This document shows positions 1-64,000 of a DNA stretch of 64,000 nt, piece by piece. The stretch is taken from positions 154,220,571 to 154,284,570 of the forward strand of contig JAVGWX010000002.1 in assembly GCA_036924085.1 (NCBI GenBank), written 5' to 3'. Below the pieces are notes generated by a model. It made no database searches, was not told where the DNA came from, and saw nothing but the letters and a program-made list of their open reading frames with translations. Source of the stretch: Ariolimax columbianus. Taxonomy: Eukaryota > Mollusca > Gastropoda > Stylommatophora > Arionidae. The position numbers and the translations under genes are program-made. The first letter of the stretch is position 1; the number at the start of each line of letters is the position of its first letter.

Positions 1-353
1 TTGTGACCCCGACAGCCTTGTGACCCCGATGTCTTGGAACCCCAACAGCCTTGTGACCCCGACAGCCTTGTGACCCCGATGTCTTGGGACCCCGACAGCC
101 TTGTGACCGCGACAGCCTTGTGACCCCAACAGTCTTGTGACCCCAATAGTCTTGTGACCCCAACAGTCTTGTGACCCCGACAGCCTTGTGACCCCGATGT
201 CTTGGAACCCCAACAGCCTTGTGACCCCGACAGCCTTGTGACCCCGATGTCTTGGGACCCCGACAGCCTTGTGACCGCGACAGCCTTGTGACCCCAACAG
301 TCTTGTGACCCCGATAGTCTTGTGACCCCGACAGTCTTGTGACCCCAAAAGCT
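1..353. repeat. 17-bp tandem array with a higher-order period
   Basis: Units resemble cagccttgtgaccccga (17 bp). Variants containing gatgtcttgg recur in the same order at about 28 and 196, so the array has a second-level period near 168 bp (about ten monomers). The array runs off the left edge of the window. Confidence 0.95.
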
Positions 354-1052
354 TTTTTCAAACACCGTTTCTCGCACATCATGATTGTTCTTTCTTGTGC
401 CTTGGTGATATAGCTTAGTAATAAGATAAACGAAGGCAGACGCTGCGAAATGAAAATTAAGAAAATAACGGTAATGATCGAATCTATTGTCCCCAACATA
501 AGTCATACATTGACATCGACACAAATAATTGAGAATATAAAATTGAGACCGATCATGTTTTATATATAATCATCTGTTCACAATACGAAAATAGTGGACC
601 ATGAACAAACGGTTGTAGAAGAGATTTGGTTGGTTGAAATATGAATATATAGTTGAATGGGACGTATCACACGAAAAGAGCAGATATGAAGACGTCTTGG
701 AGAAATTAGAAGTGCAAAGAGAATTTATAAACGAATTCAGTAGAACAGTTAAAATATTTAGGCCAATAGAAAAGACATAGGACTTTGCTGAAAACAACAC
801 TGGAAGGGAAGGTGGTGTAGAAACGTGCCTTCGGTAACCATCACTTTAAATGGGAGAATCACATGAAAATAGGGACAGGAATAAGCCTGGCGGAGTGTGT
901 ATCATGGCAAGAAAACGTTGGAGATGCATTACAACCAACCACCGATGTGGAGATAGCACTGAACTGTGCAGTTACGAAGCACAGTCATCAAGTAACAACA
1001 AATTTTATTCATAACATTTTTACAAGAGTGCTAACCATAAATTGGGTGTGTT
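354..1052. other. Unassigned AT-rich DNA
   Basis: No recognisable coding, RNA or element signature was seen. Short open frames at 570-800 and 863-1081 have no recognisable protein motifs. The second runs antisense into the end of the mariner pseudogene. Confidence 0.5.
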
Positions 1053-2557
1053 TTATTTCTCGACGTAGTCCCCGTGCCTGACAACACACTGTGTCCACTT
1101 GTGCACTAGATTGTACCAGACAACACACTTTGATCACCTGTCCACTAGATTGTACCAGACAACACACTGTGTCCACCTGTCCACTAAATTGTACCTAACA
1201 ACACACTGTGTTCACCTGTCCACTAGATTGTACCTGACAACACACTGTGTCCACCTGTCCACTAGATTGTGCCTAACAACACATTTCGTCCACTAGATTG
1301 TGTATGACAACACACTGTGTCCACCTGTCCACTAGATTGTACCTGACAACACACTGTGTCCATCTGTCCACTAGATTGTACCTGACAACACACTGTATCC
1401 ACCTTTCCACTAGATTGCGCCTTAACAACACACTGTGTCCACTAGATTGTGCCTAACAACACACTTCGTCCACTAGATTGTACCTAACAGCACACTGTGT
1501 CCACCTGTCCACTAGATTGTGCCTAACAACACACTTCGTCCACTAGCATGTGCCTGACAACACACTTTGCCTATCTGTCCACTAGCTTGTCAATGTTTTC
1601 TAGACAAAGAGTCTGTTGGTGTGACTTATTCCAATTATCTACTACCTGCATTACCTTCCTGTTATCTGCAAACCTCTGAACCCGCAAATCTTTTTTAATG
1701 GGTCCAAACAAGCGAACGTCCGATGGCGCTAAGTCAAGATGTACGCTGGATGTTAAAAAACCTCAAATTTCTGAGAACGACCTGATTAGATCCACTGTGT
1801 GTGCAGCAGTGTGTAGACGGGTGTTGTAGTGAGAGAGTATCCGCTGTTTCGACCGTATTGCTGGCTACAAACTGTTTACTAACATGTTTCAGTATTGAGC
1901 ACTAGTTACCACTTCACACCCTTGCCTGGAAATGCACCATTATGTGTCATTGACATACCAACAAAATGGTCATCACTACTTTCCCAGCGGAAGCCTGTTT
2001 TTGTCTGAGACAGAGAGAAAGGCTGCTTTAATGGCTTCGACCTTCTCTTACTCTCTGGTTCGTACTGCACCAAGACTCGTCTCCTGTCACAATTTGATTG
2101 GAGAAAAATATATCTTTCACGAACCAGAATACTCCTGATAAATCGTTTAAAGTGCACGCTTATGTTCACCGGTCAGCTATATTGGAACCCATCTACTATA
2201 TACATTATTATAACCGTGGTCACCATGCACAATTGTGTGCTCAGTGCCGCGACTCTAGTTGAAATGTACGGCTATTTCATCAATAGGGACTTGTCTGCTG
2301 CCACGGACTAGTTGGTCGATCTTATGTTTCACTGTTTTAGTTGCCACGTTTGCTCGTCTCACACGTCTCGGTTCATCAATGACGTATTGTCTTCAATTTT
2401 CAAATCCTTCTATCCATTCATACACTATCCTCTGACTAAAACAACCGTCTCCACACTGAACTTCATTATGTTGTACATTTCTGAAGGAATCACACCTTCT
2501 GGTAAAATAAAACGAACAACGCTTCGCTGTTCTTCCAGGGTGGAGCGTTCATGTTGA
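1053..2557 (-). mobile_element. mariner-type transposase pseudogene with an internal tandem expansion
   Basis: A decayed Tc1/mariner transposase reads on the minus strand. From its N-terminal side: EQRSVVRF near 2530; the helix-turn-helix region (VIDEPRRVRRANVA, then VRGSRQVPIDEIAVHFN) at about 2390-2260; a YEPESKRRS block near 2060; a degraded DNARPHTA-like YNTRLHTA near 1825; DLAPSDVRLFGP near 1725; and the terminal GDYVEK followed by a stop at 1053-1055. Stops and frameshifts break it, so no active enzyme is made. Canonical mariner proteins are about 345 residues. Here the span is about 500 bp too long because a segment just before GDYVEK is tandemly repeated (1084-1600). The family assignment rests on the order and spacing of these motifs. 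Terminal inverted repeats were not identified. Confidence 0.85.
1084..1600. repeat. 39-bp tandem array inside the mariner C-terminal coding region
   Basis: Units read ccactagattgtacctg... on the plus strand (39 bp, some shortened to about 31 bp). On the minus strand a full unit translates as VDRWTQCVVRYNL, which is the mariner segment lying between ENIDKLVDR and GDYVEK. The flanks are unique transposase sequence on both sides, so the array arose by expansion of transposase DNA. There are about 13 copies. Confidence 0.9.
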
Positions 2558-3090
2558 ACGCTATATTGGGTATGCGCAAACTGCTCGATGGTCACAATTC
2601 CTGCATGGAGTATTGCTAGAGAACTATTCTATGACTTGAAATAAGATTTCCCGTTCCGCATACTCTTAGAAGAACATTTTTATAAAACAACTGCTGCCAC
2701 TTAATGACTTTCCCTTGTAGTTAGCTCGCAAATGAATTTGATTGTGTATGATTGAGCGTTTCAAAATCTGAGATTGAGGCCTGTACGTATACTCTCTGTA
2801 GCTCAAACATTCTCGTGAGGACAGTAATCATCGATAATAATGAATGAATAAATGAATCACTAACATCGTTTATTGTCATTGCAGAAGTTCACCCGGAGGA
2901 TGTGCAGGGTGTCATGAGCAAAGGGAACATGAAATGCAGTCTGAGCAGCAGTGCAGTTAGTGAGATTGTGTCTTGCAGAAAAGGGACATGAACCACTTCA
3001 CGCTTTTGACAAGATCCAGTTATGCAAATTCAAAATTGGTACCTGAATTATTATTCAGGCTTCTAATGTGTACAACGATAACTGCGACTA
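2558..3090. other. Unassigned DNA
   Basis: This lies between the mariner start codon region and the next array. It may include the mariner 5' end, but no terminal repeat could be matched. No coding or RNA signature was seen. Confidence 0.4.
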
Positions 3091-3093
3091 CGA

Positions 3094-3490
3094 CATCACA
3101 AATGTGAATTTATACATTTACCTGAGCGAAGAAATCACAAATGTGAATTTATACATTTACCTGAGGGAAGAAATCACAAATGTGAATTTATACATTTACC
3201 TGAGCGAAGAAATCACAAATGGGAATTTATACATTTACCTGAGCGAAGAAATAACAAATTTGAATTTGTACATTTACCTGAGCGAAGAAATCACAAATGT
3301 GAATTTATACATTTACCTGAGCGAAGAAATCACAAATGGGAATTTATACATTTACCTGAGCGAAGAAATCACAAATATGAATTTGTACATTTACCTGAGC
3401 GAAGAAATCACAAATTTGAATTTGTACATTTACCTGAGCGAAGAAATCACAAATTTGAATTTGTACATTTACCTGAGCGAAGAAATCACA
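3094..3490. repeat. 39-bp tandem array, open in the plus frame
   Basis: About ten copies of a 39-bp unit (starts atcacaaatgtgaattt) translate on the plus strand as ITNVNLYIYLSEE. Because 39 is a multiple of 3 the frame stays open through the array and creates a 229-codon frame from 3068. That frame continues into a LINE remnant, and I see no evidence that it is a gene. Confidence 0.95.
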
Positions 3491-3579
3491 AACTTCCACA
3501 TAATACATCGTGAGAGTTCCAGGAAGGTAGCAACAAGGTGGCTGAAATTTAACTGCATCAAACTCATACTTCAACGACA

Positions 3580-3930
3580 AAACATAACTCACACCACCAG
3601 CAGCGTGGTTATTGAAGCCATCGTATATGGCAGCGAGGTATGGATGCTACGAAAAGCAGACGCAGAGATGATTGAGGTTGCTCCAAGGGCAATCAGGCAA
3701 AGAACATTGACAGTTTCTCTACGTGGCCGAATTCACAGGACAGAAATCTGGTGCTGAACCATCTTGGATGTCGTCGTACATACAACGGTGCACACAGGTG
3801 GACCGAACATGTTGTGCGCATGTCTGACAACATATGGGCAGGAAAAGTTACGTCTTGGTAGCCCTACAACTATCAGTTTCCACTTGGACATCAACCGATC
3901 AGATAGACAGATGGCTAAAGAAAAGCTCTT
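3580..3930 (+). mobile_element. Non-LTR retrotransposon 3'-end remnant
   Basis: The plus strand encodes EAIVYGSEVWMLRKADAEMI. This is the conserved block after the reverse transcriptase domain (LLYGSETW...) in many LINEs. After a frameshift it continues with HRWTEHVVRMSDN near 3800, a degraded form of the RWxGHVxRM block. Only the C-terminal tail of the polyprotein is left. The clade is uncertain (RTE-like is possible). Confidence 0.7.
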
Positions 3931-4257
3931 GGTCTAACATGACAAAAGCCTTCCTCTTTCGTTCGCTTGAAAATATGTTTATATGTGCAATGTTTTCTCT
4001 TGTACAAACTTAACAGACGTCGCTTAAATGGGTTTAAATAACATATGGCTACATGGCATAAGACATATGTTATACATTATTGGACTACATATTATGGAAG
4101 AAAAGTCTGCGAGGAAGGAAACTGGTCATTCCACATAAGAAATACATTAATACATATTACAACGAAGTCTCAAATACTCAAACCCTGACCGCCGAGAATC
4201 ATGTGGGACTACTGAGAAAGACAAAGGGTCAGTTTTTGTAAGACAATTCTGAGACCT
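3931..4257. other. Unassigned DNA
   Basis: Nothing recognised between the LINE remnant and the 31-bp array. Confidence 0.4.
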
Positions 4258-4575
4258 CTCACAATGATGTCTCTGAAACTCTCCCTGACAGCAGTGGATG
4301 TCTCTGACACTCTCCCTGACAGCAGTGGATGTCTCGTACACTCTCCCTGACAGCAGTGGATGTCTCGTACACTCTCCTCGATAGCAGTGGATGTCTTGTA
4401 CACTCTCCCTGACAGCAGTGGATGTCTCGTACACTCTCCCTGACAGCAGTGGATGTCTTGTACACTCTCCTTGATAGCAGTGGATGTCTCGTACACTCTC
4501 CCTGACAGCAGTGGATGTCTCGTACACTCTCCCTGACAGCAGTGGATGTCTCGTACACTCTCCCTGATATCAGTG
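4258..4575. repeat. 31-bp tandem array
   Basis: About ten copies of a 31-bp unit starting gacagcagtggatgtct. Since 31 is not a multiple of 3 and the unit has no stop in any minus-strand frame, three overlapping minus-strand open frames of 99-126 codons arise. All three encode the same 31-residue cycle and are artefacts of the repeat. Confidence 0.95.
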
Positions 4576-4624
4576 GGTGTCATACTACCTTTATTATGTT
4601 TATGGCGAGGAAATAGTCATTGTG

Positions 4625-4830
4625 TCGATGGCATGCCTTTTATGGCGAATGTACATTCCTTGTGGCGAATGTACATTCCATGTGGGGAAAGTAATTTCCA
4701 GGTGGCAAAGGTACGTTCATCCTGACGAACGTGCTCTCGTTTTGATAAATGCACGCTCCTTGTGGCGAATGTACTTTCCTTGTGGCGAATGTACTTTCCT
4801 TGTGGCGATGTACTCTTTTTATGTTGAAAA
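4625..4830. repeat. 20-bp degenerate tandem array
   Basis: Degenerate copies of cttgtggcgaatgtactttc. Divergence is high towards the right, where units such as gacgaacgtgctctcg are barely recognisable. Confidence 0.75.
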
Positions 4831-5285
4831 TATTCTATTTATTTCGACGATAAGCTTCCAGTGGAACAGTCTACGCCATCTAGCGAATGTAGCCAGTTTT
4901 CAGACACAGGGAATATTTCGTTATATTTAGGAACCAGTGTCTGATACGAAACTAGTTTTACTATGTATACATTATTCACAGTGTGCCCACATAATTCGAC
5001 TTCCTGAACTATTAGAACCAGGGGTCAGAGTCGTCACTTCCGCTTTCCAAAGACCCGGCTTACGACCTGGTCACATATCTCCGGTAGAAAGTCACGCCTC
5101 TGACTTAACATGGATTATTTTAGCCCTGGAGTGACAATGTTTGACATGGAAATTAGAGACTAAACGGGGAAAGAGAGCGGCTGGTATGTGTTGACTGCTT
5201 TTTAAACACTTCTTCACGACTTGCGGTGTGGAGCGACTCAGCAAATGGGTGAGATATGCCACAGGTGTGTTCTATACATGGGCGG
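4831..5285. other. Unassigned DNA
   Basis: No coding or repeat signature was recognised. Confidence 0.4.
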
Positions 5286-5289
5286 CAGT

Positions 5290-5795
5290 AATGCTTTCTT
5301 CTTCTTCTTCTTCTTCTTCTTCTTGTTTCTGCTAAGTTTTTCCACTTCTTCTGTTTCTTCTAGTATCCATGTGGCTTTTCTTGCTGTTCTACTTCTTCTT
5401 TTGCATTTTCTTCTTCTGCTGCATCTTCTTCTTCTTCTTCTTCTTTTTCTATTTCTTGTTACTGTTGTTCTTATTCTATTTCTTCTACTCTTTCCGTTCT
5501 TGTCATTGTTTTTCTTCTTTAGCTTTTTCTTCTTCCCCTTCTTCTTTACTCGTGTTCTTCTACTAATTCTTCTTGCCTTTTTTTTTCTTCGCCTTCTTCA
5601 ATTTCTTCCGGTTTCTTCTTCCCTGCCTTTTTCTTCTAATTCTTCTTCTTCTATTGCTTCATTTTTTCTACTTCTTCTTTAGGCTTACACTTTTTCCTCT
5701 TTCGTATTTTTTCTGCTTCCTATCCTTCGTCTTCTTTTGTTTTCTTATTTTTGTGTTATTTTTATTCTTCTTCGTGTCTGGGTTCTTTTTGGCGT
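5290..5795. repeat. Long degenerate (TTC)n polypyrimidine tract
   Basis: About 500 bp almost purely of TTC/TTT/TCC triplets on the plus strand. Open frames here translate into phenylalanine/leucine strings and are not genes. On the minus strand it is a (GAA)n tract lying downstream of a tRNA-like sequence (5869-5940), so it may be the expanded tail of a SINE. Confidence 0.9.
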
Positions 5796-5868
5796 GCAAG
5801 TCCAATTGATACATAACTGTAAGCTATGGAACTGTAAGCAATGTAACTATAAACAGCTTCGTAAACTA

Positions 5869-5940
5869 GAGCGAGTCGCTGCTATGGATTGAACCAGGTA
5901 CTCTTGACATAAGAATCACGCGCTCTAACGACTGTGTCCT
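5869..5940 (-). other. tRNA-like sequence, probably a SINE head or tRNA pseudogene
   Basis: On the minus strand, ACAGTCGTTAGAGCGCG resembles a tRNA D-arm/A box. It is followed about 30 nt later by CTGGTTCAATCC, a good match to the Pol III B box. The acceptor ends do not pair, so an intact tRNA is unlikely. The (GAA)n tract beginning about 75 bp further downstream fits a SINE with a simple-repeat tail. Amino acid identity cannot be assigned. Confidence 0.45.
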
Positions 5941-6116
5941 CAGTTTTTCTTATTTCCTGTACAATTGTTCTTTAACTATCTCAAGCAGCTTGATAGATAA
6001 TGGTCGACGCAGAGCATGCATTGCGTGATAAGGCCAGTATTTGAAAAAAAATTACAAAGGGGGGACAGGGGACATAAATGAGTAGACTAGAGACAGTTGC
6101 ACTGCTATTATCATCA

Positions 6117-6284
6117 AACGTGTATGTCTGTGGTTGAAATCATCGAATGTCCTTGCCTGGAATTGAAATCACCAAAACTCCATGTACGAAGTTAAAATCA
6201 CTAAAAGTCCATGTCTGTAGTGGAAATCATCAAAAGTCAATTCGTGAAGTTGAAATCATCAAAATTCCATGTCTATAGTTAAAA
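6117..6284. repeat. 29-bp tandem array, left arm
   Basis: About six diverged copies of a unit like gaaatcatcaaaagtcc... (29 bp). The same monomer forms the array at 7205-7548, and a Penelope fragment lies between the two. Confidence 0.85.
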
Positions 6285-7204
6285 TAAGGCGAGGCAGGCT
6301 GCGGCCCATTGTCGATGTATCGGTAGTACATCAAGGAGAAGAAGCCCTGATAATGATGTCAAATCAGGTATTCCAGGTATCCCATGAAAATACACGCATA
6401 GCTGGGATCCATTATGGTGTCCATGGCTACGCGGCTGATCTGAACAAAGAACTGGCCACTGAACTCAGGTGTGTTGATGGTGAGGATGAGTTCGGCCAGA
6501 CGAATGATGGCATTGTTATTACAGACATGCCCGAACAGGACCTCTTCAACTTCATTGACTTTGCTAATGACTTCCATCCATCTATCCAGTTCATGTTTGT
6601 TATCTCCCTCACGTCTGTTATCTCCCTCACGTCTGTTCACTTTCTGGACATCCCTTACTGTCTACTAAAACCTACTGACGCCCACAACTACCTCCTCAAC
6701 ACTTCTTCTCATCCTCAATCCTGTCGCGACTCGCTCCCCTTCTCCCAGCTCCTCAGCCCCAGACGCCTCTGTCAGGACGATGATGATTTCCTTCTTAGGG
6801 CCCTAGAGATGCTTGACTTCCTCCGTGAGCAACTCTACCCTGAAACCACTCCTTCCTCGGCACTATAGCAGGTTCTCCCCATCTCCAGTCACGAATTCTC
6901 TCACTCCCACTCACCGTCCTCCCTCTGACCTTGTGAAACTTGTTATCACGTATCACCCTCGTTGCACCTCTGTTCGGAATATCGTATTCCGTCATCTTCC
7001 TATCTTGCACTCAGATCCTCCCATTTTTGAGGCGTTTCCTGATCCTTCACTTGTTGCCTACAAACGGGACAGAAACCTGAGGGACTTGCTGGCCAGTAGC
7101 CGTTTGTACACGAGCCCCCACTGTCAACCAGACACCAGACCGTGCAATAACGCATTTGACTGTGTTACTTGCGATCACGTCATCCTTACTCGCTCAATTA
7201 CCTT
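6285..7204 (+). mobile_element. Penelope-like element (PLE) fragment
   Basis: Two plus-strand frames joined by a frameshift near 6860 carry the end of the PLE reverse transcriptase and the following linker. Motifs in order: FHPSIQFMF...VHFLDIPYCL at about 6580-6660, LKPTDAHNYLLNTSSHPQSC at about 6667-6723, the LPFSQLLSPRRLC block near 6740-6770, VITYHPRC near 6940, PDPSLVAYKRDRNLRDLL near 7038-7091, and RPCNNAFDCVTCDH near 7140. These follow the order known for Penelope proteins (HPTI.F...FLD, KPTD.H.YL, PYSQ..RLRRIC, TYHP, AY+R..NL+DLL, CxxC). The catalytic YIDD region is not intact (NDGIVITD lies at the expected place). The C-terminal GIY-YIG endonuclease is absent, because the frame runs into a tandem array. 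Confidence 0.85.
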
Positions 7205-7548
7205 CCTCAAAGCCATCAAAAGTCCATGTCTCTGGTCGAAATCATCAAAAGTCCAGTCAATGCATGTGGTCGAAATCATCAAAAGTCCATGTCTGTGGAC
7301 GAAATCATCAAAAGTTCGTGTTTCTGATCGAAATCATCAAAAGTCCATGCATGTGGTCAAAATCATCAAAAGTCCATGTCTGTGGTTGAAATCATCAAAA
7401 GTCCGTGTTTGTGGTCGAAATCATCAAAAGTTCGTGTCTCTGGTTGAATCATCAAAAGTCCATGTCTGTGGTCGAAATCATAAAAAGTTCGTGTCTCTGG
7501 TCGAAATCATCAAAAGTCAATGTCTGTGGTTGAAATGTGATGACCTCA
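7205..7548. repeat. 29-bp tandem array, right arm
   Basis: About twelve copies of gaaatcatcaaaagtcc... alternating with tgtctgtggtc-type ends. It is less diverged than the left arm at 6117-6284. The plus-strand open frame through it (to 7784) is an artefact. Confidence 0.95.
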
Positions 7549-9018
7549 TCAAAATTCTACAGAAGATAATAGCAGAAAAAACATCAACTGGTCCTGCATG
7601 TTACAGTCTATACATTTTATTCTTCTTCTTCTATGCTCGTCATCCATCCTTCATTAGGTCGAGCAAACTGCTAAAGAACCCTACATTACAAGAACTCTCA
7701 ATGTGCTATGGTGCATGCTTACTATATGGGGCCAGCTTTAATGGCAGCTCTTTGTGTCGTAAGAAACAACAAACTGAAACTTAGAACGATCAAATTAATA
7801 ATAGAAAAAAAATGATTGTAATCAATTTTTAGACACGAACGTGTACAGCATTGATTGAAACATGAGCAATAAGTTTGAGTTTCTTGGACTACCATGCTCC
7901 TACAACATCATCAGCAAACATTAAATGCAACAAACACAATTGAGAAAGCCCGCCGAGACAGACTCCATTGACCAGGACATCTAGACGTGATTCACTCAAT
8001 CACAGCACCGACTTCCGCAGTCAAGTTTTGGTGCTGTACTATTGGTCCTTTCAATTTCTAGACGTGAAGCTTTCCATGGTTGCCTAAGTTACGACAACAA
8101 AAAGAGCCCGTATTTCCGATTGCATGGCATCAATCACACAATTAGGGAATGATCTTTCCATTTTGATGATAGAAACATTCTCTGAGTGGTCCACGAAAGT
8201 ACTAGAACTAAAATCAAAACAGACCGTTTCATTACCCATTTAATTTAAAACACGTACACTACAGCAAGCAATAATAAAGCCACTTACCAGCATATTCGAT
8301 CATAAAATTATGGGATATCATTTCCTCAATTGTGATGAAAGCGTTCTATAAGATATCATGAACAAATACGGAATCTGTAAACGAAACAAACAAGAAACGG
8401 CCAATTAAAATCTTATTAGTTGCTTGTGGAATAGATGTCTTCAACAAATACACAGCAAGTTCTCAATGTTCTGTCCATCCGATTTAGCTGTGTTCACTTA
8501 TTGCGTGTGCCTTTAAGATTGCTTGCCTCTTCTCCGTGTGTGTGTTGGACTCATCTACTTCCCATGCCTTGCGGTTTGCCTAAAAGAGACTGACTTATAA
8601 TGCCGTCAGTTGATCTCCTTAATGAGTGTCCTATCCAACGCTGGTGTCTTCCTTCTCCTCACCTCCTGCCACTCTTCTACGTGTTTGTTTCTTTCCAATC
8701 GTCTCTCATTAGAGATCGTTTCATGGCATTTCGATTCTTATGTTCTGAATAAATCTGCCATAGATAAAATGGTGAACTATTTTGTAGGGGTTTGTTGTTA
8801 CATAATTCATTTCAGATATTATTATTTTCCCCCAATTGCCCTTAGATAAGGACCAACTTTGACTTTAGTAGCCATAATTAAGTATGTACCGAATATTCAC
8901 GCTGGATGTTGCCCATACACAAGACAGTAACTTGTGTTGCTGTAGTTACCATTGATGTACGACATACGCGTGTACGGCTATAGTTATCAGTATTTGATTG
9001 TAATATTAGGCAGTAGAG
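7549..9018. other. Unassigned AT-rich DNA
   Basis: No protein motif, RNA gene or array was recognised over about 1.5 kb. Small open frames such as 8610-8849 lack any recognisable motif. Confidence 0.4.
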
Positions 9019-9112
9019 GATCTGGACCTCGACAACACAATTTGATGATCTGGACCTCGACAACACAATTTGATGATCTGGACCTCGACAACACAATTTG
9101 ATGATCTGGACG
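9019..9112. repeat. 28-bp tandem repeat, 3.3 copies
   Basis: Units start gatctggacctcgacaac and begin at 9019, 9047, 9075 and (partial) 9103. The full copies are identical. Confidence 0.95.
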
Positions 9113-9222
9113 TTTCCGATGGCTAAACTCATTTATCCCTTGGTCACTATCAGATGTGGATAAATATACGTCTGGTGGTGGTCAGGGGTCCTGGACTTTG
9201 GGCCTGCGAAAACACTGGACCG

Positions 9223-10175
9223 GTACTTGCGTCTTAATTCACCCCAAATACAAGAAATATATTTTTTTTAGCACCGGATTTGAGGCTATGACGTCACAGA
9301 ATAGCCCACGTTTTAACTGTTGGGGGTGTCAAACTTTCTGCGAGAATAGACGAGAATTTCTACACCCGCTTGTTTCTGCCGTCTTAACCATGAATTTATT
9401 GGTTTAGGATTAGGGTACGGTAAGGGTTAGGTTAGGGTTAGGTTGGGGTTAGGTTAGGGTTAGGGGAACGTTAGGTTAGGATTAGGTTGGGGTTAGGTTA
9501 GGGTTAGGTTGGGGTTAGGTTGGGGTTAGGTTAGGGTTAGGTTAGGTTAGGGTTAGGTTGGGGTTAGGTTAGGGTTAGGGTTAGGTTGGGGTTAGGTTAG
9601 GGTTAGGTTGGGGTTAGGTTATGGTTAGGTTGGGGTTAGGTTAGGGTTAGGTTGGGGTTAGGTTAGGGTTAGGTTAGGGTTAGGTTGGGGTTAGGTTATG
9701 GTTAGGTTGGGGTTAGGTTAGGGTTAGGTTAGGGTTAGGTTGGGGTTAGGTTATGGTTAGGTTGGGGTTAGGTTAGGGTTAGGTTAGGTTAGGGTTAGTT
9801 TAGGGTTATGTTGGCGTTAGGTTAAGATTAGGGTTAGGTTGGCGTTAGACTAGGTTAGTTTAGGGTTAGGTTAAGGTAGGTTGGTGCTAGGTTAGTGTTA
9901 GGTTAGGTTAGGGTTAGTTTAGGGTTATGTTGGCGTTAGGTTAAGATTAGGGTTAGGTTGGCGTTAGACTAGGTTAGTTTAGGGTTAGGTTAAGGTTACC
10001 AACATTTCTACACTTCTATCTTTATTAGTCTTTACTTATTTATTTAATAAATATATAGACCTGTGCCCTCCTCTCCCTAATCCGAAATGGAATGCCCCGT
10101 TACAGTCATCAGCTGTCAAATATGTACGATGGGAACCCAGGGAACTCTGTTCATGTTGAATTAAGACGCAAGTAC
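9223..10175. repeat. 19-bp inverted repeat bracketing telomere-like DNA
   Basis: gtacttgcgtcttaattca at 9223-9241 is the exact reverse complement of 10157-10175. The arms lie about 160 bp either side of the telomere-like array at 9400-9998. This could be the ends of a non-autonomous DNA element or a folded-back duplication. No target-site duplication was identified. Confidence 0.7.
9400..9998. repeat. Interstitial telomere-like array
   Basis: Degenerate mixture of ttaggg, ttaggtt and ttgggg steps on the plus strand, related to the animal telomere motif TTAGGG. The right third contains a direct duplication with a period of about 119 bp (start points 9781 and 9900). Confidence 0.9.
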
Positions 10176-11055
10176 CCAGGACCAAAACATAGGTTTTGAG
10201 AATTAAATGCAAATACGAATTTTCAGATTGTGTTGGGTGACGCAGTACTATTACATGTGAGTTAAAGCTAAAGGCTAGTCCCATGGCAAGAACTGCCGTC
10301 GGTAAGGAAGGTAGCTCTTCATGTACTGCCTTAGGCTATATGAGTGCGGCGGACATTTACTTTCCTTGTTGTTTTTACCTTCCCCGAGTTATACGTCAGG
10401 TACCCATTTACAGCTGGTTCAACTGGATGAGAGGTCGTACCAGGCAGGAACCGGGGCCGGATATTTGTTTCTGTTCGTCCGTGAATTCGAACCCTAGGAA
10501 GCTGAAAATATCTTGAAAGCAATGTATACAAACAAGAGGCATTCAGGTGTGAGAATAATCGCGCAGCGTGTCCTTTTGAAGAACGTCGCTCTGATTACAA
10601 CCGTCCGGTAAGACTCGATCTTGAGCCAGTTCTCTCGCCTCCGTCACCTCCAGAACATGTTTGAGGTAGTGTGCCAACCTTCTCCACGCTCTGCCGTAGC
10701 TTCGTTTTCCAGGTACCGTAGCATGCAATATAGCCCTCCCCTTCCTCGACTATTGTGCCGATTGTGTGGTCAGAGTATTACATTTTTCTAGATGCGATGC
10801 TGTTTACTAGCCAGATTTGTTCTGCTACAGAGAAGATGCATGTCTTCTGAATATTTGTTTGTCCATATTCTGCCGTATATCTCTCGTTTTATTTAACATC
10901 TGCACTGTCACATCCATTTTTTTCCTGATTTATTTGTTGGAGATCTACGGTGTTATTGGAAATGGGGCCTAGACTTTCGCAAAGTTACATTTTGTTTAGT
11001 TCTTCATTCTCTAGAGTAACTTTACGCTCGTTTTTGTTTCTCCTTTTCTGTTTCA
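10176..11055. other. Unassigned DNA, possible dispersed repeat
   Basis: No gene was recognised. The stretch 10390-10500 (gtacccatttacagctgg ... gaattcgaaccctagg) resembles a widespread anonymous animal repeat that I know only from memory. The minus-strand frame 10728-10543 is weakly LINE-like at best. Confidence 0.3.
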
Positions 11056-11059
11056 GAAT

Positions 11060-11195
11060 TTGAGAAGAGTTTTCATTGTCTTGAGGAACTTGTGGAAGTT
11101 CAAAGAAAGAAATCCAAAATGAAAATATCAATCTTCCAATCCAAAGTTACGTCAGTTCTATTGTATGGCTCTGAAAAGTGGAGGACCACCAACTA
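11060..11195 (+). mobile_element. LINE 3'-end remnant
   Basis: The plus strand encodes VFIVLRNLWKFKE...KVTSVLLYGSEKW. This matches the block after the LINE reverse transcriptase (AFIVLRNLWKSK...KSVLLYGSETW). It is a short truncated fragment. Confidence 0.65.
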
Positions 11196-11321
11196 GATAC
11201 TTCAGGATGGTTGGTAGTTAGTCTCAAATTTCCTGGTTCCGGCGTAAAGCTATTTATATAACAGTATTTCCCAACGTGTTTTGACTCGCGACCCCTTTTT
11301 ACAATAGCCATATCACCCACG

Positions 11322-11339
11322 ACACCCCCCCCCCCCCCC
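11322..11339. repeat. Poly(C) run
   Basis: A homopolymer of C, possibly of variable length or assembly-sensitive, precedes the 24-bp array. Confidence 0.9.
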
Positions 11340-11477
11340 AACATACAACACTACAGCTTGACTTGTCAGTACATAATTAGAACTTGGTATGTTGATCTGG
11401 GCAAGCGGGTCCACGGCCAGATGTGTGTTACAGCTTGTGTCATCTTCTACGTTGGAATATCGACTCTCACAGATATG

Positions 11478-11890
11478 TGTATGGGAGTATCCCACAAGAT
11501 AAGAATGGGAGTATCCCACAAGATAAAAATGGGAGTATCCACAAAAAAAGAATGGGAGTATGCCACAAGATAAGAATGGGAGTATCCCACAAGATAAAAA
11601 TGGGAGTATCCCACAAGATAAGAATGGGAGTATCCCAAAAGATAAAAATGGGAGTATCCCACAAGATAAGAATGGGAGTATCCCACAAGATAAAAATGGG
11701 AGTCTTCCATAAGATAAGAATGGGAGTATCCAACAAAACAAAAATTGGAGTATCCCACAAGATAAGAATGGGAGTATCCCAAAAGACAAGAATTTGAGTA
11801 TCTCAAAAGACAAGAATGGGAGTATCCTACGACGAGAATTGGAGTATTCCAAATGACAAGAATCGGAGTATCCCAACAGACAAGAATGGT
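11478..11890. repeat. 24-bp tandem array
   Basis: About seventeen copies of gggagtatcccacaagataa... (24 bp, eight codons). Frames stay open on both strands, giving MGVSHKIR cycles on plus and SYLVGYSH-type cycles on minus. These are repeat artefacts. Confidence 0.95.
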
Positions 11891-12194
11891 GACACTTGGA
11901 TATAACTGATGCTTAACACACCAGAACTGAGGCAAACATTTCTCATAAAACAAAAACGTGCAGAGGTTTCGTTCCCCAGAACCAAGAATTCATCCTGTAC
12001 TTCAATTTACACTCGTGGGATCAGATTGAGTAAGAAATTAATGCACGTTACTTGTGCACTTTTACATGTTGAATTCAATACGTTTTCGACATGTCTCTGT
12101 TATTCTTGGTTTTCTTGCTACAGCATGTGTGCCTAGCAATAATAATTTGTTTCAACAAGAATGATCGATTATCAAACCCCTTTAATCCGCAGAA

Positions 12195-12275
12195 AAGCTG
12201 ACACTGATTAATAGGTAAAATGGCCGATAAAACCGATTATTAATTATATGCCGATTAATCGGTGCAACCCTATTA
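12195..12275 (-). mobile_element. Possible hAT-type terminal sequence
   Basis: The minus strand reads AGGGTTGCACCGATTAATCG followed by copies of ATCGG. This resembles the terminal inverted repeats of some hAT elements (CAGGGTTGCACCGAT...). No partner end or transposase was found next to it. The assignment is from memory of TIR consensus sequences. Confidence 0.4.
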
Positions 12276-12399
12276 CACATATACACCCATACACACATAC
12301 GCAAACGATTTGCTGACCGAAAGCCGCAAATATTGCAGCTCAGCCTTAAGAAACAAAATCAATCTGTATTACGGAGGAAATGGGTTGGGTTTTTTTTTA

Positions 12400-13582
12400 A
12401 TTGGAGGGATTAAAAGTGGATAAATATCCAGGTCGAGATGGTATCCATCTCAAACTGCTATTTGAAATTATAGACCAAGTTGCAAAACCGTTGGTTATAT
12501 TATGTTCTCAATCACTTGCAAAGGGTATTGGAAAGATGCAGGAGTGATCCCCTTATTCAAAAAGGACAAAAAAATCAGATCCAGCAAATTATAGACATGT
12601 GAGTTTAACAAGCATAGTCTGTAAATTGTTAGAATCAATAATCAAAGAAAACATTGTAATGCATCTAATCAGAAATAGTCAGCATGTGTTTACTAGAGGG
12701 AGATCGTGTTTAACAAATATATTAGAATTCATGGAGGAGGTTACTAAAATGATAGATCAGGGGGAACCAGTGGATGTTATTTATCTAGATTTTACAAAGG
12801 CTTTTGATAGAGTACCTCATCGAAGAATATTTAAAAAGTTAAAATCACATGGAATAGGTGGGGAAGTTGCCGAATGGATTGAAAGTTGGTTAACAGGAAT
12901 AAGACAGAGAGTGGGCATAAATAAGGAGTACACTGAGTGGTGTGAAGTAAAAAGTAGAGTGCCACAGGGCTTGGCTTTGAGAGCAATTTTATTCTTGATA
13001 TATATAAAAACTATTTGGAAATTGATATAGGATCCAATATTGAAAAATTTGCGGACGACACAAAACTATGCAGGATGCGTCATCTGTAGCAGAAGTGTAT
13101 ATATTGAGGTCGGATTTAGATAAAATTCAAGACTGGTTTGTGAGATGGCAAATGGAGCAAATTTAGATAAATGTACAGTCGTCCACATGGGTAGAACCAA
13201 TATGGAACATAATTATAGAATGTGCGAGAACAATATAAGAATGATAGATAAGGAAAGGGACCTAGTGGTTGTAATAGAGCAAACAGGTAAAGTGAGTGAG
13301 CAAGTCCACGTAGCAGTGAATAAGGCAAATGCAATGTTAGGTATGATAAAACGAAATATTAAACATAGGAGTAAGGAAGTGATAGTCAAACTGTATAAAG
13401 TATGGTTAGATATAGATTGGAGTACTGTGTACAGGTGTGGAGTCCTTGTCACCGAGGATATATAAACATGCTGGAAAGAATACAGAGAAAAGTGACAAAA
13501 CTGATAGTGGGATTCCAGAATTACAGTTATGAGGAAAGACTCAGAAAAACTGGCTTACAGTGTCTAGAAAAGAGAAGAATTT
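12400..13582 (+). mobile_element. CR1-clade LINE, RT region (5' part of a split copy)
   Basis: The plus strand carries a decayed CR1 ORF2 in several frames: KYPGRDGIHLKLL near 12420; WKDAGVIPLFKK near 12530; SLTSIVCKLLESII near 12602-12645; VIYLDFTKAFDRVPH near 12775-12822; VPQGLALRAILF (degraded VPQGSVLGPLLF) near 12960; FADDTKLCRM near 13050; NLDKCTVVHMGR near 13160; and LEYCVQVWSP...YEERLRKTGLQCLEKRR to 13578. Endonuclease and ORF1 are missing (5' truncated). The element stops at 13582 and resumes at 20889 with the last 130 bp repeated, because a 7.3-kb insertion split it. Confidence 0.9.
13453..13582. repeat. 130-bp target-site duplication, left copy
   Basis: CR1 sequence identical base for base to 20889-21018. 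The two copies bracket the insertion 13583-20888. Confidence 0.95.
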
Positions 13583-13609
13583 CTTCTTCTTCTTCTTCTG
13601 CGTACACAG

Positions 13610-14518
13610 TCAGACAGTAACCATTATTTTTTCGAAAAAAGCGGCGGTCATCCTGAGACTCTCGCCACTACCATAGAGCTTGTCTTGCAGTTCCACTGGC
13701 AATGGCCACATCTGCTCTCTCTGATCCTCGTATGTCGGGCAGTTCTGCAGCAGATGTTCAGTGGTCATTTTACCAGTACCGCACGGGCATTCGTCGGTAC
13801 ACCCTATCTTCAATTTGTTGAAGAGGTGGTACCTCAGTCTGTTGTGGCCAGTGCGAAGTCTGAAGACAACGACCTGCTCTCTTCGGTTCAACTGGTAATA
13901 GGCATCGTTTTTGGTGTAACCAGTATGTTCGGTTTCCCATTTGGACATGTACCTGGCTTTGATAAGCCGTTTTGACTCTTCGTACGTCATACTAGTATCT
14001 ATTTGTGGTAGCCTTGCACCTTCTTTTGCCAGTCTGTCTGCCTCCTCGTTGCCTTGGATGTTGCAGTGTGACGGAACCCACTGTACCACTACCCTTTTTG
14101 GTGCGGACTGTTGGCACAGTTTGCAGAGTGCTGCTCTTAAGTCATTAAGCTCAGTGTTTTTCTGGCTTTTTAGCGCTGTGACTACTTCGAGAGCATCTGT
14201 CAGCAGGACTATGTGGCTCTCATTTTCACTGTGTGTTGCCATTTCTTCCACTGCCGCCCTCAGTGCCTCTGCCTCTGCTCTGAAATTGCTCGTGTACTTA
14301 CCAGTAGCGAATGACAGTGTTATTTTTCTGCCATTTGGTAGGTTCAGGAATGCTCCTGCCCCTCCGTTCTGTGTAGTGTTTGTTACAGAACCGTCGGTGT
14401 ATGCATGGGTCCAGTCCATGCTTGGGTAGCTTTTCGTTATGAAGCTTAGGGTAGTGTCTCTCCTTTCTTTTTCGGTCTGGCAGTTTTTGTTTGCAATACC
14501 TGGTATATTTTCTACCAC
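13610..14518 (-). CDS. I-group LINE polyprotein, RNase H and C-terminal part
   Basis: 302 residues from the first methionine. The RNase H type 1 fold is recognisable: HAYTDGSV (first catalytic Asp, about residue 41), RAEAEALRAA (Glu, about 83), LLTDALEV (Asp, about 106) and WVPSHCNIQGNEEADRLAK (His and last Asp, about 147-165). Near the C-terminus a CPCGTGKMTTEHLLQNC cluster (about 244-260) resembles the Cys/His motif at the end of I-group LINE proteins. It lies in exactly the same frame as the upstream 992-codon ORF. The two are separated only by one TGA at 14542-14540 and seven codons, so this is probably the end of a single polyprotein of about 1300 residues rather than a separate gene. 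RNase H removes RNA from the RNA-DNA hybrid during retrotransposition. Confidence 0.85.
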   Translation of the reverse strand: MVENIPGIANKNCQTEKERRDTTLSFITKSYPSMDWTHAYTDGSVTNTTQNGGAGAFLNLPNGRKITLSFATGKYTSNFRAEAEALRAAVEEMATHSENESHIVLLTDALEVVTALKSQKNTELNDLRAALCKLCQQSAPKRVVVQWVPSHCNIQGNEEADRLAKEGARLPQIDTSMTYEESKRLIKARYMSKWETEHTGYTKNDAYYQLNRREQVVVFRLRTGHNRLRYHLFNKLKIGCTDECPCGTGKMTTEHLLQNCPTYEDQREQMWPLPVELQDKLYGSGESLRMTAAFFEKIMVTV

Positions 14519-14539
14519 CTCTGGAAATATATCCTGCCT

Positions 14540-17518
14540 TCAAGTAGGTTTTCGTACAGTATTGATGGGTTTTGGTGTTGTTAGTGCGTTTATGGGATCT
14601 TCGTGCATCTTTGCTTTGGCTATTTCTGCAAAGTTTCTCCGCTTTAGTTTCCCAGTTCCCAGATTGTTTAGCCTCTGGTACATTGGATGGTCCGTCAGTC
14701 TTCGGAGTTTCTCTGACTGCAGCTGGGCTCTGCAGTCTCTTCTATCGGTCATGGATTGCAGTTTTGTAATCTTTTCAAGTTCTACAATTGGCGTTGACTT
14801 CATACCACCTGTTATGATTCTCATGGCTTGGTTTTGAAGTTTGTTAACTTTATCGAAGTTCGCCTTCGCTGCTGTTGTCCATGCCGCGATGCCATACTCG
14901 AGAACTGGTCTCACTCTTCCAGTGTACAGTTTCTTTAGTATGCCTTCGTCTGCTCCCCAGCTTGTGCCAGCAAGTTTCCTCATGATCGCCATTCTTTCTC
15001 TGGCTTTCATTCGGTTTCTCTCAATCTGACTTTTCCATGTCATGCGCCGATCAAATGTGACTCCCAGATAGGTTGGGTTGTCGTTTGGCTGCAGGATTTT
15101 GCCATTTAGGCTTAGTTTGGTACTTTGGGGTTTTAATGAGAGCGAGAATATTGTGCACGTGGTTTTCTCCTCGTTTATTTTGACCAGCCATGAGTTCGCC
15201 CACTCTTCCAGCGATGTTAGGGCCGTTTGCATCCGATTTCTTGCTATGGTGAGATTCTTTTCAGAGGTCCACATAGCCAGATCGTCTGCAAACATTGAGC
15301 TATGGACTCTTCTTGGTATATTCTCTGTAATATCGTTTATATATACCAGGAAGAGTGTGGGTGACAGTACTCCCCCTTGGGGTACTCCCTGCTCGAGTGT
15401 CACCTTTTTGCTCATCTGCCCTTGTACTTGGACTCTGGCCGTTCTTTGTTTGAGGTAGTGGTTGATCCACTTGTACATCTTCCCACAAACATCACTTCTT
15501 CTTAGCTTGACTCTAAGTCCATCCTTCCAGACTTTGTCAAATGCCTTTTCCAGATCCACCCAAACAGCTACTGTGTGTTTCTGTGCCTGGTAGGCATCTT
15601 CTATCTCTTGGGCTATGAGGATGACCTGGTCCTCAGTGGATCTGTGCTGTCTAAAGCCGGCTTGCTGTGGAATTAGTATTCGTTTTTCTTCCAGATGCCA
15701 CATCAGTCTGGTGTTTATCATCCGTTCCATCAGCTTGCCGACACAGCTCAGTAGGCTTATGGGCCTGTATCCATTCGGATCTGTTTTGTCCTTTCCTGTT
15801 TTTGGTACTGGTACCAGTATTGCATCTTTCCATGCCTGGGGTACAATACCCCTTTTCCAGCTTTGGTTCAGGACTGATAGTAGTTTTTTCTTCGCTGTTT
15901 GGCCCAGCCCCATCAGCATTTCGTTTGTTATCCCGTCTTTTCCGGGAGATTTCCTTCTCTTTAGTGTTCTCATAGCCTCTTCCATTTCGCGCATTGTTAG
16001 TTTGGCCATCATGTGCTCTTCAGGAGCCGTATTTATGTTTTCGTGCCCCTTTAGCTCTTCGCTAATGTCTGTATGCTTATCTGCAGGGACCTCGATGTGG
16101 TTTGCTCTGGCATAGTGATCGACAAAGGCGTTTGCGGCTTTCTTACCTGTGATCAAGTTCTCGCCTTGCTTGATAGTAATTTGTTTATTTGACGGGGTTT
16201 CGTCGTTCATGGCTCTGACTAGCTTCCATAGCTTGTTCCCTTCTTTGTCCAGGTTTAAACTTTCCGTTTTATTTTTCCAACTTTCTCTTGCTGTTTGCTT
16301 GAGAGTGTGTTTGTACTTCGCCGCGGCGGCTTTGAGGGCGATGTTTGCCTCCACGGATTTTTCTCGTTCTGCCATGTTCCTAGCATTTGTTACTGCATCT
16401 TCCACTTTCTGTAACTCATCATTCCAGTAGGGCTTATAGTTTTTCCTAGCTCCTCTTGGGATGGTTTCAGTGGCGGCTTGCATTATTGCCTTGCTTAGGC
16501 TCTCTACCATGGGCTTCATTTTGGTGTTTCGTGTGTTGATGGTTTCACACAGCCCATCTGTCAGGATTGCAAATCTGTCCCAGTCGGCTCGTTTGTAATT
16601 CCAACGTGGGAGCGGTTTTGTTTCCTGTGGGCCTACTTCCATGTCAATGGTTAGCCTGATCGGCCTGTGGTCGCTACCTGCCAGTTGGTTTAGCACCTGG
16701 CGGTCTATTTTATAGTGTATGTCCTGTGTGGAGAAGGCCAAATCTGGAGTCGAGGTGGTATGCCATGTTCTTGAATAGAAGCTAGGGCTATCCTCCGGCC
16801 TATTGATTAGGGAGAGATTTGCATCTATCTCCCAATCTTCCACTTCGTCACCTCTGCTGTCTGTGTCAGAGTATCCCCATCTCTCCGAGTGGCTGTTGAA
16901 ATCTCCAACCACTATGCAGTTGGAGTCTCTGACCTCCATACTCGAGAGCGATAGGTCTCTGTTTGGTGGTCCGTACAGATTGAAAATGCGGAGCTTCGTC
17001 TCTTGAGCCATTATGTCAACTCCTACAATTTCTGCTTGTCCGGTGTGATTGACAGGTACCGCGCTACTCGGTATGCTGTTTCTGGTCAGTATCAGGACCC
17101 CTCCTTTGTGGCCTTCTCTATCTAGACGGAAAGTCTGGTATCCTCTGATTGAGAATTTATGGTTATTGTTGAGGTGCGTTTCCTGGATACATGCCACGTC
17201 AATCTTACCTTCATGCAGGTGATGTGTTAGGGAAAGTTTTTTGTTAATCACTCCCTCCGCATTCCACTGTAATATTCTGAGGGTCTTGAAGTTTTGGCCA
17301 ATAGTCGTTTCCCCATAGCCATGTGCCTTGACTCCACGACACATGGGTGGGTGACCACCAGTAGTCAAGGGTGGGCCCCTTCGAGGCGTGGGGCCCGGCG
17401 CTATCGCTGCCTGGCGGGTCTCCTCAGGATGAGCGCCATACGTTTTTCGAATAGGTTGTGCTGCCATCATACTGTGATTTACGTTGCACTGTTTTGTTAG
17501 GCTTGCGGCCCCGTGCAT
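14540..17518 (-). CDS. I-group LINE polyprotein, endonuclease and reverse transcriptase
   Basis: 992 residues, intact. The apurinic-like endonuclease domain runs from about residue 80 to 290: RILQWNAEG (81), IQETH (111), VVGDFNSHSERWG (203) and GSDHRPIRL (281). The reverse transcriptase follows: KSPGKDGI (523), YRPISLLSCVGKLMERM (584), WVDLEKAFDKVW (653), QGVPQGGVLSPTLF (710), the catalytic FADD (743-746) and YLGVTFD further on. The upstream frame is closed by a TGA nine bases before ATG 17518, which supports that start. It nicks target DNA and copies the LINE RNA. Presence of APE, RT and RNase H places it in the I group (I/Nimb-like). No gag-like ORF1 or CCHC knuckles were found upstream. 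A single TGA ends it before the in-frame RNase H part. Confidence 0.92.
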   Translation of the reverse strand: MHGAASLTKQCNVNHSMMAAQPIRKTYGAHPEETRQAAIAPGPTPRRGPPLTTGGHPPMCRGVKAHGYGETTIGQNFKTLRILQWNAEGVINKKLSLTHHLHEGKIDVACIQETHLNNNHKFSIRGYQTFRLDREGHKGGVLILTRNSIPSSAVPVNHTGQAEIVGVDIMAQETKLRIFNLYGPPNRDLSLSSMEVRDSNCIVVGDFNSHSERWGYSDTDSRGDEVEDWEIDANLSLINRPEDSPSFYSRTWHTTSTPDLAFSTQDIHYKIDRQVLNQLAGSDHRPIRLTIDMEVGPQETKPLPRWNYKRADWDRFAILTDGLCETINTRNTKMKPMVESLSKAIMQAATETIPRGARKNYKPYWNDELQKVEDAVTNARNMAEREKSVEANIALKAAAAKYKHTLKQTARESWKNKTESLNLDKEGNKLWKLVRAMNDETPSNKQITIKQGENLITGKKAANAFVDHYARANHIEVPADKHTDISEELKGHENINTAPEEHMMAKLTMREMEEAMRTLKRRKSPGKDGITNEMLMGLGQTAKKKLLSVLNQSWKRGIVPQAWKDAILVPVPKTGKDKTDPNGYRPISLLSCVGKLMERMINTRLMWHLEEKRILIPQQAGFRQHRSTEDQVILIAQEIEDAYQAQKHTVAVWVDLEKAFDKVWKDGLRVKLRRSDVCGKMYKWINHYLKQRTARVQVQGQMSKKVTLEQGVPQGGVLSPTLFLVYINDITENIPRRVHSSMFADDLAMWTSEKNLTIARNRMQTALTSLEEWANSWLVKINEEKTTCTIFSLSLKPQSTKLSLNGKILQPNDNPTYLGVTFDRRMTWKSQIERNRMKARERMAIMRKLAGTSWGADEGILKKLYTGRVRPVLEYGIAAWTTAAKANFDKVNKLQNQAMRIITGGMKSTPIVELEKITKLQSMTDRRDCRAQLQSEKLRRLTDHPMYQRLNNLGTGKLKRRNFAEIAKAKMHEDPINALTTPKPINTVRKPT

Positions 17519-18470
17519 CCGATTTCAACAGGCGTTTCTGTAGGGATGCCCTCCTTAGCCTTTGGCTGTCCCCAGCCTATCTGCAAGGCAGCAGTTGTTT
17601 ACGATCAGAGTTTTCTCTCCTATGGAAGTTGTCTTACCAGACTATCGAGTCTTCACTACTCGTGTCTATAGGGTGCAATGATGGTATGTGATATATGAGA
17701 TGGACTGGTTTACCCGGAAGAGAGGCAGTCCAGTGTGTCTGTATCCCAGGATCGTCACGTCCTGCCAGAAACGTAGCATTTGCATGTGAGTGGGGTATCT
17801 CTTTTTCCCTTTATTTTCTTGGCTTCTATGCAGGGATGGTACGCCTAGCATTCCCCGCCACCTGGGGTGTTGACACAGTGGGGCAGGTGTGCAATGTCCG
17901 CTGGTCTGCATCTCTTCTGCGTCCAGCATGATAGTTATGGCTGATAACGTACAGAGGTAGATATCGTAACCGGAGTGCATTTAGCCAGAGGACAAGCCTG
18001 GTAATGTCACAGAGATGTTGATCGCCTGGTGTGCGGACAACTCTCATGGTCAGTGGTTGAGTCTTGACAGTTCACAGTGTGGTGGCTGCTCTACTGTTTT
18101 CGACACCCCGACCAGGTTCTAAGTCTTTGGTTGGTGTTTTTCGCACCCCATCGCCGTATAGGGTGAGTATCAAGCAGTTTTCCGCCCGCTTTGATTTGCG
18201 GGCGGCAAGGACCTCTTACTGTGGCTCTACCTGATAGGGCTGGGGCGCAAGCCCCAGGTCCCGAGCATGTAGGAGCCTCCCATTGCAGTGGTGCTGAGAT
18301 TTTGGGCGGGATTGCGGCTTTCAAGGGTTCGGCCGTAATCCCCCACATGGTAGCCTCGCGCCCTTGGCTTATCAGCCTGGTACGTGAACCAAAGTGTCTG
18401 CGGCTCCTCTCGATTTGAGCTGGTTTTCCGTAGCAACGCCTTGTCATTTGTAGGGTAAAACTGACCTGTC
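17519..18470 (-). other. LINE leader region, no ORF1 seen
   Basis: About 950 nt between the 18S-derived modules and the polyprotein ATG. Short frames (18447-18091, 18490-18227) show no gag or CCHC motif. It is less AT-rich than the surrounding DNA. It probably serves as 5' UTR and internal promoter, by analogy with other I-group LINEs, but nothing in the sequence proves this. Confidence 0.55.
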
Positions 18471-19072
18471 TTCAGATCTATTTCCAGCACCCGTTCACTA
18501 TTTGGTCAGACGAATTTATTGAGGGCTTTTGTTTGTCAATGACCAGGTATTTGAAATCTGCGGAGTTAAACACGATTTCCGTAGCGTTCTTTCATTTGAG
18601 CTGACTTGTCGTCCGTGAGTCTAATACCAGCGTACGTTCATTATTAGACCCAAACGGCAGTGCTCTCAATTAGTCAGTTGTTCTACAGTATTGGCGTGTT
18701 CAGTCAAATTAAGCCGCAGGTTCCACACCTGGTGGTGCCCTTCCGTCAATTCCCTTAGCGAGACAATCAAGTTTCTTAAAGGGTAGCCCCAAAGATTTTC
18801 GAGGGTCTAATTCCAGCACATGTTCTCTATTAGACCCCACTAAGGTGTACTTTTTGATAGTCATTCTGCAGTATTGGCGTGGTAAGTTAACTTAGGTCTC
18901 AGGCTCCACTCCTGATAGTGCTCTTCCGTCAATTCCTTTATCAAACACTGGATGCAGACAAAACCGAGCCACAGGGGACATAACCCCAGATTTCTGGGGG
19001 TCTAAGTCCAGCACCAGTTCCATATTAGACTCCAGAAGAGTGGTCTCGGCATGTCAATCATTTTAGTGTTGG
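18470..19072 (-). repeat. Tandem leader modules of 185-196 bp holding 18S pieces and hairpins
   Basis: On the minus strand a ~62-nt 18S segment (AAAGGAATTGACGG ... GACTCAACAC) is followed by GCCAATACTG-type sequence and then a hairpin whose arms are gggtctaa/ttagaccc. Extra 18S segments lie at about 18695-18756 and 18876-18938, besides the one in the 18S body (19073 to about 19135). Hairpin copies lie at about 18476-18513, 18617-18651, 18802-18837 and 18998-19033. The modules differ from one another at several positions, so they are older than the last insertion. Confidence 0.85.
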
Positions 19073-19096
19073 CCGTGTTGAGTCAAATTAAGCCGC

Positions 19097-19145
<49 letters not shown>

Positions 19146-20311
19146 TTTGCAACCATACTTCCCCCGGAACCCAAACACTTTGGTTTGCCGGAAGCTGCCC
19201 GCAGAGTCATCGAAGCAACTCCTGCGGATCGCTAGTCGGCATCGTTTATGGTCAGAACTACGACGGTATCTGATCGTCTTCGCGCCTCTGACTTTCGTTC
19301 TTGATTAATGAAAACATTCTTGACAAATGCTTTCGCAGTAGCTCGTCTTGCGGCGATCCAAGAATTTCACCTCTAACGCCGCAATACGAATGCCCCCGTT
19401 TGTCCCTGTTAATCATTACCTCCAGTTCCGAAAACCAACAAAATAGAACCGAGGTCCTATTCCATTATTCCATGCACCATTATTCAGGCAGCCGAGGCCT
19501 GCTTTGAACACTCTAATTTTTCAAAGTAAACGCGCCGGCCACCCAGGACGCTCAGCGAAGAGCACCCGTGGGAGAGAGCCGGCAGACGGTAGGGCAGGAG
19601 ACAACGGGCAGTGAACCGGCGCGAGCCGGACCGCCCGCCTGCGCCTGAGATCCAACTACGAGCTTTTTAACTGCAACAACTTTAATATACGCTATTGGAG
19701 CTGGAATTACCGCGGCTGCTGGCACCAGACTTGCCCTCCAATAGATCCTCGTTAAAGGGTTTAAAGTGTACTCATTCCAATTACGGGGCCTCGAAAGAGT
19801 CCCGTATTGTTATTTTTCGTCACTACCTCCCCGTGCCGGGAGTGGGTAAGTTGCGCGCCTGCTGCCTTCCTTGGATGTGGTAGCCGTTTCTCATGCTCCC
19901 TCTCCGGAATCGAACCCTGATTCCCCGTTACCCGTTACAAACATGGTAGGCATGTCACGTACCATCGACATTTGATAGGGCAGACATTTGAAAGATGCGT
20001 CGCCGGCACATGAGGCCATGCGATCAGCACAAAGTTATCCAGAGTCACCAGTGGGGACGCCGTAACCCCGCGAGGGGAAACGACGATTGGTTTTGAACTA
20101 ATAAAAGCGCTCTTTCCGCGAGGGTCGGAGCTTGGTAAGCATGTATTAGCTCTAGAATTGCCACAGTTATCCAAGTAGGATCGTGTCATCTAAGGAACCT
20201 CGACTGATTTAATGAGCCATTCGCGGTTTCACCGTGAGACAGTGTGAACTTAGACATGCATGGCTTAATCTTTGAGACAAGCATATGACTACTGGCAGGA
20301 TCAACCAGATA
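19073..20311 (-). rRNA. 18S rRNA, 5' 1239 nt (partial, retrotransposed)
   Basis: The minus strand starts at 20311 with the universal 18S 5' end (ATCTGGTTGATCCTGCCAG). It includes GGTAATTCCAGCTCCAATAG near 19700, GAAATTCTTGGATC near 19360, ATTAATCAAGAACGAAAG near 19300 and GGAATTGACGGAAGGG near 19125. It stops at 19073, immediately after GACTCAACACG, in a universally conserved block about two thirds along the gene. The 3' third of 18S, ITS, 5.8S and 28S are absent, so this cannot yield a functional small-subunit RNA. It is part of the LINE insertion. Some positions differ from conserved metazoan 18S (for example around 19950-20000), which may mean a diverged or pseudogene source copy. Confidence 0.93.
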
Positions 20312-20888
20312 TCTGTCGGAGACGTACGTACAGCACACACCGGTCGGCGGAGGAAGGGTGTGTAAAAAGCCTCGCTGGGACGACGGCCGCAGGGACCGAC
20401 TGACGGGACGGACGGACGGTTGTTCCACCCGTCCCTCACTCCGTCGACCTAGGACCGCCTGACAGGGGCCTCCCACACGCACCAGACGACCGACCGACCG
20501 GGCTCGCTCGAGGAGGGATGGCAGCGCTCTGTGCAGAACGGATCCCAACGACCTCGGCGACGAATTTCACTGGGACTAGAGACACAATTTGGCCTGCCCT
20601 TCTCCGTAGGGAGAGAACGCAGGGCCTCGAGGCAACGATTCCTGCTTTCCATTTGCCGGTCACAAGCTCTTTGCGAGAGTCGGACCACCAGCGAGACGTA
20701 CTGTCGAGCTCTGCTATAAGCCTTAGATAAATCACCAGGGACGGACCACGTTTCCTGATACGGACCAGACCAGCGCACCTCGGTGGATGAGCCGCTACAA
20801 CAAACCGCACCCAATTCGCTCTACGGGGAAAGGCAGGCGAGCGTTTTCCGCAAGCCCGCGCTATCGCTCCGCCTGGCGGGAATGAGAT
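20312..20888 (-). other. 5' external transcribed spacer of rDNA (577 nt)
   Basis: GC-rich sequence directly upstream of the 18S 5' end, with the gtccgtccgtcccgtc-type simple motifs common in 5'ETS. It ends exactly where the 130-bp duplication begins (20889). If the insertion came from a full-length transcript, 20888 would be at or near the RNA polymerase I start site. This is inferred only from its position. Confidence 0.65.
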
Positions 20889-21018
20889 CGAGGATATATA
20901 AACATGCTGGAAAGAATACAGAGAAAAGTGACAAAACTGATAGTGGGATTCCAGAATTACAGTTATGAGGAAAGACTCAGAAAAACTGGCTTACAGTGTC
21001 TAGAAAAGAGAAGAATTT
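20889..21018. repeat. 130-bp target-site duplication, right copy
   Basis: Identical to 13453-13582. It starts cgaggatatataaacatgc and ends gagaagaattt. Confidence 0.95.
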
Positions 21019-21290
21019 GATGTGACTTGATACAGGTTTATAAGATAATCACAGGGAAGATTAAATTAGACTAAAACAAGTTTATCAAAATACGACCACC
21101 AACAAGAACAAGAGGGGACAGATACAAATTAACTAAAGAAACGTCCAGATTGAATATTAGGAAATATTTTGTTAGTCAAAGAATGGTGAATGATTGAAAT
21201 ACATTACCCCAGGAGGTAGTGGAGGCAGGGACAATTAATGCAGTTACCAGTAAAGTTTCTTCTTACGCAGGCTCAATGAAGTGTAAAATG
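20889..21290 (+). mobile_element. CR1-clade LINE, 3' part of the split copy
   Basis: Continues the CR1 ORF2 C-terminus interrupted at 13582: CDLIQVYKIITGK near 21028, IRPPTRTRGDRYKL near 21090, RLNIRKYFVSQRMV near 21150 and LPQEVVEAGTINAV near 21207. Stops break it. The 3' end merges into another LINE fragment near 21290. Confidence 0.88.
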
Positions 21291-22530
21291 TAGGCCAAAA
21301 TCCTGGAACGTAGAATAAAACCTATTGTTGAACCTCAACTATCCAGATCTCAATTTTGATTCCGTCGAAGTATGAGCTGCACGGACGCCTTGTTCACCTT
21401 AAGGCAAATAACGGAAGAACCAATAGAATGCAACGAAAATCTATGTGTTGCTTTAATTGGTCAGGAAAAAACGTTTGATAGGGTAGACAGGATTCAACTT
21501 TGGAAGATATTGGAAGATTATGGTGTACAAGGCCAGCTTCTTCGTAATGTCAGAGCTCTGTATCATTCGAGTACTAACGTCAACAGAACGACTGATGGTG
21601 TCACATATGCTTTTGAAATCACTACCGGCGTGAGACAAGGGTCTGTGCTTTCTCCTCTGTTGTTTAACATCTACATTGATAAAGTCGCATCTGAGACTGG
21701 TCAAATTGAGGCATCTGAAGTGGAACAGAACTCAATACACGAATTACTCTTTGTAGATTATCAGTGCTTGCTGTACGACGATGAAAACAAACTGCAAAAC
21801 CACATGAACGCGCTTGCGACTACCTGTGCTAAATACAAAATGCGAATTAGCGAGAACAAACAGAAAAACTATGATGATCAGTATAACTCCTGGGCCACTC
21901 AAGATAAGTCTAAATGATATTGATCTTCAACAGGTCCACGAGTTCAAGTATTTGGGAAGTATTTTTTCGGCAGACGGTAGGATCGACAGGGAAATTAAGA
22001 CTAGGTGTCAGAAAGCATCTGCGGTGACTTATCAGCTGTCCCCACTGCTTAGATACCCGAGCATTAGTTTGGCAACAAAGCAACAGGTGATAAGCAGTAT
22101 ATTTATGCATACCTTGTGCTTCTAGTGCCAAACATGGCCTCTGTCCAGGGCGCGCAAGAGCAGAAGTTCGACTTGTGAAATGAAGTGCTTGAGGAAGGTC
22201 ACCGGTGTTACCAGATAAGACATAATGCAAAACGACGACATTCGAAGTATGGTCGGCACTACGGCTTGTGTCGAATACATTTCCAGGCAGAAAATAAGTT
22301 GTTTGGTCATGTCATGAGAATGGACGCACATCAATTTCCATTGATGGCTTACAATGCTGGTAGATCTGGCTACAGGGCAAGGGGGCGGCCGCTAGGTAGG
22401 TGGATAAATGACAGAGTGATTGTGCAACGACAAGGGCTCACATTGACCGACGCACCGCACTTGGCGCAGGATAGACGACTTAAGCTCCTCACGACGCTTA
22501 ACGGCACAAGTGACAAGAAATCTAACTAAT
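21290..22530 (+). mobile_element. Non-LTR retrotransposon, RT to C-terminus, decayed
   Basis: The plus strand encodes KILERRIKPIVEPQLSRSQF near 21297; SCTDALFTLRQITEE near 21375; EKTFDRVDRIQLW (degraded palm motif A) near 21466; TTGVRQGSVLSPLLFNIYID near 21625; and LLFVDY (expected LLFADD, catalytic Asp altered) near 21745. After frameshifts come HEFKYLGSIFSADG near 21940, a degraded CQTW near 22125, CLRKVTGVTR near 22180 and GYRARGRPLGRWI near 22370. No RNase H is present. Domain order fits an RTE- or L1-like LINE truncated at its 5' end. A similar copy lies at 56190-57530. Clade not assigned. Confidence 0.8.
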
Positions 22531-23880
22531 GAAGTGTCACTGAAACTTCTTTTCATGGGATTCAAGGTGACCATTAGTCTCCTCTTTCAGATTGCCATTC
22601 CCTTCAGATTCCTCTACGACACGGCAGAGCTTTTCAAACATGGCAGTGCTTGCAAGAGTTACTTTCTGGTGCCAGTTTTGCAGCTTTGTTCCAAATGCCT
22701 GACGATTGTCTTGAAATGGGGTGATGTGTGTGTCACTTCCTTGAAGTTTCAGGTTCAGCTGATGTAGCTGGTCTAATATTAATGTATGCAAAATAGGCAA
22801 CTCATTGCTCTATATCGTCACCAATAAAGAAGGTCATAAGGTTATGTTTCCCTTGAACTTTCAGGAATAACTTGATTTCATCTGTCAACTCAAAGTCACG
22901 GCTGAACTCCCCTTGGACAATGAGAGTACATGAGTGTATCGAAGAAGCACCTTGTGATAAGAATCCATGCCTGGACAGACTTCTTGAAGAAGGCTTGTGT
23001 TGAGGGCTCCAGCTTTTATATAACTTTGATCAGAGAATCAGGTGCCTCTTGCATATGAGCTAGAAGAGTTTTACTGAAAAGAGCATTTGGTGAATCGTGC
23101 AGGGAAGACATTTTGTTTGTTGAGTACATGTACATTCTTTCACTTATTTCTCCGCGCCCGACTTTGACTCTAGCATAGCTAGATAGTACTTCAGTTTTAA
23201 AAAAAGGTATTTGTATTTTCCATAATTTCTCCACTGTTTTTAGAGGTGCAGTGTAAAACAAGAACTCTTCTTTGATATCAGCTGACTGAATATGTGATAA
23301 CATTGATTTATCAACTTGAAAAGAAAACAATGGAGAAACGTTTATTTCATTCAAAACCTTATCTCTCACGACTACGGATATATCTAAAGTGCGCCACTGA
23401 ATACTGCTACTGGACAGATCAAATCTCATCTCATCTCATTTCATATCGCATCTTTATCTCACTGGCTTAACTTCACCATCTTCATCATACAGAGATTGAT
23501 GAGTGTTTCTCCAACAATGTAAGGTTTGTGTTTCTGTTTGCACTACTGCTGTGCTTTGTTGCTGAAATCTTCAAGCCTCTGACGTCTCAAACCAGTTTCA
23601 TTGCGCCGAAAGAAGTCCAAATCCGTTTTAGTATGTTCTGAATGTTTTTTCTTTAAGTGACGTTTGAGCTTTGAAGGTTTCATAGATTCAGGACGGAGTA
23701 CAATATTTGTTCATACCCTTTGCGGTCTCTCTATGCCATGGCTGATCAAGGCTGAAGTCAAATTTTAGATAGTCTTCTGAATATTTACATATCTTCTCCG
23801 TGGGTAAATATTTCTGGAAATATCTAATACAAATTAATTCCTTTTCAAAAAACCTTCCTTTTTTCAGCATGATGGCCAAA
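22530..23880 (-). mobile_element. hAT transposase pseudogene of the ZBED5/SCAND3 type
   Basis: The minus strand reads in several broken frames. From the N-terminal side: KYSEDYLKFDF (start of the BED-finger region) near 23790; KPSKLKRHLKKKHS (finger core) near 23680-23640; VVRDKVLNEINVSPLFSFQ near 23360; SADIKEEFLFYTAPLKT near 23280; DEIKLFLKVQGKHNLM near 22880; and LNLKLQGSDTHI...NLKEE near 22750-22560. This is the order seen in ZBED5/SCAND3-like hAT proteins, except that a large central piece is deleted. The C-terminal dimerisation block is not visible. Multiple stops make it non-functional. Confidence 0.8.
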
Positions 23881-25209
23881 ATCGTATATAATTTTGATAA
23901 ATAACTAGTTCAAATCTCCTGCCACGAGTATCTGAAAATTGCATGTTAAGAACAGTAACTGTATGCGATATTTACGTGAACTGTTTGCAAAACTAATGAC
24001 GATTTTAAAGTGTAACGACATAATATACGTTGATAGCGTTCATTTGACAAGTGATAAACAATACATTCATAAGAAAATAAATATAATGTGAAGCGACGAA
24101 GAATGCTCGCAAGCAGATGTACATACTGTGTAGCAATACATGATCGAGGATAAAATGTTAATAACGATTGCCGTTAGTCACCTGGCTCACACTATTTTAT
24201 TTAAATAATACAACTTGTAATACTAATAACATAACATTACACATATAAATAAATAATTTCTCAAATAAATTGTTTTCGGTAGGAATCAATACATGCAAGG
24301 AGGAGCCGGCCAACAGTACGTGCTGCTGACGACATATTGACGCAAACATAGCTACGATTTGGACCTTTAGTCACTTCCTTTCATTGATCAAAAATTAGTC
24401 CACAACACATTAGTATAATATTGTGGTGTAGCCACATAGGAATAAATACGTGTTGAAATGTTCCTTTACAATAAATACAACTCAACAACCCACCCCCAGC
24501 CCCACAGCACCGCCTCCCACCGGTTGAAATCTTTACTTTATAACATCGGTACGCCCAATCCAACAACAGAGTCTTAAAGTGAACGCTTTAAAACAGTCAA
24601 TCCGTTTGCCAGGTGAAAATAATTGCTGCAGAAAGCTTTGCATACGTCCAGTAACAGCTGAAGAAGAATGTCTCTGACTTATTAAGTCTCAGGTATATAT
24701 TGAGGATACGTCAGTTTTGTGAGGGATTATGGAGCACTTTAGGTCAGGTGGAAGGAATGCTTTCACACTGACGAGCGAAGCGCCGCCTGACGTCTTTCTA
24801 GCGCTAGTCATAACTTGCCTAAAGCACACACATTACGGGGAAGCCTCCACGAGGTGCCCACGGGCTGGTAAGTCTGCCTCTGGCAGGCTCCATACTTGAA
24901 GGGGGGACTTAGAGAGCACGTGCGAGTGATTTGATGCGTGTTTGTCGGCTGTCACCTCAATAGTGTCAGGTGGGGAGAGAGGGGGCGAAGGGAAAGCTAA
25001 GCGTTGTTAACACTTTACAGAAATGCCAGGTAACAGAAATATTCAGATGGGCAGGCACTCAGTGTAGAAGATATAAAGAAGACATATCCTTACGCTTCCG
25101 TCTACCCAGCTGCACATATGTATATGGCTTATACTTAGGTAAGGAAGATTGTCAGGATGAGAACTGGTCAAAGCTAAAATCTTGAACAATGAAGTCTCTA
25201 ATACTTCAT
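23881..25209. other. Unassigned DNA
   Basis: No gene was recognised. The part 24690-24990 is GC-richer than the flanks but shows no coding or RNA motif I can name. Confidence 0.4.
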
Positions 25210-25450
25210 CACTGGTACATAATGTAAGAGGACCAAATACATGTTACATAATGTAAGAGGGCCAAATACATGTTACATAATGTAAGAGGACCAAATACAT
25301 GTTACATAATGTAAGAGGACCAAATACATGTTACATAATGTAAGAGGACCAAATACATGTTACATAATGTAAGAGGGCCAAATACATGTTGCACAATGTA
25401 AGAGGAGCAAATATATGTTACATAATGTAAGAGGACAAAATACATGTTAC
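25210..25450. repeat. 29-bp tandem array with a degenerate right flank
   Basis: Eight near-identical copies of gtaagaggaccaaatacatg... (29 bp). Degraded relatives built on ttacataatgta continue to about 25765. Confidence 0.95.
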
Positions 25451-25765
25451 ATAATGTAAGTGTAAACAAAAAACACATCATTTAATTGTAATGTAACCAC
25501 ACCGTACATGTAAGGTAAATGTACATTTAGGGATAACACACACAATATATAATGTAGTAATAATGTAATCCTTTACAAATTACATAATGTAAGTGTAAAG
25601 AAGACAACACATATAATATAATGTAGATATAAGCAGACGACACATATTACATAATGCATATGCAAGGAAACTATACATATTGCATAACATAAAGCTAATG
25701 AGACTCCACATATTACATAATGTAGGTATAAGCATACCACACATCTTACATAATGTAAGCATTAG

Positions 25766-26208
25766 GAGACCACAAAGCCCGACTTACCTTCGCCTCTGCC
25801 CTAAAGCCCCACTTACCTTCGCCTCTGTCCTCTCTTTCTTCCCGGTGCTCTCTGCGGTTTTATCATTAACCAAGAACAATAACTCACGCCAACACCTTAT
25901 TTCAATTTAATATCTATCATTTAACGTTGGAGGCACGTTTTGTTAGTGAGAGGTGTCGGAAATATGGGCCGTCCTCTGCGTGCTAGGACACGGCACGGAC
26001 TAGGGATTTAGGGACTTGACGCGGGAGGTAATTAAGAAGCTGGAGCTCTCTTGTACACCTGGGGGTGCCACAAGATAAGACAGACCTGGTGGATTTGAAC
26101 CAGTTGTCCCCCATGTGTCACCAGGTTAGGTTGAGGATATGACAAGTTAGATCATGCGTCACGAGCGTTCCTAGCATTAGTCAGATCTATTCACTGGAGA
26201 ACATATCC

Positions 26209-26212
<4 letters not shown>
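25766..26212. other. Unassigned DNA with a short perfect inverted repeat
   Basis: acctggtg at 26084-26091 pairs with caccaggt at 26119-26126 across a 27-nt loop. The reverse complement of the loop contains ggttcaaatcc, a B-box-like string, but no tRNA fold was found. Nothing else was recognised. Confidence 0.35.
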
Positions 26213-26276
<64 letters not shown>

Positions 26277-26291
26277 TTAAATTTTTATATT

Positions 26292-26353
<62 letters not shown>
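26213..26353. repeat. (AT)n microsatellite, compound
   Basis: Two long AT dinucleotide runs separated by a short ttatatttaaattttt segment. Tyrosine/isoleucine frames over it are artefacts. Confidence 0.97.
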
Positions 26354-26354
<1 letters not shown>

Positions 26355-27269
26355 CCATTGTGGAACACAATACAAACAAAATATACGCACACCCATTCAT
26401 ATATTGGCCAATTCATCCCAATGTCGCTCAAAGGACTACGGTCTGGGGCATTGTGGGGCAATGCCTTTGCCAGTAGAATCCAGAAAGGCAAACATTTACA
26501 CAAACAAAACACAGGAAAAATATATTTTCTTTTCGTTTGCTGTCCTGCTTGTACATATCAGCACTGGTTATGAGGTGGTTTCTTGACCGAGCCCTGGTAT
26601 TCTCCTCGTATACGGTGGCTTCATTGCTTCTGTAATTCTGATGTCCATCATATGCGTGGGTGGACATTGGCTCTGTATCCATTGTATTTGTATGGCATTG
26701 CTTTCTGAGGGATACTATTTGTGTTTGTCGTGTTACGTGGTCGAACCATTTGGTTTTCTGTCTCTTGATAGTCTAAAACTGGTGTTGTGCTTACCGCAGT
26801 GTGACAGCGAAGCGTTAGAATAAACATGATAGGCTGAGCTATCCCACAAGTTTTGGGAAGATTTAGAGAAGATATCCCTTTGCATCAAACATAGGGGAAA
26901 TAAATAAAAAATTTAAATGGTCATTTTTGTACGGGTAGTAACATGTTAGCAAACGCGCGAAGCGGCAAATCTGAATGCGGCACGCCTAATACGGCGTAGG
27001 AATCAGGCCTATTGGCAGCTAAGAAATGGTCATTAGCGTGCTATTTTTTCTCACAGCCCAATAACCACAAACTAGACTGGTCTTCCCTCACTGGATTTCT
27101 ATTTTTAGAACAGGTGAACGATTTTGCCCCGTTATGTTCACGAGTCTGCTTACTCTAAAATTATAATTACGCTTCGCTACTGCTTACATGTCTCCTAAAA
27201 TCTTCGTTTTAGATTCTATCCCTTCTTGCTAATCCAAGCATTGGACGCAGCTATTTCATTTCTGTTGTT
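26354..27269. other. Unassigned DNA
   Basis: No recognised gene or repeat. Open frames on both strands lack recognisable domains. Confidence 0.4.
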
Positions 27270-27600
27270 ACGATGTTTCTTTTAACATTGTTAATGTAAA
27301 ATCCTAGCATTAATAGCCCAACCTGGGTATGAATATCGCGTTGTATAGCGTTCTTTTTGTTTCCATTGTAATATTGTGGACATTTGCGCATTGCTTTGAT
27401 TTGCTTTATTACATCTATTTTGAATTTCCGTGTCGTCCATTTCCGCTGTGATTATGTTACCCAGATACGTGATATTTTTCACCTGTTTTACTTGTTAGTT
27501 TTGAATTAATATTGTGGTTTCTATTTGTTTTCTCTTCATAACTTCGGTTTTCTATATATTTATTTTAATACTGTAATCCGTTGAGACCTCAATAGGATTG
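27270..27600 (-). mobile_element. LINE fragment
   Basis: The minus strand encodes KNITYLGNIITAEMDDTEIQ followed by RCNKANQ. This is the YLG block that follows the reverse transcriptase palm in RTE-like LINEs (YLGS.I...G....EI..R...A). It is about 100 codons and truncated on both sides. Confidence 0.6.
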
Positions 27601-27654
27601 TTGATTTGTTTCTGCAGTTGTTTTTCTGAGGTTGCTATTAGTGTTTGGTCATCT

Positions 27655-27955
27655 GAAAAGATGTGCCCGACAAAGTGAATGAGAGTGATATGTGCCAAAC
27701 AAAGTGGGTAAGAGAGATATGTGCCACATAAAGTGGGTAAGAGTGATATGTGCTATACAAAGTGGGTAAGTGATATGTGCCCCACACAGTGGGTAGGACA
27801 GATATGTGCCACACAAAGTAGGTAGGAGGGATATGTGCCACACAAAGTGGACGAGTGTGATATGTGCCACACCAAGTGAAAAAGAGTGACATGTGCCACA
27901 GAAAGTGGGTAAGAGTGATATGTGCCACACAAAGTGGGTAAGAGTGATTTGTGGA
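27655..27955. repeat. 29-bp tandem array
   Basis: About ten copies of gtgccacacaaagtgggta... (29 bp), moderately diverged. Minus-strand frames giving HISLLPT-type cycles are artefacts. Confidence 0.95.
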
Positions 27956-28089
27956 ATTCAGTTTTTCTCTCAACATTTCGTTAATTTTGGATGATAAAAT
28001 AAAATGATATGATGAAAAACATCCTTTTTTCATAGGTTTTATTTCCCCAACATATGAGTGAAGTGTCAACACTCAATTCCTACAATCAA

Positions 28090-29680
28090 TGACGTGTACG
28101 GTTGTGGAAAGCAGGCTCAGGTCCATGCAGGATGCCTGGCTTCATGACAAGACAGTGGAGATTCAAAGATTTGATGATGCCAATGACTCAAGGCAATTTT
28201 ATTGTGCGCTGAAGACCATCTACAGCGCTTCGTCCCATGACTCATCTCGTGTTCTTAGTGCTGATGGCACAGTACTATTGACTGACAAAGTTCAGATGAA
28301 ATGCACAGTCTCTTTCGTAAACTTCACCGGACTAGAAGCATAGCATCAGTTGATTGATGAAGAAGAAGAAGAAGCTGAGGCAGTTCCACAGGAGATGAAA
28401 GATGCCACACCTGTTCACCTGTTTAAGCAAAATGGCAATTGTCAATCCTACAACAATTACAGATGTATCTCTCTGGTCTGAGTCCTGCTCAACCATCCTA
28501 ACTGGTCACCTTGAGCAGGGGTTATTGCCTGAGAGGTGAGTGCAGATTGTTAGACGGTTGATATGATAAATACAGCACGTCCGTCAACTGCAAGAGAAGT
28601 GTCAAGAACAGAATTGTGACAAGTACACAGTTTTTGTCGGTCTGACCAAAGCTGTTGACACCACCAATAGGGATGGACTCATGGCATGTTTGGCTGCCCC
28701 CGACAGATTCATTGCGTGTACTGCACAATGGGAGAATTGTCTGCAGTCTTCCCAGTCACCACCAGTGTCAAACAGGATGTGTGCTGACACCAGCACTCTT
28801 TAACATTGTCTTTGCAGCAATGCTCACTGATGCTGCCCATGACATACATATCAGGTACAGGATGCAGGATCACTGTTCCTCTCGAGGCACCTGAAATTCT
28901 TCACCAAGTTGAGTGAGATCACAATCCTAGATCTCCTATTCTCGGATGATTGCGCCCTCAAAACTTGCTCAGAAGAAGGAAAAGATTTGCAGTTCACCAT
29001 GACAGAGTTTTCAGCAGCCTGCAGTAACAAAGTGTATTGTACTGTGGTATTATCCACTTTGCTGGATTTCTGTGAGACATGGACCGTGTATAGCAGACAG
29101 CTCAACCATTTTCACTTGAGCTTATTGTGTAGGCTGCTCAGACTCAGGTGGCAGGACAAAGTGCCTAACTCTGAAATAGTTAGCAATACTGACATGTTGA
29201 GCATCCATACACTTCTGAGACTGACTCAGTTAAGATGGACCGGACATGTTCGCATGCCAGATAAACACATGCCAGATAAATGCATGTCAGATAAACGCAT
29301 GCCAGATAAACGCATCCCCAAGCAGCCGTTATACGGTGAGCTAAAAACAGGCAGTTGCTCACCGGGAGGGCAGAAGGAACGCTACAGGGACTCCTTGAAA
29401 ATGTCTCGGAAATGCTTCAAAATTATGTCCCCTCCTGGGAGAAGCTTACACAAGACCGTACCATCTGACAAACTAGTATCACTGCAGATGATCAGATCAC
29501 AGAGAGTACAGCCATTGCGAACGCTCAGCAAAAGCATGCTGCCCGAAAAATACAATACTCGCAACGATTCCACTGCCAGGTCACTGGATGTGTGCCCTGA
29601 ATGTGGCAGGGTGTGCCGTTCCAGGATTGGGCTTTACAGCCATCAGAAAACACATTTTGCAGCAATAGTCTGATGCTGTT
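28090..29680 (+). mobile_element. RTE-type LINE with C-terminal zinc-finger motif, internally deleted
   Basis: Plus-strand fragments in order: MQDAWLHDKTVEIQRFDDAN near 28122; LKTIYSASSH near 28210; VLSADGTVLLTDKVQ near 28251; KDATPVHLFKQNGN near 28398; NNYRCISL near 28450; CVLTPALFNIVFAAMLTDAA near 28780 (motif after RT block 4); LDFCETWTVYSRQLNHFHLS near 29060; LRLRWQDKVPNSEI near 29135; LRWTGHVRMPDK near 29230; GELKTGSCSPGGQKERYRD near 29335; and CPECGRVCRSRIGLYSHQKT near 29590-29650. The order matches RTE-family polyproteins that end in a C2H2-like motif. The palm motifs A and the catalytic D-D pair are deleted or frameshifted. A (GAA) run at 28360 sits inside the remnant. Confidence 0.85.
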
Positions 29681-29799
29681 GCCATCTTTGCTTGTGATGG
29701 GCAACTATTATTATTGTTTTTCAATCCCTAGATGTATGTAAGCTGTCAGCATAGTGAATCACCACATGTCAATAAATTGTCACCATTCCGCCCCTACAT

Positions 29800-29865
29800 A
29801 ACTTAATACTTTTATACTGGTTTAGAAGACTCTGCAGAGTCTGCATACAACCGTTTCTTGGAGGG
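29800..29865 (-). mobile_element. CR1 3'-end fragment
   Basis: The sequence tttatactggtttagaaga followed by ctctgcagagtctg closely matches the 3' end of the CR1 copy at 37617-37680. Only this 3' terminal piece is clear, as is common for 5'-truncated LINEs. Confidence 0.65.
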
Positions 29866-30089
29866 TAGTTAACCGATGTGCAAATTCATCTTAATAGACT
29901 CAAACACTAAATCAATGTAGACCCGCAGCCTGTTAGGCACCATCTATGCTGCTCTTAACAAACCACCAAACCGTCACCGGTGTTATGCCATGTCACACAG
30001 TTAGTCGCCACTTATGACACGCTCTTTGTGGGGCATTGGTGCTATTTTAGTCTTTGTTATACCCAAAGACCCCGGCGGACCACTCGAGT

Positions 30090-30420
30090 GAATTACTAAT
30101 AGGCAACCACCACACACAAATAAGCTGTCAACATTCTACCCCTACATGTGAATGAATTACTAATAGTCAACCACCAGATGTCAATAAGCTGTCAACATTC
30201 TGCCCCTACATGTGAATGAATTACTAATAGTCAACCACCAGATGTCAATAAACTGTCAAAATTCAAAAACCAAATGTGGGACTAAACTGTTAACATGCTA
30301 CCACCGCTTTAGTGGGAACTGTTAACATTCTAACACAACTTTCATGTGTAAACTGTTAACATTCTACCAATGCCTGTGGGTATGAGCTGTTGACATTCAA
30401 CCCCACATGCTGGCGGCATA
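30090..30420. repeat. 64-bp repeat decaying rightwards
   Basis: Two to three copies of a 64-bp unit starting aattactaatagtcaacca, followed by progressively diverged ctgttaacattctacc-type pieces. Confidence 0.8.
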
Positions 30421-30599
30421 TAAATACTATAAATATGCAAAACCACCAACATTACTTTAGAGTAATTTATTGCACTGTAAAAGTAATTATCTAAACAAAT
30501 GTAAAAGTTGTCAAACCTTGACAGTGTAGTGGGACAGCAAGTGCAGCAAAAATATATGTACAGTTATATAATTTATTGCTGAGAAACTATCTCCAAAAT

Positions 30600-31100
30600 G
30601 TTATGATAGAAACATTGTCAACATCTACAAACTCTAAACATTACACATTATATAACAGAAACATCCCCAAACTTCAAACATCACATTACAAAAACGACAA
30701 CTATTAAACTTCACATTACAGAAACACCATCAACTATCAAACATGACATTATCAAAAAATTACCGACCACTACACATTACATTTCAGAAACATCAGCAAC
30801 CATTAAACATCACAATACTAATGCACCACCAACCACCAAAAACATTACAGATACATCACCAACCTCTAAACATCACATCACAGATACATCACCAACCTCT
30901 AAACATCACATAACAGAAATACCACCAGCCCTCAAACATCACTTACCAGAAATATCACCAACCCCCAAACATCACATAACAGAAATATTACCAACCCCCA
31001 AACATCACATAACAGAAATATCACCAACCCCCAAACATCACATAACAGAAATATCATCAACCTCCAAACATCACATAACAGAAACACCTGCACTGCTATG
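30600..31100. repeat. 33-bp tandem array
   Basis: Units like caaacatcacataacagaaa... (33 bp), diverged on the left and nearly identical at 30940-31080. The minus-strand frame with an 11-residue FLLCDVWGLVI cycle is an artefact. Confidence 0.9.
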
Positions 31101-32514
31101 ATACCAGAACTGTATCCTGTATTATCAACATGAATGTGCCACATTCCTGTGCAAATATCAAATATCACAAACCAACAATATCACATTCGTCCCCAACAAA
31201 TTAGGCAAATTCTGTCTGCAAGACCAGAGACAAACCTCAAGGTCCGTTCAAGCATATCTCTTTTTCCATGGCGTCAAATCAAAAATCAAATTACCAACAA
31301 GAATTATATTCTGTGATATCTTATTAATCTCCCCAACTTGGATCCAGGAATCCCTTGCTGGGTTGGAGAAAATAGAACCGGAACCACTCTACTTTTATTT
31401 ACATCTTCCTCCTCCTTCTTTTGCGTTCGTTCTCAATCTCCCGCTCCTAAGCCCCGAATAGGGCTTTACAAGTAGCAGAATGTAGTCCAGAGTACGGAAT
31501 GCGTTGTGTCGCTAGTTTACAGCTTGAGTGCGAAATTTGCATCTATTGGTCTGACACATTCGACTTCAGCAGGTTATTTATATCTAAAAACGGTACTAAA
31601 GGGGGTTTGCAACCTTATCATGTAAAACTGATACAGGAAACCAGGACTGGAAAAACACACAATATACGTTGGCATAGTTTTTCTGTCTGAAGTGGTAACA
31701 CTACACTTTGTAATGAGTGAAATAAACAAGAAAAAAAAACACTTTGTCAATCCACTTATTGTGAGCAGGTGAAATATGTTTTCGTATGCTATCTGCATGG
31801 TTACTGCTACTTCAAATCAATGCCTCTGTAGTAGTTTTTCAACACCATATTACAACTGTACACTGCCATCAAAAATGAAGTGTTTTAAACTTTTTACTTT
31901 GTCTCAGATTTGTTTTCAGGTGAGGTCTTGAGTTCCTTACCTCACAGCCTTGCCTTCCCTAAGTGTCAGATGTAAAATTACAGCTAGGTGGACTGAATCA
32001 TGTCAGGACCAGCCAAGGAGGAAGGTAGTACCTTTGATGCAAAAACACAGATTCTAACATTTCTTTTGCACTGGCCATCCATCGCTTTCTTGGTATTCCT
32101 CTTGGACTGAAGTACTGCTGTTTAGTGTTACAGGCTCATGCTGTCGGTAGGTTTGACTTACAGATTTTTAAACAATTTGCAACAAGTTCAAGAGAATAGG
32201 TTCATTGCAACCTTTCAAGCATATGATAATGGACAACTAAAGATGGGAGTGCATGAGGCTAGCAACCTCATCATGCAAAAACCATTGTTTTTTAAACTGC
32301 CACTGCAAATGCTTGAATGGTTTTCCTGTAAAGAGACCAGTTATGATGGCTGTCCTATCCTTTATTTACGGAGCTGCCCAATATGGCAACGGGAGAATTC
32401 AGAGACTGAACACCAAATTTATGATCGAAGTAGTTGCAATTACTTGAGAGTGAACAATGAAGGAGGAGGACTAATAGAGCAAAATAGGGAATCAACTAAT
32501 AAAACAATTCAGAG
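31101..32514. other. Unassigned DNA
   Basis: No gene was recognised. The stretch 32235-32310 (gtgcatgaggctagcaacctc) is related to 37325-37400 and marks a dispersed repeat. The plus frame 32138-32563 has no recognisable domain. Confidence 0.4.
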
Positions 32515-33085
32515 TTGTCTACAACTGATGTACATTCTATCGTTCAGACTTGTCTACAACTGACGTACTTTCTATCGTTCTCATTGTTCAGACTTGTCTA
32601 CAACTGACAAACATTCTATTGTCCTCATTGTTCAGACTTGTCTACAACTGATGTACATTCTATCGTTCAGACTTGTCTACAACTGACGTACTTTCTATCG
32701 TTCTCATTGTTCAGACTTGTCTGCAACTGACAAACATTCTATTGTCCTCATTGTTCAGACTAGTCTACAACTGACAAACATTCTATTGTCCTCATTGTTC
32801 AGACTAGTCTACAACTGACAAACATTCTATTGTTCTCATTGTTCAGACTAGTCTACAACTGACAAACATTCTATTGTCCTCATTGTTCAGACTTGTCTAC
32901 AACTGACAAACATTATATTGTCCTCATTGTTCAGACTTGTCTACAACTGACAAACATTCTATTGTCCTCATTGTTCAGACTTGTTTACAACTGACAAACA
33001 TTCTATTGTCCTCATTGTTCAGACTTGTCTACAACTGACAAACATTCTATTGTCCTCATTGTTCAGACTTGTTTACAACTGACGT
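32515..33085. repeat. 44-bp tandem array
   Basis: About twelve units starting gttcagacttgtctacaac (44 bp, with some shorter variants at the left end). Confidence 0.95.
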
Positions 33086-33977
33086 ACATTCTGTTGTTCT
33101 CACTTTTTGCCTGATGCCATGAAATGCAATACACACAAAAATTAGCAAATAAAGCAGACTCTGGATTATCTGGGATGGTTGGAGCAATAATTTACTCGGT
33201 TTGTACAAAACCTGGATAATCTCCATCAACAAGATTTGTTTCATAAATTGGTAACATGACTTTATGACTTGAAATACATTCTTTCATATTTTATTTTGAT
33301 TCTGACATCACTGAGAAAAATGTACATAGGTTCATTATTTATGGACATAAATGCATCAAATAAACTTTGTTTTGAAGAACTGTTGATACTTTTGTGGAAA
33401 AATTGCCAGAAAAATGGATAGTAACAATTTGAACCATGGACAAATTTAAGTGAGTTAAAATATTTTGAATATTCAATTGTCTGCCCTTTAAACATTTTTT
33501 TATTTTTTACAACATATTTATTCCTTCCACTAATCAAATTTAAGCAATTTACTGATATTTTCATGTTCTGTAACTATTGTGCTTCACAATGAGTACTATA
33601 TTTAACTGCACTATGGTGTGAAGCAGTAAAATGGAAAATGCATAGGGTGACATTTTTCTAAACCTAAAAAGAGTGAAGTCCTGAAAGAGTTCAATAATAT
33701 TATAAAATATTAAAATAAACTTTTTTTTCTCTTAAATGTCTACTGCCCCAGTTATTTCTCACACTACATTGAGGCGACCCACGTATAATTGAGTCTACTT
33801 CACAGGATATGAGACAGGACAGGTTTTCTTACACGTCCATGGAAATCTGGAAGGACGTGTGGATGGATGTAAAGCTTTACAATGAATGTCTTTTGTTTTG
33901 ACAGTGTGATTATTTCTATCTGGCATGTGCTAGTAAACACTGCTGATTGTGTCACTCAATATCACCATTATAGCAGC
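33086..33977. other. Unassigned AT-rich DNA
   Basis: Very AT-rich. The minus frame 33564-33262 (100 codons) has no recognisable motif. Sequence near 33155-33230 (gactctggattatctggg, then its near complement) looks like part of a DNA-element end, but no element was defined. Confidence 0.35.
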
Positions 33978-34070
33978 CAGCTGCTGTCTCTGTGCGAGTA
34001 CATGAACGTCCTAGGCAACAACAGCTGCTGTCTCTGTGAGAGTACATGAACGTCCTAGGCAACAACAGCT
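33978..34070. repeat. 44-bp direct duplication
   Basis: Two copies starting cagctgctgtctctgtg at 33978 and 34022, differing at one or two bases, with a third partial start at 34066. Confidence 0.9.
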
Positions 34071-34834
34071 GCTCCTATCAATACATTACATGCCTTGTCA
34101 GATTACACGTCACAGAACTTGAGATAAGAGATCAGTGATGCCGGTAAAGGGAGACGATCTAGCATTTGTAAACCTGAGCGTGGTCTTGGCAGACAGGAAA
34201 TGATGACAATTCGGCAGGCAGACAGCAGACTTCTGGGTGTTCCTATATAAAATATTTCAGCAAAGGAAGAACAATCAGTTCAGTTGGAGGGTAGGGAGGT
34301 CGACACCATGAGACCATAGTCATAATAAACCTTCTGTCTCTTTAGTCAAATATTTTTAATAACATTTATAAGAAAAATAATTGCCTTTCTTGCAGTCATA
34401 ACTATCAATATTATGGCCAAGAACAAAATGTAGCTGACTTTACTTACAGTGCTTAAGCTACCATCAAACCAATCACTTTTTTATCATACGGGCAAGATGG
34501 AACAGGAGCTACTATACTCACAGGTTTATTTTTCAAATAAAAATAATGCACTTACGACTTAGATTACACACAAACAAAATTAATATCAGATCAAAATATC
34601 ACAAATCATACCAACTAAATACTACTGCTACCTACATACTAGCACACGTAAATCTATTGCCTCTTGACCAAAAAATTAATTTAATTACCTAAACAAATAA
34701 TACACACTTAAACTGATTGCTTCCTGGCCAAAAATTAAAGTTTTGACTACTCAACTTTCGGCCCAGTTAAAAATTAAAACAAGCCTGTGATTAACGATTT
34801 GACGTAGTCACTCCACATCTACCATGTTGTGTTT
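34071..34834. other. Unassigned DNA
   Basis: Nothing recognised. A TATA-like ctatataaaatat at about 34243 has no gene behind it. Confidence 0.35.
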
Positions 34835-35140
34835 GAGGTCCTTTCTTTTTCTCGTAACATATAGTTTCTGTATGACTGGATAGCTGGCCTCATGCCCTAA
34901 TCTTCTCAGTCTGCATTGACTTAGCCCTCCTTTCTACCATAGGTGTAAATTAGTTGTCTTTTCTTTTTCAAGTTGCTTTTATTTTCTATATGACTGGGTA
35001 GCTGGCCTCATGCCCTTATATTCTCAGTCTGCGTTGACTTAGTCCCTCCTTTCTACAATGGGTGTAAATTAGTTGTCTTTTCTTTTTCAAGTGGCTTTTA
35101 GCTTCTACAGAATGGGGTAGCCAGCCCCATGTCTAATACT
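34835..35140. repeat. ~118-bp tandem duplication, about 2.5 copies
   Basis: The unit contains gactgggtagctggcctcat ... agttgtcttttctttttcaa. Copies start near 34877, 34996 and (diverged) 35112. Confidence 0.85.
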
Positions 35141-35744
35141 CCACAGTTGTCCCTTATGACAGACTTTGTAAGTTACAGTGTTAGTAGTCTTTGCTCCTTT
35201 TTTGGTCTCCGATAACACAAAGTCAATTAGCAAAATGTAGAATTATGTAGCATTTATAAGAAAGTGTTTACTTTTCATGCAGACATTGCTACATTGTTTT
35301 TGTGGAACAATACACTGGCTCCCGCCGTTTGGCCCAATGCCATCTAATGGTATCTGCAAGTGTTTGTTAGTTGTTGTTTAGTCCCATACAAAGTGCTCCA
35401 TTTAGCTGGCTTCGGAGGAAGAATCATTTAGTTGAGCACTGGAAATTCAAAGAGATGATGGTCAAAGGATTTTTATAGGTGTGTACACAGCTGGCACTCT
35501 GTTGTGGCTGTATTATGCTCACATGTCTGTTAAAAGTGGCTTATGTTGAGTTCTTAGCTTAAAAATCATGCTCTGATTCCACCTTGTGAGTTGACTGATG
35601 ATGTCATTTGGATTGCCATATGTTTGTTTTTCTCTCCCAGTGTTTCCAATAGCCTATCTGTTTAGCCAAATGCTCTTGTTTGTTGTTCTTATGGGTTGTC
35701 TGGCTATTTGAAGAGCGATTACTTCAAAAGTTATTGTTGTCACC
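35141..35744. other. Unassigned DNA
   Basis: No gene or clear element was recognised. Confidence 0.35.
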
Positions 35745-36040
35745 ACCATATGTGAGAATGAGGAGTAATCAAGATCAGACAAAACACACTGATCAAGACC
35801 TCACCTAACTTTCTCATTCGTGCTCCTGGAAAAAGGCTGTGTCACAACAGTCTGTCCAACAAGATGGAGATCGTCACTGTAATCCCCCTAGTCGTGAGCA
35901 TACTGAGAGTCCCTGCATTGCACTACAACCAAGAGTCCATCTTCTCAAGTATTTCTTGGGATGTTAGATGAGCCACTGTAACCCAGCACAAAAGAAACGT
36001 CATCGAGAGTTAACTCAACAACAGGTAGCTATGAACAACC
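35745..36040 (+). repeat. Dispersed repeat family A, copy 1
   Basis: Shares diverged but collinear sequence with 50505-50815. Matching blocks include actgatcaagacc, aggctgtgtcacaacag, cactgtaatccc, gcactacaacca and gagccactg. It has no protein motif. Family unknown. Confidence 0.75.
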
Positions 36041-37429
36041 ATACCAGCAAATAGTTGTATTTTTTGTTTGACCAACTGAATAGGCATCAAACTGGTTGTG
36101 GTACAACTACAATTTTCAACAGAATGTAGGGTAGTAAGATTACATACATCTACAGGACTGGTTCATCATCGCTTCCAGTTGGCTGGATGGAAGAGACATC
36201 AGCATGGCAACTAGAAAGTTGCGTGGATTTTAATCCTGAGTCGACAGACAGACAGACATACAAGCAAAAAGGTAGGTAGATAGAAAGGGAGGAAGGGAGA
36301 GAAGAGAGAGATAAAGAAATTAGCAATTTGTCATCTGAGTTTTGACACTTGTCTCAGACTATGAGATTCAAATCTTCCAAATTTCGTCAGATTATAAATG
36401 ACTAATTCTCTATCTATGTATGTCTAGCATGGAGTTGTTCTCACTATCTGTTGGATTTCTCAATTTTTCACTCATATTTTTCTTAACCTTTTACACCCTA
36501 AACTGCATTTTAGAACAAAGTGGTATTTTTTAACCTACTAAATTTTATTCCGCCATTCTTGGTTTCATCGTCAGACTTTGTGATTTCCCATGGTGTTGAC
36601 TTGCAATGAGATGATGCATTTATTGCTTAAAAAGAAGCCTGCCATTGATTTTAATGAATCATGGCTTCAACACGTCTGTGTCTGTCAGGCTTGTAAATAG
36701 AAAAACTAGTAGCTTCTAGGCCTAAACCCCAGACAAGATTGCTAGATTCTGTGAAAATGTAAATATTAACTTTTGTCCATCTGTCACTTTAGGTTCAGCA
36801 GTAACAGCCTCAATATCGATATCAGTATCATAATGTCTATCATGTCTACATTTTCTATCACAATAGTATCAATATCCAAACCAGAAACACTATTTATCAC
36901 CACTCTAATTTCTGCTATTATTTCAGCACATTTTTCATATGAAATGACAAAAAGCTGCAATTTTTACAATTTGAAAACTTGTAAATGATCTTTTAGACCT
37001 TTTATCAATATCATTTTGGTCTCAAATTAATAATTGATATCTAGCGAGGCTGTAAAAACATGAACGCTTGGTTTCATACAAACATTGAATTGCTTCATTA
37101 ATTCTACAATAAGGGCATTCCCTTGGCCTGAATTGGTCTCCTGAAAATACGTGGCCACTTTCTACCGGGCTAAGGTGCAAAGGGTTAAAGTATCTGATTT
37201 CACATGATGTGGTCCGTCACTACTTTCATTGTCTGCTGGTATGAGTTATCACCTGGGTGGTTCCAAAAATAGTCAAAATAGAACCACTGTTTCCTTCCTT
37301 ACCTGTCATAATAGGCATCTAAAGAAGGTTGTGCATGAGGCAGGCAATCTCACTATGCAAGAATCATTGCTATGAAGCTGCACAAGAAATGATTGGAACC
37401 AGGCTTACCTAAAATCTGGTTATGGTAAG
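36041..37429. other. Unassigned DNA with purine-rich microsatellite
   Basis: A short gacagacagacagaca/gaggaagggagagaag microsatellite lies at 36240-36320. A relative of the 32235 dispersed repeat lies at 37325-37400. No gene motif was seen. The missing ASB1 terminal exon was looked for here and not found. Confidence 0.4.
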
Positions 37430-37616
37430 TAAGTCAAATAAAATGTTGTGCCCAAATGGGAAACAGAACATACTGGCTACACAAAAGATTATGCCTATTA
37501 CCAGTTGAACAGAAGAGAGCAGATCGTGGTCTTCAGACTCCGCACAGGCCACAACAGACTGAGGTACCATCTATTCAATAAACTGAAGATAGGTGGCACT
37601 GACGAATGCTTTAACT
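37430..37616 (+). mobile_element. I-group LINE fragment (RNase H tail), interrupted by CR1
   Basis: The plus strand encodes KWETEHTGYTK, then YAYYQLNRREQIVVFRLRTG and HNRLRYHLFNKLKIGGTDEC. This is nearly the same as the polyprotein at 13610-14518. It stops where the CR1 3' end begins. The LINE's own 3' end reappears at 39986-40018. Confidence 0.9.
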
Positions 37617-39985
37617 TAACTTAACGTCTTTATACTGGTTTAGAAGACCCTGCAGAGTCTGTACACAACCAGTTACATTTACATCACCTTGCTCTAAAAG
37701 CTATGCGCATCCAGTTTATTCTTAAATGCATTAACTGTCCCTGCCTCCACTACCTCCCCTGGAAATGCACTCCAAGCATTCACCACTCTCTGACTAAAAA
37801 AGATATTTCCTAATATCTAATCTGGACCTCTCTTTAGTCAGCTTGTAGCTATGCCCTCTTGTTATTGTGGGTGGCTGTATTTTAAAAAACTTGTTATAGT
37901 CTAATTTATCCATTCCTCTGGTCATCTTATAAACCTGTATTAAGTCACCACGAATTGTTCACTCTTCTAGACACTGTAGGCCGGTTTTTCTAAGTCTTTC
38001 CTCATAACTATAATTCTGGAATCCCACTATCGCTCTTTTTTGTATTCTTTCCAGCATGTTTATATCCTCTCTATGATAAGAACTCTACACCTGTACAGAG
38101 TACTACAATCTAGGTCTAACTAAAGCTTTATACAGTTTGACTATCACTTCCTTGCTCCTATGTTTAATATTTCTTTTTATCATATAGGCTCTGGGATCTT
38201 GGAGCTGTCTTCTTTTGTGTAGACTGTGCCAAAGTACTGATTGAGTAGATTAGCTGCCTCCCTATTCTCACTTATTTTCCCTGTACTGTCTATGAGAGGG
38301 CCTACTTTTGTCTTTCGTTCTTTGTTTATTTCTAACATAAGAGAAGAAGCTTTTACTATCAGTCTTGATCCTCTGAGCAAGTTTTTTTTTCGAAGTCTAT
38401 TTTTGCTGTTTTACTCGCTTTCTGGGATATGTTTTGCTTGTCCAAATATTTTAAATGTGTTTCTTTTGATTTACCTGCCTCTATATATTTTTTCTATGCT
38501 TTATTTTTCGCTCTTCTACATTTCACTACAAATCTAGTTATCCACTTTTTGTGCTTGCGGTTTACCTCCCTACATGGAACACATTCCTCTTTTAGCTTTT
38601 CTAGAACTGTTTTAAAACTCCCCCACTCCTGTTCAACATCTGTTTCTATAACAATATCTTTCCAGATTATGTGGTTCGCTGCCTCTTTCATCCTCTTAAC
38701 ATCTGCTTTAGAGTAGTTGTATGTTCGTGTGTTTATGTTTACTTCTTTCCCTGCAATAAGATCCCAACGGATGATTTGAGGGTCATTTGAGCCAAACAGT
38801 TCCCCAATGGTAACGTTTTCAATCATATTTTCCTCTGTAGTAAAAACTAGGTCGAGTGTGATTTTGCCTCTGGTGGCTGTTTCTACATGTTGAATTAAAA
38901 AATTGTCAGTTATGCACTTAACAAAAGGTTTTGACTCTACAAGTGCTTCTGCCATATCCCATTTTATTTCTGGAAAGTTGAAATCCCCCATTAATAATAA
39001 TTTCCCTTCACTTGCCTTTGCTATGCTACTAATCAGCTCCTCATCTTCCTCTTTTTGACTTGATGGACATCTATAGCACACTCCAATCACTGTTTTTTCA
39101 CCCCCACTTTCTATTTCTCCCCATACACTTTCATTTTTGTTACTACATGATAAATCATCTTTGATCGTTATATTAACAGAATTTATACAGTATAATAAAA
39201 CACCACCTCCCTTAGTCTTGTCTCCAACTATCCTATCTTTCCTTAACATTGTATATTCCTCTATTTCAAGTTCACTATCTGCACTGTCCTCATATGTCCA
39301 TGATTCTGTTAACCCTATTATATCTGGTTTTTCTTCTTCTACATACAGTTCTATTTCTTCTCTTTTATTTACTATGCTTCTCACATTTGCATAAAAACAT
39401 TTTAGTTTGTAATGTTGTTGGTTTTCCACTTTTTGCTTCTGCTTTATCATTTTAGTGTTTGCTTTTCCACTACTTATTTCACACTTTCATGACCACAACT
39501 CTCCCCTTCGACTACATCCTCTATAGCACCCTATTGTAGGCCTATCTTTAGTCTCATACTTCATAGGCCTTACTAGTTTAAATTTCTAACATTGATTAAA
39601 CATATACTTTGCTACAACATTCTGTCCTATCTCATTTAGATGTAAACCTCCCCTGTCTAACATTTTTCTTTTGTCTAATTTCACATCAATAAATTCCATT
39701 CCCATGTCCGCACACATCACCTGCAACATAAGGTCGATACCTATTATTTTGCTATCTAGATAATCTGACCCATCTGCTCTATCTAAAATGCCCATCATTG
39801 TGACCTTTCTAAACTTTTTTTCCTTAAGTGTTCCCAAAAGACTTTTATATTTATCCATAATTATTTCTGTACCATCTCTCTTTACATTATTTGTTCCTAC
39901 CAATACCACAACGTGATTGTTTCCTTTGTCATCTATCTTCTTTATTCTCCCTTCTATGACCTCTATTTTGTTTCATCGAACAAAT
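37617..39985 (-). mobile_element. CR1 LINE lacking its RT core, with ORF1 esterase
   Basis: Minus strand. The SGNH-type esterase part of ORF1 lies at about 39945-39586 (VLVGTNNVKRDG, FIDVKLDKRKML, GGLHLNEIGQNVVAKYM). ORF2 endonuclease is at 39450-38494 (CFYANVRSIVNKREEIE, IGLTESWT, LLMGDFNFPEIKWD, GSNDPQIIRWDL). After a linker the frame ends at KIPEP near 38190 and joins directly to MIKRNIKHRSKEVIVKLYKA, so nearly the whole reverse transcriptase is deleted. The tail continues through LEYCVQVWSS and YEERLRKTGLQCL to a 3' end with a gttaagttaagttaaag tail at 37617-37630. It sits inside an I-group LINE copy. Such an RT-less element could move only with an enzyme supplied from elsewhere. Confidence 0.88.
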
Positions 39986-40018
39986 TCAAGTTGACGTCTG
40001 ACAGCGTACGAAGAAGAA
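39986..40018 (+). mobile_element. I-group LINE 3' terminus
   Basis: gtctgacagcgtacgaagaagaaa matches the 3' end of the LINE at 13583-13620 (gtctgactgtgtacgcagaag...). It would be the right part of the copy interrupted by CR1. Confidence 0.6.
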
Positions 40019-40319
40019 ATCAAATGTTGTACCTACGCTTCAACAAATTCAGCGAATGGAAAATTATTGCTATTATCAATAGCTGGTTATTTATCTTTTT
40101 TTTTTCTGTCTTCATTGGAATGTTTGAATGTCTTAGCAATGGTGATAGTTGGCATGTCATTATATTTGTGTTATTGCTTCTATCTCCTTGTCCACTCTGC
40201 TGTCACCTGCGGACATGTTTGCTGGTCAACTATTTATTATACCAAATCTGAAAATGTAAAATGCACCTAGTAATAAATCATAGATAGTGTTTGTCGGAGT
40301 CTAAATATCTGAAACTCAC

Positions 40320-40478
40320 CTCGCAATAGATCAAGTGTCTGTTTGGCCAAGTCTGAGCCAGTCAGATCTTTTTCGAGCCATTGGTCAAGGTCACCCACAT
40401 TGACCTGGACACCAAAGTTGTAGAAGAAGCTGATAACTCGTATCCTGCTGTAGCAGAATCGGGTGTGATAGCAGAAAT
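40320..40478 (-). CDS. ASB1: ASB1-like exon D
   Basis: Acceptor gtgtgttccag, then FCYHTRFCYSRIRVISFFYN, FGVQVNVGDLDQWLEKDLTG and SDLAKQTLDLLR. The donor GTGAGT at 40319-40314 leaves phase 1. The FGVQVNVGDLDQW segment aligns with ASB1 EFGANLNLVKWE just before the SOCS box. Phase and order support membership in the same gene. Confidence 0.75.
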
Positions 40479-43400
40479 CTGGAACACACATTTCAAGGAT
40501 CAAAGTCAACATATTCCCCAATAGATATCTTAAGTATTTTTTAGCAAGGAATTATACTTGGTATGTTTGAGAACTAGAAACGAGGCATCCTAAAGTATTC
40601 ATATAAAAAAAGAGGTGAGACAACAGTGTATGCTATCCGCTGATCTGTTTAATATTTACACAGACAAAATTTTCTAAAAATTAGAGAAAATGTCTGGATT
40701 GAATATAGGAGGACGAAGTATGAATAATATCAGATACGTGGGTGATACAGTGTTAATGGCAGAGAATCCAGAACATCTACAGAACCTAATGGATATGATA
40801 AACAGCAAGAGCCAGCAGCGTGGGCTGGAAATCAACATAAAAAATACTAAAGTTCACCAAAAGGAAAGAAAGTCCACAAGTTGACATCCACATAAATGGA
40901 GACAGCCTTATACTTTGGCCAGCTAATAATGAATGATGACACATGCAAAGGGGAGATAATTGAGAGATTGCAATGACAAAGAATACATTAAACTACATGA
41001 GACATATACTTTTGTCCAAGCAGTTGTTTCAGAAATTAAAAATAAGAATCATTAAATGCTATGTGCATTCATTTTTATTGTATGGAGTAGAAACCTGGAT
41101 TCTGATAGAGAAAATGATTGAGGTCTTTGAAATGTGGGTCTTCAAAAAACTTGGACAAGTTTCTTGCAAAGATAGGAAAGCAAATAGTGAGGACCTGAAC
41201 AGCTGAAATCGGAGATGTTTCTGAAGGGAATAAAAAACAGAAAAACAAAATATTTTGGTCTCATGTCAAACGACATGACAGTCTGCTGAAGGAAGAGTGG
41301 AGAGCCAGAGGCACAAATGGACAGACAACATCAAGATGTGGTCAGGACACAATCTAACTGAGCGAACCGACATGACACTGGACAGTTTGAACCAAGAAGA
41401 GAGCTGGTTGATCCATTACCGTCAACCTGCGCTGTGGAGATGGCACATGATGAAACTCAGTTCAACATTTGTCACTGTATTAAATACAAATCAGCTTTTA
41501 AGCACGTCTCTCAACATTCTCTGCTTAACCATTTTCAGTCCCATACGGTAGAACTCCCTAATGCACAAAACATCAGTTAGTGTGATTCGGTCAAAATTTA
41601 TATCAACACCGATGTTTCGCATCATCGCTTAGCTACAGCCATCCAGGTTTAGAAATAACATCATCGCTTAGCTATAGCCATCCAGATTTAGAAATAACAT
41701 TATCACTTAGCTACAGCCATCCGGGTTTAGAAAAAACATTATCACTTAGCTATAGCCATCCAGGTTTAGAAATAACATTATCACTTAGCTACAGCCATCC
41801 GGGTTTAGAAAAAACATTATCACTTAGCTATAGCCATCCAGGTTTAGAAATAACATTATCACTTAGCAACAGCCATCCAGGTTTAGAAATAACATTATCA
41901 CTTAGCTACAGCCATCCGGGTTTAGAAATAACATTATCACTTAGCTACAGCCATCCGGGTTTAGAAATAACATTATCACTTAGCAACAGCCATCCAGGTT
42001 TAGAAATAACATTATCACTTAGCTACAGCCATCCGGGTTTAGAAATAACATTATCACTTAGCTACAGCCATCCAGGTTTAGAAATAACATTATCACTTAG
42101 CAACAGCCATCCAGGTTTAGAAATAACATTATCACTTAGCTACAGCCATCCGGGTTTAGAAATAACATTAACAATGATGGAATATCTGGGACAGTCACAG
42201 TTTACATTTAATGTTTTTTCTGGACAAATAATCAACTTTTACATGTGTGCCGAATGTATTAAAGGTCTGCTTTCCTCGAAACAGAAATTGGACTTCAAGA
42301 CCAGAGAAATGATTTATTATTTGATCAGGCTAACATTCACGCATCTGGTTTATATGTGAATATTCTTTGTCCTCTTTTCCTCTTTGGCGTTCATCTGGAA
42401 AAGGAGATTTTGTTTCATTGTGTCATAGTTTGGAGCGAAGTTGTACGTTCCAGACCAAAGCAACTGACTTTAGCAAGGTATAACATGGACTGGGTTTGCT
42501 TCACTTTTTGCTCCCTATTTTTATTAGCCAGACTGCACTGATGCAGCCTTTTCTAGGGCCACCATTTGGAACCGCAATATAGTGTTGTTCAGCTAAGGTT
42601 TGCTGACCCTGATGCAAACAGCCAGCTATTAGTCACAGGCTGTTGTCAGCTCATTCCCTGATGTGTCTGCAGCCCTAGATATTCAATACAAGTCTGATTC
42701 ATACTTTGACTGGAACACAGAAGAAAGGCAAGGTGGTAGTGCTTTAGACCAAAAAGCACAGAAATACACCCTACGTGATGAGTACCAGACAAACAATTAT
42801 AAGCTGTATATTCTCCTCCACATTATTAACATTTAATGCTTCACATACTAATATATATTTTGATCATGAGTACTTAAAATTTAGCACTCATAATTTTGTT
42901 GTGATGAAAATGTGACCTAATTAATTTCTCACTATGGTAGTCAACTTTCAAAATTTGTAACTTTTCTGTTTGTTTGTCAATAAATATAATTTTCTTGTGT
43001 GTAGAGACACAATTGAATAACGAACATGTGGGTGTTATTGTTTTTGTTTTGTGTTTATTAGTTTCTGAGATACAAAAAGATAAAGTTGAAAATTTATGAA
43101 AATCTCTGACAAAAATTTGGACTCGACCACTAGGCCTAGTCGCTCCGATAGAAAACCATGGAAACCACAACAATGTATCGATACTGTGTTTACAATATCG
43201 ACACAACTGTTAATTTCCAATTTAAACGTAGTTCTTTAATCTAAACAAACAAAATAAACAGATCTACTCGATAAAGATCGTTCCCAACAACCTACTTCAC
43301 CTTTCATAAAAAGTCGGCTTGCTCCAAACAGCGTATGCAAAATTTAAACTGTTCAAAAGCCATTTGTAATCTAACATACAATACTTTAACCAGCAAAATG

Positions 43401-46400
43401 TCGTGTAGATATGGTGACGTATTCAGCATTACAAAAAATGGCTGTTCGGGAGTGTCTCCGTTCAAACAAACAAAAATTTTTACGCACACCGTTTTTGTAG
43501 GCCGAGTTGGTCCGCTAGGGTGTTACGAGGGCGTGCTAAAGGCTAAAGTCATAGATCTCTCCGCACATAGGCCCACCTTGTGGTGGTTGGAGGGCTTGTG
43601 TGCCCCAGTGACCTCGGGAGCTATGCCGGCGAGAGTTTTGCTTCTGGCAGGGTCACCCAAGCTAGATAGGTCCTGAGGAAGAGACCAGACCAAGGGGCTG
43701 AGGAGTAGATGGAACCCTTTAGGTGTGGACATCGAACCCACTGGTGAGTAGTACAAGCTCTGGTCCACACCAATCCATCCTTACTTCATGGGTTAAATGC
43801 TTTTCTTGTCTCACTCCTTGCTTTCGCCCTCTATCCATCCCTGTGAAGACTATATCAAACCACCGCTGCCTTGTGGTAGTTCCAGAAAGAACAAAGGCTA
43901 AGGCAACAAAGCCTGAATAGAAAATGTGGGCAGGCAGAGCCCATAAGCCTGGTAAGGCAATCTGTATATGGAAGGAGGCATCCAGAGTGAAAACCTCAAT
44001 CGTCGAAGTCGGAAGATGTAGGCCCAAGTGGCACAGGAGTAGAAAATGGATATCTACATAAAACAACGGATATTATGCAACAAACACTAGACTATATGGG
44101 ACGTGACCAGGTAGGGATGATGCTGGGCCCTCGGCCTCAAAGGGGTCCAACCAATGCTAATGGGACCACAAACTCTGACACTTCCGGGAAGTCCAGGGAA
44201 GATCAGAGTAATGCTACTGGACAAAAACTTAAAATTGTGCAGTGGAATGCTGAGGTGGTGAGACCTAAGAAACTGGAATTAGAAAAGTTCCTGAAAGAGC
44301 AAGAAATCGATGTATGTTGTATACAGGAAACATACCTCACCAGTGATCACAGATTCTTGATAAGAGGATATTAAATCGTCCGACTGGACAGAAAAGATCG
44401 ACCAAAAGGGAGAGTCTTGACTGCCATCAGGAACAAGTACCCGGCCTGGGAAGTTCAGACATCTAATCTACATGACACAGAGCACATAAGTATTGGCTTG
44501 GGAACCTTGGAAGGAGACCTCACAATGTGTAATTTCTATTCTCAACCAGACAAACATATACACCTGAAGAATATCAGACTGGGTACCCATGACTGGATGA
44601 TCGTCTGTAACAGTCATTCTCCATACCTAAATGCCAAAGGAGAGGAGAGGACTTTATCATAGCCAACAGCCTAATCACACTAAACAAACCTGATGACCCA
44701 CACACATACTACTCTAGGTCCTACATGACCTACTTTCTGTCTCACATCCTCGTTTCAACAATGCCTCGACTGCCTGGAACATATCCTCGTCTGCAAACAT
44801 ACACTCGGTGGCTGCATCAAGGCAAGTAAACCTGGGGTTATACATGTTCTGGGTGCTCCTCCTCTTGTGGCGAAGCTTATCTGGGTGTGCACCATGCTCC
44901 AGCAACAACTGTAGGAAAGGTCAAAGTTCACATACATAAATAAAACAAGATAGATCCTTGGAATAATGTACAAGAATCACATCTCAACATTCTTAAGGCA
45001 ACCCATCAGAAGGTCAGATCGTATAAAGAACTTCTGACTGTTGTTAAAACATACAAGGTCATGGTAAGGTCATATATCACGATCCAATTAACAATCCAAC
45101 ATTATACTCAGTCCAAGAACAAGATAGATAGGAAGACCCTGGACAGATTATGTTCAGAAATAGACTGGGAAAATCTTGAAAGATAGAGAAAGACTGGCAA
45201 TGGATAGACCGGTGAAAATAGACATTTCAAATTCACTGAGATTTGGTGCCCTAAACACCACCTGGATTATGGGAAAGAAGAATAATTAATTATCAAATGT
45301 TTATCAACCCTGGTTAGCAGTCATGGGATATTGGACATGCTTATTGTCAGTGTTACTGCAGAGATAGACTCTGGCTTTAGGCTAAAGAACAGAACAAAGC
45401 TAAGATTATGCAAGCATACCATGACGTACTGGATATCCCGGTTCATGAATGCCACGTACAGCGGTGTCGACGAGTTACCAGCATCACCATCAGGACATGC
45501 TCCAGCCTGCAACAACTTTCTGGCACAGTCTAAACGTCGGTTCTTCACTGCCACAAACAATGGAGTTTGACATTTGACATCAGTTGTGTCAATGCTGGCC
45601 CCAGAATTTATTAAGTGAGTAAGGCATTCCAGGTGACCTCCTTGCAGATAAATACACAAGATAATAAGAGTAAAAAAAATTTAATTTTGCAAGAATGATC
45701 TGCATAGCGGTAAGGAAAGCACAACAATTAAATTAAATATATAAAGTTATGACTGAGAAGGTTGAGGCATATGTAATATCCTAATCCTAAAATGCGTAGA
45801 CAAGGTTACAAAAGTAGTTTCTGGAAGAAAATGGGACAAAGGCACATAGAACAGGAAATCTTAGGAAGATGTGCCATATACTGTGAGTACCTCAAGCCAG
45901 GATCACCAAGCAATCACTGAAGTAAAACTGAAGAGGAAAAAAAAGATAGAGGAAGGCAAAAGAATACATAGAGATGAGACTTAAATGAAGATTGAAAAAA
46001 AACAATCTGGGTATATCTAGAAAGAACTAGAAAACAATGCACAGTACAGGACTGTTTGGGGAGAATTGGTTGATGACTTATGCACCTCAAGTTGAAGAAG
46101 AAGAAGAAAAAGAACAAGACATTGTAGGTGTCTTCCTGACAGACAAACTGGCAAGACGACAAAAATAATTGATTATAATAGAGCAACAATTGAATTTACA
46201 AAAATAAAGCTAAATAAATGAATGAAACAAATAGTTATGATTATAAAGAAAACACATCAAACTTACACTCTACCAGACGAACCAAGTGTTTGGCAATTTT
46301 TGTCTTAACAGTGCAAGTAAAATAACACAGATTGTTAAATAATTCCCTTAAAAAATTAATTTTAACTAAAATAACAGACCTGCAAATTATGGTTATTAAA

Positions 46401-49400
46401 CTCAAAACAAAGAATTGAGTTATATTAATACTTCTGCAATAAAACACCATTAAAGTCTGTGACAAAAGCAGTTTAATTCCATATTAATTGTTCTCTCTGC
46501 TCTACTCATGTTGTTATGTAACCTCATCCTTCCCTCTCAGCCTCTACATCACGTATGTATGCAATATTCATATCTAATTCAGTCATACCATCACGTCCTG
46601 ATCAAATACTAAGTTATCTCTGTGGCCCTGGCTCAGGAGCTTGTAGGTTAGAATGGAGAGTTGCCCACCAAAGTGATGATGGCGACAGCTACAGACTTAT
46701 GCTACAAGATATGACTTCATATGATTGTAAAATCCAATCCTGGCATGGCAGACACAGTCACACTTGGCATACAAATCAGCTCTGGGGTTGCTGTGCAGTC
46801 TGTTATTTCAGGTACCTCGTTTTCTCTGAGCCTCGCTGATGATATTCCACTAGATGACCTGAACACCTTGTTCAAGTATGCAATTTGGACTATAAGTAGT
46901 GTTACTGGGGTGGGTGATAGCATGCACTTCAGACCGTTGTTGTTGTTGAATGCTCACAATGAGTAGGATTACTCTTTTGTGCGCCCTAAAAAGGACGTTA
47001 AGTGGTGGGTTGTTGTAGCTTTCCTCACATCCAGATCGTGCTGATGAAGATGGACCGGAGTCTTCCAAGCGGCTGTGCTATGTTTGGCTTCATCTGTGTG
47101 TCGCTCACTACTACGAGGATCACTTCGATATCTCACCTTGTTAGCCAGTCTGCCATGAAAACAGCCCATTCCCGGGAAGGGCTACGAGAAAGTCAAGGTG
47201 AGGGTCTTGTCCAGAATGTTTTGCCTGAACCAGACGTTAGTCTTGCTTTGCCTTGAGACTGTAAGTAGTGTTACTCAGGTGGGTGACAACTTGCCCTTCA
47301 GACTGTAAGTAGTGTTACTCAAGTGTGTGACAACTTGCCCTTCAGACTGTAAGTAGTGTTACTCAGGTGTGTGACAACTTGCCCTTCAGACTGTAAGTAG
47401 TGTTACTCAGGTGTGTGACAACTTGCCCTTCAGACTGTAAGTAGTGTTACTCAGGTGGGTGACAACTTGCCCTTCAGACTGTAAGTAGTGTTACTCAGGT
47501 GTGTGACAACTTGCCCTTCAGACTGTAAGTAGTGTTACTCAGGTGTGTGACAACTTGCCCTCCAGACTGTAAGTAGTGTTACTCAGGTGTGTGACAACTT
47601 GCCCTTCAGACTGTAAGTAGTGTTACTCAAGTGTGTGACAACTTGCCCTTCAGACTGTAAGTAGTGTTACTCAGGTGTGTGACAACTTGCCCTTCAGACT
47701 GTAAGTAGTGTTACTCAGGTGTGTGACAACTTGCCCTTCAGACTGTAAGTAGTGTTACTCAAGTGTGTGACAACTTGCCCTTCAGACTGTAAGTAGTGTT
47801 ACTCAAGTGTGTGACAACTTGCCCTTCAGACTGTAAGTAGTGTTACTCAAGTGTGTGACAACTTGCCCTTCAGACTGTAAGTAGTATTACTCAGGTGTGT
47901 GACAACTTGCCCTTCAGACTGTAAGTAGTGTTACTCAGGTGTGTGACAACTTGCCCTTCAGACTGTAAGTAGTGTTACTCAGGTGTGTGACAACTTGCCC
48001 TTCAGACTGTAAGTAGTGTTACTCAGGTGTGTGACAACTTGCCCTTCAGACTGTAAGTAGTGTTACTCAGGTGTGTGACAACTTGACCTTCAGACTGTAA
48101 GTAGTGTTACTCAAGTGTGTGACAACTTGCCCTTCAGACTGTAAGTAGTGTTACTCAGGTGTGTGACAACTTGCCCTTCAGACTGTAAGTAGTGTTACTC
48201 AAGTGTGTGACAACTTGCCCTTCAGACTGTAAGTAGTGTTACTCAAGTGTGTGACAACTTGCCCTTCAGACTGTAAGTAGTGTTACTCAGGTGTGTGACA
48301 ACTTGCCCTTCAGACTGTAAGTAGTGTTACTCAGGTGTGTGACAACTTGACCTTCAGACTGTAAGTAGTGTTACTCAGGTGGGTGACAACTTGCCCTTCA
48401 GACTGTAAGTAGTGTTACTCAGGTGTGTGACAACTTGCCCTTCAGACTGTAAGTAGTGTTACTCAGGTGTGTGACAACTTGCCCTTCAGACTGTAAGTAG
48501 TGTTACTCAGGTGTGTGACAACTTGCCCTTCAGACTGTAAGTAGTGTTACTCAAGTGTGTGACAACTTGCCCTTCAGACTGTAAGTAGTGTTACTCAGGT
48601 GTGTGACAACTTGCCCTTCAGACTGTAAGTAGTGTTACTCAGGTGTGTGACAACTTGCCCTTCAGACTGTAAGTAGTGTTACTCAAGTGTGTGACAACTT
48701 GCCCTTCAGACTGTAAGTAGTGTTACTCAAGTGTGTGACAACTTGCCCTTCAGACTGTAAGTAGTGTTACTCAGGTGTGTGACAACTTGCCCTTCAGACT
48801 GTAAGTAGTGTTACTCAGGTGTGTGACAACTTGACCTTCAGACTGTAAGTAGTGTTACTCAGGTGGGTGACAACTTGCCCTTCAGACTGTAAGTAGTGTT
48901 ACTCAGGTGTGTGACAACTTGCCCTTCAGACTGTAAGTAGTGTTACTCAGGTGTGTGACAACTTGCCCTTCAGACTGTAAATAGTGTTACTCAGGTGTGT
49001 GACAACTTGCCCTTCAGACTGTAAGTAGTGTTACTCAGGTGGGTGACAACTTGCCCTTCAGACTGTAAGTAGTGTTACTCAGGTGTGTGACAACTTGCCC
49101 TTCAGACTGTAAGTAGTGTTACTCAGGTGGGTGACAACTTGCCCTTCAGACTGTAAGTAGTGTTACTCAGGTGTGTGACAACTTGCCCTTCAGACTGTAA
49201 GTAGTGTTACTCAGGTGTGTGACAACTTGCCCTTCAGACTGTAAGTAGTGTTACTCAGGTGTGTGACAACTTGCCCTTCAGACTGTAAGTAGTGTTACTC
49301 AGGTGTGTGACAACTTGCCCTTCAGACTGTAAGTAGTGTTACTCAGGTGGGTGACAACTTGCCCTTCAGACTGTAAGTAGTGTTACTCAGGTGTGTGACA

Positions 49401-50081
49401 ACTTGCCCTTCAGACTGTAAGTAGTGTTACTCAGGTGTGTGACAACTTGCCCTTCAGACTGTAAGTAGTGTTACTCAGGTGTGTGACAACTTGCCCTTCA
49501 GACTGTAAGTAGTGTTACTCAGGTGGGTGACAGCTTGTACTTCAGACTGTAAGTAGTGTTACTCAGGTGTGTGACAACTTGCCCTTCAGACTGTAAGTAG
49601 TGTTACTCAGGTGTGTGACAACTTGCCCTTCAGACTGTAAGTAATACTATTCAAGTGGGTGAGAGCATGCAATTTAGACTATAAAAGATTAAGCAACTAA
49701 AAACACTTACCTGTTGCAGCTAGTCTGATTGGTGTGCACCCCAAACGGTTTCGCTGATTTATTGTTTCATATTTATATGGGTCCGAGTCGATTTGTTCCA
49801 ACAACTGATGAAGTGTCTCAGCATCACCTTCAAATGCTGCACGGTGAAGCTCTGATTCTCCGTGTGTGTGAGGTAGGCAGTTTTTAAAATGTTTGCATAT
49901 TTCTTCAGCAACTTGTCTTGGTATTGCCTGATCGGCTGGTTTTATTTCTACAGTGGTACTGCTAGCACGACACAACTTCTGACCTAGCAGAAACTGGGCT
50001 GTAGAGGACAGAGGTGGGGATAAGGGGAGAAGTGGAGGAACTGTTGCCTGGTGGTGCATTCTCTTAAACATCAGAGTTGTC
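40320..50081 (-). CDS. ASB1: ASB1-like ankyrin repeat and SOCS box protein, partial gene model
   Basis: Four minus-strand coding exons join in phase: 50081-49711, 45640-45420, 44908-44746 and 40478-40320. Each junction has GT/AG splice sites, and the 120+73+54+52-codon segments stay open across them. The product starts with a non-conserved Pro/Ser-rich stretch. Ankyrin repeats follow: ELHRAAFEGDAETLHQLLE; CTPIRLAATGGHLECLTHL, spanning the first junction; TPLFVAVKNRRLDCARKLL; then LLLEHGAHPDKL. This order and spacing match vertebrate ASB1 (LHDAAYVGDLQTL; CTPLRIAATAGHG; ALYVAVVNGHLESTQILL). ASB proteins are substrate receptors of Elongin B/C-Cullin 5 ubiquitin ligases, binding through a C-terminal SOCS box. 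That last exon was not found downstream of 40320, so the model is 3' incomplete. The true start could lie in an upstream exon. The introns are full of retroelements and arrays. Confidence 0.8.
40560..41470 (+). mobile_element. RTE-like LINE 3' fragment
   Basis: The plus strand encodes GLNIGGRSMNNIRYVGDTVL (a degraded IRYADD block, catalytic Asp changed), ENPEHLQNLMDMIN, then AMTKNTLNYMRHILLSKQ, KCYVHSFLLYGVETWIL and VFEMWVFKKLG. Several stops are present. It lies in the ASB1-like intron between exons C and D, opposite to the gene. Confidence 0.75.
41622..42172. repeat. 39-bp tandem array
   Basis: About fourteen copies of cacttagctacagccatccg... (39 bp). Variants ctacagcc/ctatagcc/caacagcc alternate in a partly regular order. 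It is intronic in the ASB1-like gene model. Confidence 0.97.
42173..43509. other. Unassigned intronic DNA with dispersed repeat B
   Basis: Sequence 42597-42660 (ggtttgctgaccctgatgc, then aaacagccagctat) is matched in inverse orientation at about 51995-52060. No gene motif was recognised. The 43060-43210 stretch contains a tcgata-rich inverted motif but no defined element. Confidence 0.5.
43510..44740 (+). mobile_element. I-group LINE, 5' leader and endonuclease part (second subfamily)
   Basis: A leader of about 560 bp precedes ATG 44075. The coding part reads LKIVQWNAEVVRPKKLELE, IDVCCIQETYLTSDHRFLIR (catalytic QET), a broken frame, then MCNFYSQPDKHIHL, a degraded GDFNSH as VCNSHS, LNKPDDPHTYYSRS and an end near 44740. 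The alignment to residues 80-255 of the LINE at 14540-17518 is clear, but the leader differs and has no rDNA. Like the first copy, no ORF1 precedes the endonuclease ATG. It abuts ASB1-like exon C. Confidence 0.85.
44746..44908 (-). CDS. ASB1: ASB1-like exon C
   Basis: Acceptor ctttcctacag, then LLLEHGAHPDKLRHKRRS (ankyrin helix), YNPRFTCLDAATECMFADED and FQAVEALLKRG. The donor GTGAGA at 44745-44740 leaves phase 1, which fits exon D. A plus-strand LINE copy ends immediately beyond the donor, so an insertion lies within a few bases of this splice site. Confidence 0.72.
44930..45290 (+). mobile_element. Possible LINE 3' fragment in an intron
   Basis: Plus-strand pieces such as GRPWTDYVQK and RERLAMDRPVK, with FTEIWCPKHHLDYG in another frame, resemble the tail of RTE/L1-like polyproteins (GRPRRTW.DYV...; HHLDYGK). 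They are broken by stops. Confidence 0.45.
45420..45640 (-). CDS. ASB1: ASB1-like exon B
   Basis: Starts after an atttatctgcaag acceptor. Its first two bases complete the split Gly codon from exon A, giving AATGGHLECL. It contains two ankyrin repeats (DVKCQTPLFVAVKNRRLD; SSTPLYVAFMNRDIQYVM) and ends in phase 0 before the donor GTATGC (45419-45414). The 4.07-kb intron to exon A carries the 44-bp array. Confidence 0.82.
45641..47261. other. ASB1-like intron, left part
   Basis: Mostly unassigned. A (GAA) run at 46093-46110 follows a LINE-tail-like stretch (45780-46090). A single diverged relative of the 44-bp array unit lies at about 46885-46935. Plus frames at 46555-46966 have no recognisable domain. 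Confidence 0.45.
47262..49660. repeat. 44-bp tandem array, about 54 copies, intronic
   Basis: Units starting actgtaagtagtgttactc (44 bp) are very homogeneous. Main variants are caggtgtgtg, caggtgggtg and caagtgtgtg, and a block of variants recurs, indicating larger-scale duplication. Diverged units at both edges (about 46885 and 49640-49680) mark older boundaries. On the plus strand each unit holds ccttcag, act, then gtaagt, resembling adjacent splice acceptor and donor sites, but the gene runs on the other strand. Confidence 0.98.
49711..50081 (-). CDS. ASB1: ASB1-like exon A (first recognised coding exon)
   Basis: Acceptor ccaaccttcag at 50082 onward, preceded by a pyrimidine tract. ATG candidate at 50071-50069 (MFKRMHH). 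The exon ends with CAACAG before the donor GTAAGT (49710-49705), leaving phase 1. It encodes a proline/serine-rich N-terminus and the first ankyrin repeat (HGESELHRAAFEGD) plus the start of the second (CTPIRLAAT). If an upstream exon joins in frame, the protein would start earlier. Confidence 0.8.
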
Positions 50082-50504
50082 CTGAAGGTTGGAAAAATAA
50101 GGTAAGAAAACATCAGATGTCAAGCAGAAGGCTATGTTATGTTAAACAGAGTTGACATCACTTCCCTCTGAGCAAACCCATAGGTGCTAACCCCCTTCAG
50201 CCAATGGGGAACTGTGGATACTGATGGTTTCTGCAACTCCTAGTCAGATGTCCATACCTGCTTAATCCAGGTTTCATGTCAAACTCATTCAATCTGTGGA
50301 TTGCTGATTTATCGGTTACAATGTCACCATCTAAAAGAAGGTTATTTTTGTATATTCCTTCATTATTCAGATTTGGCGCCCTCAAATATCTGCATGTCTC
50401 CATTACCCAGAGCTGGAGTCCCCAAATATCTGCATGCTCACATTATCCAGACACTTTTTAAAGCTAGAAGATGTCAACTTTTCACTGCCTTAAATTCCAG
50501 TATG
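50082..50504. other. Unassigned DNA upstream of ASB1-like exon A
   Basis: Contains a short duplication with caaatatctgcatg at about 50387 and 50425. No upstream exon could be identified. Confidence 0.4.
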
Positions 50505-50815
50505 ACCAGGATGGTAGGAAAGTGAAGAGTAACATCAGGGTCAGGTGAAACATACTGATCAAGACCCAACCTCACCTCCTCATCAGGCTCCCTGGAAACA
50601 GGCTGTGTCACAGCAGTATGATGAACAAGGTGAGAATTGACACTGTAATCCCTATATTAGTGAGCTTACTGAGGATCCTCACAGCGCACTACAACCAGGA
50701 GGACCCTGGTTCACCGGCTCAAGTATGTCTCAGGATGCGAAGAGCCACTGCAACCTGCCATCAAAGAAAGTCATTAAGAGTACCTAACTCAAGTATGGGT
50801 GATAGTACCTACAAC
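50505..50815 (+). repeat. Dispersed repeat family A, copy 2
   Basis: Collinear with 35745-36040 (see shared blocks actgatcaagaccc, ggctgtgtcacagcag, cactgtaatccc, gcactacaacca, gagccactg). No coding motif. Confidence 0.75.
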
Positions 50816-52285
50816 AATAAAATAGTCACCTAATATCCAAAGTAAGTTAGTTAGTTTTCGAGGTTTTCAATCCACTTCTATTTTTTAGGTGAACTAAATT
50901 CTTCAAATTCAACTCTCATACTGGAGATTCAAACAAATAGTCTGACCAGTAAACGTTCTTTGTCTTTAAGTCTTAAATTTGATAGGATGTCTTAGTAATG
51001 GTGACAGATGTCACTTCGCCCCATTTTTCTGTGACTACTATTCCATTGTGGCATATCAGGGAAAGAGACGACTGATAGGCTAGCAATGGGAGAAGATTGT
51101 GAACAAGAAGACATTGATATAAAATACTTTGAAAAAAGAGAGCTATCAAAGGCTGTCAGAAGGGACAGAATAAACCCAATGATGACTACCCCAACCTTGA
51201 CAGACAAGGATTTATTTCCTTCAGAACGGGGTACAACTGACTGAATAGACACTGTTTAGCTGACATTCATTTCTGTTCAGCTGATATTTAAGTACTTCTA
51301 TTGTTTCTGCATTTATATTTATATAATGCGTCTCCCACTGGAGGTTATAAGTCATTTGATTGCACATATAACTTTTTGAGACAAACTTAAACAAGGCAAC
51401 CACTAATTACTAACATTAATTATCACTGTCTTGAACCAATCAACATCAGAAGCTGCTTGGCCACAATCTCTGCCAGGCATTGCTGATCTTATTCTAGGGT
51501 TCTATTCTTCAGAAGCTGGACTTTAAGTTGTACTATAAGAGATACTGTGAGCAACACATACTTATTTGTATTTAAATTATTTTAAAAAAGAAACAGTAAT
51601 TATGCATTTCTTGGAATGACAAAAATGTAATAACATTAATACAATGCGTCAAAAAGTAACATTAATATTTGTTTCATGGTTGATACAAGAATATTAAGGT
51701 TATTTTTTCAATTCAACCTTGTATAACTTTTGTCAGCCGTCACAATAATAAAGTCCAATATGTTATATTATGTGGGTACATAAAACAAGCAATATTACAG
51801 ACATAATCAATCAATTATTGACGGCAATCATTAAATCAGTGACCCGCTGACTGCAGAAGTTTGAAACGAATAGTGGATTGAAAAGGAAGGGGTTCCTAAA
51901 AGGACATTTCAGGTTCATGTGCCCCTATCTGTCCAACAATTAAATAAGAAAACTAGTATCCTGTTTTATGGTCAAAGACGCAACACAGTGAATGAGCTGA
52001 CAGCAGCCAGCTACTCATAGCTGGCTGTTTGCATCATGGTCAGCAAACCAGAGCTGACCATCACCCTGTTCCACCTTCAAGTCCAAGCCTTGGGAAACAG
52101 GCTGCAGTAGTAATATCCTGTCTAATTTAGTCTTAGTACAGTAGGCGTAGTATGGTGAGTGTCAGTGAGTACTCAGTAGTATATTACCTGCCTATAATGA
52201 TGCCGTAGCATCTAGTCTGAGTACTTCTAGAGTAAAATTGTAATTCTCATGTGTATAGGCGTCTCAGACTCTATAGACCATGCGC
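50816..52285. other. Unassigned DNA with inverse copy of dispersed repeat B
   Basis: The stretch 51995-52060 is the inverse of 42597-42660. No gene was recognised in the rest. Confidence 0.45.
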
Positions 52286-55200
52286 ATGGCGCCCTGTAAG
52301 TTTTGTACAGCTGTGTCTTCTGTATTTCGACATTGTCTGCTATGTCTGTAAAGGCCGATCTATGAGTGACAGTCCCTGCCCCAGATCATACAACCCTACT
52401 GAGGAGGCTGACTTGCTTGGCTGTTCCTTGATCTCTTCAGTCTTTCTCTTTTCTCTGCAGCCAGAAGACCCTCTACTATCGTCAGTAACAACTATACCCC
52501 TCCAACTGACTGTCTCCAGATAGCTCGATCCTGAGCAATTTCTTCCCATGGGATGTCACATGACTTCATTGTCCCTCTTGCATACGTCCTTGAATCACAG
52601 TGTGGGACAGCCTATTCTTCTAACTCCAATGGCTAGCTGGCCATAAAGGATATCCTTTGGCAGCCTCTCGTCTTCCATACGATAAACATGTCCCAACCAC
52701 TGTATACATCGCTGGCTCAATATCGAACACATGCTGTGAATGTTTGCTCTTTGTAAAACCGTATTATGTGACACTATCTCTTGCCGCCCAATCCCCAATA
52801 TAAGCTGTAGACACCTCATGTGAGAGGTGTTCAGCCGCCGTTCCTATTTAGTATAAGTGCTGCAAGTCTCGCTTCCATACATGAGAGTGACAAGAAAGCA
52901 GGTCTGATAGACCCGGACCTTGGTGTAGTGAGCGGAGTGTTTTCCCAGACTCTCATCGTCAGGCGGGCCATGACGGTACTTGCCCTGCCAAGCCTACTGT
53001 CTATCTCTTGCTCGAGCGAGAGAGTGTTGCTGATGACAGACCCCAGATAAATGAAATTGTTGACGACCTCCAGAGTGACGCCATCAATCTTTATGGATGG
53101 CGTATTGGTAATGCCCTGTGCGCAGACCTTTGTCTTTTCCAGAGTTATGGTGAGACCAAACTGCTTGCGCCCCTCGGTGAATCTGTGTCTCAATCTATGC
53201 AAGGCCTCCTCACTATTTGTCACCAGAACTGCATCATTCGCAAATAGCATCTCCCTAATGACCACCGTCCTCACCTTGGTCCTTGCACGTAGTCGAGACA
53301 GATTAAACAGCAGCCCATCTGATCTGGTGTGCAGATAAAAACTGTCCACAGATGTGCCACAAGCGTAGGATAGGAGCATGGAGAAGAAGATCCAAAAGAG
53401 GGTCGGCGCGAGCACACATCCCTGCTTCACTTCACTCTTGATGGGAAAAGTGTTTGAAGATGATCCATCGTATAAAACTTAGCCCTTCATATCATTGAAA
53501 TGAAATTATCATGCTACACAGTTTTTGGAGGGCAGCCGATCTTCTCGAGGAGTTTAAATAGACCCTTTCTACTAACCAAGTCGAAGGTCTTGGTGAGGTC
53601 TAGAGACATCATAAAGAGCAGCTGGTCTTATTCTCTGCACTTCTCCTGGATTTGGCGAAGCGAGAAAATCATATCCGTTGTTGATTTACCTATTCTAAAG
53701 CCACACTGAGATTCTAGGTACACCCTGTCCTTGCCTACAACGCTCAGGAGCGAGATCCCTCTATAATTATTGCAGTCCCCGCTATCACCTTTGTTTTTGT
53801 AAATAGTCACAATGGTGGCGCCATGCATATCTTGGGGAACTGCACCTTCCTCCCAGCAGAGGCACCACCAATCAAACATCCGGTGAGTTAGTGCTGATTT
53901 CCCGCATTTGATGGCTTCGGGTGTTTTCCCATTTGAGAGGTAGTTGATAGCCTTATCAAGCTCCTCCAGAGTAGGTGGTCTGTCAAGTTCTCCATAATGG
54001 GCAGGGCCTGTAGACATCATCAGTGACCAATGTTTCCCGAGAGTAGAGCTCAGTGTAGGGCTCCACCCATCTGGCGGTCACGGTCTATGATTCTCGCACC
54101 TGTCAGAGATTTCGCAGGGGCGGGGTGGTGGTGGTGGGTTGGGGGGGGGGAGGTTGCACAGCACCTTTCGCAGTAGGGCCCAATGCCATCTTTATGGTTC
54201 TATGCATGCCCTGGATATTTCCCATCTCTGCATTTCTTTACACAGTTTCTGCCAGTACTCAATTCGCGCATTGTCTAGCGGTTCATTGATTGATGCCTCG
54301 AGCCATTCTGAGGCAGCAAGCGTCCTCTCATTTGGACTTTTTTATAATTGATGAAAGCTCCTCGCTTGCCCTCAATAACTGGTTCAATTTTTGCGAGATG
54401 TGCATTGAACCAGTCGTGATTGGTCCGTTCCCTCATGCCAAACGTAGCTAATGCTGTATTATAGATGGCACCTTTCATGACGTTCCACTTAGCTGTGGCG
54501 TCACACTCAGATCCTCCCTGAAGAACAAGATTCAGGTCACACAAACCTCTCCACCTTGAAAGGAATCATCATCTGCACAGTTGTTTTTAATGAGGGGATG
54601 CCCCATTTGTTTGGAGCAGCATATTTTGCGAAGCTGCAAGCGTACCCTGATACATACAAGAGCATGGTCAGAGTCGTAGTCTGCACTGTGATAGCTTCTA
54701 GTAGAGAGGACTGTGTTTAGAGATGAACATCTAGTGACAATCAAGTTGATATGATGCCATCAATGTGACCTTGGGTGTTTCCAGGATACTTAATGTTGCG
54801 GCCTGCCCTTGAAGAAAGTATTTGTGATACATAGGCCTTGTTGAGTGCATAGCTCCAGCAACTTCTTACCATTGTCATTTACCCTGCCCATACCATGATG
54901 TCGAGGCAGGTGGGCCATGCTATGTGGTCCCCACAAACTGTAGTATTAAAGTCGCCGAGAAAGATGAGTGCTTCTTCCCTGGGGCTGTTCTTGGTCATTT
55001 CGTCCAGCTGACCATAGAATTGATCCTTCGCTTCCTCCGGAGATGTCAGAGTTGGGGCATAGATGCTGAGGATATTAACAGGACCTGTAGTGGTGATTGG
55101 GCGAATGGCCAGTAACCTGTCAGAGCCCTCCGAAGGAGGATTGACTGAGGCCATAAGTGTGTTTTTAATTGCAAGACCAACACTAACGACTAACACAACA

Positions 55201-55430
55201 GCATGCTGTAAAGATTCCTCAGGTTCACGACCCTTCCAGAAGTGTATTTTTTATCTCTAAGTGAGCCACTAGAGGAAAATCTGGTTTCCTGTAGGCCAGC
55301 TATGTCCACATTCAATCGAGAGAGCTCCCTATCATTGACAGTAATTAGTATCAAATGATTGATGGCTGTTTTTCTGGCACCTCCAACCTCTCGAAGATCA
55401 TTACATGTCAGACATGTGTATCACAGCTTA
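52286..55430 (-). mobile_element. RTE-type LINE, nearly full length, decayed
   Basis: Minus strand, many frameshifts. Endonuclease: NVDIAGLQETRFSSSGSLRD near 55310, VNILSIYAPTLTSPEEAKDQ near 55060, IFLGDFNTTVCGD near 54960. Linker: FGMRERTNHDWFNAHL near 54440. Reverse transcriptase: ATIVTIYKNKGD...NYRGISLLSVVGK near 53800, ESQCGFRIGKSTTDMIFSLR near 53690, MKQGCVLAPTLFWIFFSMLL at 53430-53370, MLFANDAVLV (expected YADD; altered) near 53250, NNFIYLGSVISN near 53050. Tail: QWLGHVYRMEDERLPKDILY near 52690 and a final CHSxIGLYRHSRQC zinc-finger-like motif near 52330. It is the same family as 28090-29680. A G-rich microsatellite at 54115-54150 interrupts it. Confidence 0.87.
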
Positions 55431-56189
55431 AAAAAAGAGATGCAATTACGTCTGTCCTATCGATATTTGCGCTAACGACTTAAATTTTCCTTTCCTTTCT
55501 GTGATCATCAAATCAATTACTAAGAAGATGGTTTTTCTACAAACAGTAACAATAGTAATAGGATTTTTTATTTCGCTACATCTGGCCTTCTGCTCCTTCT
55601 TCTTCTGCTGGGACTCGGTTTCCACACATATCAAGTTGTTATATATTATGTTTGAATTCGTTTCACCTAAACTCACTGACGTTTATTAAATGTTATCAAG
55701 CAAACAATCAAGATTTACTTTAAAACATGTACAGCTGCCTGCTCACCTTCGGTATTTTCGTAAAATAAATTATCTCCAGTCACGCCCTTGCTCAACAATC
55801 AATAGTATCGGGAATTAGTCAAGTCGTTTCACTCCATATTTTTAATATTCCAATTGGAGATATAAAACTACTGTTAGACGATATTGTTCGTTATAAGGTA
55901 GTCAACCATCCACGAAACAAACTGAAATTGTAGCTACCTTAATCTGACACAAATATAAAGTCAGACCAGTAATACGAGTCCTTGGAACCTCCACAAGATC
56001 TGGCTTTTTTCGTTTGCGCTTTTCTGAGATTTCGAGCTTGCATTGTTGCTAACTTATCTTATTGTATCTTATCTTCTTCTTCCACCGTCTCGCTCCCAGT
56101 GAAAGAAAACTGCCACCATGGCAACAGGTCCCCGTACAGGAAGCCTGTATCCGGGCATTTGCAGAGTCTGAGTGGTTGGTTTCAAAAGA
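55431..56189. other. Unassigned DNA
   Basis: No gene or element was recognised. Two short ttcttcttc runs at 55595-55612 and 56070-56085. Confidence 0.35.
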
Positions 56190-57536
56190 TATAATTCAAA
56201 TATGCAAAAAGAAAGGTAGCAAAAGACTGCACAAAATATAGAGGAATATCGTGCTTAGCCGCACTGGCAACATATTTAGTAAAATCATATAAAAAATGAC
56301 TATGCTACATCATCAAACCCCAGCTCAACGATACTCAGATGGTATTTAGAAAGAACAGAAGCTGTATGGATGCAACTTTTACACTCCGACAATTGATGGA
56401 GAGAACAATTGGAGACGATCAGGAACTGTATGTTGCGATTGTAGATTAAGAAAAAGTTTTTGATAGGGTAGATAGACATCATCCATGGAAAATGCTGGCA
56501 AGCTATGGAGTGATTGATCACCTAATTAACCTGTGCAAAAGTCTACATTAATAATAGCCGGTGCACTGTTCGAACAATAACTGTTTTAACTTGTCTCAGC
56601 AAAATTTCATATCAAATCAGGAGTACGACAAGGATGTGTGATACCTCCTTTGTTATTCTCTACATAATAGTAGGTATAAGCGTAGTGCCATTCAGCCGGC
56701 GTCCAGACCAGGATTAACGGACGGAAGAAATCACAAAAAAAGAACGAAATAACAAGTCCCGACGGAAAACAACACCACGCTTCCGTGAACACAAGTGTAA
56801 GTCGTCGACTAGTGTGAATTCCAGGCAAATCCGGGGTCTGGCGGCATCCATAATGATCCAAAACAGTAGAGAAAGGTAGACTCGCAGCCAGTTATGGCGC
56901 CATCTTTGCCAGATCTATTCTCTACATATGTAGACTATATTTGTAAAACAGCCAACCCAAAATGTAGGTAGTAACATTAGTGAACTCTTAAATGAACTTC
57001 TTGTTCTGACGATCAAGCAGTCATAGCTCCTTCAGAACTAAAATTACAACAACATAATGATCAACTAAATACAACATGTAAAGTATGTAGCATGAAAATC
57101 AATATAGAAAAAATTAGGCCATGAAAATATCTAGAATAGACGGAGATATCAGTACCGCCATTGAAAAACAGCAGCTCAAACCGGTGAAAGATTTCACATA
57201 CTTAGGGGCACGTTATCAGCAGAATTACAGTAGAAATCCAACAAAGATGCAATAATGCAAATTAGATCATTTGACAATTAACTCCAATACTTAATTGCAA
57301 GTACGTGACAATACCTACAAAAAGAGATTTAAACAACACGATTATCGTCCCGATATTATGGTTATCAATGTCAAAACTGGACACTAACATCAAATGAAAA
57401 ATACTACATCGTAACAATAGAAATGAAATGTCTGAAAAATATTGGGCGACTAATGGGAACGACAACAGTATTAGACTACATTAAAAGACAGCAACTAAAA
57501 TGGTTTGCTCACATAACGTTTACCACCACAAACCAC
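56190..57536 (+). mobile_element. Non-LTR retrotransposon fragment, interrupted by a short insertion
   Basis: Plus-strand pieces: KYRGISC near 56240; RKNRSCMDATFTLRQLMER near 56345-56400; ELYVAIVD.EKVFDRVDRHH near 56425-56480; GVRQGCVIPPLLFS near 56620; FTYLG near 57195; and MKCLKNIGRLMG...IKRQQLKWFAHI near 57423-57515. It is related to 21290-22530. A 249-bp insertion sits at 56667-56915. The C-terminus runs directly into the 29-bp array. Confidence 0.75.
56667..56915 (-). mobile_element. 249-bp insertion with 13-bp target-site duplication, SINE-like
   Basis: The 13-mer tattctctacata flanks it at 56654-56666 and 56916-56928, and the host LINE frame resumes after it. Read on the minus strand it begins gatctggcaaagatggcgcc and ends in a tat-rich tail, which suggests a retroposed element in minus orientation. 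AAGATGGCG resembles the YY1-type motif at the 5' end of some LINEs. No Pol III boxes were found. Confidence 0.75.
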
Positions 57537-60500
57537 CCCTCCACAAACCTGCCACCACACAACACCCCTCCACAAACCTACCACAACACAACACCCCTCC
57601 ACAAACCTATCACCACACAACACCCCTCCACAAACCTACCACAACACAACACCCCTCCACAAACCTACCACCACACAACACCCCTAAACAAATCTACCAC
57701 CACACAACACCCCTCCACAAACCTACCCCCACACAACACCCCTCGACAAACCTACCACCACACAACACCCCTCCACAAACCTACCACTACACAACACCCC
57801 TCCACAAACCTATCACCACACAACACCCCTCCACAAACCTACCCACACACAACACTCCTCCACAAATCTACCACCACACAACACCCCTCCACAAACCTAC
57901 CACCACACAGCACCCCTCCACAAACCTACCCCCACACAGCAACCCTCCACAAGCCTACCACCACACAACACCCCTCCACAAACCTACCACCACACAACAC
58001 CCCTCCACAAACCTACCACTACACAGCACCCCTCCACAAACCTACCACCACATAACACCCCTTCACAAACCTACCCCCACACAGCAACACCCCACAAACC
58101 TACCCCCACACAACACCCCTCCACAAACCTACCCCCACACAACATCCCTCCACAAGACTACCACCACACAACACCCCTCAACAAACCTACCACCACACAA
58201 CACCCCTCCAAAAACCTACCCCCACACAACGCCCCTCAACAAACCTACCACCTCACAACACCCCTCCACAAACCTACCCCCAAACAACACCCCTCCACAA
58301 ACCTACCCCTACACAACACCCCTCTACAAATATACCACCACACAACACCCCTCCACAAACCTACCACCACACAACAACCCTCCACAAACCTGCTACCACA
58401 CAGCAACCCCCCACAAACTTACCACCACACAACACCCCTCCACAAACCTACCCCACACAGCAACCCTCCACAAACCTACCACCACACAACACCCCTCCAC
58501 AAACCTACCACCACACAACACCCGTCCAGAGACCTACCACCACACAACACCCCTCCAAAAACCTACCACCACACAACACCCGTCCAGAGACCTACCACCA
58601 CACAACACCCCTCCAAAAACCTACCACCACACAACACCCCTCCACAAACCTACCACCACACAACACCCCTCCACAAACCTATCACCACACAACACCCCTC
58701 AACAAATATACCACCACACACCAACCCCCCCCTCACAAGCCTACCACCACACAGCAGCCCCCCCCCCCCCCACAAACCTACCACCACACAGCAGCCCCCA
58801 CAAGCCTACCACCACACAGCAACCCCCAACAAACCTACCCCCACAAAACACCCCTCCCCAAACCTACCACCACACAACACCCCTCCATAAACCTACCACC
58901 ACACAGCAACCCCCACCCCCAAAAGCCTACCCCCACACAGCAACCGCCCACAAGCCTACCACCACATAGCAACCCCTCCTACAAGCCTACCGCCACACAG
59001 CCACCCCCCACAAACCAACCACCACACAGCAACCCCCCACAAGCCTACCACCACACAACACCCCTCCACAAACCTACCACCACAGAACACCCCCACAAAC
59101 TTACCCCCACACAACCCCCTACAAACCTACCACCACACAGCAACTTACCACAAGCCTACCAACCATACAGCAACCCCCACCCCCCCACAAGCCTACCCCC
59201 ACACAGCAACCCCCACAAACCTACCACCACACAGCACCCCCCACAAGCCTACCACCACACAATACCCCTCCACAAACCTACCACCACACAACACCCCCAC
59301 AAGCCTACCCCCACACAGCAACCCCCCACAAACCTACCACCCCACATCACCCCCCACAAGCCTACCACCACACAACACCCCTCCACAAACCTACCACCAC
59401 ACAACACCCCTCCACAAACCTACCCACACACAACACTCCTCCACAAATCTACCACCACACAACACCCCTCCACAAACCTACCACCACACAACACCCCTCC
59501 ACATACCTACCCACACACAACACTCCTCCACAAATCTACCACCACACAACACCCCTCCACAAACCTACCCACACACAACACTCCTCCACAAATCTACCAC
59601 CACACAACACCCCTCCACAAACCTACCACCACACAGCACCCCTCCACAAACCTACAACCACACAACACCCCTCCACAAACCTACCACCACACAACACCCC
59701 TCCACAAACCTACCACCACACAACAACCCTCCACAAACCTGCTACCCCACAGCAACCCCCCACAAACTTACCACCACACACCACCCCTCCACAAACCTAC
59801 CCCCACACAGCAACCCCCCTCCCCTAAACTTACCACCAAACAGCACCCCTCCACAAACCTACCCCCACACAGCAACCCTCCACAAACCTACCCCCACACA
59901 GCAACCCTCCACAAACCTACCACCACACAACACCCCTCCATAAACCTACCACCACACAACACCCGTCCAGAAACCTAACACCACACAACACCCCTCCAAA
60001 AACCTACCACCACACAACACCACTCCACAAACCTACCACTACACAACACCCCTCCACAAACCTATCACCACACAACACCCCTCCACAAATATACCACCAC
60101 ACAGCAACCCCCCCCCCCTTACAAGCCTACCACTACACAGCAACCCCCCACAAACCTACCACCACACAGCAACCCCCCACAAGCCTACCACCACACAGCA
60201 GCCCCCCACAGACCTACCACCACACAGCAACCCCCACAAGCCTACCACCACACAGCAGCCCCCCACAAACCTACCCCCACACAACACCCCTCCACAAACC
60301 TACCACCACACAACACCCCTCCACAAACCTACCACCACACAGCAACCCCAACCCCCAAAAGCCTACTCCCACACAGCAGCCGCCCACAAGCCTACCACCA
60401 CACAGCAACCCCTCCCACAAGCCTACCGCCACACAGCAACCCCCCACAAACCAACCACCACACAGCAACCCCCCACAAGCCTGCCACCACACAACACCCC

Positions 60501-62045
60501 TCCACAAACCTACCACCACAGAACACCCCCACAAACTTACCAACACACAACCCCCCACAAACCTACCACCACACAGCAACTTCCAACAAGCCCACCAACC
60601 ATACAGCAACCCCCACACCCCCAACAAGCCTACCCCCACACAGCAGCCCCCACAAACCTACCACCACACAGAACCCCCCACAAGCCTACCACCACACAAC
60701 ACCCCTCCACAAACCTACCACCACACAACACCCCCACAAACCTACCACTACACAACCCCCCACAAACCTACCACCACACAGCAACTCCCCACAGCCTACC
60801 CCCACACAGCAACCCCCACCCCCCCACAAGCCTACCCCCACACAGCAACCCCCACAAACCTACCACCACACAGCACCCCCCACAAATCTACCACCACACA
60901 ACACCCCTCCACAAACCTACCAACACACAACACCCCCACAAGCCTACCCCCTCACAGCAACCCTCCACAAACCTACCACCCCACATCACCCCCCCCCACA
61001 AGCCTACCACCACACAACACCCCTCCACAAACCTACCACCACACAAAACCCCTCCACAAACCTACAACCCCACAGCACCCCCCAAAAGCCTACCACCACA
61101 CAGCAACCCCCCCCCCCCACCCACAAGCCTACCACCACACAGCAACCCCCCACAAACCTACCACCACACAACCCCCCCCACAAACCTACCATCACACAAC
61201 ACCCCTCCACAAACCTACCACCACACAACACCCCCACAAACCTACTACCACACAACACCCCTCCACAAACCTACCACCACACAACACCACCACAAACCTA
61301 CCACCACACAACCCCCCACAAACTTACCATCACACAACACCCCTCCACAAACCTACCACCACAAAACACCCCCACAAACCTACCACCACACAACACCCCT
61401 CCACAAACCTACCCCCCACAAACCTACCATTACACAACACCCCTCCACAAACCTACCACCACACAACACCCCCACAAACCTACCACAACACAACCCCTCA
61501 CAAGCCTACCACCACACAACCCCCCACAAGCCTACCACCACACAACACCCCTCCAGAAACCTACCACCACACCTCTCCACAAACCTACCACCACACAACA
61601 TCCCTCCACAATCCTACCACCACACAGCAACCCCCCACAAGCCTTATACCACACAACACCCCTCCACAATCCTACCACCCCACAACCCCCCCACAAACCT
61701 ACCACCACACAACACCCCTCCACAATCCTACCACCCCACAACCCCCCCCCCCACAAACATACCACCACATAACCCCCCACAAACCTACCACCACACAACA
61801 CCCCTCCACAAACCTACCACCACACAACACCCCTCCACAAACCTACCACCACACAACACCCCTCCACAAACCTACCACCACACAAACCACCCCAACAAAC
61901 CTACCACCACACAACCCCCCACAAACCTACCACCACACAGCAACCCCCGACAAGCCTACCACTACACAGCAACCCCCCACAAACCTACCACCACACAGTA
62001 CCCCTCCACAAGCCTACCACCACACAACACCCCTCCACAAGCAAG
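57525..62045. repeat. 29-bp minisatellite, about 155 copies, C-rich strand
   Basis: Units like cctaccaccacacaacaccc... (29 bp). Variants carry caacacccc, cagcaacccc and cagcagcccc centres, and poly(C) runs (e.g. near 58755, 60105, 61095). The plus strand has almost no G. Frames open for up to 489 codons (57500-58969) encode a 29-residue TQHPSTNLPPHNTPPQ-type cycle only because the unit lacks stops. Segments of several units recur (59380-59720 resembles 57740-58060 and 58370-58400), showing segmental amplification. Confidence 0.98.
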
Positions 62046-62839
62046 GCTATTTAGATACAACGGATTCAAAGCCTATAAAGTAGACAGACGAGCTCGTTTT
62101 AGAGATGTCTTTATAGCCTGAAGCCGAAAGGTAAAACAGGATACGCGAAAAGAAGAAAGAGGTTTCAAAAGCAATGGTTTTACACGCATTTACGACCGTA
62201 GATAAGGTTAGGGTTTAAGACCCCCTTCCATGTTATTGTGTAGTTTATGCATATTTTTGCATTAAAAATAATTAGACTAAAACGTCTTATTGTCCATTTT
62301 TACACCATATGATATGCCCTTACATCTGCGTGCGAAATTTCTTGCGGCTTTCTTTGTATAGTGTCATTTGTCCTCTTGAATGGGCACCTGGTTCTGTTTT
62401 GGATGGGATGTTTGAGAGAAATGAGCAGTGGGAGGGGGGTATGCAGGGAGTAGATTGGTTGGGGAAGAGATAGATGGGGAATGGCTAGATTGAGATGCAA
62501 AAGAGATGGGCAGAGGGATGCCATTTAATGGGGAGGAGTTTGAGGAGAAGAGTCTGGGTGGAAACAGATGAGCGGGGATGGGTTGGTTGTCGGGGAGTAG
62601 AGGAGATTAAAGAGTAAGAAGATGTGTGAAGAAGGATGATTGGGGGGGGGGGGAGAAATGGATGGGTTGGTTGTGAAGCCGAATAGATCGGCTAAGGGAT
62701 GAACGGGTTTAGAGGGAAAACTTTGAGTGACAAGAATTAGAAAATGAGAAAAAATGGGTGGGGGAATGAGTTGGTTGACCAGGGAAGGGGAGCAGATGAG
62801 TATAACTTGGAATAGTATGCTACACCTTATGAGAACCAG
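62046..62839. other. Unassigned DNA, purine-rich towards the right
   Basis: The first 250 bp is AT-rich unique sequence with KVDRRARFRDVF in one frame, perhaps the right flank of the LINE at 57536. The rest (62380-62800) is G/A-rich, low complexity, with a poly(G) run at about 62641. Confidence 0.4.
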
Positions 62840-63965
62840 GAGGGAGTGCAGTGGGGATGGGAGGCTGGGGAGCACCAGCAGGGAGTGCAGTGGGGATGTG
62901 AGGCCGAGGAGAGATGCAGGGAGTGCAGTGGGGATGGGAGGCTGGGGAGAACCAGCAGGGAGTGCAGTGGGGATGTGAGGCTAGGGAGAACCAGCAGGGA
63001 GTGCAGTGGGGATGTGAGGCTAGGGAGAACCAGCAGGGAGTGCAGTGGGGTTGGGAGGCTGGGGAGAACCAGCAGGGAGTGCAGTGGGGATGTGAGGCTA
63101 GGGAGAACCAGCAGGGAGTGCAGTGGGGATGGGAGGCTGGGGAGAACCAGCAGGGAGTGCAATGGGGATGTGAGGCTGGGGAGAACCAGCAGGGAGTGCA
63201 GTGGGGATGGGAGGCTGGGGAGAACCAGCAGGGAGTGCAGTGGGGATGGGAGGCTGGGGAGAACCAGCAGGGAGTGCAGTGGGGATGGGAGGCTGGGGAG
63301 AACCAGCAGGGAGTGCAGTGGGGATGTGAGGCTAGGGAGAACCAGCAGGGAGTGCAGTGGGGTTGGGAGGCTGGGGAGAACCAGCAGGGAGTGCAGTGGG
63401 GATGGGAGGCTGGGGAGAACCAGCAGGGAGTGCAGTGGGGATGTGAGGCTGGGGAGAGATGCAGGGAGTGCAGTGGGGATGTGAGGCTGGGGAGAACCAG
63501 CAGGGAGTGCAGTGGGGATGTGAGGCTGAGGAGAGATGCAGGGAGTGCAGTGGGGATGGGAGGCTGGGGAGAACCAGCAGGGAGTGCAGTGGGGATGTGA
63601 GGCTGGGGAGAACCAGCAGGGAGTGCAGTGGGGATGTGAGGCTGGGGAGAGATGCAGGGAGTGCAGTGGGGATGTGATGCTGGGGAGAACCAGCAGGGAG
63701 TGCAGTGGGGATGTGAGGCTGAGGAGAGATGCAGGGAGTGTAGTGGGGATGTGAGGCTGAGGAGAGATGCAGGGAGTGCAGTGGGGATGTGAGGCTGAGG
63801 AGAGATGCAGGGAGTGCAGTGGGGATGTGAGGCTGAGGAGAGATGCAGGGAGTGCAGTGGGGATGTGAGGCTGAGGAGAGATCCAGGGAGTGCAGTGGGG
63901 ATGTGAGGCTGAGGAGAGATGCAGGGAGTGCAGTGGGGATGTGAGGCTGAGGAGAGATGCAGGGA
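62840..63965. repeat. 39/38-bp tandem array with two unit types
   Basis: The common part is ggagtgcagtggggatgtga then ggctg. Type 1 ends gggagaaccagcag (39 bp) and type 2 ends aggagagatgcag (38 bp). Type 1 dominates at 62930-63450, the two interleave from 63440 to 63720, and type 2 is pure to the right end. Plus-strand frames of more than 200 codons here are artefacts. Confidence 0.97.
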
Positions 63966-64000
63966 ACGCTGCCCTAAAGGTTACAAACTCACATAACTAA

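Follow-up and report, generated by a model that had tools for sequence, protein, structure and literature searches.

An 18S-associated LINE family of Ariolimax columbianus, probably retrotransposed as an uncut co-transcript of the pre-rRNA

Organization of the composite element

The analyzed window is a stretch of 64,000 nucleotides from the gastropod Ariolimax columbianus (GenBank assembly GCA_036924085.1, contig JAVGWX010000002.1, positions 154,220,571 to 154,284,570 of the forward strand), and all positions below refer to this stretch. Its minus strand carries, from 20888 down to 13583, a composite element comprising a 5'ETS, the 18S rRNA from nucleotide 1 to ~1240, a leader, an APE-RT-RNase H ORF and a (GAA)n tail (Table 1). 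This confirmed the initial annotation, which had described these parts in one order on one strand and within one duplication, as the two flanks are identical at 130/130 positions. A few A at the edge of the duplication may be letters of the tail and not of the target duplication (TSD). The element was inserted into a putatively CR1-like LINE, as indicated by the RT match of a flanking ORF and the translation of the joined flanks.

Table 1 Features of the composite element and its flanks in the window.
Feature	Positions	Strand	Basis
TSD beside the 5' end	20889-21018	n/a	130/130 match to 13453-13582
5'ETS of pre-rRNA, first 56 nt absent	20312-20888	-	Homology to rDNA ETS, 93.4% versus one unit
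18S nt 1 to ~1240, up to CAACACGG, 1239 letters	19073-20311	-	Rfam SSU, 939 bits
Leader, whole	17519-19072	-	Between 18S junction and ORF
Leader unit m1, spacer past the junction (CCAACAC...)	18940-19072	-	Weak in-register likeness to the remaining host 18S
m2, second 62-nt 18S-like segment, ending at the CACG boundary	18878-18939	-	Self-comparison; L019 versus host 18S
m3, third 62-nt 18S-like segment, ending at the CACG boundary	18695-18756	-	Self-comparison; L019 versus host 18S
Diverged 28S rRNA 3' end within the leader	18039-18442	-	Rfam LSU, 67 bits, model 3005-3399 of 3401
Single ORF, one in-frame TGA at 14542-14540	13610-17518	-	ORF list and translation; relatives P0001, P0002
APE endonuclease	16655-17272	-	PF03372 / PF14529
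Reverse transcriptase	15053-15796	-	PF00078, E 1.6e-39
RNase H	14015-14404	-	PF00075, E 2.3e-17
Short 3' UTR and (GAA)n tail	13583-13609	-	Read from sequence
TSD beside the 3' end	13453-13582	n/a	130/130 match to 20889-21018

I-group LINEs combine APE, RT and RNase H within one protein. The window element exhibits the same arrangement, which is continuous in the relatives P0001 and P0002, where the ORF is uninterrupted and devoid of the in-frame TGA. Among the 120 protein matches listed of 323, the closest reached 69% identity, the value obtained for P0001 across 97% of the query, and related gastropod LINE proteins were found in Batillaria (55%) and Littorina (46–48%), placing the mollusc I-group LINEs of these two genera at 46–55% identity to the window ORF. 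Nine more distant LINE loci (26–31%), several of them with only short upstream sequence, yielded no rRNA match. Many I-group members also possess a separate gag-like ORF1; within 17519–19072 no minus-strand ORF of at least 120 aa was present. A search of viral_contigs for LINE relatives and for 18S/28S letters returned nothing.

rRNA-derived segments of the leader

The leader is not plain LINE sequence: it harbors two further 62-nt 18S-like segments as well as a diverged 28S 3' end, none of which appear in the initial annotation. It is built of units, each pairing one 18S-like segment of 62 nt with a spacer behind it, and the 28S piece comes last. In copy L019, m2 and m3 share 82% and 90% identity, respectively, with the host 18S over 71 nt each, and the ends of both coincide with the CACG boundary of the present 18S/LINE junction. 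The notion of a LINE landing in plain 18S is too simple, given that its leader was already equipped with 18S-like segments that stop at this very boundary.

The spacers behind these segments might represent further diverged 18S, for which the comparisons are suggestive only. Local alignments of single monomers to human 18S letters were not significant, being equaled by 129, 247, 352 and 295 of 500 shuffles, and start-anchored alignments were mixed, being equaled by 20, 150 and 35 of 150 shuffles with the human letters and by 1, 150 and 13 of 150 with a mollusc-like sequence. For the monomer consensus, 984 of 2000 shuffles did as well when human letters were used, and 7 of 2000 when the mollusc-like sequence was used; comparison of the spacer with the host 18S gave 10 of 2000 (L070) and 62 of 2000 (L019).

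The 28S piece reaches nearly to the 28S terminus, as judged by the Rfam LSU model, and is identical to human 28S at 115/161 and 60/108 positions. Relative to the same human letters, 49 of 64 base pairs are kept and 8 pairs are altered on both sides, 6 of which nonetheless form standard pairs (null mean 1.63, fraction 0.0015), while pairing is kept in only 5 of 18 one-sided changes; when the Rfam consensus is the reference, pairing persists in 17 of 19 double changes. We do not claim that this piece is kept as a functional RNA, given these 5 of 18 one-sided changes and host differences predating the capture that are inseparable from later ones. At its start the window insert has 36 nt that resemble the beginning of the LINE ORF (0/500 shuffles) as well as human 28S (1/2000 shuffles); the same letters are present in the rDNA ETS, and we therefore treat the resemblance as a property of the ETS.

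A young, dispersed family

Surveying the genome (2.29 Gb, 401 contigs) with a pattern for the exact 18S/LINE junction that contains two ambiguous letters yielded 2,717 matches, compared with 0 for the reversed-pattern control, although not every match implies a separate insertion. The first 100 listed of these matches all lie on the chromosome-size contig C1. The element is therefore a high-copy family and not the single event first proposed. A search with the APE region, in which 40 of 670 candidates were scored, returned 40 near-identical places including the window. From the 39 non-window places we fetched 20 copies, which are the best matches and hence biased to young ones. The 5' end was reached in 11 of the 20, one of which (L022) has a deletion within 18S, whereas the remaining 9 start at scattered points in the ETS, 18S or leader, and none at a discrete LINE start. 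All 11 5'-complete copies end in a (GAA)4–7 tail, and 9 of them are flanked by a TSD of 12–14 bp, with none detected in the other 2; compared with these, the 130 bp of the window copy are unusually long. The family is young, with LINE bodies of the sampled copies diverging by 0.06–0.40% from the majority.

A common 5' end at the putative pre-rRNA start

All 11 5'-complete copies start at CTGGGGTA, preceded by AT in 9 cases. The host rDNA reads GGAATGTATATT|ATCTGGGG at the same base, and the homology of the 11 copies begins at most 3 nt from it; two further copies in the rDNA comparison are truncated further in. Because of its position and the 5' end common to the copies, we read the base after GGAATGTATATT as the putative Pol I start. 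Position 20888, which the initial annotation had equated with the pre-rRNA start, falls 56 nt short of it: copies reaching the 5' end begin 56 nt further upstream (measured in 10 copies), and the window copy is therefore 5'-truncated by 56 nt. The promoter pattern occurs at 120 sites in the genome; among 100 listed, 98 are located on contigs C50 and later, with a spacing of mostly ~12.3 kb.

A LINE junction within an rDNA unit

The place of the junction was examined in 23 rDNA units, including 5 selected because their promoter spacing was odd, as well as at 2 promoter sites located on contigs of chromosome size. The place was readable in 4 of the 23 units, three showing intact 18S and one, on contig C67, the LINE junction; for units located via the 3' half of 18S, an intact gene follows from the way they were selected. 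The C67 unit matches the promoter pattern exactly, and its ETS is identical to that of another unit at 610/610 positions. Immediately upstream of the junction, 362 nt of 18S equal the host sequence, and 348 nt of LINE leader come after it; the pieces read are separated by ~840 nt of 18S. Its start-to-junction length of 1,849 nt equals that of the C222 unit. The promoter spacing amounts to 18,554 compared with ~12,150 (+6.4 kb), and together with a shortened neighbor the net excess is 5,438, compared with 5,490 for the LINE. A pattern in which the LINE tail leads into downstream 18S had no match in the rDNA, a result of little weight as the rDNA is readable only in part. The C67 unit could itself stem from recombination between a dispersed copy and the rDNA.

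The initial annotation had reasoned that rDNA free of the LINE, together with 18S junctions differing between copies, would speak for a one-off template jump. What we found instead is a LINE junction in the C67 unit and one and the same junction in 2,717 matches.

Variation relative to the host rDNA

In L019, the last 132 nt of the ETS and 1,240 nt of 18S are identical to host rDNA at 1372/1372 positions in three of four units compared, and at 1371/1372 in the fourth. Its full ETS differs by 10–14 substitutions from the 3 rDNA units read, and for no copy did we find an ETS identical to any of these 3, the closest differing by 4 substitutions and 2 gaps.

Among the sampled copies, the ETS exhibited 9 shared variants in 633 sites (25 singletons), the 18S part none in 1,237 (29 singletons) and the monomers none in 593 (26 singletons), with the counts for ETS and 18S resting on fewer copies than that for the ORF. 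Two further parts of the leader showed 2 shared variants in 440 and 1 in 521 sites (16 and 13 singletons, respectively), and the ORF 15 in 3,908 (98 singletons). At the ORF rate 4.7 shared 18S variants would be expected, and 2.4 at the leader rate, so that their absence is only moderately unlikely by chance.

The copies comprise at least four ETS haplotypes. Neither haplotype A nor haplotype B is confined to one of the two main LINE-body types, the exception being a single copy in either case (L019 and L033, the latter counted as a B variant). The 3 rDNA units read fall into two ETS types, and LINE ETS sequences group with both of them; a tree holding LINE and rDNA ETS apart was rejected (AU p 0.014; 14 LINE and 3 rDNA sequences), with modest support at several nodes of the ETS tree. 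Haplotype A, the commonest in the sample, was not found in the 3 units, and likewise an ETS identical among 4 copies is absent from them.

Loci containing 5.8S rRNA

A search with 5.8S scored 40 loci of 53,434 first-look candidates, and all ten fetched match the element. Two of these, L044 and L045, are near-duplicates. Nine loci were aligned. In 7 of the 9 the common region starts in ITS1, at least ~205 nt before 5.8S, with 4 loci starting at about one base and 3 being longer; the other 2 begin later. Past 5.8S, the loci extend to ITS2 or the beginning of 28S, from where they change at differing points to the LINE leader, 18S or ETS; inspection by eye shows letters shared at some of the joins. 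L047 connects ITS2 with the start of the window family's ETS. In appearance, these sister lineages resemble products of a template switch to pre-rRNA that had already been processed.

Origin of the family

The central idea of the initial annotation was a LINE within 18S rDNA whose transcription begins at the rDNA promoter, the entire RNA then being copied. Good support for it comes from the 11 copies starting at most 3 nt from the putative start base. Further evidence comes from the 18S part matching host rDNA, the interleaved ETS sequences of LINE and rDNA, and the junction of the C67 unit behind promoter sequence. Based on these sequence comparisons, the family probably derives from an 18S-resident LINE that is read by Pol I, the uncut co-transcript being the retrotransposed RNA. 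We infer that source LINEs would sit in 18S genes of the rDNA arrays, past 18S nt ~1240, and that Pol I would initiate at the normal pre-rRNA start, giving one RNA of 5'ETS, 18S 1–1240 and LINE. The LINE protein would then reverse-transcribe this co-transcript from its (GAA)n end into APE-nicked sites genome-wide, complete copies ending at the pre-rRNA start and the others being truncated at scattered points. The first entry of the LINE into 18S may have occurred by in-register switching or recombination via its own 18S-like segments, a route suggested by the in-register arrangement of these repeats. One junction, one 5' end, an rDNA-like 18S without shared variants, an interleaved ETS and a LINE-bearing rDNA unit are accounted for most simply if the source lies in 18S genes and is transcribed by Pol I. 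Speaking against this reading are the single LINE-bearing unit beside three intact ones among the 4 readable of 23, which might itself be a recombination product, the tail pattern without a match in the partly readable rDNA, and the commonest sampled haplotype, A, that did not turn up in the rDNA. Our confidence is slightly lowered by the linkage between ETS and LINE body being broken by one copy per side only, and by the lack of a copy whose ETS is identical to that of the rDNA.

The same products could be envisaged by template switching at each insertion, where reverse transcription of a separate LINE RNA would jump in register at an 18S-like segment of the leader onto pre-rRNA and continue to its 5' end. 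The leader does contain such segments, other LINE copies (9 loci) join ITS2 or 28S at differing places, where a few letters shared by both sides can in some cases be made out by eye, as template switching produces, and LINE-1/28S chimeras have been published (PMC13174262). Against it stand the one identical junction in 2,717 matches, the lack of any 18S variant occurring in more than one sampled copy and the 9 truncated copies without any pile-up at a native LINE 5' end; moreover, switching alone does not account for a LINE in an rDNA unit. We thus regard it as unlikely for the window family, while recurrent template switching explains the sister lineages better than it does this family. Alternatively, a single capture of ETS-18S could have created a composite LINE with an internal promoter, spreading from dispersed copies independently of the rDNA. 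The existence of LINE-body subfamily variants and the identical ETS of 4 copies, which none of the 3 rDNA units read contains, fit such spreading, but the capture is at odds with the 0 shared 18S variants, with LINE ETS sequences that do not form one clade apart from rDNA (AU p 0.014), with an ETS haplotype not strictly tied to the LINE-body type and with the L019 18S part equaling rDNA, rendering it quite improbable.

An assembly artefact joining rDNA and LINE deserves mention, as rDNA arrays are hard to assemble. The perfect flanking duplication of the window copy and the separate loci with duplications of their own (9/11) refute it for the dispersed copies, whereas the single rDNA unit could be such an artefact; as an explanation of the whole we consider it very improbable. 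A one-off chimera formed in the window by a single template jump would be plausible from the window alone and has a LINE-1 precedent (PMC13174262), yet it is refuted by the 2,717 junction matches together with the common 5' end and retains practically no credence; the copy number by itself rules it out.

Comparison with known rDNA-associated elements

R2 and R8 encode a restriction-like endonuclease, whereas the window element has an APE endonuclease instead; R1 and R7 combine APE with RT and lack the RNase H present here. For the HDV-like ribozyme at the 5' end of R2/R8, no ribozyme family was among the Rfam matches (E up to 1, 10 and 10), and a ribozyme-processed element was rejected on this basis. 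The R1 and R2 elements of arthropods reside in rRNA genes, as is proposed for the sources of the present family, whose site would be in 18S. R2 appears to be co-transcribed with the 28S gene, and full-length melanogaster-type R1 copies outside the rDNA carry 7–28 bp of upstream 28S (PMC2718515). In contrast, the carried piece of the present family reaches the putative transcription start, comprises ETS and 18S (~1.87 kb), occurs in thousands of junction copies and precedes an APE-RT-RNase H enzyme. As to a fixed rDNA site, 1 of the 4 readable among 23 probed units has the LINE at 18S ~1240; confinement to the rDNA, another trait of R elements, does not apply, with 2,717 junctions genome-wide. 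R8 of the R2 clade inserts in 18S (PMC5035012), and R7Ag of the R1 clade is named 18S-specific in the title of a paper cited there as a reference (PMC7265360). Both share the 18S association but are described as target-specific, whereas the window element is widespread.

For mammals, the LINE-1/rRNA study reports 18 loci with mostly sense 28S fragments of 50–482 nt (PMC13174262). Sense rRNA fused 5' of a LINE within one target duplication is likewise present here; the isolated events with varying junctions of those chimeras are not, one junction carrying ETS-18S being found 2,717 times. In coregonine fishes, retrotransposon-mediated spread of rDNA was proposed from FISH (PMC3585787). Searches of a literature collection with few subscription papers listed no LINE with ETS and 18S as an amplified 5' region.

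With roughly even confidence, we would extend the interpretation to a LINE lineage that uses the rRNA transcript as its 5' UTR. Such a lineage would reside in 18S, employ the Pol I promoter and have its RNA 5' end set by ribosome biogenesis, namely at the pre-rRNA start here and at a site in ITS1 in the 5.8S-bearing sisters, leaving thousands of copies with part or all of ETS-18S; the 18S-like repeats of the leader would record long or repeated residence at one 18S position. R2-type rDNA LINEs are described as excising themselves by a ribozyme from the pre-rRNA co-transcript, and stay mostly in the rDNA, whereas here the uncut co-transcript appears to be the successful genomic RNA, and one lineage appears to combine use of the Pol I promoter with dispersal and with residence in the rDNA. 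The dispersed copies offer a way to read the pre-rRNA 5' end and the history of rDNA haplotypes. Furthermore, caution is due when such genomes are barcoded or counted by 18S, as numerous partial copies of this gene that are almost perfect will be picked up.

Putative promoter and 18S sequence outside the host rDNA arrays

On the chromosome-size contigs of the slug's own genome, the exact pattern of the putative Pol I promoter was found at C10:58993498 and C12:62836865 (loci L078 and L079). Inspected by eye 1.85 kb downstream of this pattern, L078 carries LINE ORF-like sequence and L079 sequence resembling the 3′ end of 28S. A pattern search for the 18S stretch immediately past the 18S/LINE junction yielded 149 occurrences in this genome, and the 100 matches listed all fall on C1–C17, so that incomplete 18S copies lying beyond the arrays are numerous and are not members of the family with the exact junction.

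Leaders, 5′ ends and duplications of the LINE copies

The leaders of dispersed LINE relatives at ten of the loci from the 5.8S search (L042–L051) include part of ITS1, 5.8S and ITS2, sometimes together with the 5′ end of 28S, and the position of the rRNA-to-element join varies between loci. The 5′ letters of the insert in the window are similar to the LINE's own ORF start as well as to the human 28S D12 region; the host rDNA ETS contains the same letters. The duplication bracketing the window copy measures 130 bp, versus 12–14 bp in 9 of the 11 copies reaching the 5′ end. One dispersed copy, L024, is truncated; it lies antisense in the 18S portion of a second copy and has a 42 bp duplication.

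Coordinates of the features
Feature	Position	Strand
5.8S in L042–L051	1501–1654 of each locus	either
Insert 5′ letters	window 20852–20888	
Duplication of the window copy	window 13453–13582 / 20889–21018	
Old LINE fragment	window 37449–37609	
More distant LINE matches	near window 44108–44730	
GC skew and repetitive ORFs	window 57400–62000 and 62800–63600	

Other sequences

The family of the inserted LINE has also left an old fragment in the window, matching at 87.6% across 161 bp, and there are further, more distant LINE matches. Strong GC skew and repetitive ORFs elsewhere in the window point to long tandem arrays. LINE sequence within bacterial symbiont and MAG assemblies of genome_contigs (L001–L009), several from bivalve symbionts, is probably host contamination.
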